The translations under genes and the position numbers were made by a program. Positions 1 through 64,000 of a stretch of DNA of 64,000 nucleotides are shown piece by piece; positions within the stretch are counted from its first letter, which is position 1, and each line of letters starts with the position of its first letter. A model generated the notes under the pieces. It worked only from the letters and a program-made list of their open reading frames with translations, did no database searches and was not told the DNA's origin. Source of the stretch: an uncultured Clostridia bacterium (GTDB taxonomy: Bacteria; Bacillota; DTU014); assembly GCA_900016865.1 (NCBI GenBank), contig FIZI01000006.1, positions 101,224-165,223 on the forward strand, given 5' to 3'.

Positions 1-501
1 TATCACGAGGTGACGCTAGTCAAAGAAGGCTATCGAACAGTCATTGATCAGGTCGCGGTCAGGAGCGGAGCAACTGAATACAAGAGCTACTCCCTTACGA
101 TGCTCGGAACACACGTGCCTACTGAAAGGGTCATCTTTGGGCCTTGGAGGATTTCGATCAAACGCGAAAATGACAGCGCGACCAGAACGTTCTCTGCAGA
201 TCTCGGCTACTCAGGAACCATCCAAGTCCGCGCTAGAGAGTCGTATGACGGGAAGCTGTATCAGATCGAAGGCCTGCTCACAGTCCAGCCGACGGGGTCA
301 GTGACCCAGGTGTTCTTCTTGCCTGCAAGCTCAGTCACTGAAGCGGATCGCGGCAGGACGATAACCAGCACTGCGGGCCCGTTTAGAGTGTTGACTACTA
401 TAGAGAACGTAGAGCTCACCGAGAAAGGATCAGTGTTCTCATCCAAGTACCTTAGTTCCATTACTCTCAGCATACAGGTGGTTTGGACCGGCAATGTCTA
501 G
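1..501 (+). CDS. PEGA-like hypothetical protein, C-terminal part
   Basis: The reading frame is open at the first base of the window and stops at 499-501, so only the last ~166 residues are visible. They begin YHEVTLVKEGYRTVIDQVAV, which resembles the second half of a PEGA repeat (a short beta domain named for that residue pattern, common in surface proteins), with the usual V-x-K-x-GY-x-x-x-x-x-x-V spacing. The rest is rich in Ser, Thr and Val, looks like beta structure, and has no recognisable catalytic motif or membrane segment. A small hairpin follows and then asnS. An internal ATG at 10 exists but the frame clearly continues upstream. Export and surface location are inferred from the PEGA resemblance only. 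Confidence 0.6.
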   Translation, partial: YHEVTLVKEGYRTVIDQVAVRSGATEYKSYSLTMLGTHVPTERVIFGPWRISIKRENDSATRTFSADLGYSGTIQVRARESYDGKLYQIEGLLTVQPTGSVTQVFFLPASSVTEADRGRTITSTAGPFRVLTTIENVELTEKGSVFSSKYLSSITLSIQVVWTGNV

Positions 502-518
502 CGAGATGTGAAGGCTAT

Positions 519-535
519 CCGCTCATATTGAGCGG
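519..535 (+). terminator. Weak hairpin after the PEGA-like gene
   Basis: Arms CCGCTC (519-524) and GAGCGG (530-535) enclose a five-base loop, followed by GTATTTAG. The stem is short and the T tract poor, so termination would be partial at best. Confidence 0.3.
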
Positions 536-559
536 GTATTTAGTGGGGTGTATGAGCAG

Positions 560-1852
560 ATGAACCAGGTTTACATCGAGGACATATCCAAGTATGTTGG
601 CGAGCGAGTGACTATATCGGGCTGGCTTTACAACAAGCGTTCAAGCGGCAAGATCCACTTTTTGATCGTCCGCGACGGAACCGGCTTTGTGCAGGCCGTA
701 GCCTCCAAGTCGGATGTCGGAGAAGAGGCCTTCGAACTCCTAAAAGGAGTTACTCAAGAGTCTTCCTTGCGGGTATCCGGTACAGTGCGTGCAGACGAAA
801 GGGCTCCAGGCGGGTTCGAGCTTCTGATGGATGGAGTCGAAGTGGTTCAGATTGCCCGCGAGTATCCGATTAGCCTGAAAGAGCACGGTGTCGACTTCCT
901 GATGCAGTATCGTCACTTGTGGCTGCGCACTCCTCGCCAGCATGCCATCATGCGAATCAGGGCAGAAGTGATAGCAGCGTGTCGCTCGTTCCTCGATAAC
1001 AATGGTTTCTTGCTCATCGACGCTCCTGTGCTCACCCCTGCTGCGTGTGAGGGTACGACAACCCTGTTTGAGACCGACTATTTCGGAGACAAGGCCTATA
1101 TGTCTCAGAGTGGGCAGCTCTATATGGAAGCAGCAGCCATGGCGTTCGGCAGAGTGTACTGTTTTGGGCCGACGTTTCGCGCAGAGAAGTCCAAGACCAG
1201 ACGACATTTGATGGAGTTCTGGATGGTGGAGCCCGAAATGGCTTACGTCGAGCTCGATGAGAGCTTGTGCATCCAGGAGCAGATGGTGACGTACATTGTG
1301 AGGCAGGTCTTGTCCAAGAGGCAGCGGGAGCTTCAGACCCTCGAGAGGAACACAGATATTCTCGAAAAGGTCTCACCGCCGTTTCCGCGCATCACCTATA
1401 CAGAAGCGCTCGACATACTCAAACAAAACGGCGTAGAGCTGGAGTTTGGGGATGATTTCGGCGGGGGAGACGAGACGATTCTCGCAAGCCAGTTCGATAG
1501 GCCGGTTTTTGTAACCAGATACCCCACGAAGGCGAAAGCGTTTTACATGAAACCAGATCCGGACAACCCTGAAGTCGTATTGTGCGCTGACCTGCTGGCT
1601 CCTGAGGGGTATGGAGAAATAATCGGAGGCGGACAGCGTATAGATGATCCGGAGCTGCTGAGAAGAAGGATTGAGGAACACAACCTTCCGATTGAGGCGT
1701 ATCAGTGGTATCTCGATCTTAGGGAGTACGGTTCTGTGCCTCACTCCGGGTTTGGCCTAGGAATCGAAAGGCTAGTCGCGTGGATCTGCGGACTAGATCA
1801 TATCAGGGAGACCTCGCCGTTCCCGCGCATGCTCTATCGCATCTATCCGTAG
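560..1852 (+). CDS. asnS: Asparaginyl-tRNA synthetase
   Basis: Charges tRNA-Asn with asparagine in the cytoplasm. The ~430-residue protein has an N-terminal OB-fold anticodon-binding domain ([22 protein letters not shown], split here by family knowledge from residue ~15) and a class II catalytic core. Class II motif 2 is visible as [20 protein letters not shown] and motif 3 as [20 protein letters not shown] near the C terminus. An in-frame GTG at 548 is possible, but GGGGTG at 545-550 sits nine bases before ATG 560, and homologues begin MNQVYI-like, so 560 is preferred. Length is normal for bacterial AsnRS. A clear terminator follows at 1936, so the gene probably ends its transcript. Confidence 0.95.
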
Positions 1853-1935
1853 GTCTGCCGGCAGTGTAGTGAGTGTTCCGAAGTCATAAGTTTCGTAACG
1901 AGCGCTAGTCTCTACCCGCTAAAACCGCAAGAAAA

Positions 1936-1992
1936 TACCCGAGCTTCGCAAGCAACTGCATGGAATTGCTCTGCAAGCTCGGGTATAGTTTT
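1936..1992 (+). terminator. Intrinsic terminator after asnS
   Basis: A long inverted repeat pairs TACCCGAGCTT.GCA (1936-1950, one bulged C) with TGCAAGCTCGGGTA (1972-1985), about 14 base pairs, followed by TAGTTTT. The A-rich left flank means it could also act on the other strand. Confidence 0.7.
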
Positions 1993-2049
1993 GGTGGAAT
2001 ACCAAGCATACAGATAGGATTACTTCAATTACTATAGGAGGGGAAAGCT

Positions 2050-3435
2050 ATGCCTTCTGCGTTCACCAGGGTCGCCTATGAGTCAGCTGATGATCTGGTA
2101 TTTGGCAGTGCTTTGAGGCCAGTGAGACTGGCGAACGGTATTACCATCGGCGGCGGGCGGGTACTTCCTGAAGTCAACTTCACTCTTCCGCCAATCGACA
2201 TCAACCAGAGCACCATGCCAGAGATATTGGCCCAGTACAGAGACATGGTTTCAGGAATCCTGACAAGGGCCTATGAACTCTCGGTCCCTGCACTGATTCT
2301 CGAAGTAGAGCTGTTGCCTCCAATGACGAATACACCTCGCTGGGGCATCGATGTAGTCAAGACAGTCAAGGATGTCATGGTAGACTTCGAGGCGAGCAAG
2401 GGCATGAAGGTTGGGCTGAGAGTGACTCCGAACGACACGCGCGAATTCGAACGCCCCACACGGATGCGCAAGAGCCAGTACTTAGAAGCGATGCTCGAAA
2501 CGTTTAAAGGCGTGGCTGAGGCTGGGGCTGATCTCCTCTCTATCGAATCAACGGGTGGCAAAGAGCTTCATGACCATGCCTTGATCCAGGGCGATCTGCG
2601 CGGTGTCATATTCGCGCTTGCGGTGATGGGTGCAAGAGACATGGAATTCTTGTGGACTCACATCTCCTCCATAGCAGAGTCGACTGGAACGATCGCAGCA
2701 GGAGATACAGCCTGCGGATTTGGCAACACGGCAATGGTCCTCGCTGAGAAGGGGTACATCCCCCGACTGTTTGCCGCGGTTGTCCGCGTAGCGACAGTCG
2801 CCAGAACCTTGGCAGCCTACGAGGCAGGCGCTGTCGGACCGAGCAAGGACTGCGCGTATGAAGGGCCTTACATCAAGGCTATAACAGGCTATCCAATATC
2901 GATGGAGGGGCGAACGAGTGCATGTGCACACTTGAGTCCTCTGGGCAACATCGCAGGTGCTGTGTGCGACCTTTGGAGCAACGAGTCAGTTCAAAACATC
3001 AAGCTGCTGGGCGCTATGGCACCGGTAGTGTCCACGGAACAACTGGCTTACGACTGTCGTCTGTATGACCAGGCAACTATTGCAGGAGAAGACGGTGTCC
3101 GCCAGCTACGGGATTGGCTCGCTGCCTCTGATGCGCCGCTAGATCCACAGGCGTATGTCTTGGAACCGAGTTTCGTCTACGAAGTGAGCAGGAGCCTAAT
3201 CCGAGGTAACTCCGCGTACGAGCGTACGAGGTTGGGAGTCGAGCGTGCACTTAAACTGCTCCGTAAAGCGGTGCAAGAGGGAGAGTTGACACTCCCTGAG
3301 CGCGAGAAGCACTGGTTTGACATAATGCAGAGCGAGCTAGATTCGCTCCCTGAATCAGAAGACGAGCTCTGGACAGACATACGGTCAACCTATGACACGA
3401 GCGGGTTTGATGCGAGTAACTACTGCCTCTCTTAG
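2050..3435 (+). CDS. mtaB: Methanol:corrinoid methyltransferase (MtaB family)
   Basis: MtaB moves the methyl group of methanol to the cobalt of a corrinoid protein (MtaC). This 461-residue protein matches the family along its length: the N-terminal YxSADxxxFG and GGGxxxPEVN segments, LLSIESTGGKE, AAGDTACGFGN, GPSKDCAYE and AITGYP. The three zinc ligands known from the Methanosarcina enzyme (Glu, Cys, Cys) correspond to Glu166, Cys222 and Cys268, all present, so it should be active. A strong AGGAGGGG precedes ATG 2050. Neither MtaC nor MtaA (or MtrH-type partners) is encoded nearby, so the corrinoid partner must lie elsewhere. The gene stands alone between the asnS terminator and a structured gap. 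The substrate could be another small methylated alcohol, but methanol is the family norm. Confidence 0.88.
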   Translation: MPSAFTRVAYESADDLVFGSALRPVRLANGITIGGGRVLPEVNFTLPPIDINQSTMPEILAQYRDMVSGILTRAYELSVPALILEVELLPPMTNTPRWGIDVVKTVKDVMVDFEASKGMKVGLRVTPNDTREFERPTRMRKSQYLEAMLETFKGVAEAGADLLSIESTGGKELHDHALIQGDLRGVIFALAVMGARDMEFLWTHISSIAESTGTIAAGDTACGFGNTAMVLAEKGYIPRLFAAVVRVATVARTLAAYEAGAVGPSKDCAYEGPYIKAITGYPISMEGRTSACAHLSPLGNIAGAVCDLWSNESVQNIKLLGAMAPVVSTEQLAYDCRLYDQATIAGEDGVRQLRDWLAASDAPLDPQAYVLEPSFVYEVSRSLIRGNSAYERTRLGVERALKLLRKAVQEGELTLPEREKHWFDIMQSELDSLPESEDELWTDIRSTYDTSGFDASNYCLS

Positions 3436-3456
3436 GTCGTTGCGCTGACGTGGGTG

Positions 3457-3510
3457 GATCTATGGTCTCCCCCGCTTATTGTCCACTTCGACGTCCTGGC
3501 TCCGTGTATA
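3457..3510 (+). repeat. Partial copy of a dispersed structured repeat
   Basis: This stretch aligns with the left part of the element at 21768-21897: both share GGTCTCC, CCGCTT, and CGTCCTGGCT in the same order and spacing with scattered mismatches. Only one arm is seen here. The remaining gap up to the rpmE promoter holds short inverted repeats (TATGCA/TGCATA near 3525-3545 and TCGTATG/CATACGA near 3562-3590) but no convincing gene. Confidence 0.5.
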
Positions 3511-3644
3511 TGAGGTCCGATGTGCGTATGCAGTCAGATGCATATGGCGAGAAAAAATCACATCGTATGCTAGATACCACATACGAGTTGAGTACATCAT
3601 ATACGCACAGTCTCATCCAAGATTTGTCCCTTTCACTCCTCAAG

Positions 3645-3673
3645 TTGCGTCGCTATGCGCTGCATGCTATAAT
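3645..3673 (+). promoter_or_regulatory. Sigma-A type promoter for rpmE
   Basis: TTGCGT (3645-3650), a 17-base spacer and a perfect TATAAT (3668-3673). Transcription would start near 3680 and leave a ~90-base leader before rpmE. L31 leaders in Bacillota can be autoregulatory structures; that is not shown here. Confidence 0.75.
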
Positions 3674-3770
3674 AAAGCAGTTAGCTTCAGTTGTTGAAAT
3701 TTGTGCTGCTGCTGAGGCTGCTGTCAGATTCAGCCCGGTGGTTGCCAGTGATATTATGAGGTGAGTAGGC

Positions 3771-3968
3771 GTGAAGAGTGATATCCACCCGAAGTTTTAC
3801 AAGACGACTGTGACCTGTGCTTGCGGAGAGCAGTTTGAGACCGGCTCTACGGTTGAGAAGCTTAGGGTAGAGGTTTGTTCAAAGTGTCATCCCTTCTACA
3901 CCGGCCAGAGAACATCGACGGTTACCGGAGGAAGGATTGAGAGGTTTAGGAGGAAGCACAACCTATAG
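3771..3968 (+). CDS. rpmE: 50S ribosomal protein L31, zinc form
   Basis: A 65-residue ribosomal protein of the large subunit. It begins [19 protein letters not shown] and keeps the zinc-binding cysteines Cys16, Cys18, Cys36 and Cys39, marking it as the zinc-containing (C+) form. The start is GTG behind GAGGTGAG. It follows its own promoter and is followed by a possible attenuator and then yqhQ and prfA, the order found in many Bacillota. In B. subtilis rho lies directly upstream of rpmE, but here rho is ~11 kb downstream. Confidence 0.96.
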
Positions 3969-4006
3969 CGGCTATCCGGTGCAGCAACCCATCCTGGGCT
4001 TATGGC

Positions 4007-4070
4007 GGCTCTGTCTGTGGGCCCCGGATTGGTCCTGCCGACAGAGCCACGATTGGCTCTGTTCTTTTTT
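4007..4070 (+). terminator. Terminator with a competing antiterminator stem (possible attenuator)
   Basis: Three segments can pair in two exclusive ways. ACAGAGCC (4041-4048) with GGCTCTGT (4055-4062) forms an eight-pair hairpin followed by TCTTTTTT, a good intrinsic terminator. The same middle segment, as GACAGAGCC (4040-4048), also pairs with GGCTCTGTC at 4007-4015. It lies between rpmE and yqhQ. Confidence 0.65.
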
Positions 4071-4112
4071 GGCCCGCACTGGCCCAGCTGATCAAGTCTG
4101 GAGGGACTTACG

Positions 4113-5006
4113 ATGAGCGATCGCTTCCAGTATGGAGGCCAGGCTGTTATTGAGGGTGTTATGATGAGAGGCCGCCGCTCTCTTGCGATTGCTGTACGAC
4201 GACCGGACAAAGAGATAGTTGTTGATACCAGGCCCATGGGTAGCCTGTCTCGCAGGTACCGACTTCTAAGGCTTCCTCTGATTCGCGGGGTGGTAATGCT
4301 CATAGAGTCTCTTGTAGTGGGCATGCAGGCTTTGATGTACTCTGCGAACCAGGTGTTTGAAGACGAGGAGGAGGAGTTGAGCCCACTGGAGTTGGCTGGC
4401 ACTCTTGTGTTGGCCTTGGGCTTATTCGTGGTCCTGTTTATCGTTGCACCAAACTTGTTCGCAACATGGCTGCAAGGAGCTCTAGCCGGGCGGGTGGTCC
4501 TGGCCAACCTGGCAGAGGGCATCCTTAGAATCCTCATCTTTCTATTATATGTACTGGGGATCTCGCGAATTAAGGACATACAGCGGGTTTTCGAATATCA
4601 CGGTGCAGAGCACAAGGTAATTCATACGTATGAGCATGGCAGTGATCTTACAGTAGAGAATGCTCGCACCTTCTCGACCCTTCATCCACGATGCGGCACT
4701 AATTTCCTTCTCATCGTCATGATCGTGAGTGTTCTCGTGTTTTCGGCTCTAGGCAAGCAGACTCTTCTGATGAGAATCGTAAGCCGCATTGTCTTGCTGC
4801 CGGTGGTGGCTGGAGTATCGTATGAGGTTATGAAAGTTGCTGCACATCCGAGGCTGTCCAAGTATATCGGATGGATGAGCTACCCTGGTTTGATGCTTCA
4901 GAAGCTGACTACTAGAGAACCAGATGACAGTCAATTAGAGGTAGCGATTCGAGCGCTCAATACTGTACTGGCCTCTGACACTGAGAAGGTTGTGGCTGTT
5001 CGGTAG
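4113..5006 (+). CDS. yqhQ: DUF1385 membrane protein (YqhQ-like)
   Basis: A 297-residue member of DUF1385, a family of unknown biochemical role often found beside prfA in Bacillota. The N terminus FQYGGQAVIEGVMMRG is the family signature. Hydrophobic segments lie at ~100-130 (LELAGTLVLALGLFVVLFIV), ~140-160, ~200-220 and ~230-255. The conserved EYHGAEHKVIHTYE and HPRCGTNFL motifs sit between them; their His, Glu and Cys residues could bind metal, which is inference. ATG 4113 follows CTGGAGGGA. The stop is close to the prfA start, so the two are probably co-transcribed after the leader at 4007-4070. Confidence 0.9.
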   Translation: MSDRFQYGGQAVIEGVMMRGRRSLAIAVRRPDKEIVVDTRPMGSLSRRYRLLRLPLIRGVVMLIESLVVGMQALMYSANQVFEDEEEELSPLELAGTLVLALGLFVVLFIVAPNLFATWLQGALAGRVVLANLAEGILRILIFLLYVLGISRIKDIQRVFEYHGAEHKVIHTYEHGSDLTVENARTFSTLHPRCGTNFLLIVMIVSVLVFSALGKQTLLMRIVSRIVLLPVVAGVSYEVMKVAAHPRLSKYIGWMSYPGLMLQKLTTREPDDSQLEVAIRALNTVLASDTEKVVAVR

Positions 5007-5030
5007 TTGAATGGGGGAAACCAGAAGCAG

Positions 5031-6131
5031 ATGCTAGAACAACTTGAGCAATTGGAGCAAAGATATAAGGAACTGGAACAGCAGCTCGCTGATCCCCAGG
5101 TAGTCACTGACCAGAACAGGCTCCAAGAGGTTGCGAAGGCTCATGCCGATTTAGAAGAGATTATGAAGCCATATTGGCGGTATAAAGAGGTTCTTGCTGG
5201 TATTGAGGGTACTAAGGCTCTTTTAGAGGAGCTCCACGGTCAGACAGACTCAGGGGATTCCGATGTGGACACTGAGATGGTTGAGCTTGCTGAAGCAGAG
5301 ATAGAAAATCTGAGCAAGGAGCGGGATGAGCTGGAGCACCGTCTCAAGCTTTTGCTCATGCCCAAGGATCCCAACGACGAGAAAAACGTCGTTATGGAGA
5401 TTAGAGCAGGAACCGGGGGTGAGGAGGCTGCGCTTTTTGCCGGAGACCTCTTCCGTATGTACTGCAGGTATGCAGAAAAGCGCGGTTGGAACGTTGAGAT
5501 GATGAGCCAGAACCCTACTGGTTTGGGCGGATTCAAGGAGGTCATCTTCCTTGTGAGTGGAGCCGGCGCGTATAGCAGGCTGAAACGCGAAAGCGGGGTC
5601 CACAGAGTCCAGAGGATTCCGGAGACTGAGGCGAGCGGTAGGATACACACGTCTGCTGCGACTGTTGCAGTACTTCCAGAAGCCGAAGAGGTTGACATAG
5701 AGATAGATCCTAACGATCTGCGCATTGACGTGTTCAGGTCGTCCGGCCATGGCGGGCAGAGCGTGAATACTACTGACTCAGCTGTGCGTATCACTCACAT
5801 TCCAACGGGCATGGTTGTCACCTGCCAGGATGAGAAATCGCAGCTCAAGAACAGGACGAAGGCTCTGAAGATCCTTCGGTCTCGTTTGCTTCAGCAGAAA
5901 GCCGAAGAGCAGCGAGAGTCGTTGGCAAGCGAGCGCCGCAGCCAGGTTGGCAGTGGCGATAGGAGCGAGCGTATACGCACTTACAACTTCCCACAGAACA
6001 GAGTGACAGATCACAGGATCGGGCTCACTCTCTACAAGCTCGATAGCTTCATGGACGGTGAGCTTGACGAGATTATCGACGCACTCCTTGCAGCCGAAGA
6101 GGCGCAGAAGCTTGCTGCTGCAGGTTCCTAG
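5031..6131 (+). CDS. prfA: Peptide chain release factor 1
   Basis: RF1 recognises UAA and UAG in the ribosomal A site and triggers hydrolysis of the finished peptide. The protein has the N-terminal helical domain, the PCRF domain, and the class I release factor domain with the GGQ motif in [17 protein letters not shown], whose Gln is the target of PrmC. An in-frame TTG at 5007 would add eight residues but has no ribosome site. ATG 5031 gives [20 protein letters not shown], the usual RF1 beginning, with GGGGGAAA upstream. At ~366 residues it is normal length. It is immediately followed by prmC, its modifying enzyme. Confidence 0.96.
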
Positions 6132-6145
6132 TAGGTGGTGTTACA

Positions 6146-7033
6146 GTGAACCGCATTACCGTGGGAGAGATACTCGTCTCTGCTACGGAGCACTTCCGCA
6201 AACACGGTATTGAATCAGCTAGGCTGGACGCAGAGGTTCTCTTGGCTCACGTGCTTGGTGAGGAGCGAATCAAGCTTTACGTTGACTATGCCAAGCCTCT
6301 CCAAAATGAGGAGGTTGCGGCGTATCGTCGTTTGGTTGCCCGCCGCCTCCAGAATGTGCCCGTCGCCTATTTGGTCGGGTATAAGGAGTTTAACGGCATT
6401 AGGTTCAAGGTCGACCGCAATACCTTGATCCCCCGCCCAGAGACAGAACATCTCGTTGAGGCTGTCTGTGATTACCTGAACACCTGTGGCGAAAGCGACG
6501 AAAGGATCGTCGCCTTAGACATGTGTACAGGAAGCGGCGCGATTGCGATCTCGTTGGCACTTGAGTTTCCCAATCTTTCAGTCGTAGCTGTCGACATCAG
6601 TACCCCGGCACTCAGGGTGGCGCGGGAGAATGCCACTGCACTTGGAGTTAGTGACCGTGTTCATTTCCAAAGGAGCGACATGTTTGATCGGCTTCCTGTG
6701 GACAAGCTTGGAGAGAAGTTCGATGCAGTAGTTGCTAACCCGCCTTATCTGTCCAGGGAGGAGATGCGTTCACTTCACCCTGATATCGCCAAGTCAGAGC
6801 CGCTTATTGCCCTCGATGGTGGCTCAGATGGCTTGCGCTTTCAGCGGGTGTTGGTGGCCAGAGCGGCTGACTATTTGAAGCCCGGCGGGCTTCTGGCACT
6901 TGAGATAGGTGCATCCCAGGGCAGTGAAGTTGCGGGGATGCTGCAGGCGAGCGGTATGTACGAGGGCATCTCAATACTTCCGGACTACGCCGGTCTTGAC
7001 CGAGTGGTGACTGCATGCAAACGGTTATCGTAA
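6146..7033 (+). CDS. prmC: Release factor glutamine methyltransferase
   Basis: PrmC (HemK) uses S-adenosylmethionine to methylate the Gln of the GGQ motif in release factors. The 295-residue protein has the N-terminal helical recognition domain (residues ~1-95) and a Rossmann methyltransferase domain with LDMCTGSGAIAISLA for the cofactor and the catalytic NPPY motif in VVANPPYLSREEM. It starts at GTG 6146 behind GTAGGTGGTG, 14 bases after prfA, and its 3' end overlaps tsaC by 19 bases, which points to coupled translation within one operon. Confidence 0.95.
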   Translation: MNRITVGEILVSATEHFRKHGIESARLDAEVLLAHVLGEERIKLYVDYAKPLQNEEVAAYRRLVARRLQNVPVAYLVGYKEFNGIRFKVDRNTLIPRPETEHLVEAVCDYLNTCGESDERIVALDMCTGSGAIAISLALEFPNLSVVAVDISTPALRVARENATALGVSDRVHFQRSDMFDRLPVDKLGEKFDAVVANPPYLSREEMRSLHPDIAKSEPLIALDGGSDGLRFQRVLVARAADYLKPGGLLALEIGASQGSEVAGMLQASGMYEGISILPDYAGLDRVVTACKRLS

Positions 7034-8091
7034 AGGCGTCCGACGGACACTGTGACGTTGACGGCATCAAACAAGCAGCAAATATCTTGCGTTCAGGCGG
7101 GCTGGTGGCTTTTCCAACAGAAACTGTATACGGCCTGGGCGCTGACGGGTTGAACGGCCAGGCAGTCCGAAAGATATTCGCAGCCAAGGGCCGCCCGGCC
7201 GACAACCCCTTAATACTTCACATATTTGATCTCAAGCAACTTGAAGAAATTGCTGCCGCAGTGCCTGACTGTGCGCAGCGTTTGATAGACAAGTTTTGGC
7301 CCGGGCCATTGACTCTGATACTGCCGCGAGGCGACCGCGTTCCGGATGCAGTGACTGCTGGGTTGGACACAGTTGGAGTCAGGATGCCCGACAATGACAT
7401 CGCCTTGGCGTTCCTAGCAGCTTGCAAAGTGCCGGTGGCCGCGCCGAGTGCCAATGTCTCCGGCCGTCCGAGCCCGACGTCTGCCTTGGACGTGATGGAC
7501 GACCTCGGCGGCAGGGTTGATTGCATCATAGACGGGGGCAAGTGCTCTGTAGGCATCGAGTCAACTGTCCTCGATGTTACGAGGCCGACGCCTGTAGTTT
7601 TGAGGCCCGGAGCAGCTACTGTTGAGGATATCAGGTCCGTTGTAGGCGAGGTCGCTATCGATCCATGTGCCGACGGCATCGACGATTGCGCAACAAGCAC
7701 TCCGGCGAGGTCACCGGGTGTCAAGTACCGGCACTACGCGCCCATTGCGCCGTTAGTGTTGTTTGAAGGCGATCCAAAGGCCCGTCTCGTGGAGCTGTCT
7801 CGCCGTATCGAGAAGCTGGTTGCCGAAGGCAAGACAGTTGGAGTGGCGGTAGTAAGCGAGAGCCTTCCTTACCTGCCGAGTGGCAACGGCGAGCGGCTAG
7901 TTGTTAGAGACATGGGATCGGCACTTGATCCGAGCAGGATTGCCGCTACGCTGTTTTCTGTGCTCAGAGCTATGGATCGCGACAAGGTGGATATCATCCT
8001 CGTTGAAGGGATTCACGATACAGGTGTAGGTTTCGCAGTGATGAACCGTTTGCGCAGGGCAGCCGGCGGTGCTGTCGTTCGATGCTCATAG
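7015..8091 (+). CDS. tsaC: L-threonylcarbamoyladenylate synthase (Sua5 type)
   Basis: Makes threonylcarbamoyl-AMP from threonine, bicarbonate and ATP, the first step of t6A37 formation in ANN-decoding tRNAs. Residues ~1-205 are the YrdC/Sua5 catalytic domain (GGLVAFPTETVYGLGADG, AKGRPADNPLILH, KFWPGPLTLIL, APSANVSGRPSPT). Residues ~225-358 form the C-terminal Sua5 domain, joined through SPGVKYRHYAP, as in B. subtilis YwlC. At 358 residues it is full length for the long form. It overlaps prmC and precedes the ywlE-like gene, matching the standard Bacillota order. Confidence 0.95.
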   Translation: MQTVIVKASDGHCDVDGIKQAANILRSGGLVAFPTETVYGLGADGLNGQAVRKIFAAKGRPADNPLILHIFDLKQLEEIAAAVPDCAQRLIDKFWPGPLTLILPRGDRVPDAVTAGLDTVGVRMPDNDIALAFLAACKVPVAAPSANVSGRPSPTSALDVMDDLGGRVDCIIDGGKCSVGIESTVLDVTRPTPVVLRPGAATVEDIRSVVGEVAIDPCADGIDDCATSTPARSPGVKYRHYAPIAPLVLFEGDPKARLVELSRRIEKLVAEGKTVGVAVVSESLPYLPSGNGERLVVRDMGSALDPSRIAATLFSVLRAMDRDKVDIILVEGIHDTGVGFAVMNRLRRAAGGAVVRCS

Positions 8092-8139
8092 CCCGGTTGT
8101 TTGGAGACACAGTCAGACGATTCTAGGGGTGGTGAACCG

Positions 8140-8859
8140 GTGAATCGATGTCCGAAGAGGATTTTATTACTATGTACTGGTAACACGTGCAGGAGTAGTA
8201 TTGCAGAAGGTATACTGAAGCACAAGCTCGAGCATACTTCTGTTGGGTCGCGTAGGCCTGAAGTTGTGTCGGCCGGGCTTAGTGCCTTCGATGGTTCGCC
8301 TGCGTCGGATGAGGCTGTGCGAGCCATGAGGGAGAGAGGGATCGATATCAGCTCGCACAGAGCCAAGAACGTCACCAGGGAGATGGTAAGTAGCGCTGAC
8401 CTCATTCTAGTGATGACGCTGACACACAAACGCATGACCCTGGACAGGTTTCCGGAGGCACGCGGTAAGGTCTTCACCCTAAAAGAGTATGTGTCGAAAA
8501 ACAGCTCACTTGACGATATCACTGCAGAGCTTTCTGAGCTTCAGGATCGGATAGAGAAGAAAAGGACGGAGTTCGTAAACAAGTATGGCAACAGATTACA
8601 GGAGCTTAACAAACGCAGGGTAGAACTTCGAAATGAACTCAGAATGGTAGAGCAGGAGATTGAGGGGCTGCATTCGCAGTTTGATTCATGTATAGACGAC
8701 GAACAGGAGAGCATCAGCATGTTAGAGGACAAGCTGCACCAGCTCGACATTGTCGACCCCTTTGGCGGCGATATTGACGCATACCGCAAGACTTTGCGCG
8801 AGATAGAGGAGTCTCTTGACAGCTTGATCTCTAAGTTGGGCCTGGATAAGTCGGTCTGA
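8140..8859 (+). CDS. ywlE: YwlE-like low-molecular-weight phosphatase with coiled-coil insertion
   Basis: The fold is the low-molecular-weight protein tyrosine/arginine phosphatase. The P-loop CTGNTCRS gives catalytic Cys12 and Arg18; Thr at position 16 is the residue associated with arginine phosphatase selectivity in YwlE. The general acid loop DPFG has Asp206. Between FTLKEYVS (~112-119) and DIVDPFG (~203-209) lies ~83 residues of heptad-like, Glu/Lys/Leu-rich sequence predicted as coiled coil. Without it the protein would be ~156 residues, the normal family size, so this is a domain insertion next to the active-site loop. GTG 8140 behind AGGGGTGG is preferred over TTG 8101. Its place after tsaC matches ywlE. 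Substrate (phosphoarginine or phosphotyrosine) is unproven. Confidence 0.85.
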   Translation: MNRCPKRILLLCTGNTCRSSIAEGILKHKLEHTSVGSRRPEVVSAGLSAFDGSPASDEAVRAMRERGIDISSHRAKNVTREMVSSADLILVMTLTHKRMTLDRFPEARGKVFTLKEYVSKNSSLDDITAELSELQDRIEKKRTEFVNKYGNRLQELNKRRVELRNELRMVEQEIEGLHSQFDSCIDDEQESISMLEDKLHQLDIVDPFGGDIDAYRKTLREIEESLDSLISKLGLDKSV

Positions 8860-8956
8860 CCCATGCTGCGCTAAAGGGGAGGAATCCCCGGATCGGCACA
8901 GAAATGAAAAGAGGTTGTACTAGTCGAGACGACACTAGGTTGCAGGGGGAATAAGT

Positions 8957-9586
8957 GTGTCAAGAGTTTGTTTGATAGACCACCCGTTGGTCCAACATAA
9001 ACTAACCTACATAAGGGACAAGAATACCAACTCCAAGGAGTTCAGGGAACTCGTTGATGAAGTGGCACTGTTGATGGCTTACGAAGTAACCAGGAACTTG
9101 AGGCTCGAGGATACTATGGTGGAAACGCCCATCGGCCCGTGCCCTACCAGGATAATCTCCGGGCAGGATGTCGGAGTAATCGCAATACTCAGAGCAGGAC
9201 TAGGGATGATTGGCGGGATCCTGAAGCTGATCCCAAACGCAAAGGTGGGACATATAGGGCTTTACCGCGACCCCGAGACTCTTCAGCCAGTCGAGTACTA
9301 CTGCAAGCTGCCTGCCGACATAGCGCAACGGGAGCTAATCGTAGTTGATCCGATGCTTGCCACCGGCGGGTCTGCCGCTGCAGGCATTCAGGCGATAAAG
9401 GATCGCGGCGGGAGGCGGATACGCCTGATGTGCCTCATAGCCGCGCCCGAAGGGATCCAAACAGTGCAGGAGCGCCATCCTGACGTAGACATCTATGTAG
9501 CTGCGATAGACGAGTGCCTGAACTCGCAGGGTTACATAGTCCCCGGACTCGGTGATGCTGGGGATCGCCTGTTTGGCACTAAGTAA
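8957..9586 (+). CDS. upp: Uracil phosphoribosyltransferase
   Basis: Salvages uracil by joining it to PRPP to give UMP. The 209-residue protein shows the family N terminus ([16 protein letters not shown]), the PRPP-binding loop [11 protein letters not shown], and the C-terminal uracil-binding segment [17 protein letters not shown]. Length and motifs are complete. GTG 8957 follows CAGGGGGAA. The next gene, comEB, starts 16 bases after its stop, so pyrimidine salvage genes are linked. The 97-base gap before upp has only a small GGGG/CCCC hairpin. Confidence 0.97.
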
Positions 9587-9602
9587 CTTCAGGAGGCTTG
9601 TC

Positions 9603-10079
9603 ATGGAGCGGACAGATGGACCGCGAGTCGTCAGCGAGAGGCCTGATTGGGATTCGTATTTCATGAAGATGGCGAGCGTGGTCGCAGAAAGATCGACCTG
9701 CTTGCGTAGAAGCGTTGGAGCCGTGGCGGTCCTAGACCGGCGCATACTGGCTACCGGGTACAACGGAGCACCGACAGGCGTTCCGCATTGCGCTGAAGTG
9801 GGTTGCCTGAGAGAAGCCAGAGGGATACCTTCCGGTCAGAGGCAGGAGCTGTGTAGAGGCCTGCATGCTGAGCAGAACGTGATAGTGCAGGCGGCGCTTC
9901 ACGGAGTCACTATGCGCGGAGCGACTGTGTATTGCACTCATCAGCCCTGTGTTCTTTGCGCCAAGATGCTTATCAATGCAGGAATAGTTCGAATCGTTTA
10001 CCGCGGTGACTATCCCGACAGCCTTGCAATGGAGATATTGAGGCAGGCGGGGGTCGAGGTTTGCAGGCTTTCGGATTGA
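9603..10079 (+). CDS. comEB: Deoxycytidylate deaminase (ComEB-like)
   Basis: Converts dCMP to dUMP, feeding thymidylate synthesis. The 158-residue protein has the zinc deaminase signature: HAEQNV (His and catalytic Glu) and the PCVLCAK segment holding two Cys ligands. The dCMP-specific [12 protein letters not shown] segment is present. ATG 9603 is preceded by CAGGAGG at ideal spacing; an upstream ATG at 9552 lies inside upp and lacks a ribosome site. It is 16 bases after upp and before tagO, as in related genomes. The name follows B. subtilis usage and does not imply a role in competence. Confidence 0.92.
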
Positions 10080-10148
10080 CCTATCAGTCTGGCAGCAGTA
10101 GAATGAAATAGGGTCTTAGCTGGTGTTTTGCCTCCTGGAGGTGGGTTT

Positions 10149-11183
10149 ATGGCATTCTACTGGCTTGTATTTCTGACAGGGCTCGTAACTACGCTTGTTG
10201 CTACACCCGCGGTTAGGGCTTTGGCCCTCAAGTTCGGAATCGTCGATCGCCCCGGTGAGAGGAGGGTGCACAGTTCACCTATTCCGCTGCTGGGGGGCAT
10301 AGCCATTTGCCTTGGATTTATTCTGTCAGTCCTGCTTTTCTGTGACGTGGGTTCGCCTGTTGTCGGGCTGTTGGTCGGCGGTGTATTTATACTAGCAGTC
10401 GGCGTGGTAGACGATGTGCTGGATCTGAAGCCTTGGCAGAAGCTGATGTGTCAGATAGCTGCTGCGTTGGTTCTCGTGTTGTTCGGCGGGAAAATAGAGT
10501 TTCTCACCAATCCATTTGGAGGCATGGTGTACCTGTCGTATCTCTCAATACCGCTTACGGTTCTTTGGATCGTGGCTTTGACCAACGTAGTGAACTTTAT
10601 GGATGGAATCGACGGTGTATGTGCAGGCATTTCTGCGATCACTTGTCTGACTGTTTTTTCAGTAGCGTGGTTGAATGATCAGCCGTACGTGGCTCCGTTG
10701 GCGCTGGCCTTGGCAGGGGCTGCGCTTGGGTTTCTCAGGTACAACCTTCATCCTGCCACCATCTTTATGGGAGACGCGGGAGCCATGTTCTTGGGGTATA
10801 CGATAGCCGGGATTTCTGTGATAGGAGCGGTCAAGGGTGCCACCACCTTCGCTCTATCGATCCCTGCTGTGGCCTTGGGATTGCCAATTATGGACACCGC
10901 GTTTGTGATTGCAGGCCGGATTGGCCGTGGCAGTCCGTTCTACAAGCCTGACAACAGCCACATGCACCATCGCTTGCTCAGTAGGGGCTTTGACCAGAGA
11001 CAGGCTGCTGCTTTTATGTTCAGAATAAGCATACTATTGGCTGTTTCAGCACTGATTCTGTCAAGGCACGATATTCTCACTATGGCTGTTGCTGCTGTGG
11101 TTGCGTCAGTAGCAGTGGTACAAGCTGTCATGACTGTACGCTCAGGCGATGCTACAGCGCATCGGGAGACAAGGCCGCTGTGA
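10149..11183 (+). CDS. tagO: Undecaprenyl-phosphate GlcNAc-1-phosphate transferase
   Basis: A polytopic membrane enzyme of the MraY/WecA family that transfers a sugar-1-phosphate (usually GlcNAc-1-P) from a UDP-sugar to undecaprenyl phosphate, starting teichoic acid or other wall polymer synthesis. Visible motifs include VVDDVLDLKPWQK (the DDxxD region), NVVNFMDGIDGV, IFMGDAGAMFLG and the HMHHRLL loop. About ten hydrophobic segments are present. ATG 10149 follows GGAGGTGGG. It precedes mnaA, which makes UDP-ManNAc, consistent with a wall polymer containing GlcNAc and ManNAc. The real sugar substrate is inferred. Confidence 0.92.
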   Translation: MAFYWLVFLTGLVTTLVATPAVRALALKFGIVDRPGERRVHSSPIPLLGGIAICLGFILSVLLFCDVGSPVVGLLVGGVFILAVGVVDDVLDLKPWQKLMCQIAAALVLVLFGGKIEFLTNPFGGMVYLSYLSIPLTVLWIVALTNVVNFMDGIDGVCAGISAITCLTVFSVAWLNDQPYVAPLALALAGAALGFLRYNLHPATIFMGDAGAMFLGYTIAGISVIGAVKGATTFALSIPAVALGLPIMDTAFVIAGRIGRGSPFYKPDNSHMHHRLLSRGFDQRQAAAFMFRISILLAVSALILSRHDILTMAVAAVVASVAVVQAVMTVRSGDATAHRETRPL

Positions 11184-11226
11184 CTCTTTGGCTGATTGCG
11201 CGAATGACTGGGAGGTGCGTCTTCGT

Positions 11227-12402
11227 TTGAAATCCAAGAAGGTGCGGGTAGCTGCGGTGTTCGGCACGAGGCCTGAGGCGATCAAGATGGCCCCGTTGAT
11301 CGCAGAGATGTCCGCCAAACCCGACTGGTTTGATCTACACGTTGTGGTAACGGCCCAGCACCGCGAGATGCTCGACCAAGTGCTTCAGCTGTTCTCAATA
11401 GACCCTCACTATGACTTGGGGATTATGCAGGAACGTCAAAGCCTGACAGCGATTTTTGCAAAGGCGCTTACAGGACTAGAGACAGTGTTTAGAGAGATCA
11501 GGCCCGAGCTGGTGCTTGTCCATGGCGACACTTCTACAACGTTGGCAGCCGGTTTGGCAGCGTTTTATGCAAAGGCGAAGGTCGGCCATGTAGAGGCCGG
11601 ACTCAGAAGCGGCGACAAGTTCAATCCTTTCCCCGAAGAGATGAATCGTAGGCTCACAGGCGCACTTGCAGATCTGCACTTCGCTCCCACCATCAGACAG
11701 GCCGAAAACCTGCAGAGAGAAGGCGTAGACCGGAACACCGTCTTTGTGACCGGAAATACGGTGATAGACGCGCTCTTGCAGGTGTCCGCTATGGATAGGC
11801 CGGCAACAGCAGGCGGGCTGGACTGGAGTTGCCTTAAGGGGCGGAGAGTCGTGTTGGTTGAGGCTCATAGGCGTGAAAACCTGGGTGAACCCCTCGCTCA
11901 GATTTGCCAAGCAATACGTACAATGGTGGATGAGTATGAAGATGTAGTCGTTGTTTTTCCTGTTCACTTTAACCCGGTCGTTAGGGACACTGTAAACAGC
12001 ATTCTGCGGGGCCATGAGCGCATATTCCTGCTCGACCCGGTGGACTACAGGACAATCGTGCACTTGATGAAAGCTAGTTACATGGTTATGACCGACTCCG
12101 GCGGGTTCCAGGAGGAAGCACCTGCCTTGGGCAAGCCTGTATTGGTTCTGCGCAAAGTAACTGAGAGACCGGAGGGAGTGCAATCCGGCACCCTGCGCCT
12201 AGCAGGCGTTGCTCGGCAGTCAATACTCGAGTGTGCGAGGGACCTGCTGGAGGATTCGAGTGAGTATGCACGGATGGCAAGTGCTCCGAATCCTTATGGG
12301 GACGGCCGAGCGTCGTCTCGGATCGCACAGGCTATTGCTCATCATTTCGGATTGGTCGACGCCCCCCCGGAGCCGTTTGGGATTGACGCACAGCAGGCCT
12401 GA
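11227..12402 (+). CDS. mnaA: UDP-N-acetylglucosamine 2-epimerase (non-hydrolysing)
   Basis: Interconverts UDP-GlcNAc and UDP-ManNAc for wall polymer synthesis. The protein has the family features AAVFGTRPEAIKMAP, VHGDTSTTLAAGLAAFY, HVEAGLRSGDKFNPFPEE, EAHRRENLG and TDSGGFQEEAP. The frame is open back to 11149, inside tagO, but GGGAGGTG at 11210-11217 points to TTG 11227, giving MKSKKVRVAAVFGTRPEA. This matches homologue starts. Length (391 residues) is a little over the usual ~370-380. It sits directly after tagO, and the two probably form one unit. Confidence 0.94.
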   Translation: MKSKKVRVAAVFGTRPEAIKMAPLIAEMSAKPDWFDLHVVVTAQHREMLDQVLQLFSIDPHYDLGIMQERQSLTAIFAKALTGLETVFREIRPELVLVHGDTSTTLAAGLAAFYAKAKVGHVEAGLRSGDKFNPFPEEMNRRLTGALADLHFAPTIRQAENLQREGVDRNTVFVTGNTVIDALLQVSAMDRPATAGGLDWSCLKGRRVVLVEAHRRENLGEPLAQICQAIRTMVDEYEDVVVVFPVHFNPVVRDTVNSILRGHERIFLLDPVDYRTIVHLMKASYMVMTDSGGFQEEAPALGKPVLVLRKVTERPEGVQSGTLRLAGVARQSILECARDLLEDSSEYARMASAPNPYGDGRASSRIAQAIAHHFGLVDAPPEPFGIDAQQA

Positions 12403-12516
12403 CTCCAGGAGGACCGCTCACAGCTTCTTGCGATGTTCTAGGATCTCTTCCTGACTGCATATACATAGATGTGAATGTAGACGTGCCCTTTTTGATGGTC
12501 AGGGAGGACGCTGCGC

Positions 12517-13530
12517 TTGAGACGTGTGGTGATGTGGTCCATAGCGCTCTATTTGGCCGCGACTATCGGAGTTCCGCTGGCTGTAGTCAAATTTTGGCAT
12601 TTAATCCCGTATTGGCATCGACACGATTCGATACAGGTAGCTGTTTATATGCATGAGACAGGCGCTTTGGACCGAATGGACCTGGAGGAGTACGTTCGCG
12701 GGGTCGTAGCCGCTGAGATGCCTGCCGGTTTTCACCAGGAGAGCCTCAAGGCACAGGCCATTGCTGCACGGACTTACGTAGCCGGGCGCCTGAAGCGTCA
12801 GGGAGGAAAAGGGTGTGATCGACATCCTGATGCAGACATCTGCACTGATCCTGCACATTGCCAAGGTTGGCTGTCTGACGACGAGCTTGTCGATAAGTGG
12901 GGTTACTTGAACTACTTCACCTACAAGCGCAAGATTGCCGAGGCCGTTGATGCGACTAAGGGGATCATACTGACGTATGACGGAGCAGTAATCGACCCGG
13001 TTTACCACGCGAATTCGGGTGGAGTGACAGAAAACTCTGAGGACGTTTGGTCGGTCAGGATACCCTATCTCAGATCTGTCAGGGGCGATTTTGAGTTGGG
13101 CACACCGCATTACCGCAACAGCTACAGCTTTGGTGTCTTGGAGCTTGAGAGCATGCTGGGTGTGGATCTGGTTGACAGAAGCGAGAGTGTAGAAGTTATT
13201 GATGGACACGAAATAAAGGTCGTAGTACAGGGCAACCTATCTGCTGATAGTGTTGAAATATTGGACCGGTCAGAAAACGGGCATGTTCGATTGGTTCGCT
13301 TTGGCGAGGCTGTGCTTACAGGACCCGAAGTGAGGCAGCGTCTGGGCCTGTCTTCTGCGCGATTCACCGTTGAAGTGCTCTCCGACCAACTCATCATCAC
13401 CACTATTGGATATGGCCACGGAGTCGGGTTGTCGCAATATGGGGCTAACGCCATGGCTAGTCTCGGCAACGATTATCGTGCGATTCTCCTCCACTACTAC
13501 ACCGGAGTTCAGTTTGCCAGACTGATATAG
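12517..13530 (+). CDS. spoIID: Stage II sporulation protein D (SpoIID)
   Basis: SpoIID is a lytic transglycosylase that works with SpoIIM and SpoIIP to degrade peptidoglycan during engulfment. The 337-residue protein has an N-terminal membrane anchor (residues ~5-28) and the SpoIID domain: DRMDLEEYVRGVVAAEMPA with the catalytic-type Glu, SLKAQAIAARTYV, YHANSGG, and the C-terminal GYGHGVGLSQYGANAMA. TTG 12517 is behind CAGGGAGG. Length agrees with B. subtilis SpoIID. No spoIIM or spoIIP is adjacent. A paralogue lies at 29607-30584. The 114-base gap upstream shows no clear sigma-A promoter, so a sporulation sigma factor is likely. Confidence 0.93.
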   Translation: MRRVVMWSIALYLAATIGVPLAVVKFWHLIPYWHRHDSIQVAVYMHETGALDRMDLEEYVRGVVAAEMPAGFHQESLKAQAIAARTYVAGRLKRQGGKGCDRHPDADICTDPAHCQGWLSDDELVDKWGYLNYFTYKRKIAEAVDATKGIILTYDGAVIDPVYHANSGGVTENSEDVWSVRIPYLRSVRGDFELGTPHYRNSYSFGVLELESMLGVDLVDRSESVEVIDGHEIKVVVQGNLSADSVEILDRSENGHVRLVRFGEAVLTGPEVRQRLGLSSARFTVEVLSDQLIITTIGYGHGVGLSQYGANAMASLGNDYRAILLHYYTGVQFARLI

Positions 13531-13725
13531 GCAGAATCGTCTCATCTTGATGAAGGAGTTCTTTAGGCAATGCAGAATAATGGTTTGGCAGGTTCGCATG
13601 TGTGCAAAAAGGTTCTGTGACCCTGCCGTCATACGTTTTGTTCTGATGATTTGACTTCAGTCTCAGTTCTTTAAACCGCGTATTGTGCGTCTGTATGCGG
13701 TCGGCCAATCTGACAATCGTGGGGG

Positions 13726-14424
13726 ATGAGGGTTTTGTCGGTCATAGGACAGAGGGTCTTTGTTTCCCGTTGCCCCAGATGTGCCAAGCTCGAGATTCGC
13801 CAAGTCTCAATTTTCGAATTCTCCGGCCGTCAGACGATTACCATCTCCTGTTCATGTGGATACAAGAAAGCATCGGTATACTCTTTTCGCCATCGGAGTT
13901 ACTATATACGAATGCACTGCTTAGCGTGCAGCATGGACCATGTGTGGAACGCCTCGTTTGCTGATTTTTGGAAAAGTCCTGTCTTCGTGTGCCAGTGCGT
14001 CAGCTCGGGAGTCGACGCCTCCTATTTGTGTGATCCAGATGAGGTCAGCAACGTGATCGAGAGTCTTGATGCTCTAGTGCCTATCGAGTTCCTCGCTGTT
14101 GACGACACTCGCGACGATTTCTTTGTCAGTCCCAGAGTAATGGGCGAGGTTTTAAGCAGAATACGTATCCTGGAGGACAGAGGAGACGTATACTGTCAGT
14201 GCGGCAATGACGAACTCAAGATCGAGGTGTTCGGCGACCGGGTTGAGTTGAGCTGTCAGGACTGTGGTAGCCTGTGCATTGTTTACGCAGAGAACGCCGA
14301 GGATCTTGACGTGGTACGGGACATAGATTGCATTTTGCTTAGTGAAAGTGGGTTTAGCTGCGTAGATTCGCGCAAGTTCGGACATGGCTTAAGTACTCCT
14401 CAGAACAAGCGGCATTCTGACTGA
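13726..14424 (+). CDS. Cysteine-rich zinc-ribbon protein of unknown function
   Basis: I do not recognise a named family. The ~232-residue protein has repeated cysteine pairs spaced as in zinc ribbons: CPRC (~16-19), CSCG, CLAC, CQC, CQCG (~161) and CQDC (~178), enough for two or three structural zinc sites. The halves (residues ~10-95 and ~155-200) each contain paired CxxC or CxC elements around short beta strands, suggesting an internal duplication. No membrane segment or signal peptide is seen. The start is unclear: ATG 13726 overlaps GGGGG, and TTG 13735 has better spacing to it. It lies between spoIID and rho, in the same orientation. A nucleic-acid or protein-binding role is only a guess. 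Confidence 0.65.
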   Translation: MRVLSVIGQRVFVSRCPRCAKLEIRQVSIFEFSGRQTITISCSCGYKKASVYSFRHRSYYIRMHCLACSMDHVWNASFADFWKSPVFVCQCVSSGVDASYLCDPDEVSNVIESLDALVPIEFLAVDDTRDDFFVSPRVMGEVLSRIRILEDRGDVYCQCGNDELKIEVFGDRVELSCQDCGSLCIVYAENAEDLDVVRDIDCILLSESGFSCVDSRKFGHGLSTPQNKRHSD

Positions 14425-14692
14425 TTTAGGGGTACATGGTTCACGCTGAGTCTATGACTACACGCCTTACCTCGTTTCCGCTGTCCACTCATGTGGCCTA
14501 AAATAGAACTGTAACGCGACCGAATCTGCACTGCCATGTTTATTGGCAATGTCTTGTCTGTTGCGCATACATACGCGCCACCTGGCATATCGAAGCGCTC
14601 CTGCGAAATATTCGCTCCCTATGTCAACGGACTAGGCGATATGTGACAGCTCTTTCGGACACCATTCTTTTTATGGGAAGGTTGATTCTTAG
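14425..14692 (+). promoter_or_regulatory. Long untranslated region before rho
   Basis: About 268 bases without a supported gene precede rho. A weak promoter-like TTTCCG ... TAAAAT (near 14474-14503, spacer ~18) would leave a leader of ~185 bases. rho is autoregulated through its leader in several bacteria, but no specific structure is proved here. Confidence 0.3.
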
Positions 14693-15982
14693 ATGAACAT
14701 TGCAGATCTTGAGAGAAACAGTGTTTCTGAACTCCAAGCGATTGCCAAGGAACTGGGGATTGTCGGATACAGCAAGATGCGCAAGAAGGACCTTATCCTT
14801 GAGATCCTCAGAAACAACATGCAGAAGGAGGGCCTCCTGTTCGCCGAAGGCATATTGGAAGTGTTGCCGGACGGATTTGGATTTTTGAGAGTGGGAGGGA
14901 TGACTCCGAGCCCGGATGACATATATGTATCGCCATCTCAGATACGTCGGTTCAACATGAGAAAGGGCGATCTTATCTCCGGACAGGTGCGCCCCCCAAA
15001 AGACGGAGAGAAGTATTTCGCACTGCTGAGAGTAGAGGCAATCAACTCGACAGATCCGGAGATTGCCCAATCAAGGATGCACTTCGAGGACTTGACTCCA
15101 CTATATCCTGCGGACCGATTGAGGTTGGAAGTATCCCCGGACAACATAACAATGCGGCTCATCGATCTATTGATTCCCTTGGGTCGCGGTCAGCGTGGAC
15201 TCATCGTATCTCCTCCTAAGGCCGGTAAGACAACCATTCTCAAACAGATCGCGAACTCACTGACGACCAACTACCCTGACATAGACTTGATAGTCCTGCT
15301 TGTCGACGAACGGCCTGAGGAAGTCACAGATATGGAGCGCTCGGTCAAAGGTATGGTAGTTAGTTCCACGTTCGACCAGCCCGCAAGCAATCATATACGA
15401 GTAGCAGAGATGGTACTCGAACGCGCCAAGCGCCTTACAGAGCACAAACGCCATGTGGTCATACTACTTGACAGCATTACCCGCTTGGCACGTGCTTACA
15501 ACCTCGAGGAGCCTCCAAGCGGTCGAACTCTCTCCGGAGGCGTCGATCCAGCAGCATTACACCACCCGAAACGCTTCTTTGGAGCTGCACGCAACGTTGA
15601 GGAAGGCGGCAGCATGACCATAATCGCCACTGCTCTTGTTGAGACGGGCAGCCGCATGGACGAGATCATTTTTGAGGAGTTTAAGGGCACAGGCAACATG
15701 GAGATCCATCTAGACCGGAGGTTGGCAGAGAGACGTATATTCCCTGCTATTGACATCAATCGGTCAGGAACGCGCAAAGAGGAACTCCTGTTTACCCCCG
15801 AGGAACTGGAGTGCGCGTGGATCCTCAGGAAGGCTATGAGCTCACTGGGTGTGGCCGAGACCACTGAGTTGGTCATAGACAGGATCAGAGGAACGCGCAA
15901 CAACATCGAGCTTGTCAAGCTGATAACAGAATCTGATTTCGCAGAAAACCTCCGCTCCAAGATGAGGGACATGGAGTTCTGA
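14693..15982 (+). CDS. rho: Transcription termination factor Rho
   Basis: Rho is a hexameric RNA-dependent ATPase that ends transcription at C-rich unstructured RNA. The 429-residue protein has the N-terminal Rho-N helical domain ([20 protein letters not shown]), the cold-shock-like RNA-binding domain ([12 protein letters not shown] ... [13 protein letters not shown]), and the ATPase domain with Walker [12 protein letters not shown], Walker [18 protein letters not shown] and the Q-loop/R-loop region. ATG 14693 is used; an upstream GGGAAGG is the ribosome site. No long insertion is present. It overlaps no neighbour and is followed after 16 bases by a radical SAM gene. Confidence 0.97.
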
Positions 15983-15998
15983 AAGGTGGATCGGTGAC

Positions 15999-17270
15999 AT
16001 GCGAGTGCCTGAAGGCCCTAAGCCGGTATTCGCGGACCCCCTCGGCAGACTGCACACGGCTTCAGAGCTGCAAGCTGTAGGACGCAGTGGACGAGAGATA
16101 TGGGCGCTAGAAGAAGAAGACCTGATCCCGCTGCCCCCCGGATCCGACCTCTTCTACGCTGTCGGAAGAGTACCCCTTGGAATGAGTCCTGAGACAGGAG
16201 AACTCAGAGAGATTTGTCCACTGTCCGAATCGGACGAAACATACCCTGTTGCTGCTATCCTTCCTTCGGGGTATACTCGTCTCTTTCTTCCTGCTTGGCA
16301 GCGTGAGAGTGATGTCGACCTGCCGCTCTTCGGATACACCGCGGTGGCAGACTTGAGGGGAGAGTTGTACGTCGCAGCATGTCTGACTGACGACAGCAAC
16401 AAGTGGAATCCGCTTCACTACAACTCTCCGGAACTGCCTGGCCTGACAGAGGAGTTTAGGAAGAGGTTCAGAGGCAATCGCATCGTCGAGCAGCTCAGCC
16501 GCTGTGCCATCGAATATCACTGCCTAACTGCTCAGAACTTGTTTTATCGGCGCTGGGAGGCCGGTGTCCCAATCTCGCCTGCGTGCAACGCAAACTGTGT
16601 AGGTTGTATCTCCCTTCAAGAGTCCGGATGTTGCCCTTCACCTCAGAGCAGAATCAACTTCGCACCGACTATAGATGAGATAGTCGCAGTAGCCGTGTAC
16701 CACTTGGAGAATGGCGAAGACCCTATGGTCAGTTTTGGCCAGGGATGCGAAGGCGAGCCGCTTCTGCGAGGTGATGACCTTGTCCAGTCTGTCCGTAGAA
16801 TACGCGAGCGCACGTCGAAAGGGACTATAAACATTAACACCAACGGGAGTGACCCTGATGTGATCTGGAGGCTCGCACAGAACGGGCTGGATTCGATCAG
16901 AGTCTCGTTGCTGTCCGCGAAAGCAGAGTCATATAGCAGGTATCATCGCCCTGCGAACTACTCCTTGGCCGATGTCCGGAGAACAATCGGCACTGCGCTC
17001 GAGTCAGGTGTCTTCGTCTCAATAAACCTTTTGCTGATGCCCGGGTTTACTGATCAAGAGCCAGAGGTCAACGCTCTGTTTGAGCTCCTCGATCAGCTGC
17101 CTGTAGGTATGGTTCAGCTGCGCAATCTGAACATAGACCCTGACGTTTTCTTTGACATCATGGGGCTGCCCGCAGCAGGGGGGATCGGGGTCAAACAGCT
17201 GATAGACGAGTTGGAGAGCAGATACCCTGATTTGCGAATAGGCAGCTATAGCATTCCGATCAGGAGTTGA
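15999..17270 (+). CDS. Radical SAM protein with ~190-residue N-terminal extension
   Basis: A 423-residue protein. Residues ~1-190 form an extension without a recognised fold. Residues ~190-400 carry the radical SAM core with the 4Fe-4S motif C196-x3-C200-x2-C203 (CNANCVGC), then [10 protein letters not shown] and the SAM-binding strands [11 protein letters not shown] and SIRVSLLSA. Two more cysteines follow the cluster motif (ESGCC). Similar proteins occur as conserved unknowns in anaerobic Bacillota; the substrate is not known to me. It begins 16 bases after rho and ends 46 bases before rlmH, so it may belong to the same transcript. An rRNA or peptide target cannot be told from sequence. Confidence 0.8.
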
Positions 17271-17316
17271 TCTCTCTGAGAGGGCAGTGCATGCCAAAGG
17301 AGTTGCATCAGGCTAG

Positions 17317-17796
17317 ATGAAGATCGTTGTCTTGGCCGTAGGTATGGTGAAAGAACGCAGCCTCGCAGCCCTTATATCTGAGTACAAAAAGAGGCTGAGT
17401 AGATATTCCTCAGTCTCGATTCGCGAACTGCGCGAGATCCCCTACCGTGAGTCTCTGAGCGAGTCGCAGAAGGAGCAGATAAAGCAGCAAGAGGGAGAGC
17501 GAATCCTCAGGTTGCTGCGCGAGAATTGGCATGTCGTGGCTCTGGATCTGGGCGGCTCTGAGCTCACCAGCCTTGAGTTCGCTGACTACATCCGGGAGCT
17601 CACTGTATCGGGTAAGAGCAACCTCGCTTTTGTGATAGGAGGCAGTCTGGGTTTGTCACAGGAGGTACTGAATCGCTCGGATTTCAGACTCAGTCTCTCC
17701 AAGATGACTTTGCCACATCAGATTGCGAGGCTCGTCTTGCTGGAGCAGCTTTACAGGTCTTTCAAGATAATCCGTGGTGAGACATACCATAAGTGA
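17317..17796 (+). CDS. rlmH: 23S rRNA (pseudouridine-1915-N3)-methyltransferase RlmH
   Basis: A SPOUT-class methyltransferase that methylates pseudouridine 1915 in helix 69 of 23S rRNA. The 159-residue protein has the family N terminus MKIVVLAVGMVKERSL and the knotted C-terminal SAM-binding region FVIGGSLGLSQEV ... LSKMTLPHQIARLVLLEQLYRSFKIIRGETYHK, which is nearly invariant in RlmH. Length is complete. It lies downstream of the radical SAM gene; an inverted repeat follows. Confidence 0.97.
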   Translation: MKIVVLAVGMVKERSLAALISEYKKRLSRYSSVSIRELREIPYRESLSESQKEQIKQQEGERILRLLRENWHVVALDLGGSELTSLEFADYIRELTVSGKSNLAFVIGGSLGLSQEVLNRSDFRLSLSKMTLPHQIARLVLLEQLYRSFKIIRGETYHK

Positions 17797-17810
17797 AAGC
17801 ACTGAAACGA

Positions 17811-17831
17811 GCTGTGCAGGATTCGCACAGC
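17811..17831. repeat. Inverted repeat after rlmH
   Basis: GCTGTGC (17811-17817) and GCACAGC (17825-17831) form a perfect seven-base palindrome with a seven-base spacer. There is no T tract. It could be a weak hairpin ending the rlmH transcript or an operator for the dehydrogenase gene at 17890. Confidence 0.4.
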
Positions 17832-17889
17832 AGTCGTCAAAGATATACATTCGGAGCTAGATGCACCGATTGTCGACTGGGAGGTTAAC

Positions 17890-19095
17890 ATGGCTGAGAA
17901 CTACACTGAACTGATTGAGAGAGCTAAGGAGCATTTTGGCGAACTGCTCGAGCAGCAGTTGGCCAGGGTGGAGCGTATAAAGCACCAAGGCGATTTCATC
18001 GACTACAGCTCGCTTGATAAGCTGGTTATCGGAGTTGTAGGCGGAGACGGTATCGGTCCGGCCATCACTCATGAGGCCAAGAGGATCCTTGAATTCCTGC
18101 TTTCCAAGGAACTCAAGTCAGGCCGGGTGGAACTCAGAACAATCGAGGGTTTGACAATAGAAAACAGGATCGCTCAACGTAAGGCAATCCCTGACGACGT
18201 GCTGGAGGAGCTGCTCAAGTGCCACGTCATACTCAAAGGCCCGACGACCACTCCAAGCCGGGTTGACGATGCTCCAAACATAGAGAGTGCAAACGTAGCG
18301 ATGCGCAGGGAACTGGACCTCTTTGCAAACGTCCGGCCTGTGAGAGTGCCGTCCGAGGGCATTGACTGGGTCTTTTTCCGCGAAAACACCGAAGGTGCCT
18401 ATGTCCTGGGCAGCTGCGGGATTGAGGTTACTGACGATTTGGCTGTTGACTTCACGGTTACAACTACACAAGGCACTGAGCGAATCGTCCGCTTGGCTTT
18501 CGAATACGCAAAAAGGAACGGCATCAATCGTGTAAGCGCAGTTACAAAGGCCAATGTCATAAAGACTACTGACGGCAAGTTCCTTGAAATTGCTTACAAG
18601 ATAGCGGCCGAGTATCCTGACATCCAGTTTGATGACTGGTACATAGACATAATGACAGCGAAACTGATCGACAAAGAGAGACGCTCTCAGTTTAGGGTCT
18701 TTGTACTTCCCAACCTTTATGGCGATATTCTCACAGACGAAGCAGCGGAGTTTCAGGGAGGCGTGGGAACTGCGGGAAGTGCCAATATAGGCAAACGATA
18801 TGCCATGTTCGAAGCTATACACGGGTCCGCTCCTAGGATGGTAAAAGAGGGCAGAGCTCAATATGCAGATCCGACGAGCATTATCAGAGCTGGAGCGATG
18901 TTGCTTGATCACGTAGGTTTCAAGGGGCGAGCGGACAGGCTACATATGGCACTTGATATTTGCGGACAGTATGAAAAGCGGCTTGTAATCACGGGTAGGG
19001 CCTCCGGAGCTACCTCTGCTGAATACGCTGACTACATCATGGAGACCCTCGAGCTTCCGGACCTAAAGGAGAGATGGCAAAGCTATACGAGCTAG
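17890..19095 (+). CDS. Isocitrate/isopropylmalate-family dehydrogenase
   Basis: A beta-decarboxylating dehydrogenase of 401 residues. The core begins at ~45 with IGVVGGDGIGPAITHEA, and includes NVAMRRELDLFANVRPVR (substrate and metal region), FFRENTEGAYVLGS, KANVIKTTDG, NLYGDILTDEAAEFQGGVGTAGSANIG and EAIHGSAPRM. The family converts isocitrate, isopropylmalate or homoisocitrate, using NAD+ or NADP+; which one cannot be fixed here. No leu operon or citrate-cycle genes are adjacent, so isocitrate is the cautious guess. The ~44-residue charged N-terminal extension is longer than in typical LeuB. ATG 17890 follows GGGAGG. Confidence 0.85.
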   Translation: MAENYTELIERAKEHFGELLEQQLARVERIKHQGDFIDYSSLDKLVIGVVGGDGIGPAITHEAKRILEFLLSKELKSGRVELRTIEGLTIENRIAQRKAIPDDVLEELLKCHVILKGPTTTPSRVDDAPNIESANVAMRRELDLFANVRPVRVPSEGIDWVFFRENTEGAYVLGSCGIEVTDDLAVDFTVTTTQGTERIVRLAFEYAKRNGINRVSAVTKANVIKTTDGKFLEIAYKIAAEYPDIQFDDWYIDIMTAKLIDKERRSQFRVFVLPNLYGDILTDEAAEFQGGVGTAGSANIGKRYAMFEAIHGSAPRMVKEGRAQYADPTSIIRAGAMLLDHVGFKGRADRLHMALDICGQYEKRLVITGRASGATSAEYADYIMETLELPDLKERWQSYTS

Positions 19096-19236
19096 CCTAC
19101 GGCTGTCAGCGTTACCATACTCAGCAGGAATGCTGTCTTGGTCCTCGAAGATTAATCAACTAGAACAGCGGAATATGTGAGGCCTCGGTTGTCCACAGCA
19201 ACTTGCTGGTCTCAGGCAGGTGGAGGTTGATTCTAC

Positions 19237-20313
19237 ATGGAGAAGCTGCGTGTGGGTATCGTGGGCGTAGGCGGGATTGCTAATGGGAAGCACATGCCTG
19301 CTCTCGCGAAGATTCCAGAAGTTGAGATGGTCGCATTCTGTGACTTGATCCAAGAGCGAGCAGAGGAGGGTGCGAAGAAGTACGGCACTCCTGATGCAGC
19401 GGTCTACACTGACTACAGAGACTTGGTCGCCAGAGATGACATTGACATCGTACACGTCTGCACCACTAACGACGCTCACTCATTCGTAACTATTGACGCA
19501 CTTGAATCCGGGAAGCACGTCATGTGTGAAAAACCAATGGCCAAGAACGCAGATGAAGCCCGCAAGATGGTGGAGGCTGCAAAGAGGACAGGAAAGAAAC
19601 TGACCATCGGCTATCAGAACAGGTATCGAGCTGACGCTTTCCACCTCAAGAAGCTGTGTGACGAAGGGTTCTTCGGTGAGATTTACTTCGCCAAGGCACT
19701 TGCAGTCCGCAGGAGAGCTGTCCCGACTTGGGGAAGTTTCCTGGACGAGGAACGCCAAGGCGGCGGGCCATTGATTGACATCGGAACCCATGCCTTGGAC
19801 CTCACCCTCTTCATGATGAACAACTACGAGCCAGTGATGGCTGTAGGGTCGACATATCACAAGCTCGGCAAAATGAAAAACGCCGCGAATGCTTTTGGTC
19901 CTTGGGACCCTGACGAATTCACAGTCGAGGACTCTGCGTTCGGATTTGTAACCTTCAAGAACGGCGCTACAGTTATCCTCGAGTCGAGCTGGGCGCTGAA
20001 CACGCTCCAGATCGGCGAGGCCATGACGGTCTTGTGCGGCACTAAGGCAGGAGCCGACATGCTTGACGGCCTCAGGATCAACGGCGAGGAGCACGGCCGC
20101 CTTTACACAAAGAAGGTGGATCTCAGCGTCGGCGGAGTGGCATTCTACGAGGGTGTCAGTCACGACCCGTCATACATCGAGGCGCGGATGTGGATAGACG
20201 CGATACTGAATGACACTGACGTGTATGTCAAGCCTGAGGAAGCCCTGGTCGTAACTGAGATCTTGGAGGCTATATACCGTTCTGCAGAAAGCGGCAAGCC
20301 ATACTACTTCTAA
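19237..20313 (+). CDS. Gfo/Idh/MocA family oxidoreductase
   Basis: A 358-residue NAD(P)-dependent dehydrogenase of the sugar and inositol type. The N-terminal Rossmann fold has VGIVGVGGIANGKHMPAL (~5-22), DIVHVCTTNDAH and the catalytic EKPMAKN lysine motif (Lys near 97). The C-terminal domain carries the conserved GGGPLIDIGTHALDLTLFMM segment. ATG 19237 follows GGTGGAGG. The next gene encodes a second member of the family after a ~170-base gap. The specific sugar or polyol is unknown. No transporter or sugar kinase lies nearby. Confidence 0.88.
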   Translation: MEKLRVGIVGVGGIANGKHMPALAKIPEVEMVAFCDLIQERAEEGAKKYGTPDAAVYTDYRDLVARDDIDIVHVCTTNDAHSFVTIDALESGKHVMCEKPMAKNADEARKMVEAAKRTGKKLTIGYQNRYRADAFHLKKLCDEGFFGEIYFAKALAVRRRAVPTWGSFLDEERQGGGPLIDIGTHALDLTLFMMNNYEPVMAVGSTYHKLGKMKNAANAFGPWDPDEFTVEDSAFGFVTFKNGATVILESSWALNTLQIGEAMTVLCGTKAGADMLDGLRINGEEHGRLYTKKVDLSVGGVAFYEGVSHDPSYIEARMWIDAILNDTDVYVKPEEALVVTEILEAIYRSAESGKPYYF

Positions 20314-20483
20314 TACTCTGGCCAGTAAATGGAGAAATGGGGCGTGGTCGAAGTACCAGGCCCCTTTGATATTGCCCAAACGCTGGACATCTGTCTTTTT
20401 CGAGCTTACAATGTCACTGTAGGACTGCGGAAGTCTTGTCGGTTGTTGGGTCAATGTAAAGCTTAGAAGAGGTGAAAGCAGGG

Positions 20484-21533
20484 ATGGGACTACGTTTCGG
20501 CATCATAGGTTATGGCGGAATGGGTGGGTGGCACAAGCGACACATTGAGAAGCTGGAGGGCATGGAAGTCACAGCTATTCACGACATCAACCCAGCCCGA
20601 GTGGAAGCAGGAGAAGCGGACGGTGTCAAGTCCTATCTGCATCTTCAGGATTTTCTGAGTGATCCGAATATTGATGCAGTAATAATCGCTACTCCAAATG
20701 ACAGTCATATGGAGCTTGCACTCGCCAGCGCAGCATGTGGGAAGCACATCATTTGCGAGAAGCCGGTGGCCATGTCTTCAGCACAGTTAGAAGAGATGAT
20801 AGCAGCTGCAGAACGTCACAACGTCGTGTTCACAGTCCACCAGAATCGAAGATGGGACAAAGACTTCCGCAAGATAATGAACGTACTGCAGTCCGGTGAG
20901 ATTGGCGAACCATACATTATTGAGTCTCGAGTCCATGGGCCAAATGGAGCGATCTTTGGCTGGAGGTCCAAGAAGGCTCATGGGGGAGGCATGATGTTGG
21001 ACTGGGGAGTGCACTTGATAGACCAGCTCCTGTGGATGATTAAGGCTCCTCTTAAGAGCGTGTACTGCAGAATGCGCAGAGTGCTGAAGCTTGAGGTTGA
21101 CGACTACTTCAGGGTCCACATGGAGTTCGCCGATGGCCTAATGGCGCATGTCGAAGTCGGGACTATGTGTTTACAACCGCTGCCGAGGTGGCACGTTGGC
21201 GGCAGCATCGGCACGGTCCGCATAGAGACCTTCACTGATGAAGGCGAACTGACCATACTGAAGCGTCCTGCGCAGCACACCAACGAGCCTCTGGTTGATA
21301 CCGGTGCCGGCCCGAGCAGGACCTTTGGCAAGGTCGGAGGAGTAGAGGTGTATCGCCAGGTACTTGAGGATCCTGGTACGGATTTCCTCGACTTCTACAG
21401 GAATTTCAAGGCTTCCGTTGAGGATGGGGCAGAGCTTGCGGTAAAGCCGGACGAGGTACGCAGAGTCATGAGAGTGATGGAAGCGTGCTTTGAGTCCGAT
21501 AGGACCGGAATGCCGGTTGTCTTTGACGAGTAA
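20484..21533 (+). CDS. Gfo/Idh/MocA family oxidoreductase, second copy
   Basis: A 349-residue member of the same family, clearly diverged from the preceding one. It shows LRFGIIGYGGMGGWHKRHIE, VIIATPNDSHMELAL, CEKPVAMS and GGGMMLDWGVHLIDQLLWM. The frame opens at GTG 20472, but AGAGGTG at 20467-20473 best serves ATG 20484. The gap between the two oxidoreductases has a small GGGGC/GCCCC hairpin near 20340-20370. Substrate unknown. The 3' end faces the terminator of the tRNA-Gln on the other strand. Confidence 0.88.
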   Translation: MGLRFGIIGYGGMGGWHKRHIEKLEGMEVTAIHDINPARVEAGEADGVKSYLHLQDFLSDPNIDAVIIATPNDSHMELALASAACGKHIICEKPVAMSSAQLEEMIAAAERHNVVFTVHQNRRWDKDFRKIMNVLQSGEIGEPYIIESRVHGPNGAIFGWRSKKAHGGGMMLDWGVHLIDQLLWMIKAPLKSVYCRMRRVLKLEVDDYFRVHMEFADGLMAHVEVGTMCLQPLPRWHVGGSIGTVRIETFTDEGELTILKRPAQHTNEPLVDTGAGPSRTFGKVGGVEVYRQVLEDPGTDFLDFYRNFKASVEDGAELAVKPDEVRRVMRVMEACFESDRTGMPVVFDE

Positions 21534-21582
21534 GAGGCAGTCGGTCTGAATGCTGCTGCCAGTATGCCTTTGAGACACTGCA

Positions 21583-21625
21583 CAAAAAGCAAGAGCCCGA
21601 GATCCGGTCAGGTCTCGGGCTCTTG
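21583..21625 (-). terminator. Intrinsic terminator of tRNA-Gln
   Basis: Read on the - strand, AAGAGCCCGAGA and TCTCGGGCTCTT form a 12-base-pair stem followed by GCTTTTTG. It ends the tRNA-Gln transcript and may also stop + strand transcription from the oxidoreductase gene. Confidence 0.85.
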
Positions 21626-21630
21626 ACCAA

Positions 21631-21704
21631 TGGCTGGGGAGGAAGGACTCGAACCCTCGCTACCAGAGCCAGAATCTGGCGTCCTACCACTAGACGACTC
21701 CCCA
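21631..21704 (-). tRNA. tRNA-Gln (anticodon CTG)
   Basis: On the - strand the sequence folds as a cloverleaf. The acceptor stem TGGGGAG pairs with CTCCCCA. The anticodon stem CCAGA/TCTGG encloses TTCTGGC with anticodon CTG, reading CAG. The T arm contains GGTTCGAGTCC. The 3' CCA is encoded. A strong terminator follows. Confidence 0.95.
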
Positions 21705-21767
21705 TCAAAACCGTTTGTCCGATCGATGACTAGTATACCACAGAAATTCTCCTTTGTAAACGGGTAA

Positions 21768-21897
21768 GTCGATCAGTGGTCTCCTCCGCTTGCCGTTCGC
21801 TCCGCCGTCCTGGCTTCGCTCACTCTGAGAGAGGCAACTCTCCGTCATCCTGACTCCGAGTTGCCTCAACAGTCGCTACGGAGACCTACTGATCGAC
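21768..21897. repeat. Nested inverted-repeat element
   Basis: The outer arms GTCGATCAGTGGTCTCC (21768-21784) and GGAGACC-T-ACTGATCGAC (21880-21897) pair over 17 bases with one bulge. Inside, GAGGCAACTC (21831-21840) pairs with GAGTTGCCTC (21858-21867). The whole could fold as a ~130-base cruciform or RNA. The left part resembles 3457-3510, so it is likely a dispersed element. It lies just 3' of the radical SAM gene on the - strand and has no coding potential that I can support. Confidence 0.65.
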
Positions 21898-21905
21898 CGC
21901 TACCT

Positions 21906-23297
21906 TCACCCTCGGTCGGCTGCCGCCACTAGTTCGGGCTCTGATTTGTGTTCGCATGTAGAACAGGCTCGGCCTGATTCCTGCCACAGGCGGTCGGCAA
22001 CCTCCGCCCATTTCGTGGCCGCCTCTCTTGTCCGTGCGCACAAGACCTCGACGTCCTCGGGAGCTTCGGACTCCGTCGACTTGGCTCCTGACTCTTTGAC
22101 GATGTCGACGAGTGTATCAGGGTTGTCGAGCAAGGGACACGGACGGAGGTGGTTGCTGTTGAAGGGCTGGCGCTTCTGGTAAGCCCTAAACAGGGGAGAC
22201 CGCAAGGCATCCAACAGCGAGACATCATGTATGTTGACACTCGAGTAGTGAATGAATGCGCAAGGCTCTACGTCGCCTGCTGCGTTAATGTGGAAATAAC
22301 TCCTTCCACCGGCTATGCAACCGCCAGTGTACTCGCCATCATTCCAGAAGTCCATAGCGAAGATCGGCTTGGTTGCACGTATTTCTCTAGTACGTCTATA
22401 CATGTAGGCACGCTGTTCAGGAGTTGCGATCAAATCAACCCGAGCGTCTTTCCCGACGGGTATATATGTGAAGTTCCATGAGAAACGACAACCTCTGTTT
22501 ATCATGTCATCAACAAACTCATCTGAGGCTACGCTCTCAGTGTTATACCTATGATAGCATGTTGAGTAGCCAAACAGCAGCTTGTGTTCACGCATTCGCT
22601 GCATTGCCTCAATGACTTTCCGGTACGTACCCGCGCCTCGGCGCATGTCAGTAGCAGCTTCATCGCCCTCGATTGAGAACGCTAGAGAAAAGTTGCCTAC
22701 TCTAAGCATCTCTTTGCAGAACTCATCGTCAACAAGGGTTCCGTTGGTAAATGCGAAAAACACGCAATCTTGGTGTTTTTCGCACAACTTGATAATGTCT
22801 TTCTTCCGCATAAGCGGCTCGCCGCCGGAGAATATGTAGAAGTGGATGCCGAGCTCCTTACCCTGGCTAACCACAGAGTCGAGGGTCTCGTATGACAGGG
22901 AGTACTTGTGGCCATACTGCTGAGCCCAGCAGCCTACACAAGACAGATTACACGCGCTCGTCGGATCTATGAGGATTGCCCAAGGTATGTAGCAATCATA
23001 CTTGGCCTCAGCTTCGCGAGCACGGGCTCTGCCGTCTAGAATCGAGTTGACGAAGAACGTCTCTACAAGCTTCTGAAGGTGCTTCAAGTCGATTTCTTCA
23101 AATACGCTTTTTGTGAACCGATGCCAGACGCTGTTTTCGTCTTGTATAGCTCTGCGTACAGCTCTTATTTCTGAGGTGTACAGCTTCCCGCGGTCCAGCC
23201 TCTCCGCAATGTCAAACATCCAGGGCAGCTTATTCATCGGATCGTTGGACAGGTAGCGAATCAGCATCTCTACAGCTGTGTTTCTGAGTGCTCTCAC
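21906..23297 (-). CDS. Radical SAM protein with SPASM-like C-terminal region
   Basis: A ~463-residue radical SAM enzyme of unknown substrate. Residues ~1-105 are a helical N-terminal region. The cluster motif C116-x3-C120-x2-C123 (CNLSCVGCW) is followed by YIFSGGEPLMRK. A C-terminal cysteine set (CIAGGRSYFHINAAGDVEPCAF, CPLLDNP, CSTCEHK) resembles auxiliary-cluster SPASM regions seen in peptide- or lipid-modifying enzymes. The frame is open to 23372, but GTG 23297 has AAGGAGGG at good spacing. A TetR-type operator at 23331-23350 lies 34 bases upstream, and the TetR gene precedes it in the same orientation, so it is probably the regulated target. Confidence 0.82.
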   Translation of the reverse strand: MRALRNTAVEMLIRYLSNDPMNKLPWMFDIAERLDRGKLYTSEIRAVRRAIQDENSVWHRFTKSVFEEIDLKHLQKLVETFFVNSILDGRARAREAEAKYDCYIPWAILIDPTSACNLSCVGCWAQQYGHKYSLSYETLDSVVSQGKELGIHFYIFSGGEPLMRKKDIIKLCEKHQDCVFFAFTNGTLVDDEFCKEMLRVGNFSLAFSIEGDEAATDMRRGAGTYRKVIEAMQRMREHKLLFGYSTCYHRYNTESVASDEFVDDMINRGCRFSWNFTYIPVGKDARVDLIATPEQRAYMYRRTREIRATKPIFAMDFWNDGEYTGGCIAGGRSYFHINAAGDVEPCAFIHYSSVNIHDVSLLDALRSPLFRAYQKRQPFNSNHLRPCPLLDNPDTLVDIVKESGAKSTESEAPEDVEVLCARTREAATKWAEVADRLWQESGRACSTCEHKSEPELVAAADRG

Positions 23298-23330
23298 AGC
23301 ACTTCCCTCCTTCAGACAGTTTATGCCGTT

Positions 23331-23350
23331 GACTGACCGTCCGGTCAGTC
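23331..23350. promoter_or_regulatory. TetR-type operator before the radical SAM gene
   Basis: A perfect palindrome of GACTGACCG and CGGTCAGTC separated by TC. The same GACTGACC half-site occurs just upstream of the tetR start codon (24150-24165), which links both genes to the same repressor. Confidence 0.75.
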
Positions 23351-23410
23351 GATCGCGCGACGTAAACACCACTACGTTTTTAAGGATCTACGCCTAGTCA
23401 GACAAGCACA

Positions 23411-24136
23411 TCAACCTCCTATATTCTTGGTCCGGAGCAGCAATTCGCTCCCTGAGACCATTGAGTTGATGATGATCCAGAGCGAGTTCAAAAAGGATTC
23501 ACGTAGTTCCTGATCAGTCAAGTTACTGATCTTCTTGTAATTGTCATAGTAAGATGCAAAACTTACTATGGGCACGTAACCAAAGAATATGTTGAACACT
23601 CGCAGATCATCGGAGTAGGTGAAGTCTTTATCTGCATCGACGATTGCCTTATACAGGCTGCCCTCGCTGTTATCACGCGTGGATTCATGTATCTTTAGCA
23701 GTATGTTGTGGTGTTTACTGCTGCCTTTTAACGACTCGAGCAACAGTATTCGGAGAGTAGCACGGTGGGCTATTGCGTGATCAAGCACTCGTTCGCAGCA
23801 GACACGAAGGCTTCTCAAGAAGTGATCCTTAGCGTCTTCATTGACGAAACTGAGTCGGTCAGGTTTGATGTCCAGATAGCCTTTCTTGATCATTTGAACG
23901 ATGCTCTCATGGACGAAGTCAGTGGCGATTGATGTTAGCTTGTCTACAAGTTCACGTATCAGGCAATCCAGAATGTCGGCTTTGCTAGAGAAATAGTAGT
24001 ATATTAGCGCTTTTGTGACACCGGCTGCATCGGCAATCTCAGTCACTCGAGTTGCATCAAAGCCTCTTAGGGCGAAGAGCTGAGTTGCCGCGTCTAGGAT
24101 CCTATTGCGTGCGTCGGGAGCCTCGTCACGATTCAT
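23411..24136 (-). CDS. TetR/AcrR family transcriptional regulator
   Basis: A 241-residue repressor. The N-terminal helix-turn-helix spans residues ~8-55 (ARNRILDAATQLFALRGFDATRVTEIADAAGVTKALIYYYFSSKADIL), the TetR signature. The long C-terminal ligand domain is helical with no family I recognise. ATG 24136 follows CAGGAGG; an upstream ATG at 24163 would overlap the operator and lacks a site. The palindrome at 24150-24165 immediately upstream suggests autoregulation, and a related palindrome precedes the radical SAM gene downstream. The inducing ligand is unknown. Confidence 0.9.
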   Translation of the reverse strand: MNRDEAPDARNRILDAATQLFALRGFDATRVTEIADAAGVTKALIYYYFSSKADILDCLIRELVDKLTSIATDFVHESIVQMIKKGYLDIKPDRLSFVNEDAKDHFLRSLRVCCERVLDHAIAHRATLRILLLESLKGSSKHHNILLKIHESTRDNSEGSLYKAIVDADKDFTYSDDLRVFNIFFGYVPIVSFASYYDNYKKISNLTDQELRESFLNSLWIIINSMVSGSELLLRTKNIGG

Positions 24137-24149
24137 TAAGACGCCTCCT

Positions 24150-24165
24150 GACTGACCGGTCATTC
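24150..24165. promoter_or_regulatory. TetR-type operator before tetR
   Basis: GACTGACC followed directly by GGTCATTC, a near-perfect palindrome with the same half-site as 23331-23350 but no spacer. It is just upstream of the ribosome site of the regulator gene, a position fit for autorepression. Confidence 0.65.
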
Positions 24166-24232
24166 AAGAGCATTGTACATCAGTGGTGGTTTAAGTGTCA
24201 ATTAAGAAATAGGTTAACTTATCGTCCAATGA

Positions 24233-24259
24233 AAGAAAAAACCCCGGCAGAGCCGGGGT
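24233..24259 (-). terminator. Intrinsic terminator after the CBM gene
   Basis: On the - strand ACCCCGGC and GCCGGGGT form an eight-pair GC-rich stem with a three-base loop, followed by TTTTTCTTTC. It closes the - strand transcript of the CBM-domain gene. Confidence 0.88.
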
Positions 24260-24288
24260 GCGACCTAGAATGCGCCAAAGCCAAAACA

Positions 24289-24927
24289 CTACGATCTACC
24301 GGCGTGCAGCTGAAAACTCCAGTTGTTCCCGTAGTTGTTGTCCCAGTTATAGGCAGAGTCACGGAAACACACATTTAATGGAGATATCTGGTCCTCGGCC
24401 ATCTCGATGTTTACGGTCCAAGTTCCGTCAGGTTCTTTGGTCATAGGGATGTCCTGAACATCCATCCAGTCTACCGGACCGTAGCCAACGTGTGCGAAAA
24501 TACTGGTGGCCCCGGACTTCGACAGCAGTCCGTTGTACTTAAGTGTTACGCGATCTCCTTTTGTGATCGGCATTGGAGATACGAATACGCCGCCGCCAAC
24601 GTCTGATACGCTCATGCTTGCCTCGGATCTTGACCGGCTCTTGGCTGTCCCCGTGCGCCTGGTCGCAGTGGCAGTTCGAGCAGTCGTTCGCTTGCGCTTC
24701 TCAGTGTCGATCTTGGCAGGTGACACCGAACCTGCAAACTCATAGTCTTGCCTGAGCGGCCTATAGAGCCGTGTATCATCATCTATGATTTCCTCTGCAA
24801 ACTCCTCGAAGAAATCGCCTCGAGGCCTTACCCGGCCGCGTCTGCGGTCAGTGTCTCTTTTGTTATCATCCATCGGTTTCGCAGGCCTATTAGTGCGTGC
24901 CTGTCCGCGCAGCCAATCGAGAAACAT
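24289..24927 (-). CDS. Carbohydrate-binding module protein (CBM25/53-like)
   Basis: A 212-residue protein in two parts. Residues ~1-115 are highly charged, with Arg/Lys/Asp stretches (DDNKRDTDRRRGRVRPRG) and a Thr/Arg-rich linker (KRTTARTATATRRTGTAKSR). Residues ~125-212 resemble a starch-binding CBM25/CBM53 domain: GDRVTLKYNGLLSKSGATSIFAHVGYG, then GTWTVNIEM and the end WDNNYGNNWSFQLH. Such domains bind alpha-glucan. No signal peptide or catalytic domain is present, so it may be a cytoplasmic glycogen-associated protein; that is inference. ATG 24927 is behind AAGGAAGG. No glycogen gene is nearby. Confidence 0.72.
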   Translation of the reverse strand: MFLDWLRGQARTNRPAKPMDDNKRDTDRRRGRVRPRGDFFEEFAEEIIDDDTRLYRPLRQDYEFAGSVSPAKIDTEKRKRTTARTATATRRTGTAKSRSRSEASMSVSDVGGGVFVSPMPITKGDRVTLKYNGLLSKSGATSIFAHVGYGPVDWMDVQDIPMTKEPDGTWTVNIEMAEDQISPLNVCFRDSAYNWDNNYGNNWSFQLHAGRS

Positions 24928-25035
24928 CGATGCACCTTCCTTTTGACTGATCTTCGAAGCCACCACAGTTATTGTTCGAAGCCGTCAGCGGATTTATCGA
25001 GGCAAATGACACTTTGAATAGCACCCGCTCGTCCG

Positions 25036-26352
25036 TTAGTTGGATTTCGCCTCGCGTGCCAAACGCAATGACCTCTTTCTGCACTCGTCGATTGCTAACT
25101 GCTCGTCAAAAGAGATGATCTTGCCTTGGTCGAGAAGAAGCCTACCTGCTACGAATACGTACTCGATGTTTCCCGCATTTGCCGAATACACTAGGTTGGA
25201 GGTTGGATTGAACTCAGGAGTCATATTAGGGCTGTCAGTCCCAAATATCACTATATCTGCCTGTTTTCTCGGTTCTAGTGAGCCGACCTTATCGTCGATT
25301 CTGAGCGCTTTTGCTCCCTCAATCGTTGCCATCTGCAGCGCATCGTTTGCGTTGATTACAGTTGGGTCGCCGGTGGTCACTTTCTGCAGGAGTGCACACA
25401 ACCTTGCCTCCTCAAGCATGTCAAGGTTGTTGTTGCTCGAGGCGCCATCAGTGCCTAGTCCCACCACAATGCCCTTTTCGCGCATTTTTGCAACGCTAGA
25501 CACGCCACTTGCCAGCTTCATATTGCTGCCCGGGTTGTGTGCCACGGCAACCCCGTGATCGCTAAGGATCTGCATGTCTTGGTCATCCATGTGAACGCAG
25601 TGAGCCGCGAGTGTAGGGCATGAAAAAACGTTGTGGCTGAGCATGTATTCTACCGGCGATTGACCGTAAGTGCGTTTGATCTGCTCAATTTCGTCCTTAG
25701 TCTCACTCAAGTGAGTATGAATCATGAAACCTCGCGACTTCGCTTCTGAGACGATTTTGCCTAGAAACTCGGGCGGGCATGTGTATGGAGCGTGCGGTGC
25801 GAGGCAGGTCATAATCCGTCCGTCGGCGTCGCCTTGCCATTGGGTGCAAAAACGTACGGCATCGGCAATAGCGCTCTCGTCGCCGGGTACTGTATGGACA
25901 AGGCCCCTTGATAAGAGCGCTCTCAGTCCTGAAGTCTTTGTTGCTTCCGCGGCGGCATCCATATGGAAGTACATGTCTGCGAAAGTGGTAGTACCGCTGC
26001 GTATCATTTCGGCGCACGCCAATAGTGTGCCATAGTATACATCCTCGGGAGTAAGGTGGCTCTCAAACGGCCAGATCTTGTCCGACAGCCACTCCATCAG
26101 TGCCATGTCATCAGCGTATCCCCTGAGGAGAGTCATTGCCGCGTGAGTGTGCGCATTTATGAAACCAGGCACCGCGATCTTGCCTGTAAACTCGTACGTC
26201 TCGTCAGCCTGCCAGTCTTGCGTTTGTGCATCTGTCTCACAGACAAACTGTATAACTCCGTTTTCTATGGCAATGGAACCGTCTTCGATGACTTCGTTGT
26301 TCTTGTTCATGGTGACAATAGTGAGGCCTTTGAGGAGAACTCTTCTAGACAT
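25036..26352 (-). CDS. mtaD: 5'-methylthioadenosine/S-adenosylhomocysteine deaminase
   Basis: An amidohydrolase of 438 residues that deaminates S-adenosylhomocysteine, methylthioadenosine or related adenosines to the inosine form, clearing products of SAM use. The metal site is visible as GFINAHTHAAMT, APHAPYTCPP, HTHLSETKDE, AAHCVHMDD and GTDGASSNNNLDM, and the C-terminal KQADIVIFG closes the composite domain. ATG 26352 follows TTGGAGGGA; the in-frame ATG at 26379 lacks a site. Length is standard. SAM-derived nucleosides would be plentiful in a cell with many radical SAM enzymes. Annotation of the exact substrate within this family is often loose. Confidence 0.88.
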   Translation of the reverse strand: MSRRVLLKGLTIVTMNKNNEVIEDGSIAIENGVIQFVCETDAQTQDWQADETYEFTGKIAVPGFINAHTHAAMTLLRGYADDMALMEWLSDKIWPFESHLTPEDVYYGTLLACAEMIRSGTTTFADMYFHMDAAAEATKTSGLRALLSRGLVHTVPGDESAIADAVRFCTQWQGDADGRIMTCLAPHAPYTCPPEFLGKIVSEAKSRGFMIHTHLSETKDEIEQIKRTYGQSPVEYMLSHNVFSCPTLAAHCVHMDDQDMQILSDHGVAVAHNPGSNMKLASGVSSVAKMREKGIVVGLGTDGASSNNNLDMLEEARLCALLQKVTTGDPTVINANDALQMATIEGAKALRIDDKVGSLEPRKQADIVIFGTDSPNMTPEFNPTSNLVYSANAGNIEYVFVAGRLLLDQGKIISFDEQLAIDECRKRSLRLAREAKSN

Positions 26353-26514
26353 ACATATCCCTCCAATCACGTTTATCATCGCATCGCAGGGGCAATAGTG
26401 TCAATCTTACACGGGCGTAAGGGTGGCAGTGGACTTTGCTGCCGCAGCCATGGGTGTACCTGCACAACGTCAAGTGCGTAGACTGCATTGAGATATTGGA
26501 TGGGGGTGAAGACA

Positions 26515-26898
26515 TTGACCTCAGCCATGGCAGGCGGTGCGGCTCTGACACGATGGCAGGGAAACTCGCCGGTCATATACATCGATACCGTATCTCGAAG
26601 ACTCCGGCTGGTTCAGGGTGGACGGGTGCTATACGACTTCAGCGTAGCAGTAGGCAAGCCCACAACCCCTACTCCTGCCGGATCATACAGGATACTTGAA
26701 AAGACGATGAACCCGGGCGGCCCATTTGGGACCCGTTGGATGAGATTCACTGACCGTGCCCATGGGATTCACGGGACCAACGAACCTTGGCTGATTGGCC
26801 AGGCAGTATCAAACGGCTGTGTCAGGATGTACAATGAAGACGTGGAGCTCTTGTACGACTTGGTGAGTATTGGAACTCCAGTCGTAGTTACAGCATGA
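26515..26898 (+). CDS. L,D-transpeptidase catalytic domain (YkuD type)
   Basis: The YkuD fold makes 3-3 crosslinks in peptidoglycan or attaches proteins to it. The domain is complete: VIYIDTVSRRLRLVQGGRVLYDFSVAVGK, TPAGSYRI, and the active site HGTNEPWLIGQAVSNGCVRM with catalytic Cys102 and His86 (counted from TTG 26515). GGGGGTGA at 26502-26509 favours TTG 26515, though ATG 26500 is also in frame. No clear signal peptide is seen. The frame ends at TGA 26896-26898, and beyond it the same frame encodes a LysM domain (26899-27069), so the gene looks interrupted by one stop codon. The catalytic part alone may still work. Confidence 0.8.
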   Translation: MTSAMAGGAALTRWQGNSPVIYIDTVSRRLRLVQGGRVLYDFSVAVGKPTTPTPAGSYRILEKTMNPGGPFGTRWMRFTDRAHGIHGTNEPWLIGQAVSNGCVRMYNEDVELLYDLVSIGTPVVVTA

Positions 26899-27069
26899 CA
26901 GCCGAGTTGGCAGCCTCAATCATATCACACAGTCTCTTTCGGAGAGACGCTCTATTCCATAGCGCAGATGTACGGTGTTTCTGTTGACGGCATTGCTGCT
27001 CACAACCGGTTGACTTCGTTGAGAGTCTATCCAGGCCAAATGCTCTTGATACCAATCGGTCTGAGGTAA
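26899..27069 (+). pseudogene. LysM domain cut off from the L,D-transpeptidase by an in-frame TGA
   Basis: Directly after TGA 26896-26898 and in the same frame the sequence reads QPSWQPQSYHTVSFGETLYS and continues IAQMYGVSVDGIAAHNRL to TAA 27067-27069. This is a full LysM peptidoglycan-binding domain (~48 residues). No start codon with a ribosome site precedes it. It is the missing C-terminal half of the preceding gene, lost by a nonsense mutation or a sequence error, or reached by readthrough. TGA is used as an ordinary stop elsewhere in this window. Confidence 0.75.
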
Positions 27070-27101
27070 TTACCAATCCGTCTGCCAACTAGCGCGCAGA
27101 T

Positions 27102-27125
27102 GGCTCGGGCTTTATGGCCCGAGCC
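27102..27125. terminator. Hairpin between convergent genes
   Basis: GGCTCGGGC (27102-27110) and GCCCGAGCC (27117-27125) form a nine-pair stem with a six-base loop. It lies between the + strand L,D-transpeptidase region and the - strand hsp20. The T tracts are poor on both sides, so strength is uncertain. Confidence 0.55.
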
Positions 27126-27186
27126 CTTGGTTAGGTATAAGGGAGTCATGGAGAGCAAAACGGGAACTTGCGCGCTTTGCTGCGAC

Positions 27187-27615
27187 TTACGAGATGGAGA
27201 TCTTTCTGTGCGGCCTGCGACCTGTCTTTGGTATCTCAATCTTCAGCACGCCGTTCTTGAAGGAAGCCTTTGCTTTGTCATGGTCTACCTCGTCAGGCAG
27301 CATGAACGACCTCCTGAAAGCTCCGTATCTACGCTCCCTGCGAACATAACCTCCATCCGTATCAGTGGTCTCCGATCTCTCATCAACCTTGCCTGAAATC
27401 GTCAATACGTTGTCGCTAAGCTCTATGTCTATGTTTTCTTTGTCGAACCCAGGAACGTCAGCCTTGACTACATACATGTTGTCAGTCTCTTCGATATCTA
27501 CAAACGGATGCTGACGGTCGAAGACACTAGTGAAGAAGCCCGGCCAAGCGATATCTCTCGCAAACCCGGTGTCAAGCAGCGAATCAAAAAAGCCTCTTGG
27601 GACCAGTGATCTCAT
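27187..27615 (-). CDS. hsp20: Small heat shock protein, Hsp20/alpha-crystallin family
   Basis: An ATP-independent holdase chaperone of 142 residues. The alpha-crystallin domain runs from ~35 to 130 (FVDIEETDNMYVVKADVPGFDKENIDIELSDNVLTISG, then RRYGAFRRSFMLPDEVD and KASFKNGVLKIEIPK), with a short N-terminal arm and the C-terminal tail typical of the family. ATG 27615 is preceded by AGGAGG. Upstream lies a sigma-A type promoter flanked by two 15-base direct repeats. No CIRCE element (GCACTC-N9-GAGTGCTAA) is seen, so control by HrcA is unlikely. Confidence 0.94.
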   Translation of the reverse strand: MRSLVPRGFFDSLLDTGFARDIAWPGFFTSVFDRQHPFVDIEETDNMYVVKADVPGFDKENIDIELSDNVLTISGKVDERSETTDTDGGYVRRERRYGAFRRSFMLPDEVDHDKAKASFKNGVLKIEIPKTGRRPHRKISIS

Positions 27616-27681
27616 TTTAACAACCTCCTGTTCTGTCTAATTGCTCCATGAGCGTTTGATTTATGTCACTCAGATGTGGTG

Positions 27682-27758
27682 TTTGACCAATACTGACCTT
27701 GCAACTCTATTCTAACATTCATAAGTGTTGCTTCAAATGCCGTTTTGACCAATCCTGA
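27682..27758 (-). promoter_or_regulatory. hsp20 promoter flanked by direct repeats
   Basis: On the - strand TTGAAG (27736-27731), a 16-base spacer and TAGAAT (27714-27709) form a promoter. Two copies of TTTGACCAATNCTGA (+ strand, 27682-27696 and 27744-27758) sit 62 bases apart, one upstream of the -35 and one just after the likely start site. They look like binding sites of a regulator. The rest of the 27616-27958 gap shows nothing else clear. Confidence 0.6.
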
Positions 27759-27958
27759 TCAATTACCGGCAAGTAAGCGCACAATATGCCCATGGATCTC
27801 CTGCTCTTTTAGGATTTCTCTACTATCCATTCTATGCCGTACTCAAGAACGCTTGAGTGATAACTCATCGATCTTGCAGGACAAACCTTTCTGGCGGCTA
27901 AGTCATTAGACCGATCCGTACACTAGAGACTGACTCCGTACTTGTGGAGGTGGGTTTG

Positions 27959-29515
27959 TTGGAGCAGTATAACTGTCCGCGGGTTTTTGTCATCGGCCTG
28001 GGACCTGGCCGAATAGGCGATATGACTGTCAGCGCATTGGAACTCATGAACGGTGCTTCTTGCGTGCTTCTTCGCACGTCACACCATCCAACAGTCAATG
28101 ACCTGGCTGACAAGGGGATCTCCTACGAGACGCTCGATCAGTTGTACGAAGAGGGGGATGATTTCGAGGCTGTTTACAGAGCAATTGCCGTGAAGGTCAT
28201 AGATGCTGCACGCAGTGCTTTTGAAGACGACCGTGCCGCCTACGTAGTATATGCAGTACCTGGAAGCCCATATATAGGTGAGAGGTCGGTTCAACTCCTG
28301 ATGGAGATTTCTGAGCGGGTCGGCGTCAGTGTGAGTATCTTGCCAGCGGTGAGCTTCCTTGACTCGGTGGTTTGCAGTGCAGGTATAGATCCATTCGATG
28401 GCCTGCAGGTAGTTGACGCGCTGTCTATAGACAGTGTCCCCCTCAACACCAGTGTCGCACTAGTCGTGCCTCAGGTGTACAGCAGAATGGTCGCAAGTGC
28501 AGTCAAGTCGCGACTGCTGCAAGCATACCCGGATGAGCATCCAGTCCTGCTGGCGAAGGCAGTTCGCACGGACAGCGAGCTTGTCGAAAGGATGAACCTG
28601 TACGAGATAGACAGAGATGACCGAGTCGACTACCTGACAACGCTTGTTGTCCCACCGCTGAGGCCCAGAGTGGATATCGCCGGATATGAGAGAGCTGCAG
28701 TTGCATTCTCAGAGTTGGTATCGGTGATGGCTGCTCTCAGAGCAGACGATGGATGCCCGTGGGATCGCGAGCAGACCCATGAGTCACTCAAGAAGTACCT
28801 GGTCGAGGAGACTTACGAGGTTCTTGACACAATCGATCAGCAAGATAAGGACAAGCTGTGTGAAGAGCTCGGCGACGTGATGCTGCAGACAGTGTTCCAT
28901 GCTGAGATCGCACGCGAGGACGGGTATTTTGACGCTGCGGACGTTGCATCAGGCATAGTCGATAAACTCATACGCCGTCATCCCCACGTCTTTGGGTCAG
29001 TAGAGGTGGACGGCACTGAAGAGGTCCTGAGAAACTGGGAGAGGATCAAGGCTGCTGAGAGAGGAGATGAGGGGCGCTTCTCAGGAGTATTTGACAGTGT
29101 CCCTGTCTCGTTGCCGGCACTGCTGAGGGCACATGTAGTTCAGTCAAAGGCTTCGAAGGTGGGGTTTGACTGGAATGACTACAGGCCGGCCCTAGAAAAG
29201 GTCGACGAGGAAATAGCAGAACTCAAAGAGGTTCTGGATTCTTGGGACGCTTGTCCTGCAGGTGAAAGCAGGGCCGAGTCTGTCAAGGAGGAGCTGGGTG
29301 ATGTCCTCTTTGCTATCGTAAATGTTGCCAGGCTTCTTGGCATAGACCCGGAGGACGCCCTTGGGAGCACTGTAGCCAAGTTCATATCTCGATTCAAGTT
29401 CATAGAGGAAAGAGCCGCCTCTGTAGGGGCCGACGTCCGTGACATGACCTTGGAGGAGATGGACAAGCTGTGGGAGGAATCCAAGAGAGCCTTACCCACA
29501 GATAAGGGGGAGTGA
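27959..29515 (+). CDS. yabN: YabN-type fusion: tetrapyrrole methylase-like domain plus MazG
   Basis: A two-part protein of ~518 residues. Residues ~1-225 are a tetrapyrrole (corrin/porphyrin) methylase-like domain (VFVIGLGPGRIGDMTVSALE). Residues ~240-510 carry two MazG nucleotide pyrophosphohydrolase modules: CPWDREQTHESLKKYLVEETYEVLD with EELGDVMLQTVFHAEIA, then KVDEEIAELKEVL with EELGDVLFAIVNVARLL, each with the EExxE and ExxD metal ligands. MazG clears aberrant NTPs. B. subtilis YabN has the same layout. TTG 27959 fits GGAGGTGGG at 27946-27954; GTG 27944 is also in frame. It opens the yab sporulation cluster. Confidence 0.92.
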   Translation: MEQYNCPRVFVIGLGPGRIGDMTVSALELMNGASCVLLRTSHHPTVNDLADKGISYETLDQLYEEGDDFEAVYRAIAVKVIDAARSAFEDDRAAYVVYAVPGSPYIGERSVQLLMEISERVGVSVSILPAVSFLDSVVCSAGIDPFDGLQVVDALSIDSVPLNTSVALVVPQVYSRMVASAVKSRLLQAYPDEHPVLLAKAVRTDSELVERMNLYEIDRDDRVDYLTTLVVPPLRPRVDIAGYERAAVAFSELVSVMAALRADDGCPWDREQTHESLKKYLVEETYEVLDTIDQQDKDKLCEELGDVMLQTVFHAEIAREDGYFDAADVASGIVDKLIRRHPHVFGSVEVDGTEEVLRNWERIKAAERGDEGRFSGVFDSVPVSLPALLRAHVVQSKASKVGFDWNDYRPALEKVDEEIAELKEVLDSWDACPAGESRAESVKEELGDVLFAIVNVARLLGIDPEDALGSTVAKFISRFKFIEERAASVGADVRDMTLEEMDKLWEESKRALPTDKGE

Positions 29516-29606
29516 GGCGGCATAAAGGACCTCTCGAGCGGGATAATAAAGCCGGTAGATCTGAACAGCGACGCGGGCTGGACTATCTCGCAGGAGAGGT
29601 GATGGG

Positions 29607-30584
29607 ATGAGTTGCTCTAGGCGCTCAAATGTCCTAGTGGTAGCGCTGGCGCTAGTGCTGGCCGTGTTCGCCTTGACGACGAACGGATGCCTCAGAAGGG
29701 AAACCCGGGACCAGGATAGGATGGTAGATGAGTTCGAGGGTGAACCGGACATATCTCTGTATGTCAACGAGACCGGCGAGACCAGACACATGAAAATAGA
29801 GGAGTACATAGCGGGCGTTGTAGCCGGCGAGATGCTCCCGGATTGGCCCGTGAATGCATATGCGGCTCAGGCGATCCTGGCTCGCACGTTTACCCTCGCA
29901 AAGATGAGTGAGGGAGGCATGCGCGATAAGTACGGGACTGATATGTCTACAGACAAAGAGGAGACTCAGGCATACGATCCCGAGTCGGTGACTGACGCCA
30001 TAAGGGACGCGGTCGCCTCTACTAGAGGTATGATTCTCTCTTACAAGGGTCAGTATGTAAGAGGCTGGTTTCACGCGGCCAGCGGTGGCCAGACCACCCT
30101 CGCAAAGGACGGACTGGCGTATGAGGACGATGAACCTCCGTACACCAAGAGTGTTGAGGTGCCTGCAGAGTTGCGCCATATTCCTCGTGAGGAGCTGAAC
30201 TGGGAAGCGACTTACTTACTGAGTGAGATAACGAGCTTGCTCAATGCTGCAGGACACTCTGTAGGACAGGTTCAGCGCGTCTTTGTCGTCGAGAAGGATC
30301 AGACAGGCCGGGCTACTCTCATCAGGGTGGAGCACACTGGAGGTCACATAGACTTACCCGGAGCAGTGTTCCGCAATGCCGTCGGGCCTGACCGCATGAG
30401 GTCAACGCTCCTCACCAGATTTGACAGTTCTGCTACTGAAGTTCAGATGGCTGGAAGGGGATTTGGGCACGGAGTCGGCATGAGCCAGTGGGGTGCTTAC
30501 GGAATGTCCAGGGAGGGCTACTCTCCGGAGGAGATCGTGAAGTACTTCTTCAAGGACGTGGAAACACAGAAGCTCTGGGACTGA
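29607..30584 (+). CDS. SpoIID/LytB-domain protein
   Basis: A second SpoIID-type protein, 325 residues. A hydrophobic N-terminal segment (~8-27) ends in TTNGC, which might be a lipobox but is weak; otherwise it is a membrane anchor. The SpoIID domain shows MKIEEYIAGVVAGEMLPDW with its Glu, YAAQAILARTFTLAK, GWFHAASGG and GRGFGHGVGMSQWGAYGMS. ATG 29607 follows GGAGAGGTGA. It stands between yabN and yabP, where B. subtilis has yabO (an S4-domain gene), which is absent. Compared with the gene at 12517 the similarity is only in the domain motifs. A role in spore-specific peptidoglycan cleavage is likely but not proved. Confidence 0.88.
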   Translation: MSCSRRSNVLVVALALVLAVFALTTNGCLRRETRDQDRMVDEFEGEPDISLYVNETGETRHMKIEEYIAGVVAGEMLPDWPVNAYAAQAILARTFTLAKMSEGGMRDKYGTDMSTDKEETQAYDPESVTDAIRDAVASTRGMILSYKGQYVRGWFHAASGGQTTLAKDGLAYEDDEPPYTKSVEVPAELRHIPREELNWEATYLLSEITSLLNAAGHSVGQVQRVFVVEKDQTGRATLIRVEHTGGHIDLPGAVFRNAVGPDRMRSTLLTRFDSSATEVQMAGRGFGHGVGMSQWGAYGMSREGYSPEEIVKYFFKDVETQKLWD

Positions 30585-30664
30585 CGGTCATGTAACGATC
30601 CTTCCTCGAATAGTCATAGTGATGGACCTGGGGTCCACATATGCACTGTTGCGGAGGGATTGCA

Positions 30665-30967
30665 GTGAGACCGGATGGCCGTGAGGGCGAGACGCCCGTT
30701 CGCGAGGTACAGCGAGTGCACAAGCTCTTGATCTCGGATCGCCAGTCAGTAGGAATTGAGGGTGTAATCGAGGTTCAGAGTTTTGATGACGAGGAAGTGG
30801 TCTTCAAGACCAGTGCAGGGACTCTGCTCATACGTGGTAGCGGTTTGCATATCAAGTCGCTCAACTTGGAGGCGGGGAGTGCGCTGTTAGAAGGGCGCCT
30901 TGACTCGATGGAATATGAAGAAGTCAAGGACAAGAGGAAGAGCCTGTTTAGCAGGATGTTCCGCTGA
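30665..30967 (+). CDS. yabP: Sporulation protein YabP
   Basis: A 100-residue member of the YabP/YqfC family, needed for sporulation in B. subtilis, probably in cortex or coat formation. The family pattern is visible in HKLLISDRQSVGIEGVIEVQSFDDEEVVFKTSAGTLLIRGSGLHIKSLNLEAG. GTG 30665 has GCGGAGGGA at good spacing and is preferred over the in-frame ATG 30641. A palindrome TGGACC/GGTCCA lies just upstream (~30623-30637). In B. subtilis yabP is followed directly by yabQ; here a lytic transglycosylase gene comes between. Confidence 0.9.
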   Translation: MRPDGREGETPVREVQRVHKLLISDRQSVGIEGVIEVQSFDDEEVVFKTSAGTLLIRGSGLHIKSLNLEAGSALLEGRLDSMEYEEVKDKRKSLFSRMFR

Positions 30968-31161
30968 GCATGATTGACCGATGCCCGGCTGCTGTATGGA
31001 CCTGGGCACTTGGACGAGCACTGCAGCCCAGCCCAGCGTAGAAGGGATAGCGGCGAAGCGTAGCGAATCTAACTGTGCAACGCTTAGAGGAGTCTAACGT
31101 TGTACAAGATTTGGGCTATGCGGCAGGGCCGCGCACATTTTGTGTACAGGAGGGCAGTCTT

Positions 31162-32037
31162 GTGGCTCGCTCTAAGTCCACTCGGTCTTTCCTGCAGCCG
31201 TTTGCGTTCTTGTGGGGCGCAGTGAAAGTCGTTTTGATGTCAGCCATTATGCTCGTGTTCAGCCCCTTGGTTATTTTCATCGACTTGTTCTTTCCGAAAA
31301 GGTCGATCTCACGCGCATGGTCTGCTTGGTTTATGGTCATCCTCGGGGTTATGGTCGGGATGTCGTGGGCGACAGTGCTCTATGTCAGTCAACAAGCAGA
31401 CAAGGCCGCCGCGGTGTTTGCAAGTTATACACGCGTCAGGAGCGAGGTTACTGAGTTCCCTTTTTCAGACTTGATCAACTTGTATGCCATCAAGTATGAT
31501 CTCGATCCTTCGCTAATAGCGTCGGTCATCAGCCAAGAAAGCCATTTCAAGCCTACGGCGATCTCGTCAACAGGCGCTCGTGGGCTGATGCAGATCATGC
31601 CCGTTACGTGGCGTGAGTTTAACCCAAGTTCTCAGTGTAACGGAACGCACAACCCGCCTGCGTGCAGCAACGAGTGCATTTTTGACGTGGAGGCCAATCT
31701 GCGCACAGGCATTGCGTACCTGCGTTCGCTGATCGATCGTTTTGACGGCGACATGATTATGGCCTTGGCAGCCTACAATGCAGGAGCTTCCAAGGTCTAC
31801 GCGTACGACGAAGGCAGCTACTCGGGTGTGCCCCCGATCAGAGAAACCCGCAGTTACGTCCAAAGGATTGTAAACTACTGGTCCGGGATTCGCCACAGTT
31901 ACACCACTTTCAATGTGTCCAAGTTTTTGATGGCCAAGAAGATGCAGCGATTGCTTATTGTCACGAGCACTGTCCTGTGGACGGTTTTCTTTATCTGGAT
32001 CATTAGGAAGGCTGGCGTTGTCGAGCCCAAACGATGA
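31162..32037 (+). CDS. Membrane lytic transglycosylase (SLT domain)
   Basis: A 291-residue cell-wall enzyme with an SLT/goose-lysozyme-like domain. Two hydrophobic segments (~25-45 and ~57-78) precede it. The domain runs from ~105: YDLDPSLIASVISQESHFKPTAISSTGARGLMQIMPVTW has the catalytic Glu in SQESHF and the GLMQIMP motif, and LALAAYNAGASKVYAY closes it. A Cys-containing loop (CNGTHNPPACSNECIF) interrupts the middle. A third hydrophobic segment ends the protein (~258-280). GTG 31162 follows CAGGAGGGC. It sits between yabP and yabQ, which suggests a spore cortex or engulfment role, an inference from location. Confidence 0.87.
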   Translation: MARSKSTRSFLQPFAFLWGAVKVVLMSAIMLVFSPLVIFIDLFFPKRSISRAWSAWFMVILGVMVGMSWATVLYVSQQADKAAAVFASYTRVRSEVTEFPFSDLINLYAIKYDLDPSLIASVISQESHFKPTAISSTGARGLMQIMPVTWREFNPSSQCNGTHNPPACSNECIFDVEANLRTGIAYLRSLIDRFDGDMIMALAAYNAGASKVYAYDEGSYSGVPPIRETRSYVQRIVNYWSGIRHSYTTFNVSKFLMAKKMQRLLIVTSTVLWTVFFIWIIRKAGVVEPKR

Positions 32038-32140
32038 TTCCTTCCGCAATCCACAATCCACCCCTCGTTTCCAGCATAGTGACAGGAGACCGGCAATACA
32101 CCTAGATTGTCGAGGACTCGTTTTGTGCGAGGTGGTGGAA

Positions 32141-32686
32141 GTGGAGTCAGTCCGAGACCAGCTGTCGACCCTTACGAGTATGGCGATAGGAGGCCTTATC
32201 ACCGGCCTTCTCTTTGATCTGTACCGGCTTGCCCGCGGGCTTATCCGGCCGCGGCGACTCCTCACCGACATAGGCGATCTGCTATTCTGGCTGGTAGTGA
32301 CCCCGATACTGTTCGTGATCCTAGTCAACGACAACTTCGGCCAAGTGCGCGTCTATGTTTTTTTGGGTTGGGCAATCGGCTTCCTGCTATACAGAGCTCT
32401 GTTTAGCTCATCTATCATCTACCTCGTTCTTGCCGTGACTAGACTTTGTAGTCGAATTGTAGACGGTTTGTCTCGCCTTTTTACCCTGTTGCAGAGGGCG
32501 TTGGTGAAACCATTCTACCGTGCTGGCCGAAGGGCACGACGGCACAAAAGGCGTTCCAAAGAGACCGTTGCAGTCAGAAGAACCGGCGCAGCCAAGATTG
32601 TTGCCAGAAGACCTAAGAGCCGCATCAGGTTTGTGGTGTCGCGTTGGTTCTTGTCTTTGAGGCGGATGTTCAAAGGATTTTTTTGA
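32141..32686 (+). CDS. yabQ: Spore cortex protein YabQ
   Basis: YabQ is a membrane protein required for cortex formation in B. subtilis. This 181-residue protein shows the family start VRDQLSTLTSMAIGGLITGLLFDLYRLARGLIRPRR, then LTDIGDLLFWLVVTPILFVILVN and a third segment near residues ~68-100, followed by a basic C-terminal tail rich in Arg and Lys (RRARRHKRRSK). GTG 32141 behind GAGGTGG is chosen; two other in-frame GTGs (32132, 32135) lie close by. The frame is open further upstream but that part has no supported start. It is followed by an inverted repeat and the HTH gene. Confidence 0.85.
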   Translation: MESVRDQLSTLTSMAIGGLITGLLFDLYRLARGLIRPRRLLTDIGDLLFWLVVTPILFVILVNDNFGQVRVYVFLGWAIGFLLYRALFSSSIIYLVLAVTRLCSRIVDGLSRLFTLLQRALVKPFYRAGRRARRHKRRSKETVAVRRTGAAKIVARRPKSRIRFVVSRWFLSLRRMFKGFF

Positions 32687-32725
32687 GAGGAAGAAGGGAA
32701 ATACGATCTTTTGTAGAAAATCTGT

Positions 32726-32749
32726 AGTCACAATGTCATTGTTGTGACT
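32726..32749. repeat. Inverted repeat between yabQ and the HTH gene
   Basis: AGTCACAA (32726-32733) and TTGTGACT (32742-32749) form a perfect eight-base palindrome with an eight-base spacer. It is followed by GGGTTGATTGTT. It could be a weak terminator after yabQ or an operator. The rest of the ~200-base gap holds nothing clear. Confidence 0.45.
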
Positions 32750-32885
32750 GGGTTGATTGTTCAGGATGCAGGTGGGACATACCCGAGCCGGGGTACAGCT
32801 TCTCGATCCTTGTTGACGAACCGGAGACTGGCACTGATCAAGGCCTAGGGTTGCACTCTGAACTCGGCGAGTAGGGTGACACTGT

Positions 32886-33119
32886 ATGACGATCGAGATC
32901 CGCGGTGTGGAGAAACTGAGCTTTCGCGAGCGCCAGGTGGTTGCGCTCAAAGAGATGGGTCTCTCTACCAACGAGATCACCAAGCGACTCGGCCTCAGTG
33001 CGAGCACTGTAGCTACCCTGTACAATCGAGCGCGGACCAAGGGTTACCAGGTCGTCATCATCTTGCCCGGTGACGTACTCGGATTGGGAGTACCCGGCGA
33101 TGAAGAGGGAGGCGAATAG
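32886..33119 (+). CDS. Small helix-turn-helix protein (sigma region 4-like)
   Basis: A 77-residue protein whose core LSFRERQVVALKEMGLSTNEITKRLGLSASTVATLYNRARTKGYQ (residues ~11-55) is a helix-turn-helix like sigma-70 region 4 or LuxR-type output domains. It has no sensor domain. The tail is acidic. ATG 32886 follows AGTAGGGTGA. Its stop abuts the divIC start, suggesting co-transcription. It may be a DNA-binding regulator of the surrounding sporulation/division genes or a degenerate sigma-like protein; the target is unknown. Confidence 0.75.
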   Translation: MTIEIRGVEKLSFRERQVVALKEMGLSTNEITKRLGLSASTVATLYNRARTKGYQVVIILPGDVLGLGVPGDEEGGE

Positions 33120-33120
33120 C

Positions 33121-33591
33121 GTGGCTTCGCTGGTGAGTGGTAGTGATGAGTTGCGGTCGGTTGAAGAGGACCTGTACGGATCACTGGTTGAGTCTCCTGT
33201 CGAACGAAGGCGGCGCCTGAGGCGAAGGCGAAAGCTACGTAGAGCTCACCTGATAGGTAGCATCAAAGCTGCGGTTGTATGTGGTCTTGTCCTTTGCCTG
33301 TGGCTGTATGCCCCAAGTCTGTACAAGTTAAACCAGATCCGAGGCGAGATCAGAGATCTGCAGGCTCAGTGCCGTGAATGGGAGGAGAAAAACCAGCTGG
33401 TGATGGCAGACATCTTGTATGCCAGCAGCGATGATTTTGTGCGGTATGCAGCACGTGAGACGCTTGGGTTAGTGGACAAGGGAAGTACCTTATATGTCGC
33501 CGACTTGTCCAAAATCAACAGGGTGTCGACAGACGCAGTGGCGAGCAGAGAAACCCAGGCTTTGGCCATGAATGCACCCGACACTCACTGA
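33121..33591 (+). CDS. divIC: Septum formation initiator (DivIC/FtsB family)
   Basis: A bitopic membrane protein of the divisome that pairs with FtsL and DivIB. The 156-residue protein has an Arg-rich cytoplasmic part (RRRRLRRRRKLRR), a single membrane segment (~45-65, AAVVCGLVLCLWLYAPSLY), then a coiled coil (LNQIRGEIRDLQAQCREWEEKNQ) and the conserved SDDFVRYAARETLGLV. GTG 33121 follows GGGAGG and is one base beyond the stop of the HTH gene. Position between yabQ and yabR agrees with divIC in B. subtilis. The N-terminal ~40-residue acidic arm is longer than usual. Confidence 0.9.
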   Translation: MASLVSGSDELRSVEEDLYGSLVESPVERRRRLRRRRKLRRAHLIGSIKAAVVCGLVLCLWLYAPSLYKLNQIRGEIRDLQAQCREWEEKNQLVMADILYASSDDFVRYAARETLGLVDKGSTLYVADLSKINRVSTDAVASRETQALAMNAPDTH

Positions 33592-33638
33592 CCGGGGTGA
33601 TTTTGGCCTGAAATCGCCTGTCTGCCTGAGAATTCTGA

Positions 33639-33667
33639 TTGACAGCACGCTTTGGCAAAAGTATAAT
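33639..33667 (+). promoter_or_regulatory. Consensus sigma-A promoter for yabR
   Basis: TTGACA (33639-33644), a 17-base spacer and TATAAT (33662-33667), a perfect match to the vegetative consensus. The downstream gene is yabR. Confidence 0.9.
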
Positions 33668-33678
33668 GTAACTTGCCT

Positions 33679-33702
33679 GGACGCCCGTTTTGATTGGCGT
33701 CC
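33679..33702 (+). promoter_or_regulatory. Hairpin in the yabR leader
   Basis: GGACGCC (33679-33685) pairs with GGCGTCC (33696-33702) with a ten-base loop. It begins a few bases after the expected transcription start and has no T tract, so it is more likely a transcript-stabilising or regulatory stem than a terminator. Confidence 0.5.
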
Positions 33703-33745
33703 GTGCTAGTACCACTCACTCGGTGGACAGGGAGTCATGTGAGCA

Positions 33746-34165
33746 GTGTCAGTCCCAGTAGGAAGCATTCTTGAGGGTAAGGTTACCGGAATCACTAGTT
33801 TTGGCGCATTTGTTCAGCTAAAAGACGGTCCGACTGGTTTAGTCCACATCTCGGAGATCTCGGATACATATGTCCGCGATATCAATGATTTCCTCAAGAT
33901 CAATGACGACGTCAAGGTCAAGGTCATCTCGGTCAAAGAGGGCAAAATTGGCCTATCGATCAAGCAGGCCAATCCTGAGTACTCTGTGTCTGTGGCCGGG
34001 TTTCACAAGGATGGCGGCCGCGGCGCCCGTCGTGGATCTAGAGGCGGATCGTCGTTTGAAGACAAGATCATGAAGTTCCTCAAAGAGAGCGAGGACCGCT
34101 TAGCGGACCTCAATAGGAATACCGAATCCAAGCGCGGGGGCAGAGGCTCGCGATACTATCGATAG
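33746..34165 (+). CDS. yabR: S1 RNA-binding domain protein (YabR-like)
   Basis: A 139-residue general-stress-type RNA-binding protein. Residues ~1-72 are an S1 domain (VGSILEGKVTGITSFGAFVQLKDGPTGLVHISEIS ... VKVKVISVKEGKIGLSIKQ). A Gly/Arg-rich linker (GGRGARRGSRGGSS) leads to a short helical tail and a final basic stretch. The GTG at 33746 fits homologue starts, though its ribosome site is modest. It has its own strong promoter and a terminator at 34281, so it is transcribed apart from divIC. The family is thought to interact with ribosomal or other RNA. Confidence 0.92.
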   Translation: MSVPVGSILEGKVTGITSFGAFVQLKDGPTGLVHISEISDTYVRDINDFLKINDDVKVKVISVKEGKIGLSIKQANPEYSVSVAGFHKDGGRGARRGSRGGSSFEDKIMKFLKESEDRLADLNRNTESKRGGRGSRYYR

Positions 34166-34280
34166 AGAGGACTCTTTGCCTACGTGATCCACACAGACAT
34201 TCAACACGGTCAGCTCCGTTTGCTGAGCTTATCGTAGGCGAGCACTTTTTGACCTGCGTCTCATATGGTTTTGGCTCATT

Positions 34281-34311
34281 AGGCACCCTTGTCTTGGGTG
34301 CTTATTTGTTT
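34281..34311 (+). terminator. Intrinsic terminator after yabR
   Basis: AGGCACCC (34281-34288) pairs with GGGTGCTT (34296-34303) and is followed by ATTTGTTT. The stem has eight pairs, one a G-T. The remaining gap around it (34166-34424) shows no gene. Confidence 0.75.
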
Positions 34312-34424
34312 AGCTCGACAGCTACCGGATTGGACGGCGCTGTCGTAACGCCATCAGCGGCGGACAATGCTTCATCGCGGTTGGAAGTCTAGGGACGATG
34401 GTCCAAGGAGAGGAGGCAGGCGAA

Positions 34425-35981
34425 GTGAAACGTGCTGTAGATGCGGCTCCTCATGACTACGAGGTAGTCAGGCGCCAGATCGGCCGCGAACCAAGAGGTA
34501 TGATCGGAGTGTCTAGGCGTTGCAGATTCGGATGTCCACAAGTGGTTGTCACAGAGCCGCTGTACTACTCGGATCCATCCAGCACTCCCCTGCTTTTTCC
34601 GACAACCTATTGGCTCTCCTGCCCTCATCTCTGCAGGTCTGTCAGCACACTTGAGAGCAGGGCGTTGATAGGGGCCTTCCGAAAACGAGTGCAGGCCGAT
34701 CCTGATTTCGCGGCCAGGCTCAAGGCTCGCCATGAGCAGTATGCCAAAGACAGGGTTTCGATGGTGGACGCAAACGAACTGGAGCGCCTAGAAGCGTCCC
34801 ATCCAAATATCCACGGGCGTCTAGTGAAGCTGGGCATCGGCGGCATTGAGGATTTTCGCGGTGTCAAGTGCCTTCATTTGCACCTCGCTGACTATCTCTC
34901 CGGTGGGAACAACCCTGTAGGTGAGGAGGTCAGCCTTATCTTGGCGAAAGAAGGCACTCCACTTGAGTGCGAGACAGGGCTGTGCGCTCCGTGCGGAGCG
35001 AATGTGGCTGTCATCAATGTCGGAAGCAATTCTGTCAAGCTGCTGATAGCACAGGCAGGCAGATCCACGAAGGGCGATGGCTGCCTAAAAGAGGTGCTTA
35101 AGCGCGTCATCGTTACCAGACTCGCAGAGGGCATGATAGGAGGTAATGAGGGACAGAGGTCAGAGTGCAGACTCAAGAAGGAGGCAATATCGAGAGCGGC
35201 TGAAGCGGTTGAGAAGCTAGTTGCCAAAGCCCAAGAGCACAAACCTTCGACGCTCACGGTGTTCGGCACTGCCGCAGTGCGGCAGGCAGAAAACAGAAGC
35301 GAACTAATCGCCGCTATTCGAGACCGTACAGGAGTCGAGCTCTCTGTCATCGACGAGCAAGAGGAAGCCGAGTTGTCTTATCGTGCGGCTGTAACGGTAT
35401 TGCAGCACCTTCCAGATACGCACTTTGCCTTGGTAGCAGACATCGGCGGTGGAAGTACGGAGATCACCCTGGGCCGTGGCAGGACCGTAGTTAAGTCTGT
35501 CAGCGTTGAGCTCGGAGCGCTTACCGCGCTGCCGCTTGCAGGCGTTGAACTCGACGATGCGGGCAGGCTGCCGCCTGCACTTCTGTCTGAGCTCAGACAG
35601 CGGACTACCCGAGCTTTCGACGTGTCTGCCGGCGATCTGCTGACGAAGACGCCTGAGATCGCAGTGGCCGGCGGGAGTGTTACTGCACTGGCGGCTCTCA
35701 TGTTGGGGTTGGACAGGATGGATCCGGGAGCGGCTCACGGGTTTAGGATCACATACGACAGCGCGGTTGCACTATTGGATGACTTATGCGCGCGCAGCAG
35801 GCACGAGAGGCTTGAGATGCGCGGCATGTTGGAACCTGAGCGGGTTGATAGCATTGTAGCAGGCTGCGCCATTTTGGTATCCCTCATGGACATAGCTCGT
35901 GCAGGCCATATTGTGGTCAGCGAGTACGGTGTATTGGAGGGAATGGCGTACCTGGAGCTCACTTGCAGCTCGAGGCTATGA
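34425..35981 (+). CDS. ppx: DUF501 - exopolyphosphatase (Ppx/GppA) fusion
   Basis: A ~518-residue protein made of two units. Residues ~1-185 match DUF501 (CRFGCPQVVVTEP, PTTYWLSCPHL, STLESRALIG, GIGGIEDFRGVKCLHLHLADYLSGG, NPVG), a family of unknown function. Residues ~195-518 are a Ppx/GppA phosphatase of the ASKHA fold: VINVGSNSVKLLIA, FGTAAVRQAENRSE, EEAELSYRAA, VADIGGGSTEITLG and VAGGSVTALAAL. Ppx/GppA degrade polyphosphate or convert pppGpp to ppGpp. In actinobacteria the DUF501 and ppx genes lie side by side near a divIC-like gene; here they are joined. GTG 34425 is behind GGAGAGGAGG; ATG 34398 is also in frame. Confidence 0.88.
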   Translation: MKRAVDAAPHDYEVVRRQIGREPRGMIGVSRRCRFGCPQVVVTEPLYYSDPSSTPLLFPTTYWLSCPHLCRSVSTLESRALIGAFRKRVQADPDFAARLKARHEQYAKDRVSMVDANELERLEASHPNIHGRLVKLGIGGIEDFRGVKCLHLHLADYLSGGNNPVGEEVSLILAKEGTPLECETGLCAPCGANVAVINVGSNSVKLLIAQAGRSTKGDGCLKEVLKRVIVTRLAEGMIGGNEGQRSECRLKKEAISRAAEAVEKLVAKAQEHKPSTLTVFGTAAVRQAENRSELIAAIRDRTGVELSVIDEQEEAELSYRAAVTVLQHLPDTHFALVADIGGGSTEITLGRGRTVVKSVSVELGALTALPLAGVELDDAGRLPPALLSELRQRTTRAFDVSAGDLLTKTPEIAVAGGSVTALAALMLGLDRMDPGAAHGFRITYDSAVALLDDLCARSRHERLEMRGMLEPERVDSIVAGCAILVSLMDIARAGHIVVSEYGVLEGMAYLELTCSSRL

Positions 35982-36027
35982 GCGAAAAGAGCGACTCGGA
36001 TTCAGCCTTGACCTGGGCGATGTCTGC

Positions 36028-36056
36028 TTGCGAATTGCCCCCGTGGGTGGTAGAAT
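36028..36056 (+). promoter_or_regulatory. Promoter for tRNA-Leu
   Basis: TTGCGA (36028-36033), a 17-base spacer and TAGAAT (36051-36056), placing the start a few bases before the tRNA at 36073. Confidence 0.7.
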
Positions 36057-36072
36057 TGTTGATAGAAGTCGT

Positions 36073-36160
36073 GCCCGAGTGGCGGAACCGGTAGACGCAA
36101 GGGACTTAAAATCCCTTGAGCAGTTTGCTCGTGTGGGTTCGAGTCCCACCTCGGGTACCA
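36073..36160 (+). tRNA. tRNA-Leu (anticodon TAA)
   Basis: A class II tRNA with a long variable arm (TTGAGCAGTTTGCTCG region). The anticodon stem AGGGA/TCCCT encloses CTTAAAA with anticodon TAA, reading TTA. The acceptor GCCCGAG pairs with CTCGGGT with a terminal G-T. The T arm GTGGGTTCGAGTCCCAC is perfect. CCA is encoded. Confidence 0.96.
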
Positions 36161-36182
36161 TACACATCACCGGGTCCTTGAG

Positions 36183-36200
36183 GTGGCCGTTTACGGCCAC
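36183..36200 (+). terminator. Hairpin after tRNA-Leu
   Basis: GTGGCCG (36183-36189) and CGGCCAC (36194-36200) form a seven-pair stem with a four-base loop, followed by TGTTCGTCT. It is the likely end of the tRNA transcript. Nothing else is seen before recX. Confidence 0.55.
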
Positions 36201-36314
36201 TGTTCGTCTATAGATGTGCAGCAGTCCGAGGAGGCCGTTAGTCATGTGTTTCAGTGTGGTGTTTTACCTCGGATATCTACTGGTTAAACCGAATGCCTCC
36301 TGCCTCGAGTTGAT

Positions 36315-36794
36315 GTGACTATGGCAGCAGGGAATGATCTATCCAGCCTTAGGCATGCCTTGGATCAGGCCTACAGGTACCTATCGATTCGAGCTAGAAG
36401 CATTCTTGAGATAAGGAACTACCTCTCTAGAAAGGGTCATTCAGAGCCTGTCATCGAAGAGGCAATCAAGCGCCTGGAGGATTACGGCTACGTAGACGAC
36501 ATGCAATTCGCAAAGCAGTTCGTAGACTCGAAAGACGGCTGGGGATCTCGTCGCCTGTTATTTGAACTCAGGCGCAAAGGCATTGATCAGGCGATTATCG
36601 ATGAAGTGATGCCCGGCACGTCAGTTGAAATAGAAAGGTGTCGTCGTCTGGCAGTCGCTTACTTGAGGAAGCTAGGGCCTGAGCCGGATCAGGCAGGTCA
36701 AAGACGACTTTGGTCGTATCTCATGCGAAGGGGATTCTCTCGCGAGGCTATCGAGTCTGCGATCAGATGGACGGACGAAAGCCAAGAGAGGTGA
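36315..36794 (+). CDS. recX: Regulatory protein RecX
   Basis: RecX binds RecA filaments and limits recombination. The 159-residue protein has the three-helix repeats of the family, seen in YLSIRARSILEIRNYLSRKGHSEPVIEEAIKRLEDYGYVDDMQFAKQFVDS and RRLLFELRRKGIDQAIIDEVM, then a third repeat at the C terminus. GTG 36315 or ATG 36321 may be the start; neither has a strong ribosome site. No recA is in the window. It is directly followed by the phosphoesterase gene, four bases later. Confidence 0.88.
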   Translation: MTMAAGNDLSSLRHALDQAYRYLSIRARSILEIRNYLSRKGHSEPVIEEAIKRLEDYGYVDDMQFAKQFVDSKDGWGSRRLLFELRRKGIDQAIIDEVMPGTSVEIERCRRLAVAYLRKLGPEPDQAGQRRLWSYLMRRGFSREAIESAIRWTDESQER

Positions 36795-36798
36795 TCCC

Positions 36799-37527
36799 TT
36801 GAGGGTTTTTGCGATTTCGGACTTGCATCTATCCGGGGCTGTTGACAAGCCTATGGATATCTTCGGTGAGGAGTGGGAGAACCACGCTGAGCGGATAGCT
36901 CGCAATTGGGATTTGGAGGTCGGCTCCAGTGACCTTGTTCTCATTCCGGGCGATATCAGCTGGGCTATGACTCTGAATGAGGCCAAGCCTGATCTTTCCT
37001 GGATTGCAGATCGTCCCGGGCTAAAGGTCATGGTAAGAGGCAACCATGACTACTGGTGGTCATCCATCTCAAGGGTGCGTGCGGCGCTCGAGCCTGGTGT
37101 CTATGCACTCCAAAACGATTCGATCGCCTTTGGTCATGTAGTTGTCTGTGGGACAAGAGGGTGGGTGCTTAGGGACAACCCGGACTTCACTGATCACGAC
37201 GAGAAGATCCTTGCCCGAGAGGTTCTACGGCTTCGCATGTCGCTCGATTCGGCTGTTGAAAAGAGGTCCGAGATAGAGCGCACATTCGGGCGGCCTGCTG
37301 TGGTCATCGCGATGCTGCACTACCCTCCTGTTGTTGGTAGCAACGATGAGTCCGAGTTTGCTCGCGTGTTGAGTGAGTATGGAGTGGACCACTGCGTATA
37401 TGGCCATCTTCACGGCGAAGCAACGGCTGTCGGTTTTGAAGGAGTGTTTGAATCAGTGCATTACTGGTTGGTCTCTGCTGATCACCTGAGGTTCAGACCT
37501 GGGTTTTTGTTTGAAGAGCAGGAGTAG
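36799..37527 (+). CDS. Calcineurin-like metallophosphoesterase
   Basis: A 242-residue phosphoesterase. The dimetal site is complete: ISDLHLSG (Asp, His), LIPGDISWA (Asp), RGNHDYWW (Asn, His), MLHYPP and VYGHLHGE (His ligands). Such proteins act on nucleotides, phosphoproteins or lipids; homologues in Clostridia are annotated only as metallophosphoesterases. TTG 36799 follows GAGAGGTGA and gives MRVFAISDLHL. It is tightly linked to recX. No membrane segment or signal peptide is seen. Confidence 0.88.
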   Translation: MRVFAISDLHLSGAVDKPMDIFGEEWENHAERIARNWDLEVGSSDLVLIPGDISWAMTLNEAKPDLSWIADRPGLKVMVRGNHDYWWSSISRVRAALEPGVYALQNDSIAFGHVVVCGTRGWVLRDNPDFTDHDEKILAREVLRLRMSLDSAVEKRSEIERTFGRPAVVIAMLHYPPVVGSNDESEFARVLSEYGVDHCVYGHLHGEATAVGFEGVFESVHYWLVSADHLRFRPGFLFEEQE

Positions 37528-37563
37528 CCTGGCAAGCTCAGCACAGAGGTAGGAGGGCCTGGA

Positions 37564-37863
37564 GTGGAGATTTATCGCAAGCTAAACAAAGGCAAGTGGG
37601 AACGACCAAGTGACAAGATGGCTGTATACACAGAGATAGAAAAGGGAAAGACGTGGGGAATACGAGTCACCTTGATCGATGACTACGCTCGCGTCGAGGC
37701 GATCAACGGCCCCAAGTGCGTCTGGTACAATGCGCCTCCAGAGCTCTCTGCAGAGGTGAGGCCTCCTAGCATCCTGGAGCGGATTCGCGGCATAACGTTT
37801 GCTGACAAACTTTTCGCAGAAGTGGAGCAGAAGCGAGAGGTCGCTCGTAGGAAAAGCCTGTAA
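37564..37863 (+). CDS. Small hypothetical protein
   Basis: A 99-residue protein I do not recognise. A strong GGTAGGAGGG precedes GTG 37564 and the codon use is like its neighbours, so it is probably real. The first two thirds look like beta strands (MAVYTEIEKGKTWGIRVTLIDDYARVEAI), the rest a charged helix (FADKLFAEVEQKREVARRK). No cysteines apart from one, no membrane segment. It is 36 bases after the phosphoesterase gene, likely in one unit. Confidence 0.7.
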   Translation: MEIYRKLNKGKWERPSDKMAVYTEIEKGKTWGIRVTLIDDYARVEAINGPKCVWYNAPPELSAEVRPPSILERIRGITFADKLFAEVEQKREVARRKSL

Positions 37864-37943
37864 AGCGCCTCGTGTCTAGAGATATAGAGATGCTGGGCCG
37901 TGCCTACGCTGGCCGGAAGGAATGATTCCGAGTCAATTTTCTC

Positions 37944-37972
37944 TTGCCCAGCGAGCAATTCACGGGTATAAT
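37944..37972 (+). promoter_or_regulatory. Sigma-A type promoter
   Basis: TTGCCC (37944-37949), a 17-base spacer and TATAAT (37967-37972). It starts a ~400-base transcription unit that ends at the strong terminator at 38349-38378. Confidence 0.75.
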
Positions 37973-38044
37973 GCAGTCGAGGTCAATGTTTGGCCGTGTT
38001 TTCATTCATTGATTTATACTGGATTGAGAGAGGAGGTGGGCCAC

Positions 38045-38323
38045 GTGGAGAGGCGCCGCATTATCACACACATTCGGACAATAGGCATGGCGGATAGCTT
38101 TGGACTGGCGTATCGCAGTTTTACGCGCCTTCTTGCCCGCTGCGCCGCGAGTGTGATTGTGCTACTGGGACTTAGGTCTAGTCGCGTTATTGCCACATCC
38201 AATGTGTCTCTGAGTGCTTCGGACTTGTACAGCGGGCGCGGTCTGTCTGTTGCAGATCGGACCGATAACTCTCATAGCGTTGGCCTACTTCCGGTGGTTC
38301 TCGTGCTCAATCAAGGTGGATGA
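38045..38323 (+). CDS. Orphan small protein in its own transcription unit
   Basis: I do not recognise it. A perfect AGGAGGTG (38031-38038) lies six bases before GTG 38045, which opens a 92-residue frame starting MERRRIITHIRTIGMADS. The sequence has a modest hydrophobic stretch (LLARCAASVIVLLGL, ~29-43) and a Ser-rich second half ending in LLPVVLVLNQGG. A consensus-like promoter precedes it and a strong terminator follows, so the unit is complete. The strength of the ribosome site argues for translation, but the amino acid pattern is not typical of a conserved protein. It may instead be a structured RNA with a short reading frame. Confidence 0.45.
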   Translation: MERRRIITHIRTIGMADSFGLAYRSFTRLLARCAASVIVLLGLRSSRVIATSNVSLSASDLYSGRGLSVADRTDNSHSVGLLPVVLVLNQGG

Positions 38324-38348
38324 CATCTGTTAAGAGCAGCCGTATCAA

Positions 38349-38378
38349 GCCCACCGGATTACACCGGTGGGCTTTTTT
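38349..38378 (+). terminator. Strong intrinsic terminator
   Basis: GCCCACCGG (38349-38357) and CCGGTGGGC (38364-38372) form a nine-pair stem with a six-base loop, followed by six T residues. It ends the unit starting at 37967. Confidence 0.93.
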
Positions 38379-38426
38379 GAGGCCAACGCTCGCACCCAAG
38401 ACTTCGGAAAGGGGTACGTTGGCTTC

Positions 38427-38705
38427 ATGTATAAGAACGCAATGGACATCCTGCCAAAAAGCTTACTGGAGCAGGTCCAGAAGTATGTCCAAGGGCAAGA
38501 GATATACATACCAAAGCGATCCCAGACGCGGCTCAGATGGGGAGAGGCGAACGGCACACGCAAACAGCTTGATATGCGCAATCGAGCAATAGTGTCGAGG
38601 TACATGCGGGGAGAGAGCATAGAATCACTGATGGAGGAGTTCCACCTGAGCTACGACAGCATTCGCAAGATCGTCCGAAAGGGCAAGAAAGAACTGTTCA
38701 GATAG
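38427..38705 (+). CDS. CD3324-family helix-turn-helix protein
   Basis: A 92-residue protein resembling the CD3324 family of Clostridia. It opens MYKNAMDILPKSLLEQVQKY, has YVQGQEIYIPKRSQTRLRWGEANGTRKQL, and ends with a helix-turn-helix like segment (IVSRYMRGESIESLMEEFHLSYDSIRKIVRK). The family is presumed DNA-binding; targets are unknown. ATG 38427 is preceded by AAAGGGG; the frame is open to 38367 inside the preceding terminator region. It lies directly after the terminator at 38349-38378, so it needs readthrough or its own promoter. Confidence 0.78.
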   Translation: MYKNAMDILPKSLLEQVQKYVQGQEIYIPKRSQTRLRWGEANGTRKQLDMRNRAIVSRYMRGESIESLMEEFHLSYDSIRKIVRKGKKELFR

Positions 38706-38715
38706 ATTTTCGGCC

Positions 38716-38743
38716 GTTTCTGCGTCCAGAAACCGTGTATAAT
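38716..38743 (+). promoter_or_regulatory. Promoter with an overlapping palindrome
   Basis: A TATAAT at 38738-38743 is preceded by the palindrome GTTTCTG (38716-38722) and CAGAAAC (38727-38733) with a CGTC centre, covering the -35 and spacer. The -35 hexamer itself is poor. The palindrome could be a repressor or activator site. Confidence 0.5.
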
Positions 38744-38793
38744 AGGCGTGGGAGAAGGCTCTATACTAGCTCCCAAGAGGGAGGTGGTTGACT

Positions 38794-38823
38794 ATGATCA
38801 ACCAGAGGTGGTGGGAGGCCTAG
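38794..38823 (+). CDS. Nine-residue leader peptide with tandem Trp codons
   Basis: ATG 38794 to TAG 38821-38823 encodes MINQRWWEA, with two adjacent TGG codons. GAGGGAGGTGG (38777-38787) is a very strong ribosome site at ideal spacing, far better than expected by chance. Just after the stop come hairpins (GGAGGC/GCCTCC at ~38814-38829, TGAGAGC/GCTTCTCA at ~38830-38847) and then the stable stem at 38857-38886. This is the layout of an attenuation leader that senses charged tRNA-Trp. No trp gene is in the window. Confidence 0.55.
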   Translation: MINQRWWEA

Positions 38824-38856
38824 CCTCCTTGAGAGCCAGGCTTCTCATGTCTGGGA

Positions 38857-38895
38857 CTGCGGGCGCCGTGCCTTCGGCGCCCGCAGTTGTCTTTG
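38857..38895 (+). terminator. Terminator after the Trp-Trp leader peptide
   Basis: CTGCGGGCGCC (38857-38867) and GGCGCCCGCAG (38876-38886) form an 11-pair stem with an eight-base loop, followed by TTGTCTTTG. It would end a transcript of ~145 bases. The stretch from 38896 to 39015 shows nothing I can support. Confidence 0.7.
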
Positions 38896-39015
38896 ATCCG
38901 TGCATTTTCAGGGGCTGCTTGGTGGTTGTCACAGGTTCTGGCCATACATGTTTATGTTTTGTCTTAGACATTGTGTAGCCGTTGTTGTGCCATGACGAGT
39001 CTGCATAGATCTACG

Positions 39016-39044
39016 TTGACTGAGGTGCTTTGATACTGTATAAT
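39016..39044 (+). promoter_or_regulatory. Sigma-A promoter for pflB-pflA
   Basis: TTGACT (39016-39021), a 17-base spacer and TATAAT (39039-39044). Transcription would start near 39051, leaving a ~158-base leader before pflB. Confidence 0.85.
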
Positions 39045-39068
39045 CATGTTGAAGGGAAATCAATAGAG

Positions 39069-39166
39069 GGCCGTGCGACTGGCGGTTTGAGTGGAATTGA
39101 CCACGAGGGAGCACGGTCAGGATGCTTGATCGCCGACCGCCTGGGCAGCCTTGTCCAGGCGGTTTT
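39069..39166 (+). promoter_or_regulatory. Structured pflB leader, possible attenuator
   Basis: GGCCGTGC (39069-39076) pairs with GCACGGTC (39111-39118). Downstream ACCGCCTGG (39136-39144) pairs with CCAGGCGGT (39155-39163) and is followed by TTTTG, a terminator-like stem before the start codon. GGCGGT at 39081-39086 could pair with ACCGCC at 39136-39141 instead, which would prevent the terminator. Confidence 0.5.
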
Positions 39167-39208
39167 GCATACCCCTGGCAGGGCGTGTTTTCGACTGGAG
39201 GGGTAGGT

Positions 39209-41521
39209 ATGCGCGATTTTGAGTATCCACAGTGGGACTCGTTCTCCAAAGGGCCGTGGTGTGCAGCTATTGATGTCAGGGACTTCATAGTCCGCAACTA
39301 CACACCATACACAGGCGACGAGTCCTTTCTTGTTGGCCCGACGAGCAGAACCAGACAGCTGTGGCATAGGTGCATGGAGCTATTGGACCAGGAGCGTAGT
39401 GCGGGCGGTGTGCTAGACATCGACACCAGCCGTGTGGCTTCTATCACTGCTTTTGACCCAGGTTACATCGATCCGGATAATGAGGTGATCGTTGGTCTAC
39501 AGACTGATGCTCCGCTCAAGAGGATGATAAATCCCTGGGGCGGGTGGAGGATGGTGGAGCAGGCCTGTAGAGCCTATGGCCGCGAAGTTGATCCTCGGGT
39601 AAAGCAGGTATTTACGCGATTTCGCAGGACCCACAATGACGGTGTATACGCAGTCTACACCCAGCAGATGCGGAAAGCCAGGCATAACGGCCTTATCACA
39701 GGTCTCCCAGACGCATACGGAAGAGGAAGGATAATCGGGGACTACAGGCGAGTGGCTCTGTACGGTGTCGATAGGCTCATAGCTGAGAAAAAAGACGACC
39801 TTCGCAGGTATGAGTCGAGCATGAGTGACGATGTCATCCGAATCCGAGAGGAGATACATGACCAGATTGACGCGCTCCACCAATTGAAAGAAATGGCCGA
39901 AACTTATGGCTTTGATATATCGGGGCCAGCAGGTACTGCCAAAGAGGCCGTGCAGTGGCTCTACTTTGCGTACCTGGCGGCAGTAAAGGAGCAAAACGGC
40001 GCTGCGATGTCGCTTGGCCGAAATACCGCTTTTCTCGATATTTACATTGAGCGAGACATAGAGCGCGGCCTATTGGACGAAGCCGGAGCCCAAGAGCTCA
40101 TTGATCAATTGGTCATTAAGCTGAGAATGGTTCGCCATCTCAGGACTCCTGAGTATAACGAACTGTTTGCGGGCGATCCAACCTGGATTACAGAAGCCAT
40201 CGGCGGTATGTGCCTTGACGGGCGCCCAATGGTTACAAAGACATCGTACAGGTTTCTTCACACGCTTAGAACACTCGGGCCGTCTCCTGAGCCAAACCTG
40301 ACTGTGTTGTGGTCGACGCAGCTTCCGGAGAACTTCAAGCAGTACTGCTGTTCTTTGTCAGTGGAGACGTCGGCAGTACAATACGAGAACGATGACCTAA
40401 TGCGGCCTTTGTATGGAGATGATTACTCGATCTCCTGCTGTGTCTCAGCAATGAAGACCGGCAAGCAGATGCAGTACTTCGGAGCGAGAGTCAACTTGCC
40501 GAAAGCACTGCTCCTGTCTATCAACGGCGGCAGAGATGAGATGACAGGAGATATGCTGATTCCTTCAGTGCCTCCGCTGCCTGATGGCCCATTGGACTAC
40601 TCTGAAGTCATGGAACGGTTCAAGTTGGTTCTAGGAGAGCTGTGCACTCTATACGTAAACACCATGAATTGCATTCACTACATGCACGACAAGTATCACT
40701 ACGAGAAGCTGCAAATGGCTCTCCATGACACCGATGTAGAGCGGCTCATGGCTTTTGGCGTAGCCGGCTTGTCTGTGGTGGTGGACTCGTTGAGCGCCAT
40801 AAAGCACGGGATGGTTCATGTCCGGAGAGATGACCGAGGGTTGGCTGTAGACTTCACAAACGAGGCCTCCTTCCCTTGCTTCGGCAACGGAGACGACAGA
40901 GTTGACTCAATAGCAGTAGAGGTCCTGGAGCTGTTCCTGTCGGCTTTGAGGAAGAACCGGATTTACAGAAACGCAGTTCCTACGGTCTCGGTCTTGACTA
41001 TTACCTCCAACGTCGTCTATGGCAAGAAGACTGGCTCAACCCCTGACGGAAGGAAGGAAGGTGAACCGTTCGCTCCGGGAGCAAACCCGATGCACGGCCG
41101 TGAAGTCAGCGGAGCGTTGATGTCTATGCTTTCACTGACCAGGCTTCCGTATCGAACCTGCCGTGACGGGATTTCTTACACCTTTTCGATTGCACCTTCT
41201 GGATTGGGAGAGACGGCAGAGGACCGGGTCAGCAATCTTTCCAGGATTCTGGATGGGTACATGGAGAACGGTGGACACCACGTGAACGTCAATGTCATTG
41301 ATCGCGAGACGCTGATCGATGCGATGGAACATCCCGAGAGATATCCGGGGCTGACTATTCGCGTCTCCGGATATGCGGTTGCCTTTACCAAGCTTACAAG
41401 AGAGCAGCAGCTCGAGGTGATTCAGAGGACCTATCACCAGGACCTTGACCGATATACGGATCAGCCAAGTAGGCGCAGAGAAGCCGGCCGACCCGCTGAT
41501 TTGGTAGCCGTGGCCTGGTAA
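39209..41521 (+). CDS. pflB: Pyruvate formate-lyase
   Basis: A glycyl radical enzyme that cleaves pyruvate with CoA to acetyl-CoA and formate without oxygen. The 770-residue protein has the PFL domain with the paired active-site cysteines Cys410-Cys411 in SISCCVSAM, and the C-terminal glycyl radical motif RVSGYAVAF with Gly721. The double cysteine separates true PFL from diol dehydratases and choline lyase, which have one at this place. ATG 39209 follows GGAGGGGTAGGT; an in-frame ATG at 39122 lies within the leader structure. pflA is 14 bases downstream. Length and motifs are complete. Confidence 0.95.
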
Positions 41522-41535
41522 TCGGGGGTGATCGC

Positions 41536-42312
41536 ATGCAGGTGACCAGCAGACATGGATTGCAGGTGAATTCGATTGAATCCATGAGTGTCGTCGACGG
41601 CCCCGGGATGCGGTTTGTCGTATTTGCTCAGGGATGCCCTCTGAGGTGCAAGTTCTGTCACAATCCGGAGACTTGGGGCCTGCACGGGGGGTCGTTCGTT
41701 GGGTATGACGACCTATTGAACAAGCTCGACCAGTGCAGGAGATTTATTCCACAGCTGGGCCTTACCATAAGCGGAGGCGAACCGCTTATGCAGGCTCGGT
41801 CCTGCCGTGAGCTCCTAATGAAAGCCAAGGAGAGAGGGGTGCACACGGCACTTGATACCTCCGGGTTTGGGGATGAAGACGAGTTCAAGAGCCTGCTCCC
41901 ATTTGTCGATGTGTTGCTCTATGATATCAAGGCTGTTGATTCGGAGCTCCATATCGACATGACCGGGCTGTCGAATACCCAGATCCTCAAAAACCTTGAA
42001 ACTGCGTCAGCGCACGGCAAGAAGCTGTGGATCCGCAGGATTCTTGTTCCAAACGTCAACGACTCGCCGGAGGAAGCCGCGAATCTGGGATCGTTGATCA
42101 GGGATTGTGCTCGCTACGGAAACATTGAGAGAGTTGACGTGAACCCATACCATCGCATGGGCCTTGAGAAGTGGGAACGCCTGGGCGTGGTCTGCCCGTA
42201 CTCCCATGTGAAGCCGCCGACTCAAGCGGCGGTTGAGTCCTTCAGGGGCATGGTGACGGCTGAGGCCGGGCTGCGTCGGTTTGACACCGCTCAACGTGCA
42301 CGCGTATCATAG
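41536..42312 (+). CDS. pflA: Pyruvate formate-lyase activating enzyme
   Basis: A radical SAM enzyme that makes the glycyl radical on PflB. The 258-residue protein has the cluster motif CPLRCKFCHNPETW (C-x3-C-x2-C), GGEPLMQARS for SAM binding, and DIKAVDSELH, the family hallmark. It begins at ATG 41536, 14 bases after pflB, with GGGGGTGAT upstream, and shares its transcript. Length is typical of the short activases with no ferredoxin insertion. Confidence 0.95.
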   Translation: MQVTSRHGLQVNSIESMSVVDGPGMRFVVFAQGCPLRCKFCHNPETWGLHGGSFVGYDDLLNKLDQCRRFIPQLGLTISGGEPLMQARSCRELLMKAKERGVHTALDTSGFGDEDEFKSLLPFVDVLLYDIKAVDSELHIDMTGLSNTQILKNLETASAHGKKLWIRRILVPNVNDSPEEAANLGSLIRDCARYGNIERVDVNPYHRMGLEKWERLGVVCPYSHVKPPTQAAVESFRGMVTAEAGLRRFDTAQRARVS

Positions 42313-42329
42313 ATGCGAGGTGTTTGAAG

Positions 42330-43004
42330 TTGACAACAAGATTGCAATCTGAAGAACTGACCTTCTTGTTTGACTTGGACAACACTCTGTACCCGCGTGC
42401 GTCCGGATTGCTGGCGCATCTGGACCAACACATAAACGCATATCTTAGGGATGTCCTTAGCATCAATGAAGACGAAGTCGATGAGGTGCGGCGTCGCTAC
42501 GTCAAGATCTACGGTACTACCCTTCGCGGTTGCCAGGTTGAGCACAACGTGGACCCGCTTGAGTTCATCGCCAAGACACATGACATAGATCCTACTAAGT
42601 TTGTGGGCCCCGATAAGGATGTAGAGAGGATCTTAAGGGAGCTGCCGGGGATCAAGGTCGTGTTTTCGAACAGTCCCATGCTCCACGTAGGTAGGACTCT
42701 CGATGCACTCAACTTGACTCACTTGTTTGAAAAGATATATACCATCGAGTTTTGTGAGTTCGAAGGGAAGCCGAACAAAGCCGCATACGAGAGGGTCCTT
42801 GCGGATCTCGACGCAGACCCTGAGTGGTGTGTAATGATTGAAGACACTTCGGCGAACCTTGTCGTGCCCAATCAGCTAGGCATGACTACTGTTCTTGTCT
42901 CAGACGGCTCGGGTTCTTGGCCCAAGTACGTGGACTATGTCGTGCAGAAGGTGCCGGATCTGCTTAGCATCTTTGGAGGCGGGCGGGACAAGCTACTGGC
43001 CTGA
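42330..43004 (+). CDS. HAD-type phosphatase (pyrimidine 5'-nucleotidase-like)
   Basis: A 224-residue haloacid dehalogenase family phosphatase. Motif I is LFDLDNTLYPR, with Asp nucleophile and acid; motif II is VVFSNSP; a Lys is in EGKPNKAAY; motif IV is MIEDTSANLVV. The LDNTLYP form and cap layout resemble the pyrimidine 5'-nucleotidase group (SDT1-like, PhoD-unrelated). GCGAGGTG at 42315-42322 suits TTG 42330; TTG 42324 is too close. It follows pflA by 17 bases. The substrate is a nucleotide or another small phosphate ester, unproved. Confidence 0.85.
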   Translation: MTTRLQSEELTFLFDLDNTLYPRASGLLAHLDQHINAYLRDVLSINEDEVDEVRRRYVKIYGTTLRGCQVEHNVDPLEFIAKTHDIDPTKFVGPDKDVERILRELPGIKVVFSNSPMLHVGRTLDALNLTHLFEKIYTIEFCEFEGKPNKAAYERVLADLDADPEWCVMIEDTSANLVVPNQLGMTTVLVSDGSGSWPKYVDYVVQKVPDLLSIFGGGRDKLLA

Positions 43005-43060
43005 TTTTGACCCAAGAATACGATCTCGCTTGGCTTGAGATAGTCTTGAGCAAGTTAGTG

Positions 43061-43089
43061 TTTACAAAGCCGCATCTATGTGCTATAAT
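43061..43089 (+). promoter_or_regulatory. Promoter for tRNA-Glu
   Basis: TTTACA (43061-43066), a 17-base spacer and TATAAT (43084-43089), about 50 bases before the tRNA gene. Confidence 0.85.
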
Positions 43090-43142
43090 ACAAACCGTCC
43101 TTGCTTTGTGAGCAGGCTGAAGTGTTAGATTGCATTTGTTAC

Positions 43143-43218
43143 GGCTCCATCGTCTAGCGGCCTAGGACACCGCCCTCTCAAGGCGGCGACACGGGTTCAA
43201 ATCCCGTTGGAGCTACCA
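43143..43218 (+). tRNA. tRNA-Glu (anticodon CTC)
   Basis: The cloverleaf has acceptor GGCTCCA/TGGAGCT with a terminal G-T, an anticodon stem CCGCC/GGCGG around CTCTCAA with anticodon CTC reading GAG, and a T arm ACGGGTTCAAATCCCGT. CCA is encoded. A hairpin follows at 43229. Confidence 0.95.
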
Positions 43219-43228
43219 GATCACGCAG

Positions 43229-43259
43229 ACACCCGGCGTTTCAACCAAGCGCCGGGTGT
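43229..43259 (+). terminator. Terminator-like hairpin after tRNA-Glu
   Basis: ACACCCGGCG and CGCCGGGTGT form a ten-pair GC-rich stem. The following GTTCATG has few T residues, so it may terminate only in part. Confidence 0.6.
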
Positions 43260-43348
43260 GTTCATGTACAGCTCTCCCTTGGGACTCTACTAGAATACCG
43301 GTGATGCTCCGGTGGTACAATAAGAGTGCGCATGGAGGGCAAGATCCT

Positions 43349-43567
43349 ATGAAGCTTCGTTCGCACTCAGCGCCTCCTTTACCAATGAGGCTTCGCCGGA
43401 GGCCTGACGGCATAGATGACGCTGACTGGGTCGACATAGTCAACAGCGTGTCTGTAGACGACGAACTTGCCTACATATTTGACTCTCCGCGCGCTCGGTT
43501 TTGCGAACGATCTATTGATATTCGCGATTTTCTGGATCGCCGCGGCCTAGACTACGACCTCGAGTGA
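43349..43567 (+). CDS. Small hypothetical protein
   Basis: A 72-residue protein I do not recognise. GGAGGG lies eight bases before ATG 43349. The N-terminal third is basic (MKLRSHSAPPLPMRLRRRP), the rest acidic (DGIDDADWVDIVNSVSVDDELAYIF) ending in RGLDYDLE. No motif or membrane segment. It is an isolated gene between tRNA-Glu and the SPOR gene. The ~200 bases after it (43568-43771) show no gene; a TAGAAT without a matching -35 was seen. Confidence 0.55.
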   Translation: MKLRSHSAPPLPMRLRRRPDGIDDADWVDIVNSVSVDDELAYIFDSPRARFCERSIDIRDFLDRRGLDYDLE

Positions 43568-43771
43568 CCAGGTTTGCAGCTCTCCGTCTGCCTCGCGCTT
43601 GCATCCGTGAAAGGAGGATCAGGACTGAACTGATAGAATAGTGAAACAGGAAATGAGCTTCTGAACTTGAGTTCTAAACGGCGGAGTCTACACGTAATTG
43701 TTATTGTACGATGTAAGACACCGAGCGTCTCTCAATAGACGACGCCTATTTCTGGGAGGATGATGGTCCCT

Positions 43772-44317
43772 ATGGCCGCAAAGGATAAGGAGAGAGGCGA
43801 GAAGTCCGGACTCGTGTCGTTTTGGGTTAACGTGCTCGTCCTCGGCATTGTCATGGTTGTCCTAGGCTTCTACCTGGGTACGTATATGCTTGAAGTATGG
43901 AAGTCTGACGACATCGGTGGTGTGCAGGACTTCACCGCGTCTGATTTGGGCGATGTCCGTGGTGAGTCTACACTGAGTGATTTGGGATCATCTGCACCCG
44001 CAACGTCCAGTCCGTCCCAGAGTTCAGCTATTTCGCAACCACAACAGCCAGGTCAGACGGCAACACAGTCTGCCCAGTCTTCGGCTGTGACTGCGACATC
44101 AAGCGGCTTGTACAAAGTCCAGGTCGGCTCGTTTGATGATAGAGCCGCGGCAGAGGCTCTTGCCGGGCAGCTAAAGCGATTGGGGTATACGGACGCTTGG
44201 GTGACGCCGACATTGCCGCATCGAGTGCAAGTTGGGGCTTATTCAAACCCTGACAACGCGTCCAAGGTTGTTAATGAATTGGAGAGTAGCGGGTACAGCG
44301 TCTTCATAGTCAACTGA
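43772..44317 (+). CDS. Membrane protein with SPOR domain
   Basis: A bitopic protein of ~181 residues. A basic cytoplasmic tail leads to one membrane segment (~19-42, WVNVLVLGIVMVVLGFYLGTYM), a Ser/Gln/Pro-rich external linker (SSAPATSSPSQSSAISQPQQPG), and a C-terminal SPOR domain (~110-181, YKVQVGSFDDRAAAEALAGQLKRLGYTDAWV ... HRVQVGAYSNPDNASKVVNELESSGYSVFIV). SPOR domains bind peptidoglycan stripped of stem peptides at division or engulfment septa. GGGAGG at 43754-43759 best serves ATG 43772, though ATG 43760 and 43763 are in frame. Confidence 0.82.
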   Translation: MAAKDKERGEKSGLVSFWVNVLVLGIVMVVLGFYLGTYMLEVWKSDDIGGVQDFTASDLGDVRGESTLSDLGSSAPATSSPSQSSAISQPQQPGQTATQSAQSSAVTATSSGLYKVQVGSFDDRAAAEALAGQLKRLGYTDAWVTPTLPHRVQVGAYSNPDNASKVVNELESSGYSVFIVN

Positions 44318-44459
44318 GGTTTCCTGACATTGGGCAAGAGTCGGTTTGGCGTACAAAGGTGTTGTGGTGTACACTAGTACTGTCCAAGAAGGGCAGTGCT
44401 ATTTCTGTACTATGTTTGCCATGTCTGCTGCAGCAGCAGTCCTAGAGGAGTCGTAACTG

Positions 44460-44909
44460 ATGAGGCAGGTAGGCACAGTAGTCGCGGACAACGGCTTGAC
44501 TGCGACTGTCGCGGTCCGGAGGCAGGCATCTTGTGAAAAATGCGGTGCCTGCGAGTTCGGGAGCAGGTCAGGAGTAGAGGTCGAAGTCAGAAACGAGATT
44601 GGGGCCCAAATAGGCGATTCTGTCGTAATAGAGCTGGAGTCACGAGCTGTTCTCACAGCCTCGGTTATCGTGTACGCGATCCCTCTTTTTTTCATGATTG
44701 TGGGGCTTTTGGCAGGTCCGTCTATTGTCCGCCTTCTTGGCATTGATGTCAGTACAGATGCAGCTGCCGCTGTAGTCGGATTTGTCACGCTTGTTGTTGC
44801 GTTTGTAGGAGTCCACATATATGACAGACAGGCCGGTCCGCGGAGGTACATGCCGCGGATTGTTCGCGTTGCAGGACTAGACGACGGTCCTGAGTGCGAT
44901 GGCGTATAA
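44460..44909 (+). CDS. rseC: RseC/MucC (SoxR-reducing) family membrane protein
   Basis: A 149-residue protein. A cytoplasmic N-terminal part has the cysteine motif CEKCGAC (C-x2-C-x2-C), a possible iron-sulfur or redox site, followed by VEVEVRNEIGAQIGDSVVIEL and two membrane segments (~65-90, ~98-118). RseC proteins accompany rnf/rsx operons and in E. coli help to reduce SoxR. Here it lies just before nfnAB and rnf, which fits a part in low-potential electron transfer. ATG 44460 follows AGAGGAGT. A possible weak promoter (TTGGCG/TACACT near 44344-44373) precedes it. Confidence 0.87.
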   Translation: MRQVGTVVADNGLTATVAVRRQASCEKCGACEFGSRSGVEVEVRNEIGAQIGDSVVIELESRAVLTASVIVYAIPLFFMIVGLLAGPSIVRLLGIDVSTDAAAAVVGFVTLVVAFVGVHIYDRQAGPRRYMPRIVRVAGLDDGPECDGV

Positions 44910-44950
44910 CTGCCTTTTGCGGGTAGAGGCTATCTGGAGGTGTTCACTAG

Positions 44951-45829
44951 TTGACATTTGGTGTAGAACACCGAGTTGTAGAAAAGCGTAATCTTGCAGA
45001 CAAGATCCATTTGTTCAAAGTCGTGGCCCCGCTTGTAGCTCGTCGGGCTAAGCCAGGCCAGTTTGTAATCGTCCGCTCTCACGAGAGGGCTGAAAGGATT
45101 CCGCTTACGATCGCCGATAGCGATCCTGACAACGGGACAATCTCTCTTGTTGTCCAGGAAATGGGCAGAGGCACAGCGAAGATAGCCGAGATTGGAGAGG
45201 GTGGCAAGTTCGCAGGAATCGTTGGCCCACTTGGACGAGCCGGCAATATCGCAAGTGTCAATAAGGTAGTGCTGATAGCGGGCGGAGTGGGTGTCGCACC
45301 TATGCTCCCATATGCCAGGGCCTACCATAGCAGTGGTGCTCACGTTACCACCATTGTAGGTGCGAAGACTCGAGATATGCTCATTTTGCTGGATGAGATA
45401 GAGTCAGTCTCTGATGTAGTGATGGTAAGTACGGACGACGGGTCTCTCGGTGTAAAGGGGGTTGTTTCAGACGTTTTGGCCAGGCTGCTTGCTGACGGCG
45501 AGCGGTTTGACCATGCAGTCTGCATAGGACCCGCTGTCATGATGAAGGCTGTCTGCGGATTGACGCGGGAGGCGGGTATTCCGACAACTGTGAGCCTCAA
45601 CCCGATAATGGTTGACGGAACGGGCATGTGCGGAGGCTGTAGGGTGACGGTCGGCGGCGAGATCAAGTTCGCCTGCGTCGATGGGCCTGGGTTCGATGGC
45701 CACGCAGTCGATTTTGACGAGTTGATGTCTCGCCAGAGGTTTTACGAACGCGAAGAGAGGCTTTCTTACGACAGCTACCGCACATCAAAGGAGGGTTCTC
45801 ACAGGTGTCGGTTAGATCAAATCGGGTGA
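44951..45829 (+). CDS. nfnA: NfnA-like subunit of ferredoxin-NADP(H) transhydrogenase
   Basis: The small subunit of the NADH-dependent reduced ferredoxin:NADP+ oxidoreductase, which bifurcates electrons from NADPH to ferredoxin and NAD+ or the reverse. The 292-residue protein has an FAD-binding barrel (FVIVRSHERAERIPLTIAD), an NAD-binding fold (LIAGGVGVAPMLPYA) and the 2Fe-2S-type cysteine cluster GTGMCGGCRVTVGGEIKFACVDGP. TTG 44951 is behind CTGGAGGTG. It overlaps nfnB by 25 bases, so the two are coupled. The same pair is also annotated as sulfide dehydrogenase or glutamate synthase subunits; the paired layout beside Rnf favours Nfn. Confidence 0.87.
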   Translation: MTFGVEHRVVEKRNLADKIHLFKVVAPLVARRAKPGQFVIVRSHERAERIPLTIADSDPDNGTISLVVQEMGRGTAKIAEIGEGGKFAGIVGPLGRAGNIASVNKVVLIAGGVGVAPMLPYARAYHSSGAHVTTIVGAKTRDMLILLDEIESVSDVVMVSTDDGSLGVKGVVSDVLARLLADGERFDHAVCIGPAVMMKAVCGLTREAGIPTTVSLNPIMVDGTGMCGGCRVTVGGEIKFACVDGPGFDGHAVDFDELMSRQRFYEREERLSYDSYRTSKEGSHRCRLDQIG

Positions 45830-47214
45830 CTATGCCCAAGCAAGACCCGGCTGTGCGTAGACGCAACTTCGATGAGGTCGCGCTTGGTTTTACCTACAAG
45901 CAGGCAACTGCAGAGGCATCGCGTTGTCTGAACTGTCGCAACAAACCGTGTGTTTCTGGATGCCCTGTGTCAGTCGATATTCCCGGCTTCATCGCGTTGA
46001 TCAAAGAGGGCAAGGTGGAGGACGCTTTCGCAAAGATAAGAGAGACGAACAGCCTCCCCGCGATCTGTGGTAGAGTCTGCCCTCAGGAAAACCAGTGTGA
46101 AGCCAGGTGCGTGCTTGGAAAATCGGGCCAGCCAGTTGCCATCGGTGCGTTGGAGCGGTTTGTTGCGGACTACTGCAGGGAGAAGGATGGTACATTCGCC
46201 AGGAAGGCAGTAAAGCCTATAGCGCTAACGAATAGAGCCAAGGTGGCTGTTGTGGGGTCCGGCCCGGCGGGCCTGACTGCAGCAGCTGATCTCGCCCTTT
46301 TGGGCTATGAGGTAACCGTGTTTGAGTCGCTGCACGAGTTTGGGGGAGTGCTGAGGTACGGGATTCCTGAATTCAGGCTGCCGAAGGCCATCCTCGACTA
46401 TGAGATCGACTACATCAGGAGCTTGGGTGTGCGATTTGTGCCTGACGCGATTGTAGGCAAGACAATCACAACTGACGACTTGACCGCGTTGGGATATCGC
46501 GCAGTCTTTATCGGGACGGGTGCAGGACTCCCGTACTTCCTCGGGATACCCGGTGAAAACCTGATCGGGGTCTACTCCGCCAATGAATACCTGACAAGAT
46601 CGAACTTGATGAAGGCGTACCTCTTTCCTGAGCATGAGACTCCGATCCGTAGGGGAAAGAGAGTTGCGGTCATTGGTGGAGGCAACGTAGCGATAGACTC
46701 AGCTCGCACTGCGCTCAGGTTGGGTGCTGACGAGGTCTTTGTAGTCTACCGCCGTTCACGAGCAGAGATGCCCGCCCGAGCAGAGGAGATCATCAACGCC
46801 GAGGAAGAAGGAGTCACTTTGGTGCTGCTGACAAGTCCAGTGGAGATCGTTGGAGACGACAGCGGGCAGGTGGTAGCTCTCGAGTGTATCAGAAATCAGC
46901 TCGGTGAGCCCGACGCGAGTGGGAGACGGCGCCCGGTTCCAATCGAGGGATCCGAGTACGCCATAGACGTCGATACAGTTATCGTAGCCATTGGCCAGGG
47001 TCCAAACCCGCTCTTCACAGAGGCGACTCCGTCGCTGCTCACCGATGAGCGTGGTTATATAGTCGTAGACGCGGATACAGGTGCTACCAATCTCAACGGT
47101 TTCTATGCGGGCGGGGACATCGTTACAGGTGCCGCTACTGTTATAGCTGCTATGGGAGCTGGCAGAAAGGCGGCAAAGGCTATTCATCGGTACTTGCGGT
47201 CCGACAGCCAGTAG
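45805..47214 (+). CDS. nfnB: NfnB-like (GltD-type) large subunit
   Basis: The flavoprotein subunit of the Nfn complex, 469 residues. The N-terminal domain binds two 4Fe-4S clusters (CLNCRNKPCVSGCP and CGRVCPQENQCEARC). Then come the FAD site VAVVGSGPAGLTAAADLALLG and the NADP(H) site VAVIGGGNVAIDSARTALRLG, ending in GGDIVTGAATVIAAMGAGRKAA. GltD homologues look alike, but no large glutamate synthase subunit is nearby, and the overlap with nfnA settles the pairing. GTG 45805 is behind AAAGGAGG. Confidence 0.88.
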   Translation: MSVRSNRVTMPKQDPAVRRRNFDEVALGFTYKQATAEASRCLNCRNKPCVSGCPVSVDIPGFIALIKEGKVEDAFAKIRETNSLPAICGRVCPQENQCEARCVLGKSGQPVAIGALERFVADYCREKDGTFARKAVKPIALTNRAKVAVVGSGPAGLTAAADLALLGYEVTVFESLHEFGGVLRYGIPEFRLPKAILDYEIDYIRSLGVRFVPDAIVGKTITTDDLTALGYRAVFIGTGAGLPYFLGIPGENLIGVYSANEYLTRSNLMKAYLFPEHETPIRRGKRVAVIGGGNVAIDSARTALRLGADEVFVVYRRSRAEMPARAEEIINAEEEGVTLVLLTSPVEIVGDDSGQVVALECIRNQLGEPDASGRRRPVPIEGSEYAIDVDTVIVAIGQGPNPLFTEATPSLLTDERGYIVVDADTGATNLNGFYAGGDIVTGAATVIAAMGAGRKAAKAIHRYLRSDSQ

Positions 47215-47288
47215 GCGTCGCTTGAGATGCGTTGCTTGCGCGAACTCGGGCGGCACTTGCTCTGGGTTTACAAAAAGATCCTTTCAGG

Positions 47289-47317
47289 TTGACCCTAGTT
47301 CCCAGCTGCTGTATAAT
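47289..47317 (+). promoter_or_regulatory. Sigma-A promoter for the rnf operon
   Basis: TTGACC (47289-47294), a 17-base spacer and TATAAT (47312-47317), about 65 bases before rnfC. It shows that rnf can be transcribed independently of nfnAB. Confidence 0.87.
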
Positions 47318-47381
47318 CCTGTTGGTGCGCCGTGGCAGGCAAACTCAGGCAGCAACTGGAGAGAAAGTGAAGTGATGCCTA

Positions 47382-48707
47382 ATGAGACGAGAAGGTTTCA
47401 TGGGAGGGGTCCACGCTGACGACTGCAAAGAGCTGACTGCAGATAGGCCTATTAGGGCAATGGATCCCCCGGAGCAGGTCACTATTCCCCTGTCTCAGCA
47501 TATTGGGACGCCTTGCGCTCCTCTTGTCAAAAAGGATGACAGAGTGCTCGTAGGCCAGATCATTGGCGATGCCGAGGATAGGCTTACCGCACCTGTGCAC
47601 TCCAGCGTGTCTGGTACTGTCCTGGGCGTGACTACGATCGAGGCTCCCGGTGGCCGCAAGGTGCAGGCTGTCAGTATTGCCAATGACGGTATGTATGAGT
47701 TGGCTCCTGGATTGGAGGTAGACCATGACCCACTAGAACTTGAGCCTGCGGAGTTGATCCGGCGGATCAGAGATGCTGGCATAGTGGGGATGGGCGGCGC
47801 CGCCTTCCCTACACACTTCAAGCTGGACGTCCCTCCAGATAAGCAGGTGGACACGCTTGTCGTAAACGGCGTGGAGTGTGAGCCTTACCTCACTGCGGAC
47901 CACCGACTCATGTTGGAGTCAGGAGAAGCGATAAAGCAGGGAATCCTCGTGGCTATGAGAGCGCTGGGAGTTCGCCGCGCCCTTGTCGGAGTGGAGGAGA
48001 ACAAACCCGACGCGATAGCGTCTCTCGGGGATTTGCTTGCCGATGCTGACGGCATCGAGGTAGTGCCTTTGAAGGTGAAGTACCCGCAAGGAGCTGAAAA
48101 ACAGCTCATCAAAGCAATCCTCGACCGTGAAGTTCCTCCAGGAAGGCTGCCCATGGATGTCGGCGTTGTGGTGATCAACATTGGGACAGCCGCAGCTATC
48201 GCTGATGCGCTATATCGCGGAATGCCCCTGATCCAGCGCGTAGTAACTGTCACTGGCCCAATCGTGCGGGAGCCGGCGAATATCTTAGCCAGAATCGGCA
48301 CTCCTGTAAGCCACCTGGTCGAGTCCTGCGGAGGCCTGACTGAAGATTTGGGCAAGTTCATAGTGGGTGGGCCTATGATGGGTGTAGCCCATCATACACT
48401 CGATACGCCTGTTACTAAGGGGATGTCGGGAGTACTGCTATTCTCGAGATCTCAGGCGAAGCTACTGGAGCCGACAGTCTGTATCAGATGCGGCAAGTGC
48501 ATTCAAGTTTGTCCAATGGGACTGATAGCAGGTGGTTTTGCAGAGATGGTAGAGACGGGCAGATACGAAGAGGCGGAGCAGAACCATATATTTGACTGCA
48601 TTGAGTGTGGGTGCTGTGCTTATATCTGTCCTGCAAGCCGTCGGATTGTTCAGTCAATACGCCAAGGAAAGAATGAGATCATGCGCAGAAGGAGTCAGAG
48701 TGCCTGA
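47382..48707 (+). CDS. rnfC: Rnf complex subunit RnfC
   Basis: RnfC is the NADH-binding, iron-sulfur subunit of the ion-pumping ferredoxin:NAD+ oxidoreductase. The 441-residue protein shows the N-terminal GGVHADDCKELTADRPI segment, the flavin/NADH region GIVGMGGAAFPTHFKL and VNGVECEPYLTADHRLM, and two 4Fe-4S motifs at the C terminus (CIRCGKCIQVCPMG and CIECGCCAYICPASR). ATG 47382 gives the usual beginning. It is the first gene behind the promoter at 47289 and starts the order C-DG-E-A-B. Confidence 0.94.
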   Translation: MRREGFMGGVHADDCKELTADRPIRAMDPPEQVTIPLSQHIGTPCAPLVKKDDRVLVGQIIGDAEDRLTAPVHSSVSGTVLGVTTIEAPGGRKVQAVSIANDGMYELAPGLEVDHDPLELEPAELIRRIRDAGIVGMGGAAFPTHFKLDVPPDKQVDTLVVNGVECEPYLTADHRLMLESGEAIKQGILVAMRALGVRRALVGVEENKPDAIASLGDLLADADGIEVVPLKVKYPQGAEKQLIKAILDREVPPGRLPMDVGVVVINIGTAAAIADALYRGMPLIQRVVTVTGPIVREPANILARIGTPVSHLVESCGGLTEDLGKFIVGGPMMGVAHHTLDTPVTKGMSGVLLFSRSQAKLLEPTVCIRCGKCIQVCPMGLIAGGFAEMVETGRYEEAEQNHIFDCIECGCCAYICPASRRIVQSIRQGKNEIMRRRSQSA

Positions 48708-48773
48708 CGTGGCCTCTTGTGGCCTTTGGTTGAGCCTCAATCGCTGCAGTTGAGCGTCGGAAGGAGAATCGCT

Positions 48774-50336
48774 ATGCAGAGTGCTGCTACAGTCACAGTG
48801 TCATCGTCGCCTCATGTGAGCACCCACGTCACAACTCAGGTGATAATGCGGGACGTGCTGATTGCTCTTGTGCCGGCCGCTGTTGCGGGAGTAGTGTACT
48901 TCGGCATGAACGTCGCTCTGATCATTGCTCTCTCTGTTGCGACAGCCGTGGCCTCAGAGGCATTGATTCAAAAGGTCCTGGGGAGGCCGATCACGGTCAG
49001 TGATGGGAGTGCCGCAGTGGCGGGCCTGCTGTTTGCGCTGGTTTTGCCGCCTACCGTTGATCTGTGGTTGCCAGTAATCGGCGGTTTCTTGCTCATCTTC
49101 TTAGGCAAGCAGGTCTTTGGCGGCCTCGGCTACAACCCGTTTAACCCTGCCCATGTTGGCAGAGCCATTTTGACGGCCTCCTGGCCTGTTGCAATGACTA
49201 CGTGGGTTTGGCCGAGATTTGGTGCACTGGAGGCTGCTGTCGGCAGCGCAATCAGTGGAGCTGAGCTCGATGCTCTCTCAGGCGCGACACCGCTCGCTCT
49301 GATGAAATACCACGGGATTCAGGTGTCGTATAAATCACTCTTTCTAGGAAACGTTGCAGGGTGCATCGGCGAGACGTGTGTGCCGGCTCTCCTCATTGGT
49401 GCAGCGTATCTGCTCTACAAGGGACACATCACGTGGCATACACCGCTTTCCTTTATGGGGACAGTAGCGGTGATGATGTTGATCATGGGACAGGACCCGC
49501 TGTTCCATCTCTTGTCCGGCGGACTGATGATAGGTGCGTTTTTTATGGCTACAGACTACGTTACAAGTCCGTACACGCTCAAGGGCCAAGTCATCTTTGG
49601 GGTAGGCTGCGGTATCCTCACCGCTCTTATAAGGATCTATGGAGGTTACCCCGAGGGCGTGTGCTACGCGATACTCCTCATGAACGCTCTTACTCCATTG
49701 ATAGACAAGTTCACCAAGCCTAGGCGATTCGGGGAGGTGGCCCGCGACAGCGCGATTCGCGTCATCTTGCGATACGCTGTTGTCCTCGGCTTGGTATGCG
49801 CTATTTCGGCACTTATCCTTTCCGGGACCTATGACGTCACTCGCAGCCGCATTGAAGAAGGCGAGGCTCAGGACTTCTACCGTGCGTTGGCCGAGGTGCT
49901 GGCTGGCGATCATGAATTCACCCCCATAGAGGGATTGAGGGGAATCCTGGGCGGCCGCTCCAACACAGTTACAGAGGCCTACATCGCTTCAGATGGGCGC
50001 TTTAGCGGGTTAGCAGTAAAGGCCAGTCCAATCGGGTATGGCGGGCCTATTGACATGGTCGTCGGAATCTTGCCTGAGGGCAAGATTAGCGGTGTCCGGA
50101 TCGTGGCTCAGAGTGAGACGCCCGGACTAGGCACTGAGATCGCCAGGGAAGCTTTTTTGGGCCAGTTTGTAGGAGTATCTGAAGCCGATTCGTTGCGGGT
50201 CCGGAAAGACGGAGGGTCTATAGATGCTGTCACTGGAGCCACGGTCTCTTCCAGGGCAGTGGCTACGGGAGTCCGCGAGGCTCTCGAGGTATTTGAGTTC
50301 CTTAGAGACCAAGGATTGCTTACGGTATCGAAGTGA
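48774..50336 (+). CDS. rnfDG: RnfD-RnfG fusion protein
   Basis: One frame of 520 residues joins two subunits that are normally separate. Residues ~1-320 are RnfD, a polytopic flavoprotein (TVSDGSAAVAGLLFALVLPP, YNPFNPAHVGRA, and the covalent FMN site SGATPL). Residues ~325-520 are RnfG: one membrane segment (VILRYAVVLGLVCAISALILSG), an outer-face domain (IRIVAQSETPGLGTEIA-like, GGSIDAVTGATVSSRAV) with the second covalent FMN threonine in TGATVSS. There is no stop or frameshift between them. ATG 48774 follows GGAAGGAGAAT. The gene order is otherwise the usual C-D-G-E-A-B. Confidence 0.92.
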   Translation: MQSAATVTVSSSPHVSTHVTTQVIMRDVLIALVPAAVAGVVYFGMNVALIIALSVATAVASEALIQKVLGRPITVSDGSAAVAGLLFALVLPPTVDLWLPVIGGFLLIFLGKQVFGGLGYNPFNPAHVGRAILTASWPVAMTTWVWPRFGALEAAVGSAISGAELDALSGATPLALMKYHGIQVSYKSLFLGNVAGCIGETCVPALLIGAAYLLYKGHITWHTPLSFMGTVAVMMLIMGQDPLFHLLSGGLMIGAFFMATDYVTSPYTLKGQVIFGVGCGILTALIRIYGGYPEGVCYAILLMNALTPLIDKFTKPRRFGEVARDSAIRVILRYAVVLGLVCAISALILSGTYDVTRSRIEEGEAQDFYRALAEVLAGDHEFTPIEGLRGILGGRSNTVTEAYIASDGRFSGLAVKASPIGYGGPIDMVVGILPEGKISGVRIVAQSETPGLGTEIAREAFLGQFVGVSEADSLRVRKDGGSIDAVTGATVSSRAVATGVREALEVFEFLRDQGLLTVSK

Positions 50337-50357
50337 CACCGGGGAGGAGGAGTCGGA

Positions 50358-50984
50358 GTGAGCGTTGGAAAGGACTTAACAAGAGGCATCCTGGCGGAGA
50401 ACCCTACTTTTCGCTTGCTACTTGGTATGTGTCCCACTCTAGCGATAAGCACTTCTGTGATGAACGGTATCGGTATGGGCCTCGCAGCCACGTTTGTCCT
50501 CATTGGCTCGAACTTGATCATATCGTTGGTTCGGTCCTTTATCCCTGACAAGATAAGGATACCGTGCTACATCACGATCATTGCTATGTTTGTGACTGTT
50601 GTGGATCTGGTGATGGCTGGATTTACGCCTGCGCTTCATGAGACTCTGGGCATATTCATCCCGTTGATTGTCGTGAACTGCATCATACTTCAGAGGGCTG
50701 AGAGCTTTGCATCCAAGAAACCTGTGATCAATTCGATCGCCGACGGGCTCGGGATGGGGCTCGGTTTCACCTTGGCCCTGACTGTATTGAGCCTCATCAG
50801 GGAGACTCTTGGCACAGGAGCAGTTCTGGCAGCTCCTGACTTCAACTTCGCCGGGTTGAGGATCATCCCTGAGGAGTTCAAGGCGCTTATCGTAGTCATG
50901 GCACCTGGAGGATTTATCACGCTGGGCCTGGTGTTGGGATTCATCAACTGGTTGACTCGCAGAGTCGGTGTACAGGATCTGTAG
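50358..50984 (+). CDS. rnfE: Rnf complex subunit RnfE
   Basis: A 208-residue membrane subunit of Rnf, homologous to RnfA and to NqrD. It begins LTRGILAENPTFRLLLGMCPTLAIS, with the conserved CP motif now known to help hold an intramembrane iron-sulfur cluster together with RnfA, and the second Cys region IVVNCIILQRAE. Six membrane segments are expected. GTG 50358 is behind GGGAGGAGG, 21 bases after rnfDG. Confidence 0.94.
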   Translation: MSVGKDLTRGILAENPTFRLLLGMCPTLAISTSVMNGIGMGLAATFVLIGSNLIISLVRSFIPDKIRIPCYITIIAMFVTVVDLVMAGFTPALHETLGIFIPLIVVNCIILQRAESFASKKPVINSIADGLGMGLGFTLALTVLSLIRETLGTGAVLAAPDFNFAGLRIIPEEFKALIVVMAPGGFITLGLVLGFINWLTRRVGVQDL

Positions 50985-51051
50985 TCTCGCCCGCTGAAAA
51001 CGTTATGGTTCTTTGGTTGCGACCGAACTCGTGTTAAACGGAGTGATTCTG

Positions 51052-51651
51052 ATGCTCGGAAAGCTGATGGTTATCTTTGTAGGCTCAGTCTTGATCAACA
51101 ACTTCGTGCTCACTCGCTTTCTAGGGATCTGCCCGTTTTTGGGAGTATCGCAGCAGATTGAGACTGCTGTAGGGATGGGACTTGCAGTCATCTTTGTCAT
51201 GACTTTGGCATCTGTGTTTACGTGGGGCATACAGTACCTTATCTTGCTGCCGTTGGGTCTGAGATACCTTCGGACTGTAGCTTTCATTCTTGTCATTGCT
51301 GCATTGGTCCAGCTCGTAGAGATGGTAATTCAGAAGGTCAGCCCGGCCCTGTATAGGGCGCTGGGAGTCTACCTCCCACTAATAACCACCAATTGCGCAG
51401 TCCTCGGTGTTGCGATATTGAACATCGACGAGGGATACTCCCTCGTAGAGTCAGCGGTGAACGGGTTTGCCGGCGGTGCCGGGTTCGCACTCGCAATAGT
51501 GTTGTTCTCGGGTATTCGCGAGAAGATGGCTGCAGCCCCCATTCCCGAGTCGTTGAAAGGATATCCTATAGCGCTGATCACAGCAGGGCTTATGTCGATC
51601 GCGTTCATGGGGTTCTCCGGATTTGATTTGAATAGGCTATTTGGCCTGTAG
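51052..51651 (+). CDS. rnfA: Rnf complex subunit RnfA
   Basis: A 199-residue membrane subunit, the structural twin of RnfE in inverted topology. Typical motifs are [19 protein letters not shown] and [15 protein letters not shown], with the cysteines that share the membrane iron-sulfur cluster. The frame opens at TTG 51013, but GGAGTGA upstream and family starts point to ATG 51052. It is followed by rnfB after 20 bases. Confidence 0.93.
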
Positions 51652-51671
51652 ACCCTGGGGAGGTCTCTTTG

Positions 51672-52520
51672 ATGAGTGTTGGTGCAGTTGTCAGTCTAGG
51701 TGTGATAGGTGTAGTACTTGGAATAGCACTTGCCGTCGCAGCTAGGAAGCTCGCTGTAGAGGTCGATCCCAGAGAGGCAGAGATCAATGAGGTGCTTCCG
51801 GGCGCAAATTGCGGAGCGTGTGGACATCCCGGATGTTCGGGCTATGCTGCAGCTGTTGTGGCAGGTACAGCCGGAGTCGACAAATGCCCGGTTGGCGGCA
51901 ATACTGTTGCAGCACGGATTGCGGAGATAATGGGGCTTGACGTCAAAGGCATCAGCAGTATCCGGAAGATTGCCAAGGTCAGATGCCAGGGTGACAAAGA
52001 CGCATGCCCGGATAGGTTTGAATACGACGGAGTGGCTGATTGCAGGGCAGCCGTTCTTGTAGGCGGCGGCCATAAGGCTTGCGAGTATGGGTGCCTGGGA
52101 CTTGGCACGTGTGCGGCCGCTTGCCCGTTTGACGCAATTCACATGTCTGAACAGGGATTGCCTGTTATTGACCCTGAGAAGTGTTTGTCATGCGGCAAAT
52201 GCGTTGAGGCCTGTCCTAGAGGACTTATCGAACTGCTTGATGAGGATATCGCGGTCTTTGTGGCATGTTGTTCGACGGCCAAAGGTGCCGAGGTGCGCCG
52301 GACCTGCAAACTCGGTTGCATCGGGTGCGGCATTTGCGCTAAGAATTGCCCGGCTGATGCGATCGAGGTTACGGATTTCCTTGCGCGGATTGACCAGTCG
52401 AAGTGCACTCGATGTGGCATCTGTGCAGAGAAATGTCCGACGAACTGCATTGTCGTCGATGATCGGTATGTAAGGATAGTCGATCAAGACACGCAAGGGA
52501 TCGCCGCTGCGTCGGAGTGA
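51672..52520 (+). CDS. rnfB: Rnf complex subunit RnfB
   Basis: The ferredoxin-like subunit that accepts electrons from reduced ferredoxin. The 282-residue protein has an N-terminal membrane anchor (~4-25), the Fe-S domain GANCGACGHPGCSGYA ... CPVGG, and several further cluster motifs (CEYGCLGLGTCAAACPF, CLSCGKCVEACPRG, CIGCGICAKNCPA, CTRCGICAEKCPTNC), the extended polyferredoxin tail typical of Bacillota RnfB. ATG 51672 follows GGGGAGG. It is the last gene of the rnf operon. Confidence 0.94.
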   Translation: MSVGAVVSLGVIGVVLGIALAVAARKLAVEVDPREAEINEVLPGANCGACGHPGCSGYAAAVVAGTAGVDKCPVGGNTVAARIAEIMGLDVKGISSIRKIAKVRCQGDKDACPDRFEYDGVADCRAAVLVGGGHKACEYGCLGLGTCAAACPFDAIHMSEQGLPVIDPEKCLSCGKCVEACPRGLIELLDEDIAVFVACCSTAKGAEVRRTCKLGCIGCGICAKNCPADAIEVTDFLARIDQSKCTRCGICAEKCPTNCIVVDDRYVRIVDQDTQGIAAASE

Positions 52521-52562
52521 CTCGGCAAAGGAATGATCTTTTGTCTTCAGGCTGGAGTGTTC

Positions 52563-52591
52563 TTGTAATGGCGGACAAGCAGTGGTACACT
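52563..52591 (+). promoter_or_regulatory. Possible promoter for maf-radC-mreBCD
   Basis: TTGTAA (52563-52568), a 17-base spacer and TACACT (52586-52591), about 40 bases before maf. Moderate match only. Confidence 0.55.
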
Positions 52592-52631
52592 AAAGGGGCA
52601 TCAGTCCCTAACGAGAGGGTTGATCCCCGTC

Positions 52632-53207
52632 ATGAGTGACATTACCTTGGGATCTGCGTCACCTCGGAGGGCCGATCTGCTAAGGCAGATAGGCCTTTCG
52701 TTCGATATACTGCCGAGTCAAGTTGATGAGGATATATTGCCCGGTGAGGATCCGGCGAGCTATTGCGAGAGGGCAGCTCTCATGAAGGCTCGCGATGTGG
52801 CGGGGCGAAGCAGCAGTCGCTTGATCATAGGTGCAGATACGGTCGTAGTGCTCGATGGCGAGATCCTAGGCAAGCCCGGCAGTGAGGCGGAGGCTCGCTC
52901 GATGCTTGAGAGGCTTAGCGGCCGAACTCACCAAGTGATTACCGGAGTCTGCGTGCTTGAGCGTACCTCAGGCAGACACGAGGTGTTCTCTGTGACCTCC
53001 AGTGTCGCCTTTAGGGTTATAGACCCACTGGAGATAGACCGGTACATCGGCACCGGCGAGCCGATGGACAAGGCTGGTGCGTACGCTGTTCAGGGCATAG
53101 GTGCGATCTTTATTCGATCCATGTCAGGCAGTTATAGCAACGTTGTAGGATTGCCGCTGTACGAGACAGCACAAGCCCTGGACAGGTTTGGTGTTGCTGT
53201 GCTCTAG
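52632..53207 (+). CDS. maf: Maf-like nucleoside triphosphate pyrophosphatase
   Basis: Hydrolyses non-canonical or modified nucleotides (dTTP/UTP or m7GTP type) to monophosphates and is linked to septum control. The 191-residue protein has LGSASPRRADLLRQIGL, the SQVDED motif, IGADTVVVLDGEILGKP and the C-terminal YAVQGIGAIFI segment. ATG 52632 is chosen over TTG 52620, which is too close to its ribosome site. It opens the cell-shape operon, as maf does before radC and mreB in B. subtilis. Confidence 0.94.
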   Translation: MSDITLGSASPRRADLLRQIGLSFDILPSQVDEDILPGEDPASYCERAALMKARDVAGRSSSRLIIGADTVVVLDGEILGKPGSEAEARSMLERLSGRTHQVITGVCVLERTSGRHEVFSVTSSVAFRVIDPLEIDRYIGTGEPMDKAGAYAVQGIGAIFIRSMSGSYSNVVGLPLYETAQALDRFGVAVL

Positions 53208-53236
53208 TCTATCTCCTTGGGCGATGAGGTGATACG

Positions 53237-55014
<1,778 letters not shown>

Positions 55015-55029
55015 GAGGTGCCCGGCTTA

Positions 55030-55857
55030 GTGAGGCCCAGTCGCTCCAAGCTCGGCTTGATAAGGCTCACAGTCGTGCTGCTGCTGATATCAGCTGTGGC
55101 TTTGGTTTGCTTTGTCAAGGGATTTGTCGCGGCCGAGCCGGCTGGCAGGATTATCCGTACAGCGCTGTATCCATTGCAGCGAGCATTCGCAGTTGCCTAT
55201 GAAGGCATTGCCGCTCGGGTGCAGTTGATCAGGGATTACGAGCGTATACTCGCAGAGAATGAACTCCTTCGGCAACAGGTCCAGGAAATGCGACTACTCC
55301 TTGTCAAGTATGACGAGGTGGCTGCAGAGAACGAGCGTTTGAGAGCTTTGCACGACTATTCTGAACAGATCTCTTACGAGACGATTGCAGCCAGAGTCAT
55401 AGCGAGAGACCCTCATGGTTGGCGTGACCACATCGTCATAGACAAGGGGACAGCTAATGGGATAGCGAAGAATGATGCTGTGTTAGGATCTCATGGGCTC
55501 ATCGGTAGGGTTGTTTCCGCGTCGCTCAACAGCTCGGTGGTTATGCTTATCAGTGACCCACAGAGTTCTCTGTCTGGCAGGGTTCAAGACAGCCGTAGCC
55601 TTGTTGTTGTTGAGGGAACCGACCGCACTGACGGGTTGATTCGTTTTGATTGCCTCGAGAGCGGTGACAAGGTCCAGGTAGGCGATCTCGTGATTACCTC
55701 GGGCCTGGGCGGGGTGTTTCCTCCGGGCCTGCCCATTGGTGAGGTCTACAGTGTTGAAAAGGACTTCTATGGCATAGCTGACACTGGGTTGATAACTCCC
55801 GCCTCAAATCTCCTCAGCATCGAGTCAGTGTTGGTGATTATCGGCGCTGGTGTCTGA
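55030..55857 (+). CDS. mreC: Rod shape-determining protein MreC
   Basis: A bitopic membrane protein that links MreB to wall enzymes. The ~275-residue protein has one membrane segment (~12-35), a coiled coil (YERILAENELLRQQVQEMRLLL ... AAENERLRALHDY), and a beta-rich periplasm-facing domain (DKGTANGIAKNDAVLGSHGLIGRVV, GLGGVFPPGLPIGEVYSVEKD). Here AGGAGGTG overlaps the GTG at 55018, so GTG 55030 is preferred. It is close behind mreB and before mreD. Confidence 0.94.
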   Translation: MRPSRSKLGLIRLTVVLLLISAVALVCFVKGFVAAEPAGRIIRTALYPLQRAFAVAYEGIAARVQLIRDYERILAENELLRQQVQEMRLLLVKYDEVAAENERLRALHDYSEQISYETIAARVIARDPHGWRDHIVIDKGTANGIAKNDAVLGSHGLIGRVVSASLNSSVVMLISDPQSSLSGRVQDSRSLVVVEGTDRTDGLIRFDCLESGDKVQVGDLVITSGLGGVFPPGLPIGEVYSVEKDFYGIADTGLITPASNLLSIESVLVIIGAGV

Positions 55858-55922
55858 TTGCATGCATGGGTTTGGGCATTGGGCCTTGCCCATGCAGGAT
55901 CCGGGTGACATGGAGTGAGACT

Positions 55923-56447
55923 ATGCGGCGCGCGTCTATTGGCACTGCGGTCATAACCTTTCTTTGGGCGTGGCTGACTGTTTCTGTAGAGACCTCAATA
56001 GTGTTTCGCTTTCCGCAACCCGCCTCGTCTGTCAACCCGCTTCTTGTTGCCACTCTGTCGAGTGCACTGTTTGTTGCTCCCGAGTACGGCGTGGGTTTTG
56101 CGTTCATTTGTGGCTTGATGAGCGACATCGCTTTGGGCAATGCAGTTGGCCTGCGGTCGATCCCTCTCGTCTTGTGCGCAGCAGTTGTCGGAATGGCGCA
56201 GGACAAGCTCTCCAGAGAGCATCCCGTGACATGGATGCTCCTTGGCGTCATGGGTTCACTTCTGCACGACTTGGTCTACTTCAGTATCCTCGGGCTTGTG
56301 GGCTACTTGCCGCTGCTGTACGATCAGCTAATAAAGACAGCTGCTGTGAGCGCTCTAGCTAATGGCATTCTGTCGTTTGTTTGTTTGTTGCCTGCTTACC
56401 TCTGGTGGAGGACAAGAACTCGGTCATTTCCTGACAGATTGGATTGA
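55923..56447 (+). CDS. mreD: Rod shape-determining protein MreD
   Basis: A 174-residue integral membrane protein of the rod complex. Five or six hydrophobic segments run through it, with the family-like GVGFAFICGLMSDIALGNAVGLRSIPLVLCA and a basic C terminus. ATG 55923 follows TGGAGTGA; an earlier in-frame ATG at 55866 has no clear site. The family is poorly conserved, and the call rests on position between mreC and PBP2 plus hydropathy. Confidence 0.88.
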   Translation: MRRASIGTAVITFLWAWLTVSVETSIVFRFPQPASSVNPLLVATLSSALFVAPEYGVGFAFICGLMSDIALGNAVGLRSIPLVLCAAVVGMAQDKLSREHPVTWMLLGVMGSLLHDLVYFSILGLVGYLPLLYDQLIKTAAVSALANGILSFVCLLPAYLWWRTRTRSFPDRLD

Positions 56448-56456
56448 CGGTGGGAT

Positions 56457-58307
56457 ATGAACCAAGAGCGGTCTTCTAGGCGATTGGTATTCCTTGCGAT
56501 TGCAGTTGTACTGGTGTTGTGCATCCTTACGGCCAGACTGTGGCAATTACAGGTGCTTAAGGGCGAGCAGTATTATCGCGCATCTGAGGACCAGCGACTC
56601 GTCCGCATCCCGATATCGGGCGCTAGAGGAGACATACTCGATAGGAACGGGATACCGCTGGCAACAACCCGGTTGGTTTTTACAGTTTCGCTGCTGAGAG
56701 AGACACACGAGGAACTGCTTGAGCCCACCGAGGAGTCGGCAGTGCTGATTGGCAGACTTGCATCGCTCTTGGGGAAGTCCGATGAGGAGATACGGAGAGC
56801 TGTTGAGGCCGGACAGCCTTCTCCGGAGATAGCAGGTTACCAACTGGTGGAGCTAAGCTCTCTCGAGATCCCTCCGGAGGCTGTGTCGCAGATTGTTGAA
56901 AACAGAGAGGATTATCCCGGCTTTATCATTACCCGCAAACCGGTGCGGTGTTATCCGAACGGAGATGCGGCTTCTCAGATCCTCGGGTACGTTCGTCGCA
57001 TCAGCTCTGAGGAGTTGTCGAGGCTGAGCGAGTACGGTTATCTGCCCTCCGATTTGGTTGGCAAGCTCGGGATAGAGAAAGCATTTGAGAGAGTGCTCAG
57101 AGATGTCGACGGGGGTCAGCTGATCGAAGTTGACAGGAGACGCACCCTGGTTCAGACACTCGCCACCGAACCTCCAACACGTGGCGGCGATGTTGTACTG
57201 ACTATAGATCTGCCATTGCAAATAGCACTCGAGCGGGCCATAGACGAGCAGATAGCATGGCTGCGCTCGCAGCCCGATCTAGCGAGTGCAACAGGTGGAG
57301 CCGGAGTCGTGATAGACGTCAAGACCGGACAGATTCTGGCAGCGGCCACTCGCCCCGGTGCAAGCCCCGAGCTCTATTCCACGTTTTCAGGACCGATGTC
57401 AGAGTGGCCTGGGAACGAGATGGACAAGGCAGTCAAAGCGAGCTATCCTCCAGGTTCTGTGTGGAAACCTGTGACTCTGCTTGCCGCGCTGGCTGGCGGG
57501 GTGATAGACGCGAGCTTTGTTCATGTCTGTGATGGGCGCCCTGATCCCGAACTTGCCGGGAAGTCTTGTCATTATCACGGACAGGTGGACTTGATGAGGT
57601 CGATCGAAGTGTCGTGCAACGCTTATCTGTGGATGGTCGGGAAGCAAATGTGGCGAGTCGAACGCACCGAACACATTGAGATAGCTCAGAGATACGCGGT
57701 GGAGCTTGGCTTTGGGATGCCTACCGGGGTTCAGCAGCAGATCGCCTCTATGGGAGGCACGCCGGACGTCGAGACCTCAGGCAACGTACCTGCAAGTACT
57801 CCTAGATATGGAGATTCGCTTAACTCCTCTATCGGACAGGGGGCCGTCACAGCCAGTCCTCTACAGATCGCACAGTTCTACGCTACTGTGGCAAGATCCG
57901 GCGTGAGAATCCCGACGTCACTGGTTCTGGAGGTAAGGCACCCTGACGGTTCAGTGATCCATGCAGACCCTCCGCAAGAGATTAGCGTACACATTGATAA
58001 GCATTACTTCGATATTGTCAAGGAAGGGCTGGAGAGAGTACCCGTATCCGGCACGGCAGCAGCCGTTTTTTCGGGGTTTCCCCTCGATGATATTCCGGTT
58101 GCTGGCAAGACCGGCACTGCTGAGATCACAGGTAGAGAAAGCCACGGCTGGTTCGCTGCATACGCTCCAGCCGACGACCCGCAGATTGCTGTTGCAGTAG
58201 TGATCGAAAACGGCGGGTACGGTAGCCGATCAGCTGCTCCGGTAGTAAGAAAGGTGTTTGACTACTACTTCGGGATCAACTACGAGACTGACGATACCGC
58301 AGAGTAG
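56457..58307 (+). CDS. mrdA: Penicillin-binding protein 2 (MrdA type)
   Basis: A class B penicillin-binding transpeptidase of the rod complex, 616 residues. An N-terminal membrane anchor (~10-28) leads to a dimerisation domain (ISGARGDILDRNGIPLATTR) and the transpeptidase domain with catalytic SYPPGSVWK (S-x-x-K), the SCN triad and AGKTGTAE (KTG). It starts at ATG 56457, nine bases after mreD. Its RodA partner is encoded downstream at 60243. The minCDE genes lie between, an arrangement seen in several Clostridia. Confidence 0.94.
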   Translation: MNQERSSRRLVFLAIAVVLVLCILTARLWQLQVLKGEQYYRASEDQRLVRIPISGARGDILDRNGIPLATTRLVFTVSLLRETHEELLEPTEESAVLIGRLASLLGKSDEEIRRAVEAGQPSPEIAGYQLVELSSLEIPPEAVSQIVENREDYPGFIITRKPVRCYPNGDAASQILGYVRRISSEELSRLSEYGYLPSDLVGKLGIEKAFERVLRDVDGGQLIEVDRRRTLVQTLATEPPTRGGDVVLTIDLPLQIALERAIDEQIAWLRSQPDLASATGGAGVVIDVKTGQILAAATRPGASPELYSTFSGPMSEWPGNEMDKAVKASYPPGSVWKPVTLLAALAGGVIDASFVHVCDGRPDPELAGKSCHYHGQVDLMRSIEVSCNAYLWMVGKQMWRVERTEHIEIAQRYAVELGFGMPTGVQQQIASMGGTPDVETSGNVPASTPRYGDSLNSSIGQGAVTASPLQIAQFYATVARSGVRIPTSLVLEVRHPDGSVIHADPPQEISVHIDKHYFDIVKEGLERVPVSGTAAAVFSGFPLDDIPVAGKTGTAEITGRESHGWFAAYAPADDPQIAVAVVIENGGYGSRSAAPVVRKVFDYYFGINYETDDTAE

Positions 58308-58406
58308 CGGGTGATCCGTCTCAAAGTCTCTAGCAGGAGTTCGGTTCTGCAACACAGAATATCACGTAACAGTTGGACTAGCTGGTTATGGGTGGTATTG
58401 GGTATG

Positions 58407-59066
58407 GAAGTTGGCTCGATGGAGTTTAGGGGCACCAAGTCTGGTTTGTTGCTCAGGGCACACGTTGGATCTGATATCAGAGGCTTTATTGACCGCCTGA
58501 AGCAAAGGCTTTCCAAGTCGAGAGGCTTCTTCTCTGGGAGTTCTGTTAAGGCGCAGTTTGAGGACAAAGAGATTCCCGTTGAAAGCGTTCGTTTGATCGT
58601 GGAGACTCTACGTGAGTGTGGGCTGGAGCTTAGCTCGATAGCTACGAGCGCAAGGCCTCGACGCGTGTCCAGATCTGGTATAGCCGAAGAGGACGGTTTG
58701 CCAGCGGTCGGTCCTGACGAATGCGTATCGGTATTGGTCAAGCGTACGTTGAGGTCCGGGCAGAGGGTCGATTTTGGCGGCAGTGTAGTTGTGCTGGGGG
58801 ACGTCAACCCCGGAGCCGAGGTTATTGCTGGTGGTGACGTGGTTGTCATGGGAAGTCTCAGGGGTATGGCACACGCAGGAGCGTATGGCGATACCGGTGC
58901 TGTCGTTGTCGCATTTCGACTCAATCCCACTCAGCTCAGAATCGCCAATCGGATTAGTAGGTCGCCGGATACGGTGCGAACGGACCCAAGCCATCCTGAG
59001 ATAGCCAGGATATCCGAAGACGCAATAGTGATAGAAGCGTTTTCTGTGCCAGCGAGCGGCAGGTAA
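58407..59066 (+). CDS. minC: Septum site-determining protein MinC
   Basis: An inhibitor of FtsZ polymers that keeps division away from the poles. The ~219-residue protein has the N-terminal domain (MEFRGTKSGLLLRAHVGSDIRGFIDRLKQRL) and the C-terminal beta-helix (RTLRSGQRVDFGGSVVVLGDVNPGAEVIAGGDVVVMGSLRGMAHAGAYG) that binds MinD. The frame is open to 58311 next to mrdA. ATG 58407 is the best start in my view, with GGGTGG upstream; ATG 58422 is the alternative. It is followed by minD after 32 bases. Confidence 0.92.
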   Translation, partial: EVGSMEFRGTKSGLLLRAHVGSDIRGFIDRLKQRLSKSRGFFSGSSVKAQFEDKEIPVESVRLIVETLRECGLELSSIATSARPRRVSRSGIAEEDGLPAVGPDECVSVLVKRTLRSGQRVDFGGSVVVLGDVNPGAEVIAGGDVVVMGSLRGMAHAGAYGDTGAVVVAFRLNPTQLRIANRISRSPDTVRTDPSHPEIARISEDAIVIEAFSVPASGR

Positions 59067-59098
59067 CGGTGTTGCACAGATAGGAGGGGATTCCGAGC

Positions 59099-59902
59099 GT
59101 GAGTGGACAGGTGGTTGTTGTAACCTCCGGCAAGGGAGGGGTTGGGAAAACCACGGTAGTTGCGAACATCGGCACGGGCCTGGCTCTTTCAGGTCAGAAG
59201 GTAGTGCTTGTAGACGCTGACATAGGGCTTCGCAACCTTGACGTCGTAATGGGCCTCGAGAATCGCATTCTCTATGATATAGTTGATGTTGTCGAGGGCC
59301 GCACTGAGGTCCGGAAGGCCCTGATTCGCGACAAGCGGGTCGAGGGTCTCTCACTGTTGCCTGCTTCTCAGACTCGTGACAAGACGGCGGTGACTGAGGA
59401 GCAGATGAAGTGCCTGTGCGATAGCCTCAAAGAGGAGTTTGACTATGTCCTCATCGACTGTCCCGCTGGGATCGAGCAAGGTTTTCAAAACGCAGTGGCG
59501 GGGGCGGACGGGGCTATTATCGTATCAATACCGGAGGTTTCTGCACTGAGGGATGCAGACAAGGTTGTAGGGCTACTTGAGGGTGCCGGATTGACTGACC
59601 CCTACCTAGTGGTCAACCGCATCCGCATGGACATGGTCCGCAGGGGCGACATGCTCGATGTTTCGGACATGACGGATATACTGGGGCGGCAGGTGAGGCT
59701 GCTCGGCATTGTCCCGGATGATCAGTCTATCATTGTATCGACTAACAGAGGTGAGCCCGCTGTACTCGATCCGAAATCCAGAGCAGGCCAAGCATTCAGG
59801 AACATCGTTAGACGCCTTTTGGGTGAAGAGGTCGAGTTCATGGATCTGAACGAGGGCGGACTGGTGGCGCGCCTCATGAAACTGGTTGGCCTGGCGAAGT
59901 AG
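59099..59902 (+). CDS. minD: Septum site-determining ATPase MinD
   Basis: A membrane-binding ATPase of the ParA/Mrp family that recruits MinC. The 267-residue protein has the deviant Walker A TSGKGGVGKTTVVANIG, the DADIGLRNLDVVMG segment and the DCPAGIEQGF Walker B region. The C terminus (NEGGLVARLMKLVGLAK) is the amphipathic membrane-targeting helix. GTG 59099 follows AGGAGGGG. Confidence 0.97.
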   Translation: MSGQVVVVTSGKGGVGKTTVVANIGTGLALSGQKVVLVDADIGLRNLDVVMGLENRILYDIVDVVEGRTEVRKALIRDKRVEGLSLLPASQTRDKTAVTEEQMKCLCDSLKEEFDYVLIDCPAGIEQGFQNAVAGADGAIIVSIPEVSALRDADKVVGLLEGAGLTDPYLVVNRIRMDMVRRGDMLDVSDMTDILGRQVRLLGIVPDDQSIIVSTNRGEPAVLDPKSRAGQAFRNIVRRLLGEEVEFMDLNEGGLVARLMKLVGLAK

Positions 59903-59914
59903 TTCGGGAGGGAG

Positions 59915-60229
59915 ATGGCGGCTTTGCTCGATTTTATAGGCAGGCTTTTTGGCCGAGTTGATCAGGGCAGCAGCAGTATTGCAAAGAAAAGGCTCCAGCT
60001 GGTCCTGGTGCAGGATCGGACGAATATGTCACCCGAGGTCTTGGAAGACCTCAAGACAGAGCTCATTGGTGTGTTGTCCCGTTATCTGGAGATTGACGAG
60101 GTAGGCATGTCGGTCGAATTGGATAGATCGGACGACTCCATTGCACTCGTTGCCAGCATCCCCGTCAAGAGCGTGAGAGCTAGGTCTGTTCAAACGGATT
60201 CGTTGAAATCGGCACGTGTCGGCGAGTAG
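59915..60229 (+). CDS. minE: Cell division topological specificity factor MinE
   Basis: MinE stimulates the MinD ATPase and makes the Min system oscillate. The 104-residue protein has an N-terminal membrane/MinD-binding part (LLDFIGRLFGR), SIAKKRLQLVLVQDRTNMSPEVLEDLKTELIGVLSRYLEID, the family core, and a dimerisation strand. The presence of MinE rather than DivIVA-type control fits Clostridia. ATG 59915 is 12 bases after minD. Confidence 0.95.
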   Translation: MAALLDFIGRLFGRVDQGSSSIAKKRLQLVLVQDRTNMSPEVLEDLKTELIGVLSRYLEIDEVGMSVELDRSDDSIALVASIPVKSVRARSVQTDSLKSARVGE

Positions 60230-60242
60230 GGATGTGGACCAG

Positions 60243-61340
60243 GTGAGAGGGCGAGAGTGGAACATAGATTGGCTTTCCGTTGCTCTCTGTGGCCTCACCT
60301 TGGCTTTGACGGCGTTTGGCATTGTTATGATTTACTCAGCCACGAGAAGCACTAATCTTGCCATACGCCAGGCTGTGTGGCTGTGCATCTCGCTTGTCGC
60401 TTTTGCTATTACAGTAAGGATCAACTACGTCGAGTTTATGCGGATCAACCGCTATGTGTACTTTGGTGTCATCGCTCTCCTTGTGCTTGTTCTCGTCCCC
60501 TTCATCGGCAAAGTAGTCAATGGAGCACGGAGCTGGATACCTGTCGGCCCCCTAGGGAGTTTTCAGCCGTCGGAGTTTGCGAAGGTCGGCATCGTGGTCA
60601 CGCTTGGGACGCTCCTGCGTAACTCGCATCTCTACAAGCGTCATGAAGTCTTGCCCGCAATCGTACACGTAGGTATACCCGTGCTTCTCATACTGCTCCA
60701 ACCGGACTTCGGGACGGCGATGGTGTTTATCGTCGTTTTGTTTGTCATGCTGTTTGTCGGGGGAACAGACATCAGGTGGTTGCTTGGAATGCTGATAACC
60801 GGGGTTGGAGCTACTCCAGTGCTCATTAAGTACGGGCTTCGCGATTACCAGAGACAGCGGTTGCTGGTATTTCTCGATCCTTACTCGGATCCTCTGCGTT
60901 CGGGATGGAATGTGATCCAATCTCTGGTGTCCGTAGGGTCCGGCAGGTTGTTTGGCAAGGGTCTGTTTGGAAGCACTCAGGGACGGCTAGGATTCTTGCC
61001 CGAGCATCACAACGACTTCATCTTCGCCCTTGTTGCAGAGGAATTCGGGTTTGTCGGGTCTTTCCTGGTCCTCTTAGTTTATGCTGCGATTCTCCTCTTG
61101 GGCATAAAGGTGGCTTTCGATGCCAAGGACTACTACGGGCGCTGTATTGCGGCTGGCGTGGTGTCCATGTACATGGCACATGTGATGATAAACGTAGGAA
61201 TGGTTGTCGGCCTGATGCCGGTTACCGGCATTCCGTTGCCCTTTGTTAGCTCGGGCGGCAGTTCGCTCTTGACAAACTGGATTGGTCTTGGTCTCTTGAT
61301 AAATGTGTACAAACACAGAGTCAGGCTTACCTTCAGGTAG
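60243..61340 (+). CDS. rodA: Peptidoglycan glycosyltransferase RodA (SEDS family)
   Basis: A SEDS glycosyltransferase that polymerises lipid II together with PBP2. The ~365-residue protein has about ten membrane segments and the family motifs IDWLSVALCGL, GARSWIPVGPLGSFQPSEFAKVG, LLQPDFGTAMVF, GWNVIQSLVSVGSGRLFGKG and PLPFVSSGGSSLLTNWIGLGLL. GTG 60243 is taken; GTG 60234 is three codons earlier and cannot be ruled out. It closes the cell-shape block with its PBP2 partner at 56457. Confidence 0.94.
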   Translation: MRGREWNIDWLSVALCGLTLALTAFGIVMIYSATRSTNLAIRQAVWLCISLVAFAITVRINYVEFMRINRYVYFGVIALLVLVLVPFIGKVVNGARSWIPVGPLGSFQPSEFAKVGIVVTLGTLLRNSHLYKRHEVLPAIVHVGIPVLLILLQPDFGTAMVFIVVLFVMLFVGGTDIRWLLGMLITGVGATPVLIKYGLRDYQRQRLLVFLDPYSDPLRSGWNVIQSLVSVGSGRLFGKGLFGSTQGRLGFLPEHHNDFIFALVAEEFGFVGSFLVLLVYAAILLLGIKVAFDAKDYYGRCIAAGVVSMYMAHVMINVGMVVGLMPVTGIPLPFVSSGGSSLLTNWIGLGLLINVYKHRVRLTFR

Positions 61341-61452
61341 GGGATGGGGCGGGCAGCGATAATACTGCTTCTCTGTCTCCCATATAATCTACTGGGCGAG
61401 CAGAGGTGTTGCTTGGATGCCGGCCCAATAGCGACCGAGAAGAGAAGGTAGA

Positions 61453-62322
61453 ATGACTATCGCCAGGGTGTTTGGTATCAGGCTCAGGGTCAATATCCTG
61501 TTTTTTTTTCTACTGGTTCTCTACGGGATCGCGGGGCTGCCTGCCGAAGCGGTAGTGATTTTTGCTGCTGTCGTCTTGCACGAGCTGTGGCACGTAGTTG
61601 TGGCACTTGGGCACGGATTTGACATTGATGAGGTAGAGCTGCTACCATTTGGTGGAGTCGCCAGGCTCAGGGGGTTGATCGAAGTCAATCCTGCTGCAGA
61701 GCTTAGTGTATCCGCTGCCGGGCCCTTGGCGAGCTTTGCCATTGCGGCCATCACATTGGGCTTGTTCGGCTTTTGCGGCCGTTTGGGGCCGTATGCTCGG
61801 CTCTTCGCCTTGTCCAATATGGCGGTTGGGTCGTTCAACCTCTTGCCAATAATCCCCTTGGACGGCGGCCGCATCATGCGCGCAGTTCTTGTTCGAAAGC
61901 TGGGGTTTATCCAAGGAAGCAGGTCCTGTGCTCGAGTCAGTGGCTGCGTGCTCGCGATTGCATCGGCTGGAGTAGCAGCTGGCGCCTTAACGGGGCTGGT
62001 AAGTCCGATTAGTCTGTTGCCGATCGTGTTTCTCTTTTTTGCATGGAAGAGAGAGCGAGCCAATGGGGCGTATATACTGTTTAGATACCTGATAAGGCGG
62101 GAGTCCGAGATACTTTCCGATCGGATAATGGCAGTGCAGCAGCTTGTTGCAACCAAGGACGTGACGATTAGGGAGGTCCTGCACCATATCTCGCCTCAGC
62201 GGTATCACTTGATAGTTGTCCTTGATGCCAATCTGGAGACACTAGGGGTTATAGGAGAGAAACAGCTCTTGGACTCGTTCTTGGCGGGCAACGGAGACGT
62301 ACCTCTCGAGGCACTGCTTTAG
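61453..62322 (+). CDS. spoIVFB: SpoIVFB-type site-2 protease
   Basis: An intramembrane metalloprotease that cuts pro-sigma K during sporulation in B. subtilis. The 289-residue protein has the zinc site HELWH (His43, Glu44, His47) within the first membrane segments, the FNLLPIIPLDGGRIMRA motif with the third ligand Asp, and a C-terminal CBS-like domain (TIREVLHHISPQRYHLIVVLDA) that can sense ATP. No SpoIVFA is encoded just upstream, unlike B. subtilis, where spoIVFA-spoIVFB follow minD. A TATAAT near 61393 hints at an own promoter. Confidence 0.9.
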   Translation: MTIARVFGIRLRVNILFFFLLVLYGIAGLPAEAVVIFAAVVLHELWHVVVALGHGFDIDEVELLPFGGVARLRGLIEVNPAAELSVSAAGPLASFAIAAITLGLFGFCGRLGPYARLFALSNMAVGSFNLLPIIPLDGGRIMRAVLVRKLGFIQGSRSCARVSGCVLAIASAGVAAGALTGLVSPISLLPIVFLFFAWKRERANGAYILFRYLIRRESEILSDRIMAVQQLVATKDVTIREVLHHISPQRYHLIVVLDANLETLGVIGEKQLLDSFLAGNGDVPLEALL

Positions 62323-62388
62323 GCCTTCAGCGAGAAGTCTTGATGGGAGCAAGTCGGCTGGAACGGTCAGTTGTAGGAGGATTGCTTG

Positions 62389-64000
62389 GTGGAACTTGGA
62401 GCATCACTACGACAAAAGGTCTTGAATGATATTCTTCCTTTGGTAGAAAAACCAGGGCGATACATAGGAGGAGAACACAACTCGGTCAGCAAACCATGGG
62501 ACAGCGTCAGCACTCGATTCCTGTTTGCATTTCCCGATGTCTATGACGTTGGGATGTCCTATCTAGGCCTGCGAGTTCTATACCATCTCATAAACCAGCG
62601 CGAGGATGCTCTCTGTGAACGCGCCTTCGCACCTTGGCCTGACATGGAGGCTCTCATGCGCTCCAACGGCATCCCATTGTACTCGCTAGAGTCATTTACT
62701 CCTGCCCGCAGGTTTGATATCATCGGCTTTACACTCCAGTACGAACTCAATTACACGAACGTGCTCAACATGCTGGACCTGTCCAATATCCCGGTCAGAT
62801 CTTCTGACAGGGATGAGTCGCATCCGTTGATCATAGCAGGCGGGCCCGTTGTGTACAATCCCGAACCAATGGCTGATTTCATCGATGCGTTCGTGATCGG
62901 CGATGGCGAAGAGGTCATCAACGAGATATTGGACATGATGGCCTCAAACGACCGCTCAAGGGATCGATTGGGATTGCTCAAAGAGCTGGCACAAATCGAA
63001 GGAGTGTACGTTCCTCGGTTTTACGACATACGCTATTCTGGGCTGTCTGTTTCGAGCTTCTCTGCTGATGCGGGCGTTCCTGATCGGATTGTGCCAAGGA
63101 GAGTCAGGGATCTGGAGAGCGTGCCTTTTCCGGATGAAGTCATAGTGCCGCTTGTCGATACGGTCCATGACAGAGCTATGGTCGAACTTTTTAGGGGATG
63201 TACGAGAGGTTGCAGGTTCTGTCAGGCAGGGATCATATATAGGCCGGTTCGAGAGCGCAGGCCGGAGACAGTTCGCAAGCACGTACTTAGTCAGTTGGAT
63301 TCTACTGGGTACAACGAGGTATCGTTGATGTCACTGAGCAGCGCCGATTACTCATCTATAGAGGCGCTCATAGGCTCTTTGGCGGGTGACTGTGACAGCC
63401 GCAAAGTCACAGTGTCTTTGCCATCGCTCAGGGTTGATTCGTTCTCCATAGGTTTGGCGAACCGACTTCAGGGATTGCGCAAGTCTAGCATAACGTTCGC
63501 GCCCGAGGCCGGGACCCAGCGCATGCGCGATGTCATCAACAAGAACGTAACAGAGGACGACCTGATGGAAGCTGCGCGCGCGGCCTTTGCACACGGGTGG
63601 ACGACAATAAAGCTGTACTTCATGATCGGCCTCCCGTTTGAGACCGATGAGGACGTCCTCGGCATCGCAGAGCTGGCGCACAAGGTGATTGATCAGGGCA
63701 GGCAGGTTATCCGAGACGCGGGCGGGAACCCGGGGCGTGCCAAGGTTCACGTATCTGTCGCTTCGTTCGTGCCAAAGCCGCACACTCCGTTTCAGTGGGT
63801 TAGACAGGACAGCCGTGAGGAGTTCGAAAGGAAAATCGGCCTCTTGCGGCGGTCTATTCGGTCAAGGGCTATTAAGCTAAGCTGGAATGACCCGGACATC
63901 AGTCTCCTGGAAGCGGCGCTATCTAGGGGCGATCGTCGTGTCGGCAATGTGATCGAAAAGGCCTGGTCTATGGGATGCAGGTTTGATGGATGGGACGAGT
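62389..64000 (+). CDS. B12-binding/radical SAM protein (TIGR03960 type), cut by the window end
   Basis: The frame is open to the last base, so the 3' end is missing; ~537 residues are visible. Residues ~1-200 resemble a cobalamin-binding domain (FAFPDVYDVGMSYLGLRVLYHL, AGGPVVYNPEPMADF, VIGDGEEVINEI). The radical SAM core starts near residue 263 (LFRGCTRGCRFCQAGIIYRP, C-x3-C-x2-C) and continues EVSLMSLSSADYSS, SITFAPEAGTQRMRDVINKNV and LYFMIGLPFETDED. This family (TIGR03960) is usually followed by a partner of the TIGR03936 type and rng/rplU genes in Clostridia. The substrate is not known. GTG 62389 follows TAGGAGG; TTG 62386 is possible. Confidence 0.88.
   Translation, partial: MELGASLRQKVLNDILPLVEKPGRYIGGEHNSVSKPWDSVSTRFLFAFPDVYDVGMSYLGLRVLYHLINQREDALCERAFAPWPDMEALMRSNGIPLYSLESFTPARRFDIIGFTLQYELNYTNVLNMLDLSNIPVRSSDRDESHPLIIAGGPVVYNPEPMADFIDAFVIGDGEEVINEILDMMASNDRSRDRLGLLKELAQIEGVYVPRFYDIRYSGLSVSSFSADAGVPDRIVPRRVRDLESVPFPDEVIVPLVDTVHDRAMVELFRGCTRGCRFCQAGIIYRPVRERRPETVRKHVLSQLDSTGYNEVSLMSLSSADYSSIEALIGSLAGDCDSRKVTVSLPSLRVDSFSIGLANRLQGLRKSSITFAPEAGTQRMRDVINKNVTEDDLMEAARAAFAHGWTTIKLYFMIGLPFETDEDVLGIAELAHKVIDQGRQVIRDAGGNPGRAKVHVSVASFVPKPHTPFQWVRQDSREEFERKIGLLRRSIRSRAIKLSWNDPDISLLEAALSRGDRRVGNVIEKAWSMGCRFDGWDE

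Follow-up and report, generated by a model that had tools for sequence, protein, structure and literature searches.

A conserved small RNA with a nine-codon reading frame that appears to be co-regulated with a CD3324-family gene in Bacillota

Introduction

The window analysed here, a stretch of 64,000 nucleotides from an uncultured Clostridia bacterium, contains a very short transcription unit in which a nine-residue reading frame with two adjacent tryptophan codons precedes a terminator. The first-pass annotation regarded these codons as the mark of trp-type attenuation and considered an orphan attenuator, a small regulatory RNA or a functional micropeptide. Which of these, if any, is this mini-gene? 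Here, we show that its RNA is new and conserved and that the assignment to tryptophan control is wrong. Several features that the first-pass annotation had passed over are included in the analysis, namely a neighbouring gene of the CD3324 family with a Mor-like product, an operator shared by both genes, an internal Shine–Dalgarno (SD)-like element and a hairpin at the stop codon.

Anatomy of the locus

All elements of the mini-gene lie on the + strand. The -10 element TATAAT is present as described before (38738–38743) and a clear TTGACA-like -35 element is not seen in the sequence of this locus. The predicted small RNA of about 140 nt extends from a GGGA 5' end to the terminator (38750–38894, both ends being placed from promoter and terminator) and its core (38750–38823) matches the covariance models R1–R3 introduced below. 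The first stem, P1 (38750–38774), pairs GGGAG (38750–38754) with CTCCC (38770–38774). It is followed by the ribosome site SD1, GGGAGGTGG (38779–38787), which is strong, with a hybridisation energy of -13.8 kcal/mol to the anti-SD CACCUCCUU, and by the hairpin P2 (GGTTGA/TCAACC, 38786–38803), which holds the start codon in its loop. The frame MINQRWWEA with the stop codon TAG (38794–38823) was also recognized correctly and includes an internal SD-like element GAGGTGG (38805–38811) that reaches from the third base of codon 4 to codon 6. Around the stop codon the hairpin P3 can form (GGAGGC/GCCTCC, 38814–38828); in the window a longer alternative pairing is favoured over it. The unit ends with the terminator stem ACTGCGGGCGCC/GGCGCCCGCAGT (38856–38894), for which we count 12 base pairs and not 11 as annotated, and its T-rich tail turned out to be short, interrupted and weak.

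Compared with dinucleotide shuffles the mini-gene region folds with z = -6.0, better than all shuffles, and the transcript alone reaches z = -4.7, the terminator stem supplying much of the signal in both cases. The CTCCC arm of P1 may alternatively pair with SD1. A universal switch between P1 formation and SD1 sequestration was considered and rejected; such pairing is possible in all homologues, weak in several of them and expected from purine-rich SDs.

Homologues and conserved structure

A DNA search found the core 81% identical in the nearest relative, the only genome of the same family (E = 2e-31), which excludes a chance origin, as well as short core matches in other families. The core pattern was matched in 9 of 399 genomes of the phylum (0 for the reversed control) and in further Bacillota contigs of the genome collection. 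With the covariance models R1, R2 and R3 the family comprises 24 distinct homologues from nine Bacillota family groups, with one copy per genome and, as far as the titles show, all from draft or metagenome assemblies. Model R3 matches 12 of the 399 phylum genomes, all twelve being accepted homologues already found, and in one class the RNA is present in five of five genomes. Weak matches of R1 (L107, L109, L110–L118) and several pattern matches (L047, L048, L053–L057, L059) were judged false. The viral contig L066 carries two matches to the core pattern at 12769–13094, 303 nt apart.

The homologues show the same 5' to 3' order, i.e. P1, SD1, P2, AGG or GGAGGU at codons 4–6, P3 at the stop codon and the terminator. 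P1 has the form GGGA../..UCCC, elsewhere GAGG/CCUC or GAGAAC/GUUCUC, with compensatory changes in four of its six pairs and 95.5% of the alignment cells paired. P2 is paired in 97% of the cells and mostly invariant, and in distant homologues GUGAU/AUCAC or GGUUC/GAACC replace GGUUGA/UCAACC. For both stems together 96.3% of the cells are paired, changes on both sides amount to 21 cells versus 5.5 in shuffles, with far lower values for slid versions, and the covariation score is 0.22 versus 0.09 in shuffled alignments (reached by 0 of 500), all these counts including related sequences in an alignment fitted to the model and with a largely invariant P2. A stop-spanning hairpin is found in essentially all homologues (mean z = -1.8), with sequences that differ between them. 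The first-pass annotation had made its reading depend on the conservation of the small frame and its hairpins in close relatives, and both are conserved; as to the particular comparison it proposed, the stems P1 and P2 do show compensatory changes and the second Trp codon is not kept.

The RNA is free-standing, having its own promoter and terminator and not being an operon leader, as follows from sequence and comparison. The earlier description of a compact self-contained unit with promoter, hairpins and terminator agrees with the sequence and with the operator described below, which is found in 23 of 24 loci. The statement that no trp gene lies downstream is likewise correct, and no constant downstream gene exists among the 14 loci compared. 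The first downstream gene is convergent in nine of these 14 and otherwise unrelated, therefore a cis-acting attenuator is excluded as general function. Judged by these comparisons, the small RNA of the mini-gene is real, conserved and free-standing.

At gathering score no Rfam family, T-box or other known riboregulator matches the element in the window or in eight homologous loci, and neither Rfam nor the literature searches yielded a description of it. Sub-threshold matches to nrdJ, tfoR and HCV were dismissed as weak and as resting mainly on the terminator stem. Among known elements, a c-di-AMP riboswitch (RF00379, 76.8 bits) was detected at 336–487 of L061.

The nine-codon frame

In 23 of the 24 homologues the frame has exactly nine codons with the stop at codon 10 and starts with ATG or TTG; the exception, L077, has 11 codons and a GTG start. 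Stop codons are TAG (16), TAA (7) and TGA (1), and every homologue possesses an SD and one of the three start codons, with SD1 at a spacing of 7–8 nt. This constancy of length despite three different stop codons, together with the constant SD and start, indicates translation, so that the frame is very probably translated.

The amino acids are poorly conserved except where RNA constraints fix the positions. Tandem Trp occurs in two of 24 homologues, i.e. in that of the window and in L058, the nearest relative, and codon 7 outside this pair encodes L, I, S, D, C or G. Trp is placed at another codon in three homologues, stands at codon 4 in MIFWRYGKL and MIQWRYGKL, and is completely absent from two (MINQRRCEF and MINQRRCEA). 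Codons 7–9 vary widely, codon 9 being mostly L, V or A, so that some degree of peptide constraint is possible. Codon 5 or 6 is AGG in every homologue, and this AGG or GGAGGU is kept while the surrounding residues change; the preceding G is retained in most homologues with codon 4 being Q, L, P, M, K, R or W. The internal element hybridises to the anti-SD with a mean of -10.6 kcal/mol versus -5.5 kcal/mol for synonymous recodings, an enrichment that is modest per locus (single-locus p 0.025–0.34); the element is weaker in L139. Between GAGGU and codon 9 there are 8 nt in most homologues, the window included, and 5 nt in L141, L143 and L144. The anti-SD (CACCTCCTTTC / CACCUCCUU) was confirmed in two carrier genomes, and the 16S end pattern was not found in the other carrier assemblies including the genome of the window. 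That most of the fixed residues track RNA-constrained bases suggests selection on the RNA more than on the peptide.

A CD3324-family gene and a shared operator

Directly upstream of the mini-gene lies a gene for a protein of 92 amino acids with a Mor-like helix–turn–helix (38427–38705, + strand), which belongs to the CD3324 family (NF040785, E = 4.8e-32), matches Pfam Mor above cut-off (E = 4.6e-7) and is the proposed activator of both promoters. Such a gene is found near the RNA in 22 of 24 loci. It ends 22–70 nt before the RNA in 18 of them and is located 1.2–2.7 kb upstream on the same strand in four; no CD3324 gene was found within 2.6 kb (L141) and 6.0 kb (L143) upstream of the RNA in the other two. 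In L064 the CD3324 gene and the RNA are set apart by an apparent insertion with a Dam-methylase-like frame, some 1.2 kb upstream of the latter, and the operator is kept. CD3324 genes without the RNA also exist, some of them followed by tRNA-like genes, as in L068 and L070 from another family, where two tRNA-like genes take the place of the mini-gene. A sequence comparison of the protein with the PDB gave chance matches only and literature searches on CD3324 and similar RNAs revealed nothing relevant.

Both promoters are preceded by a putative 18-bp operator of the form GGAA...TTCC centred near -56. At the mini-gene it reads AAGAAAGAACTGTTCAGA (38685–38702, + strand) and overlaps the CD3324-family gene at that gene's 3' end; its distance to the RNA, counted from its first base, is 65 nt, and that from its end to the -10 element is 35 nt. 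At the CD3324-gene promoter it reads CGGAAGGAATGATTCCGA (37914–37931, + strand) and is located 35 nt before TATAAT (37967–37972). With a matrix trained on CD3324-gene promoters only (consensus CGGAAAaAAcnntTCcGA) the highest-scoring site of the 300 nt preceding the RNA is located at a distance of 64–68 nt from P1 in 23 of 24 loci; in L077 this matrix did not find it at the expected place. In the window the two sites are the top two of the scan, the scanning matrix having included them. The combined pattern of operator and -10 element, both at a distance of 35 nt, has two matches in the genome of 2.19 Mb, which are these two promoters; since the pattern was written after both sites had been seen, this speaks for rarity and not for discovery. 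The overlap with the end of the CD3324 coding region occurs in reading frames differing between loci and the operator is kept where the RNA is 1.2–2.7 kb away, therefore protein coding does not explain it.

A gene for a Mor-family protein nearby (22 of 24 loci) and an inverted-repeat site at fixed distance (23 of 24 loci, not L077), two features expected of a Mor-activated promoter, are both found here. As Mor of phage Mu binds an inverted-repeat element upstream of the promoter Pm (PMC4390567), the CD3324 protein is the natural candidate and, by this analogy, the probable binder of the operator. The module with its shared operator is well supported by comparative data, and the mini-gene RNA and the CD3324-family gene appear to be turned on jointly.

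The leader of the CD3324-family gene

A comparison of 18 leaders points to a further peculiarity of this module, a conserved leader of the CD3324 gene that resembles an attenuator. In the window the CD3324 leader (38032–38426, + strand) contains a leader frame with SD (GTG at 38045 to stop at 38323), a terminator at about 38348–38376 and an arm CGTTGGC (38417–38423) directly before the start codon of the CD3324 gene, all on the + strand. The predicted alternating arms GTTGGCC/GGCCAAC end on this start codon. They differ by family with complementarity being kept (GGCCAACG/CGTTGGCC, AGTGCCAA/TTGGCACT, GTGGGCAG/CTGCCCGC), and three leaders (window, L058 and L077) possess a terminator-like hairpin in addition. 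Such an arrangement resembles attenuation that depends on translation, and the module may therefore respond to the translation state; a literature search yielded no paper on this leader. In two large-genome relatives (L069 and L075) the apparent leader frames share an SMQS stretch.

Proposed mechanism and alternative readings

We suggest that the CD3324-family Mor-like activator drives its own gene as well as the free-standing RNA of about 140 nt, that an attenuator-like leader containing a small frame precedes the coding region in the CD3324 mRNA, and that the RNA would most likely act via ribosomes that load and terminate on it and not via the peptide sequence. As a whole, this two-promoter module with a ribosome-engaging RNA is the best explanation and we give it an even chance of being correct. 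SD1 and the start-codon hairpin would load the ribosome. With codon 9 in the P site the internal AGG or GGAGGU is found 5–8 nt upstream, near the spacing of SD and start codon at initiation (7–8 nt). Because of this similarity (8 nt from GAGGU to codon 9 in most homologues) we propose that base pairing of the internal element with the anti-SD may keep the terminating ribosome in place within the stop-codon hairpin. In this way ribosomes could be captured, or their availability reported, by an RNA whose circuit also includes an activator that apparently needs leader translation for its own synthesis. That we deal with a new class of ribosome-capturing RNAs, in which the mini-gene frame serves to position a ribosome during termination on an internal SD within the stop hairpin and, together with the Mor-like activator, forms a two-promoter circuit reading translation capacity, is a tentative idea that may well prove incorrect.

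Alternatively, the nine-residue peptide itself could be the product, binding for instance CD3324, the ribosome or another target, with the RNA being a tiny structured mRNA. The constant length of the frame, the nearly invariable N-terminus M/L-I, the common occurrence of R with W or Y, the often charged codon 8 and the bias of codon 9 are in line with this reading, whereas most fixed residues coincide with RNA-constrained bases (the P2 arm and the internal AGG) and the free codons vary as widely as in MINQRWWEA, MITKRWLKE, MINRWRSGA and MIFWRYGKL; we consider it a serious but less likely alternative. Less probable still, though also a rival to be reckoned with, is a base-pairing RNA with targets in trans, among which the CD3324 mRNA leader is a possibility, and with a secondary role for the frame. 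The RNA is free-standing, structured and terminated, several families have GGCC or GGCCAA in the P1 loop, and both RNA and CD3324 leader carry SDs of the GGAGGU type. However, cognate duplexes of RNA and leader (-62.0 kcal/mol) hardly differ from non-cognate ones (-58.8 kcal/mol) with ranks scattered from 1 to 18 of 18, i.e. there is no cognate preference beyond a possible effect of composition, the P1 loop is overall without conservation, and conservation of the nine-codon frame would not be explained.

An orphan trp-type attenuator sensing the charging of tRNA-Trp, or a trans-acting derivative of it resembling rnTrpL, would account for the tandem TGG before the terminator in the window and L058, but conserved Trp control codons are missing, the downstream genes include no gene of trp biosynthesis or transport and Rfam offers no match at gathering score, so that we regard it as extremely improbable. 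In the window a ZTP/ZMP (pfl) riboswitch is present upstream of the pflB-like gene (39065–39153, RF01750, 65.8 bits). A cis-acting leader of the downstream gene (pflB in the window) has the same strand in its favour in the window, L058, L051 and L060, and deserves practically no credence given the convergent or unrelated genes elsewhere and the riboswitch that sits between RNA and pflB.

Comparison with known systems

Enterobacterial trpL and other leader-peptide attenuators combine a short reading frame, a strong SD, a hairpin at the end of the frame and a terminator. The mini-gene shares all of these, but it has neither a constant downstream gene nor conserved regulatory codons and apparently uses its own operator-controlled promoter. 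The leader of the CD3324 gene resembles translational attenuators of the erm type in having a leader frame and alternating arms that end on the start codon, yet a conserved arrest peptide is not seen in it. The RNA rnTrpL is generated by attenuation upstream of trp genes, whereas the mini-gene has no trp gene and its Trp is not conserved. Common to both is a small leader-type RNA with a Trp-containing peptide, which in Sinorhizobium meliloti (peTrpL) acts in trans (PMC7298713).

SR1/SR1P of Bacillus subtilis is a dual-function small RNA (PMC8501984) and like the mini-gene RNA is free-standing with a small frame. The frame of the mini-gene, in contrast, has nine codons only, with its length kept and its sequence hardly, and no base-pairing target was found for this RNA in the CD3324 leader. 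Regulatory minigenes such as that in axe-txe are very short frames whose translation is regulatory (PMC8708949); here we deal with a separate RNA gene with conserved start and stop hairpins and an internal SD. That frame length is conserved over nine families and amino-acid sequence hardly at all suggests that selection on a small RNA gene can be for translation as such and its geometry instead of for the peptide.

In phage Mu, the element bound by the Mor dimer has 16 bp with inverted repeats of 5 bp and is centred at -43.5 of Pm (PMC4390567; see also PMC4287176). Both systems thus have a Mor-domain protein and a short inverted-repeat site upstream of a promoter, but the module described here is chromosomal, its predicted site comprises 18 bp near -56 and its predicted targets are the activator's own gene and the mini-RNA. 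For the CD3324/Mor-like family, on which the literature searches yielded no paper, an operator, a promoter under autoregulation and one partner RNA can thereby be predicted.
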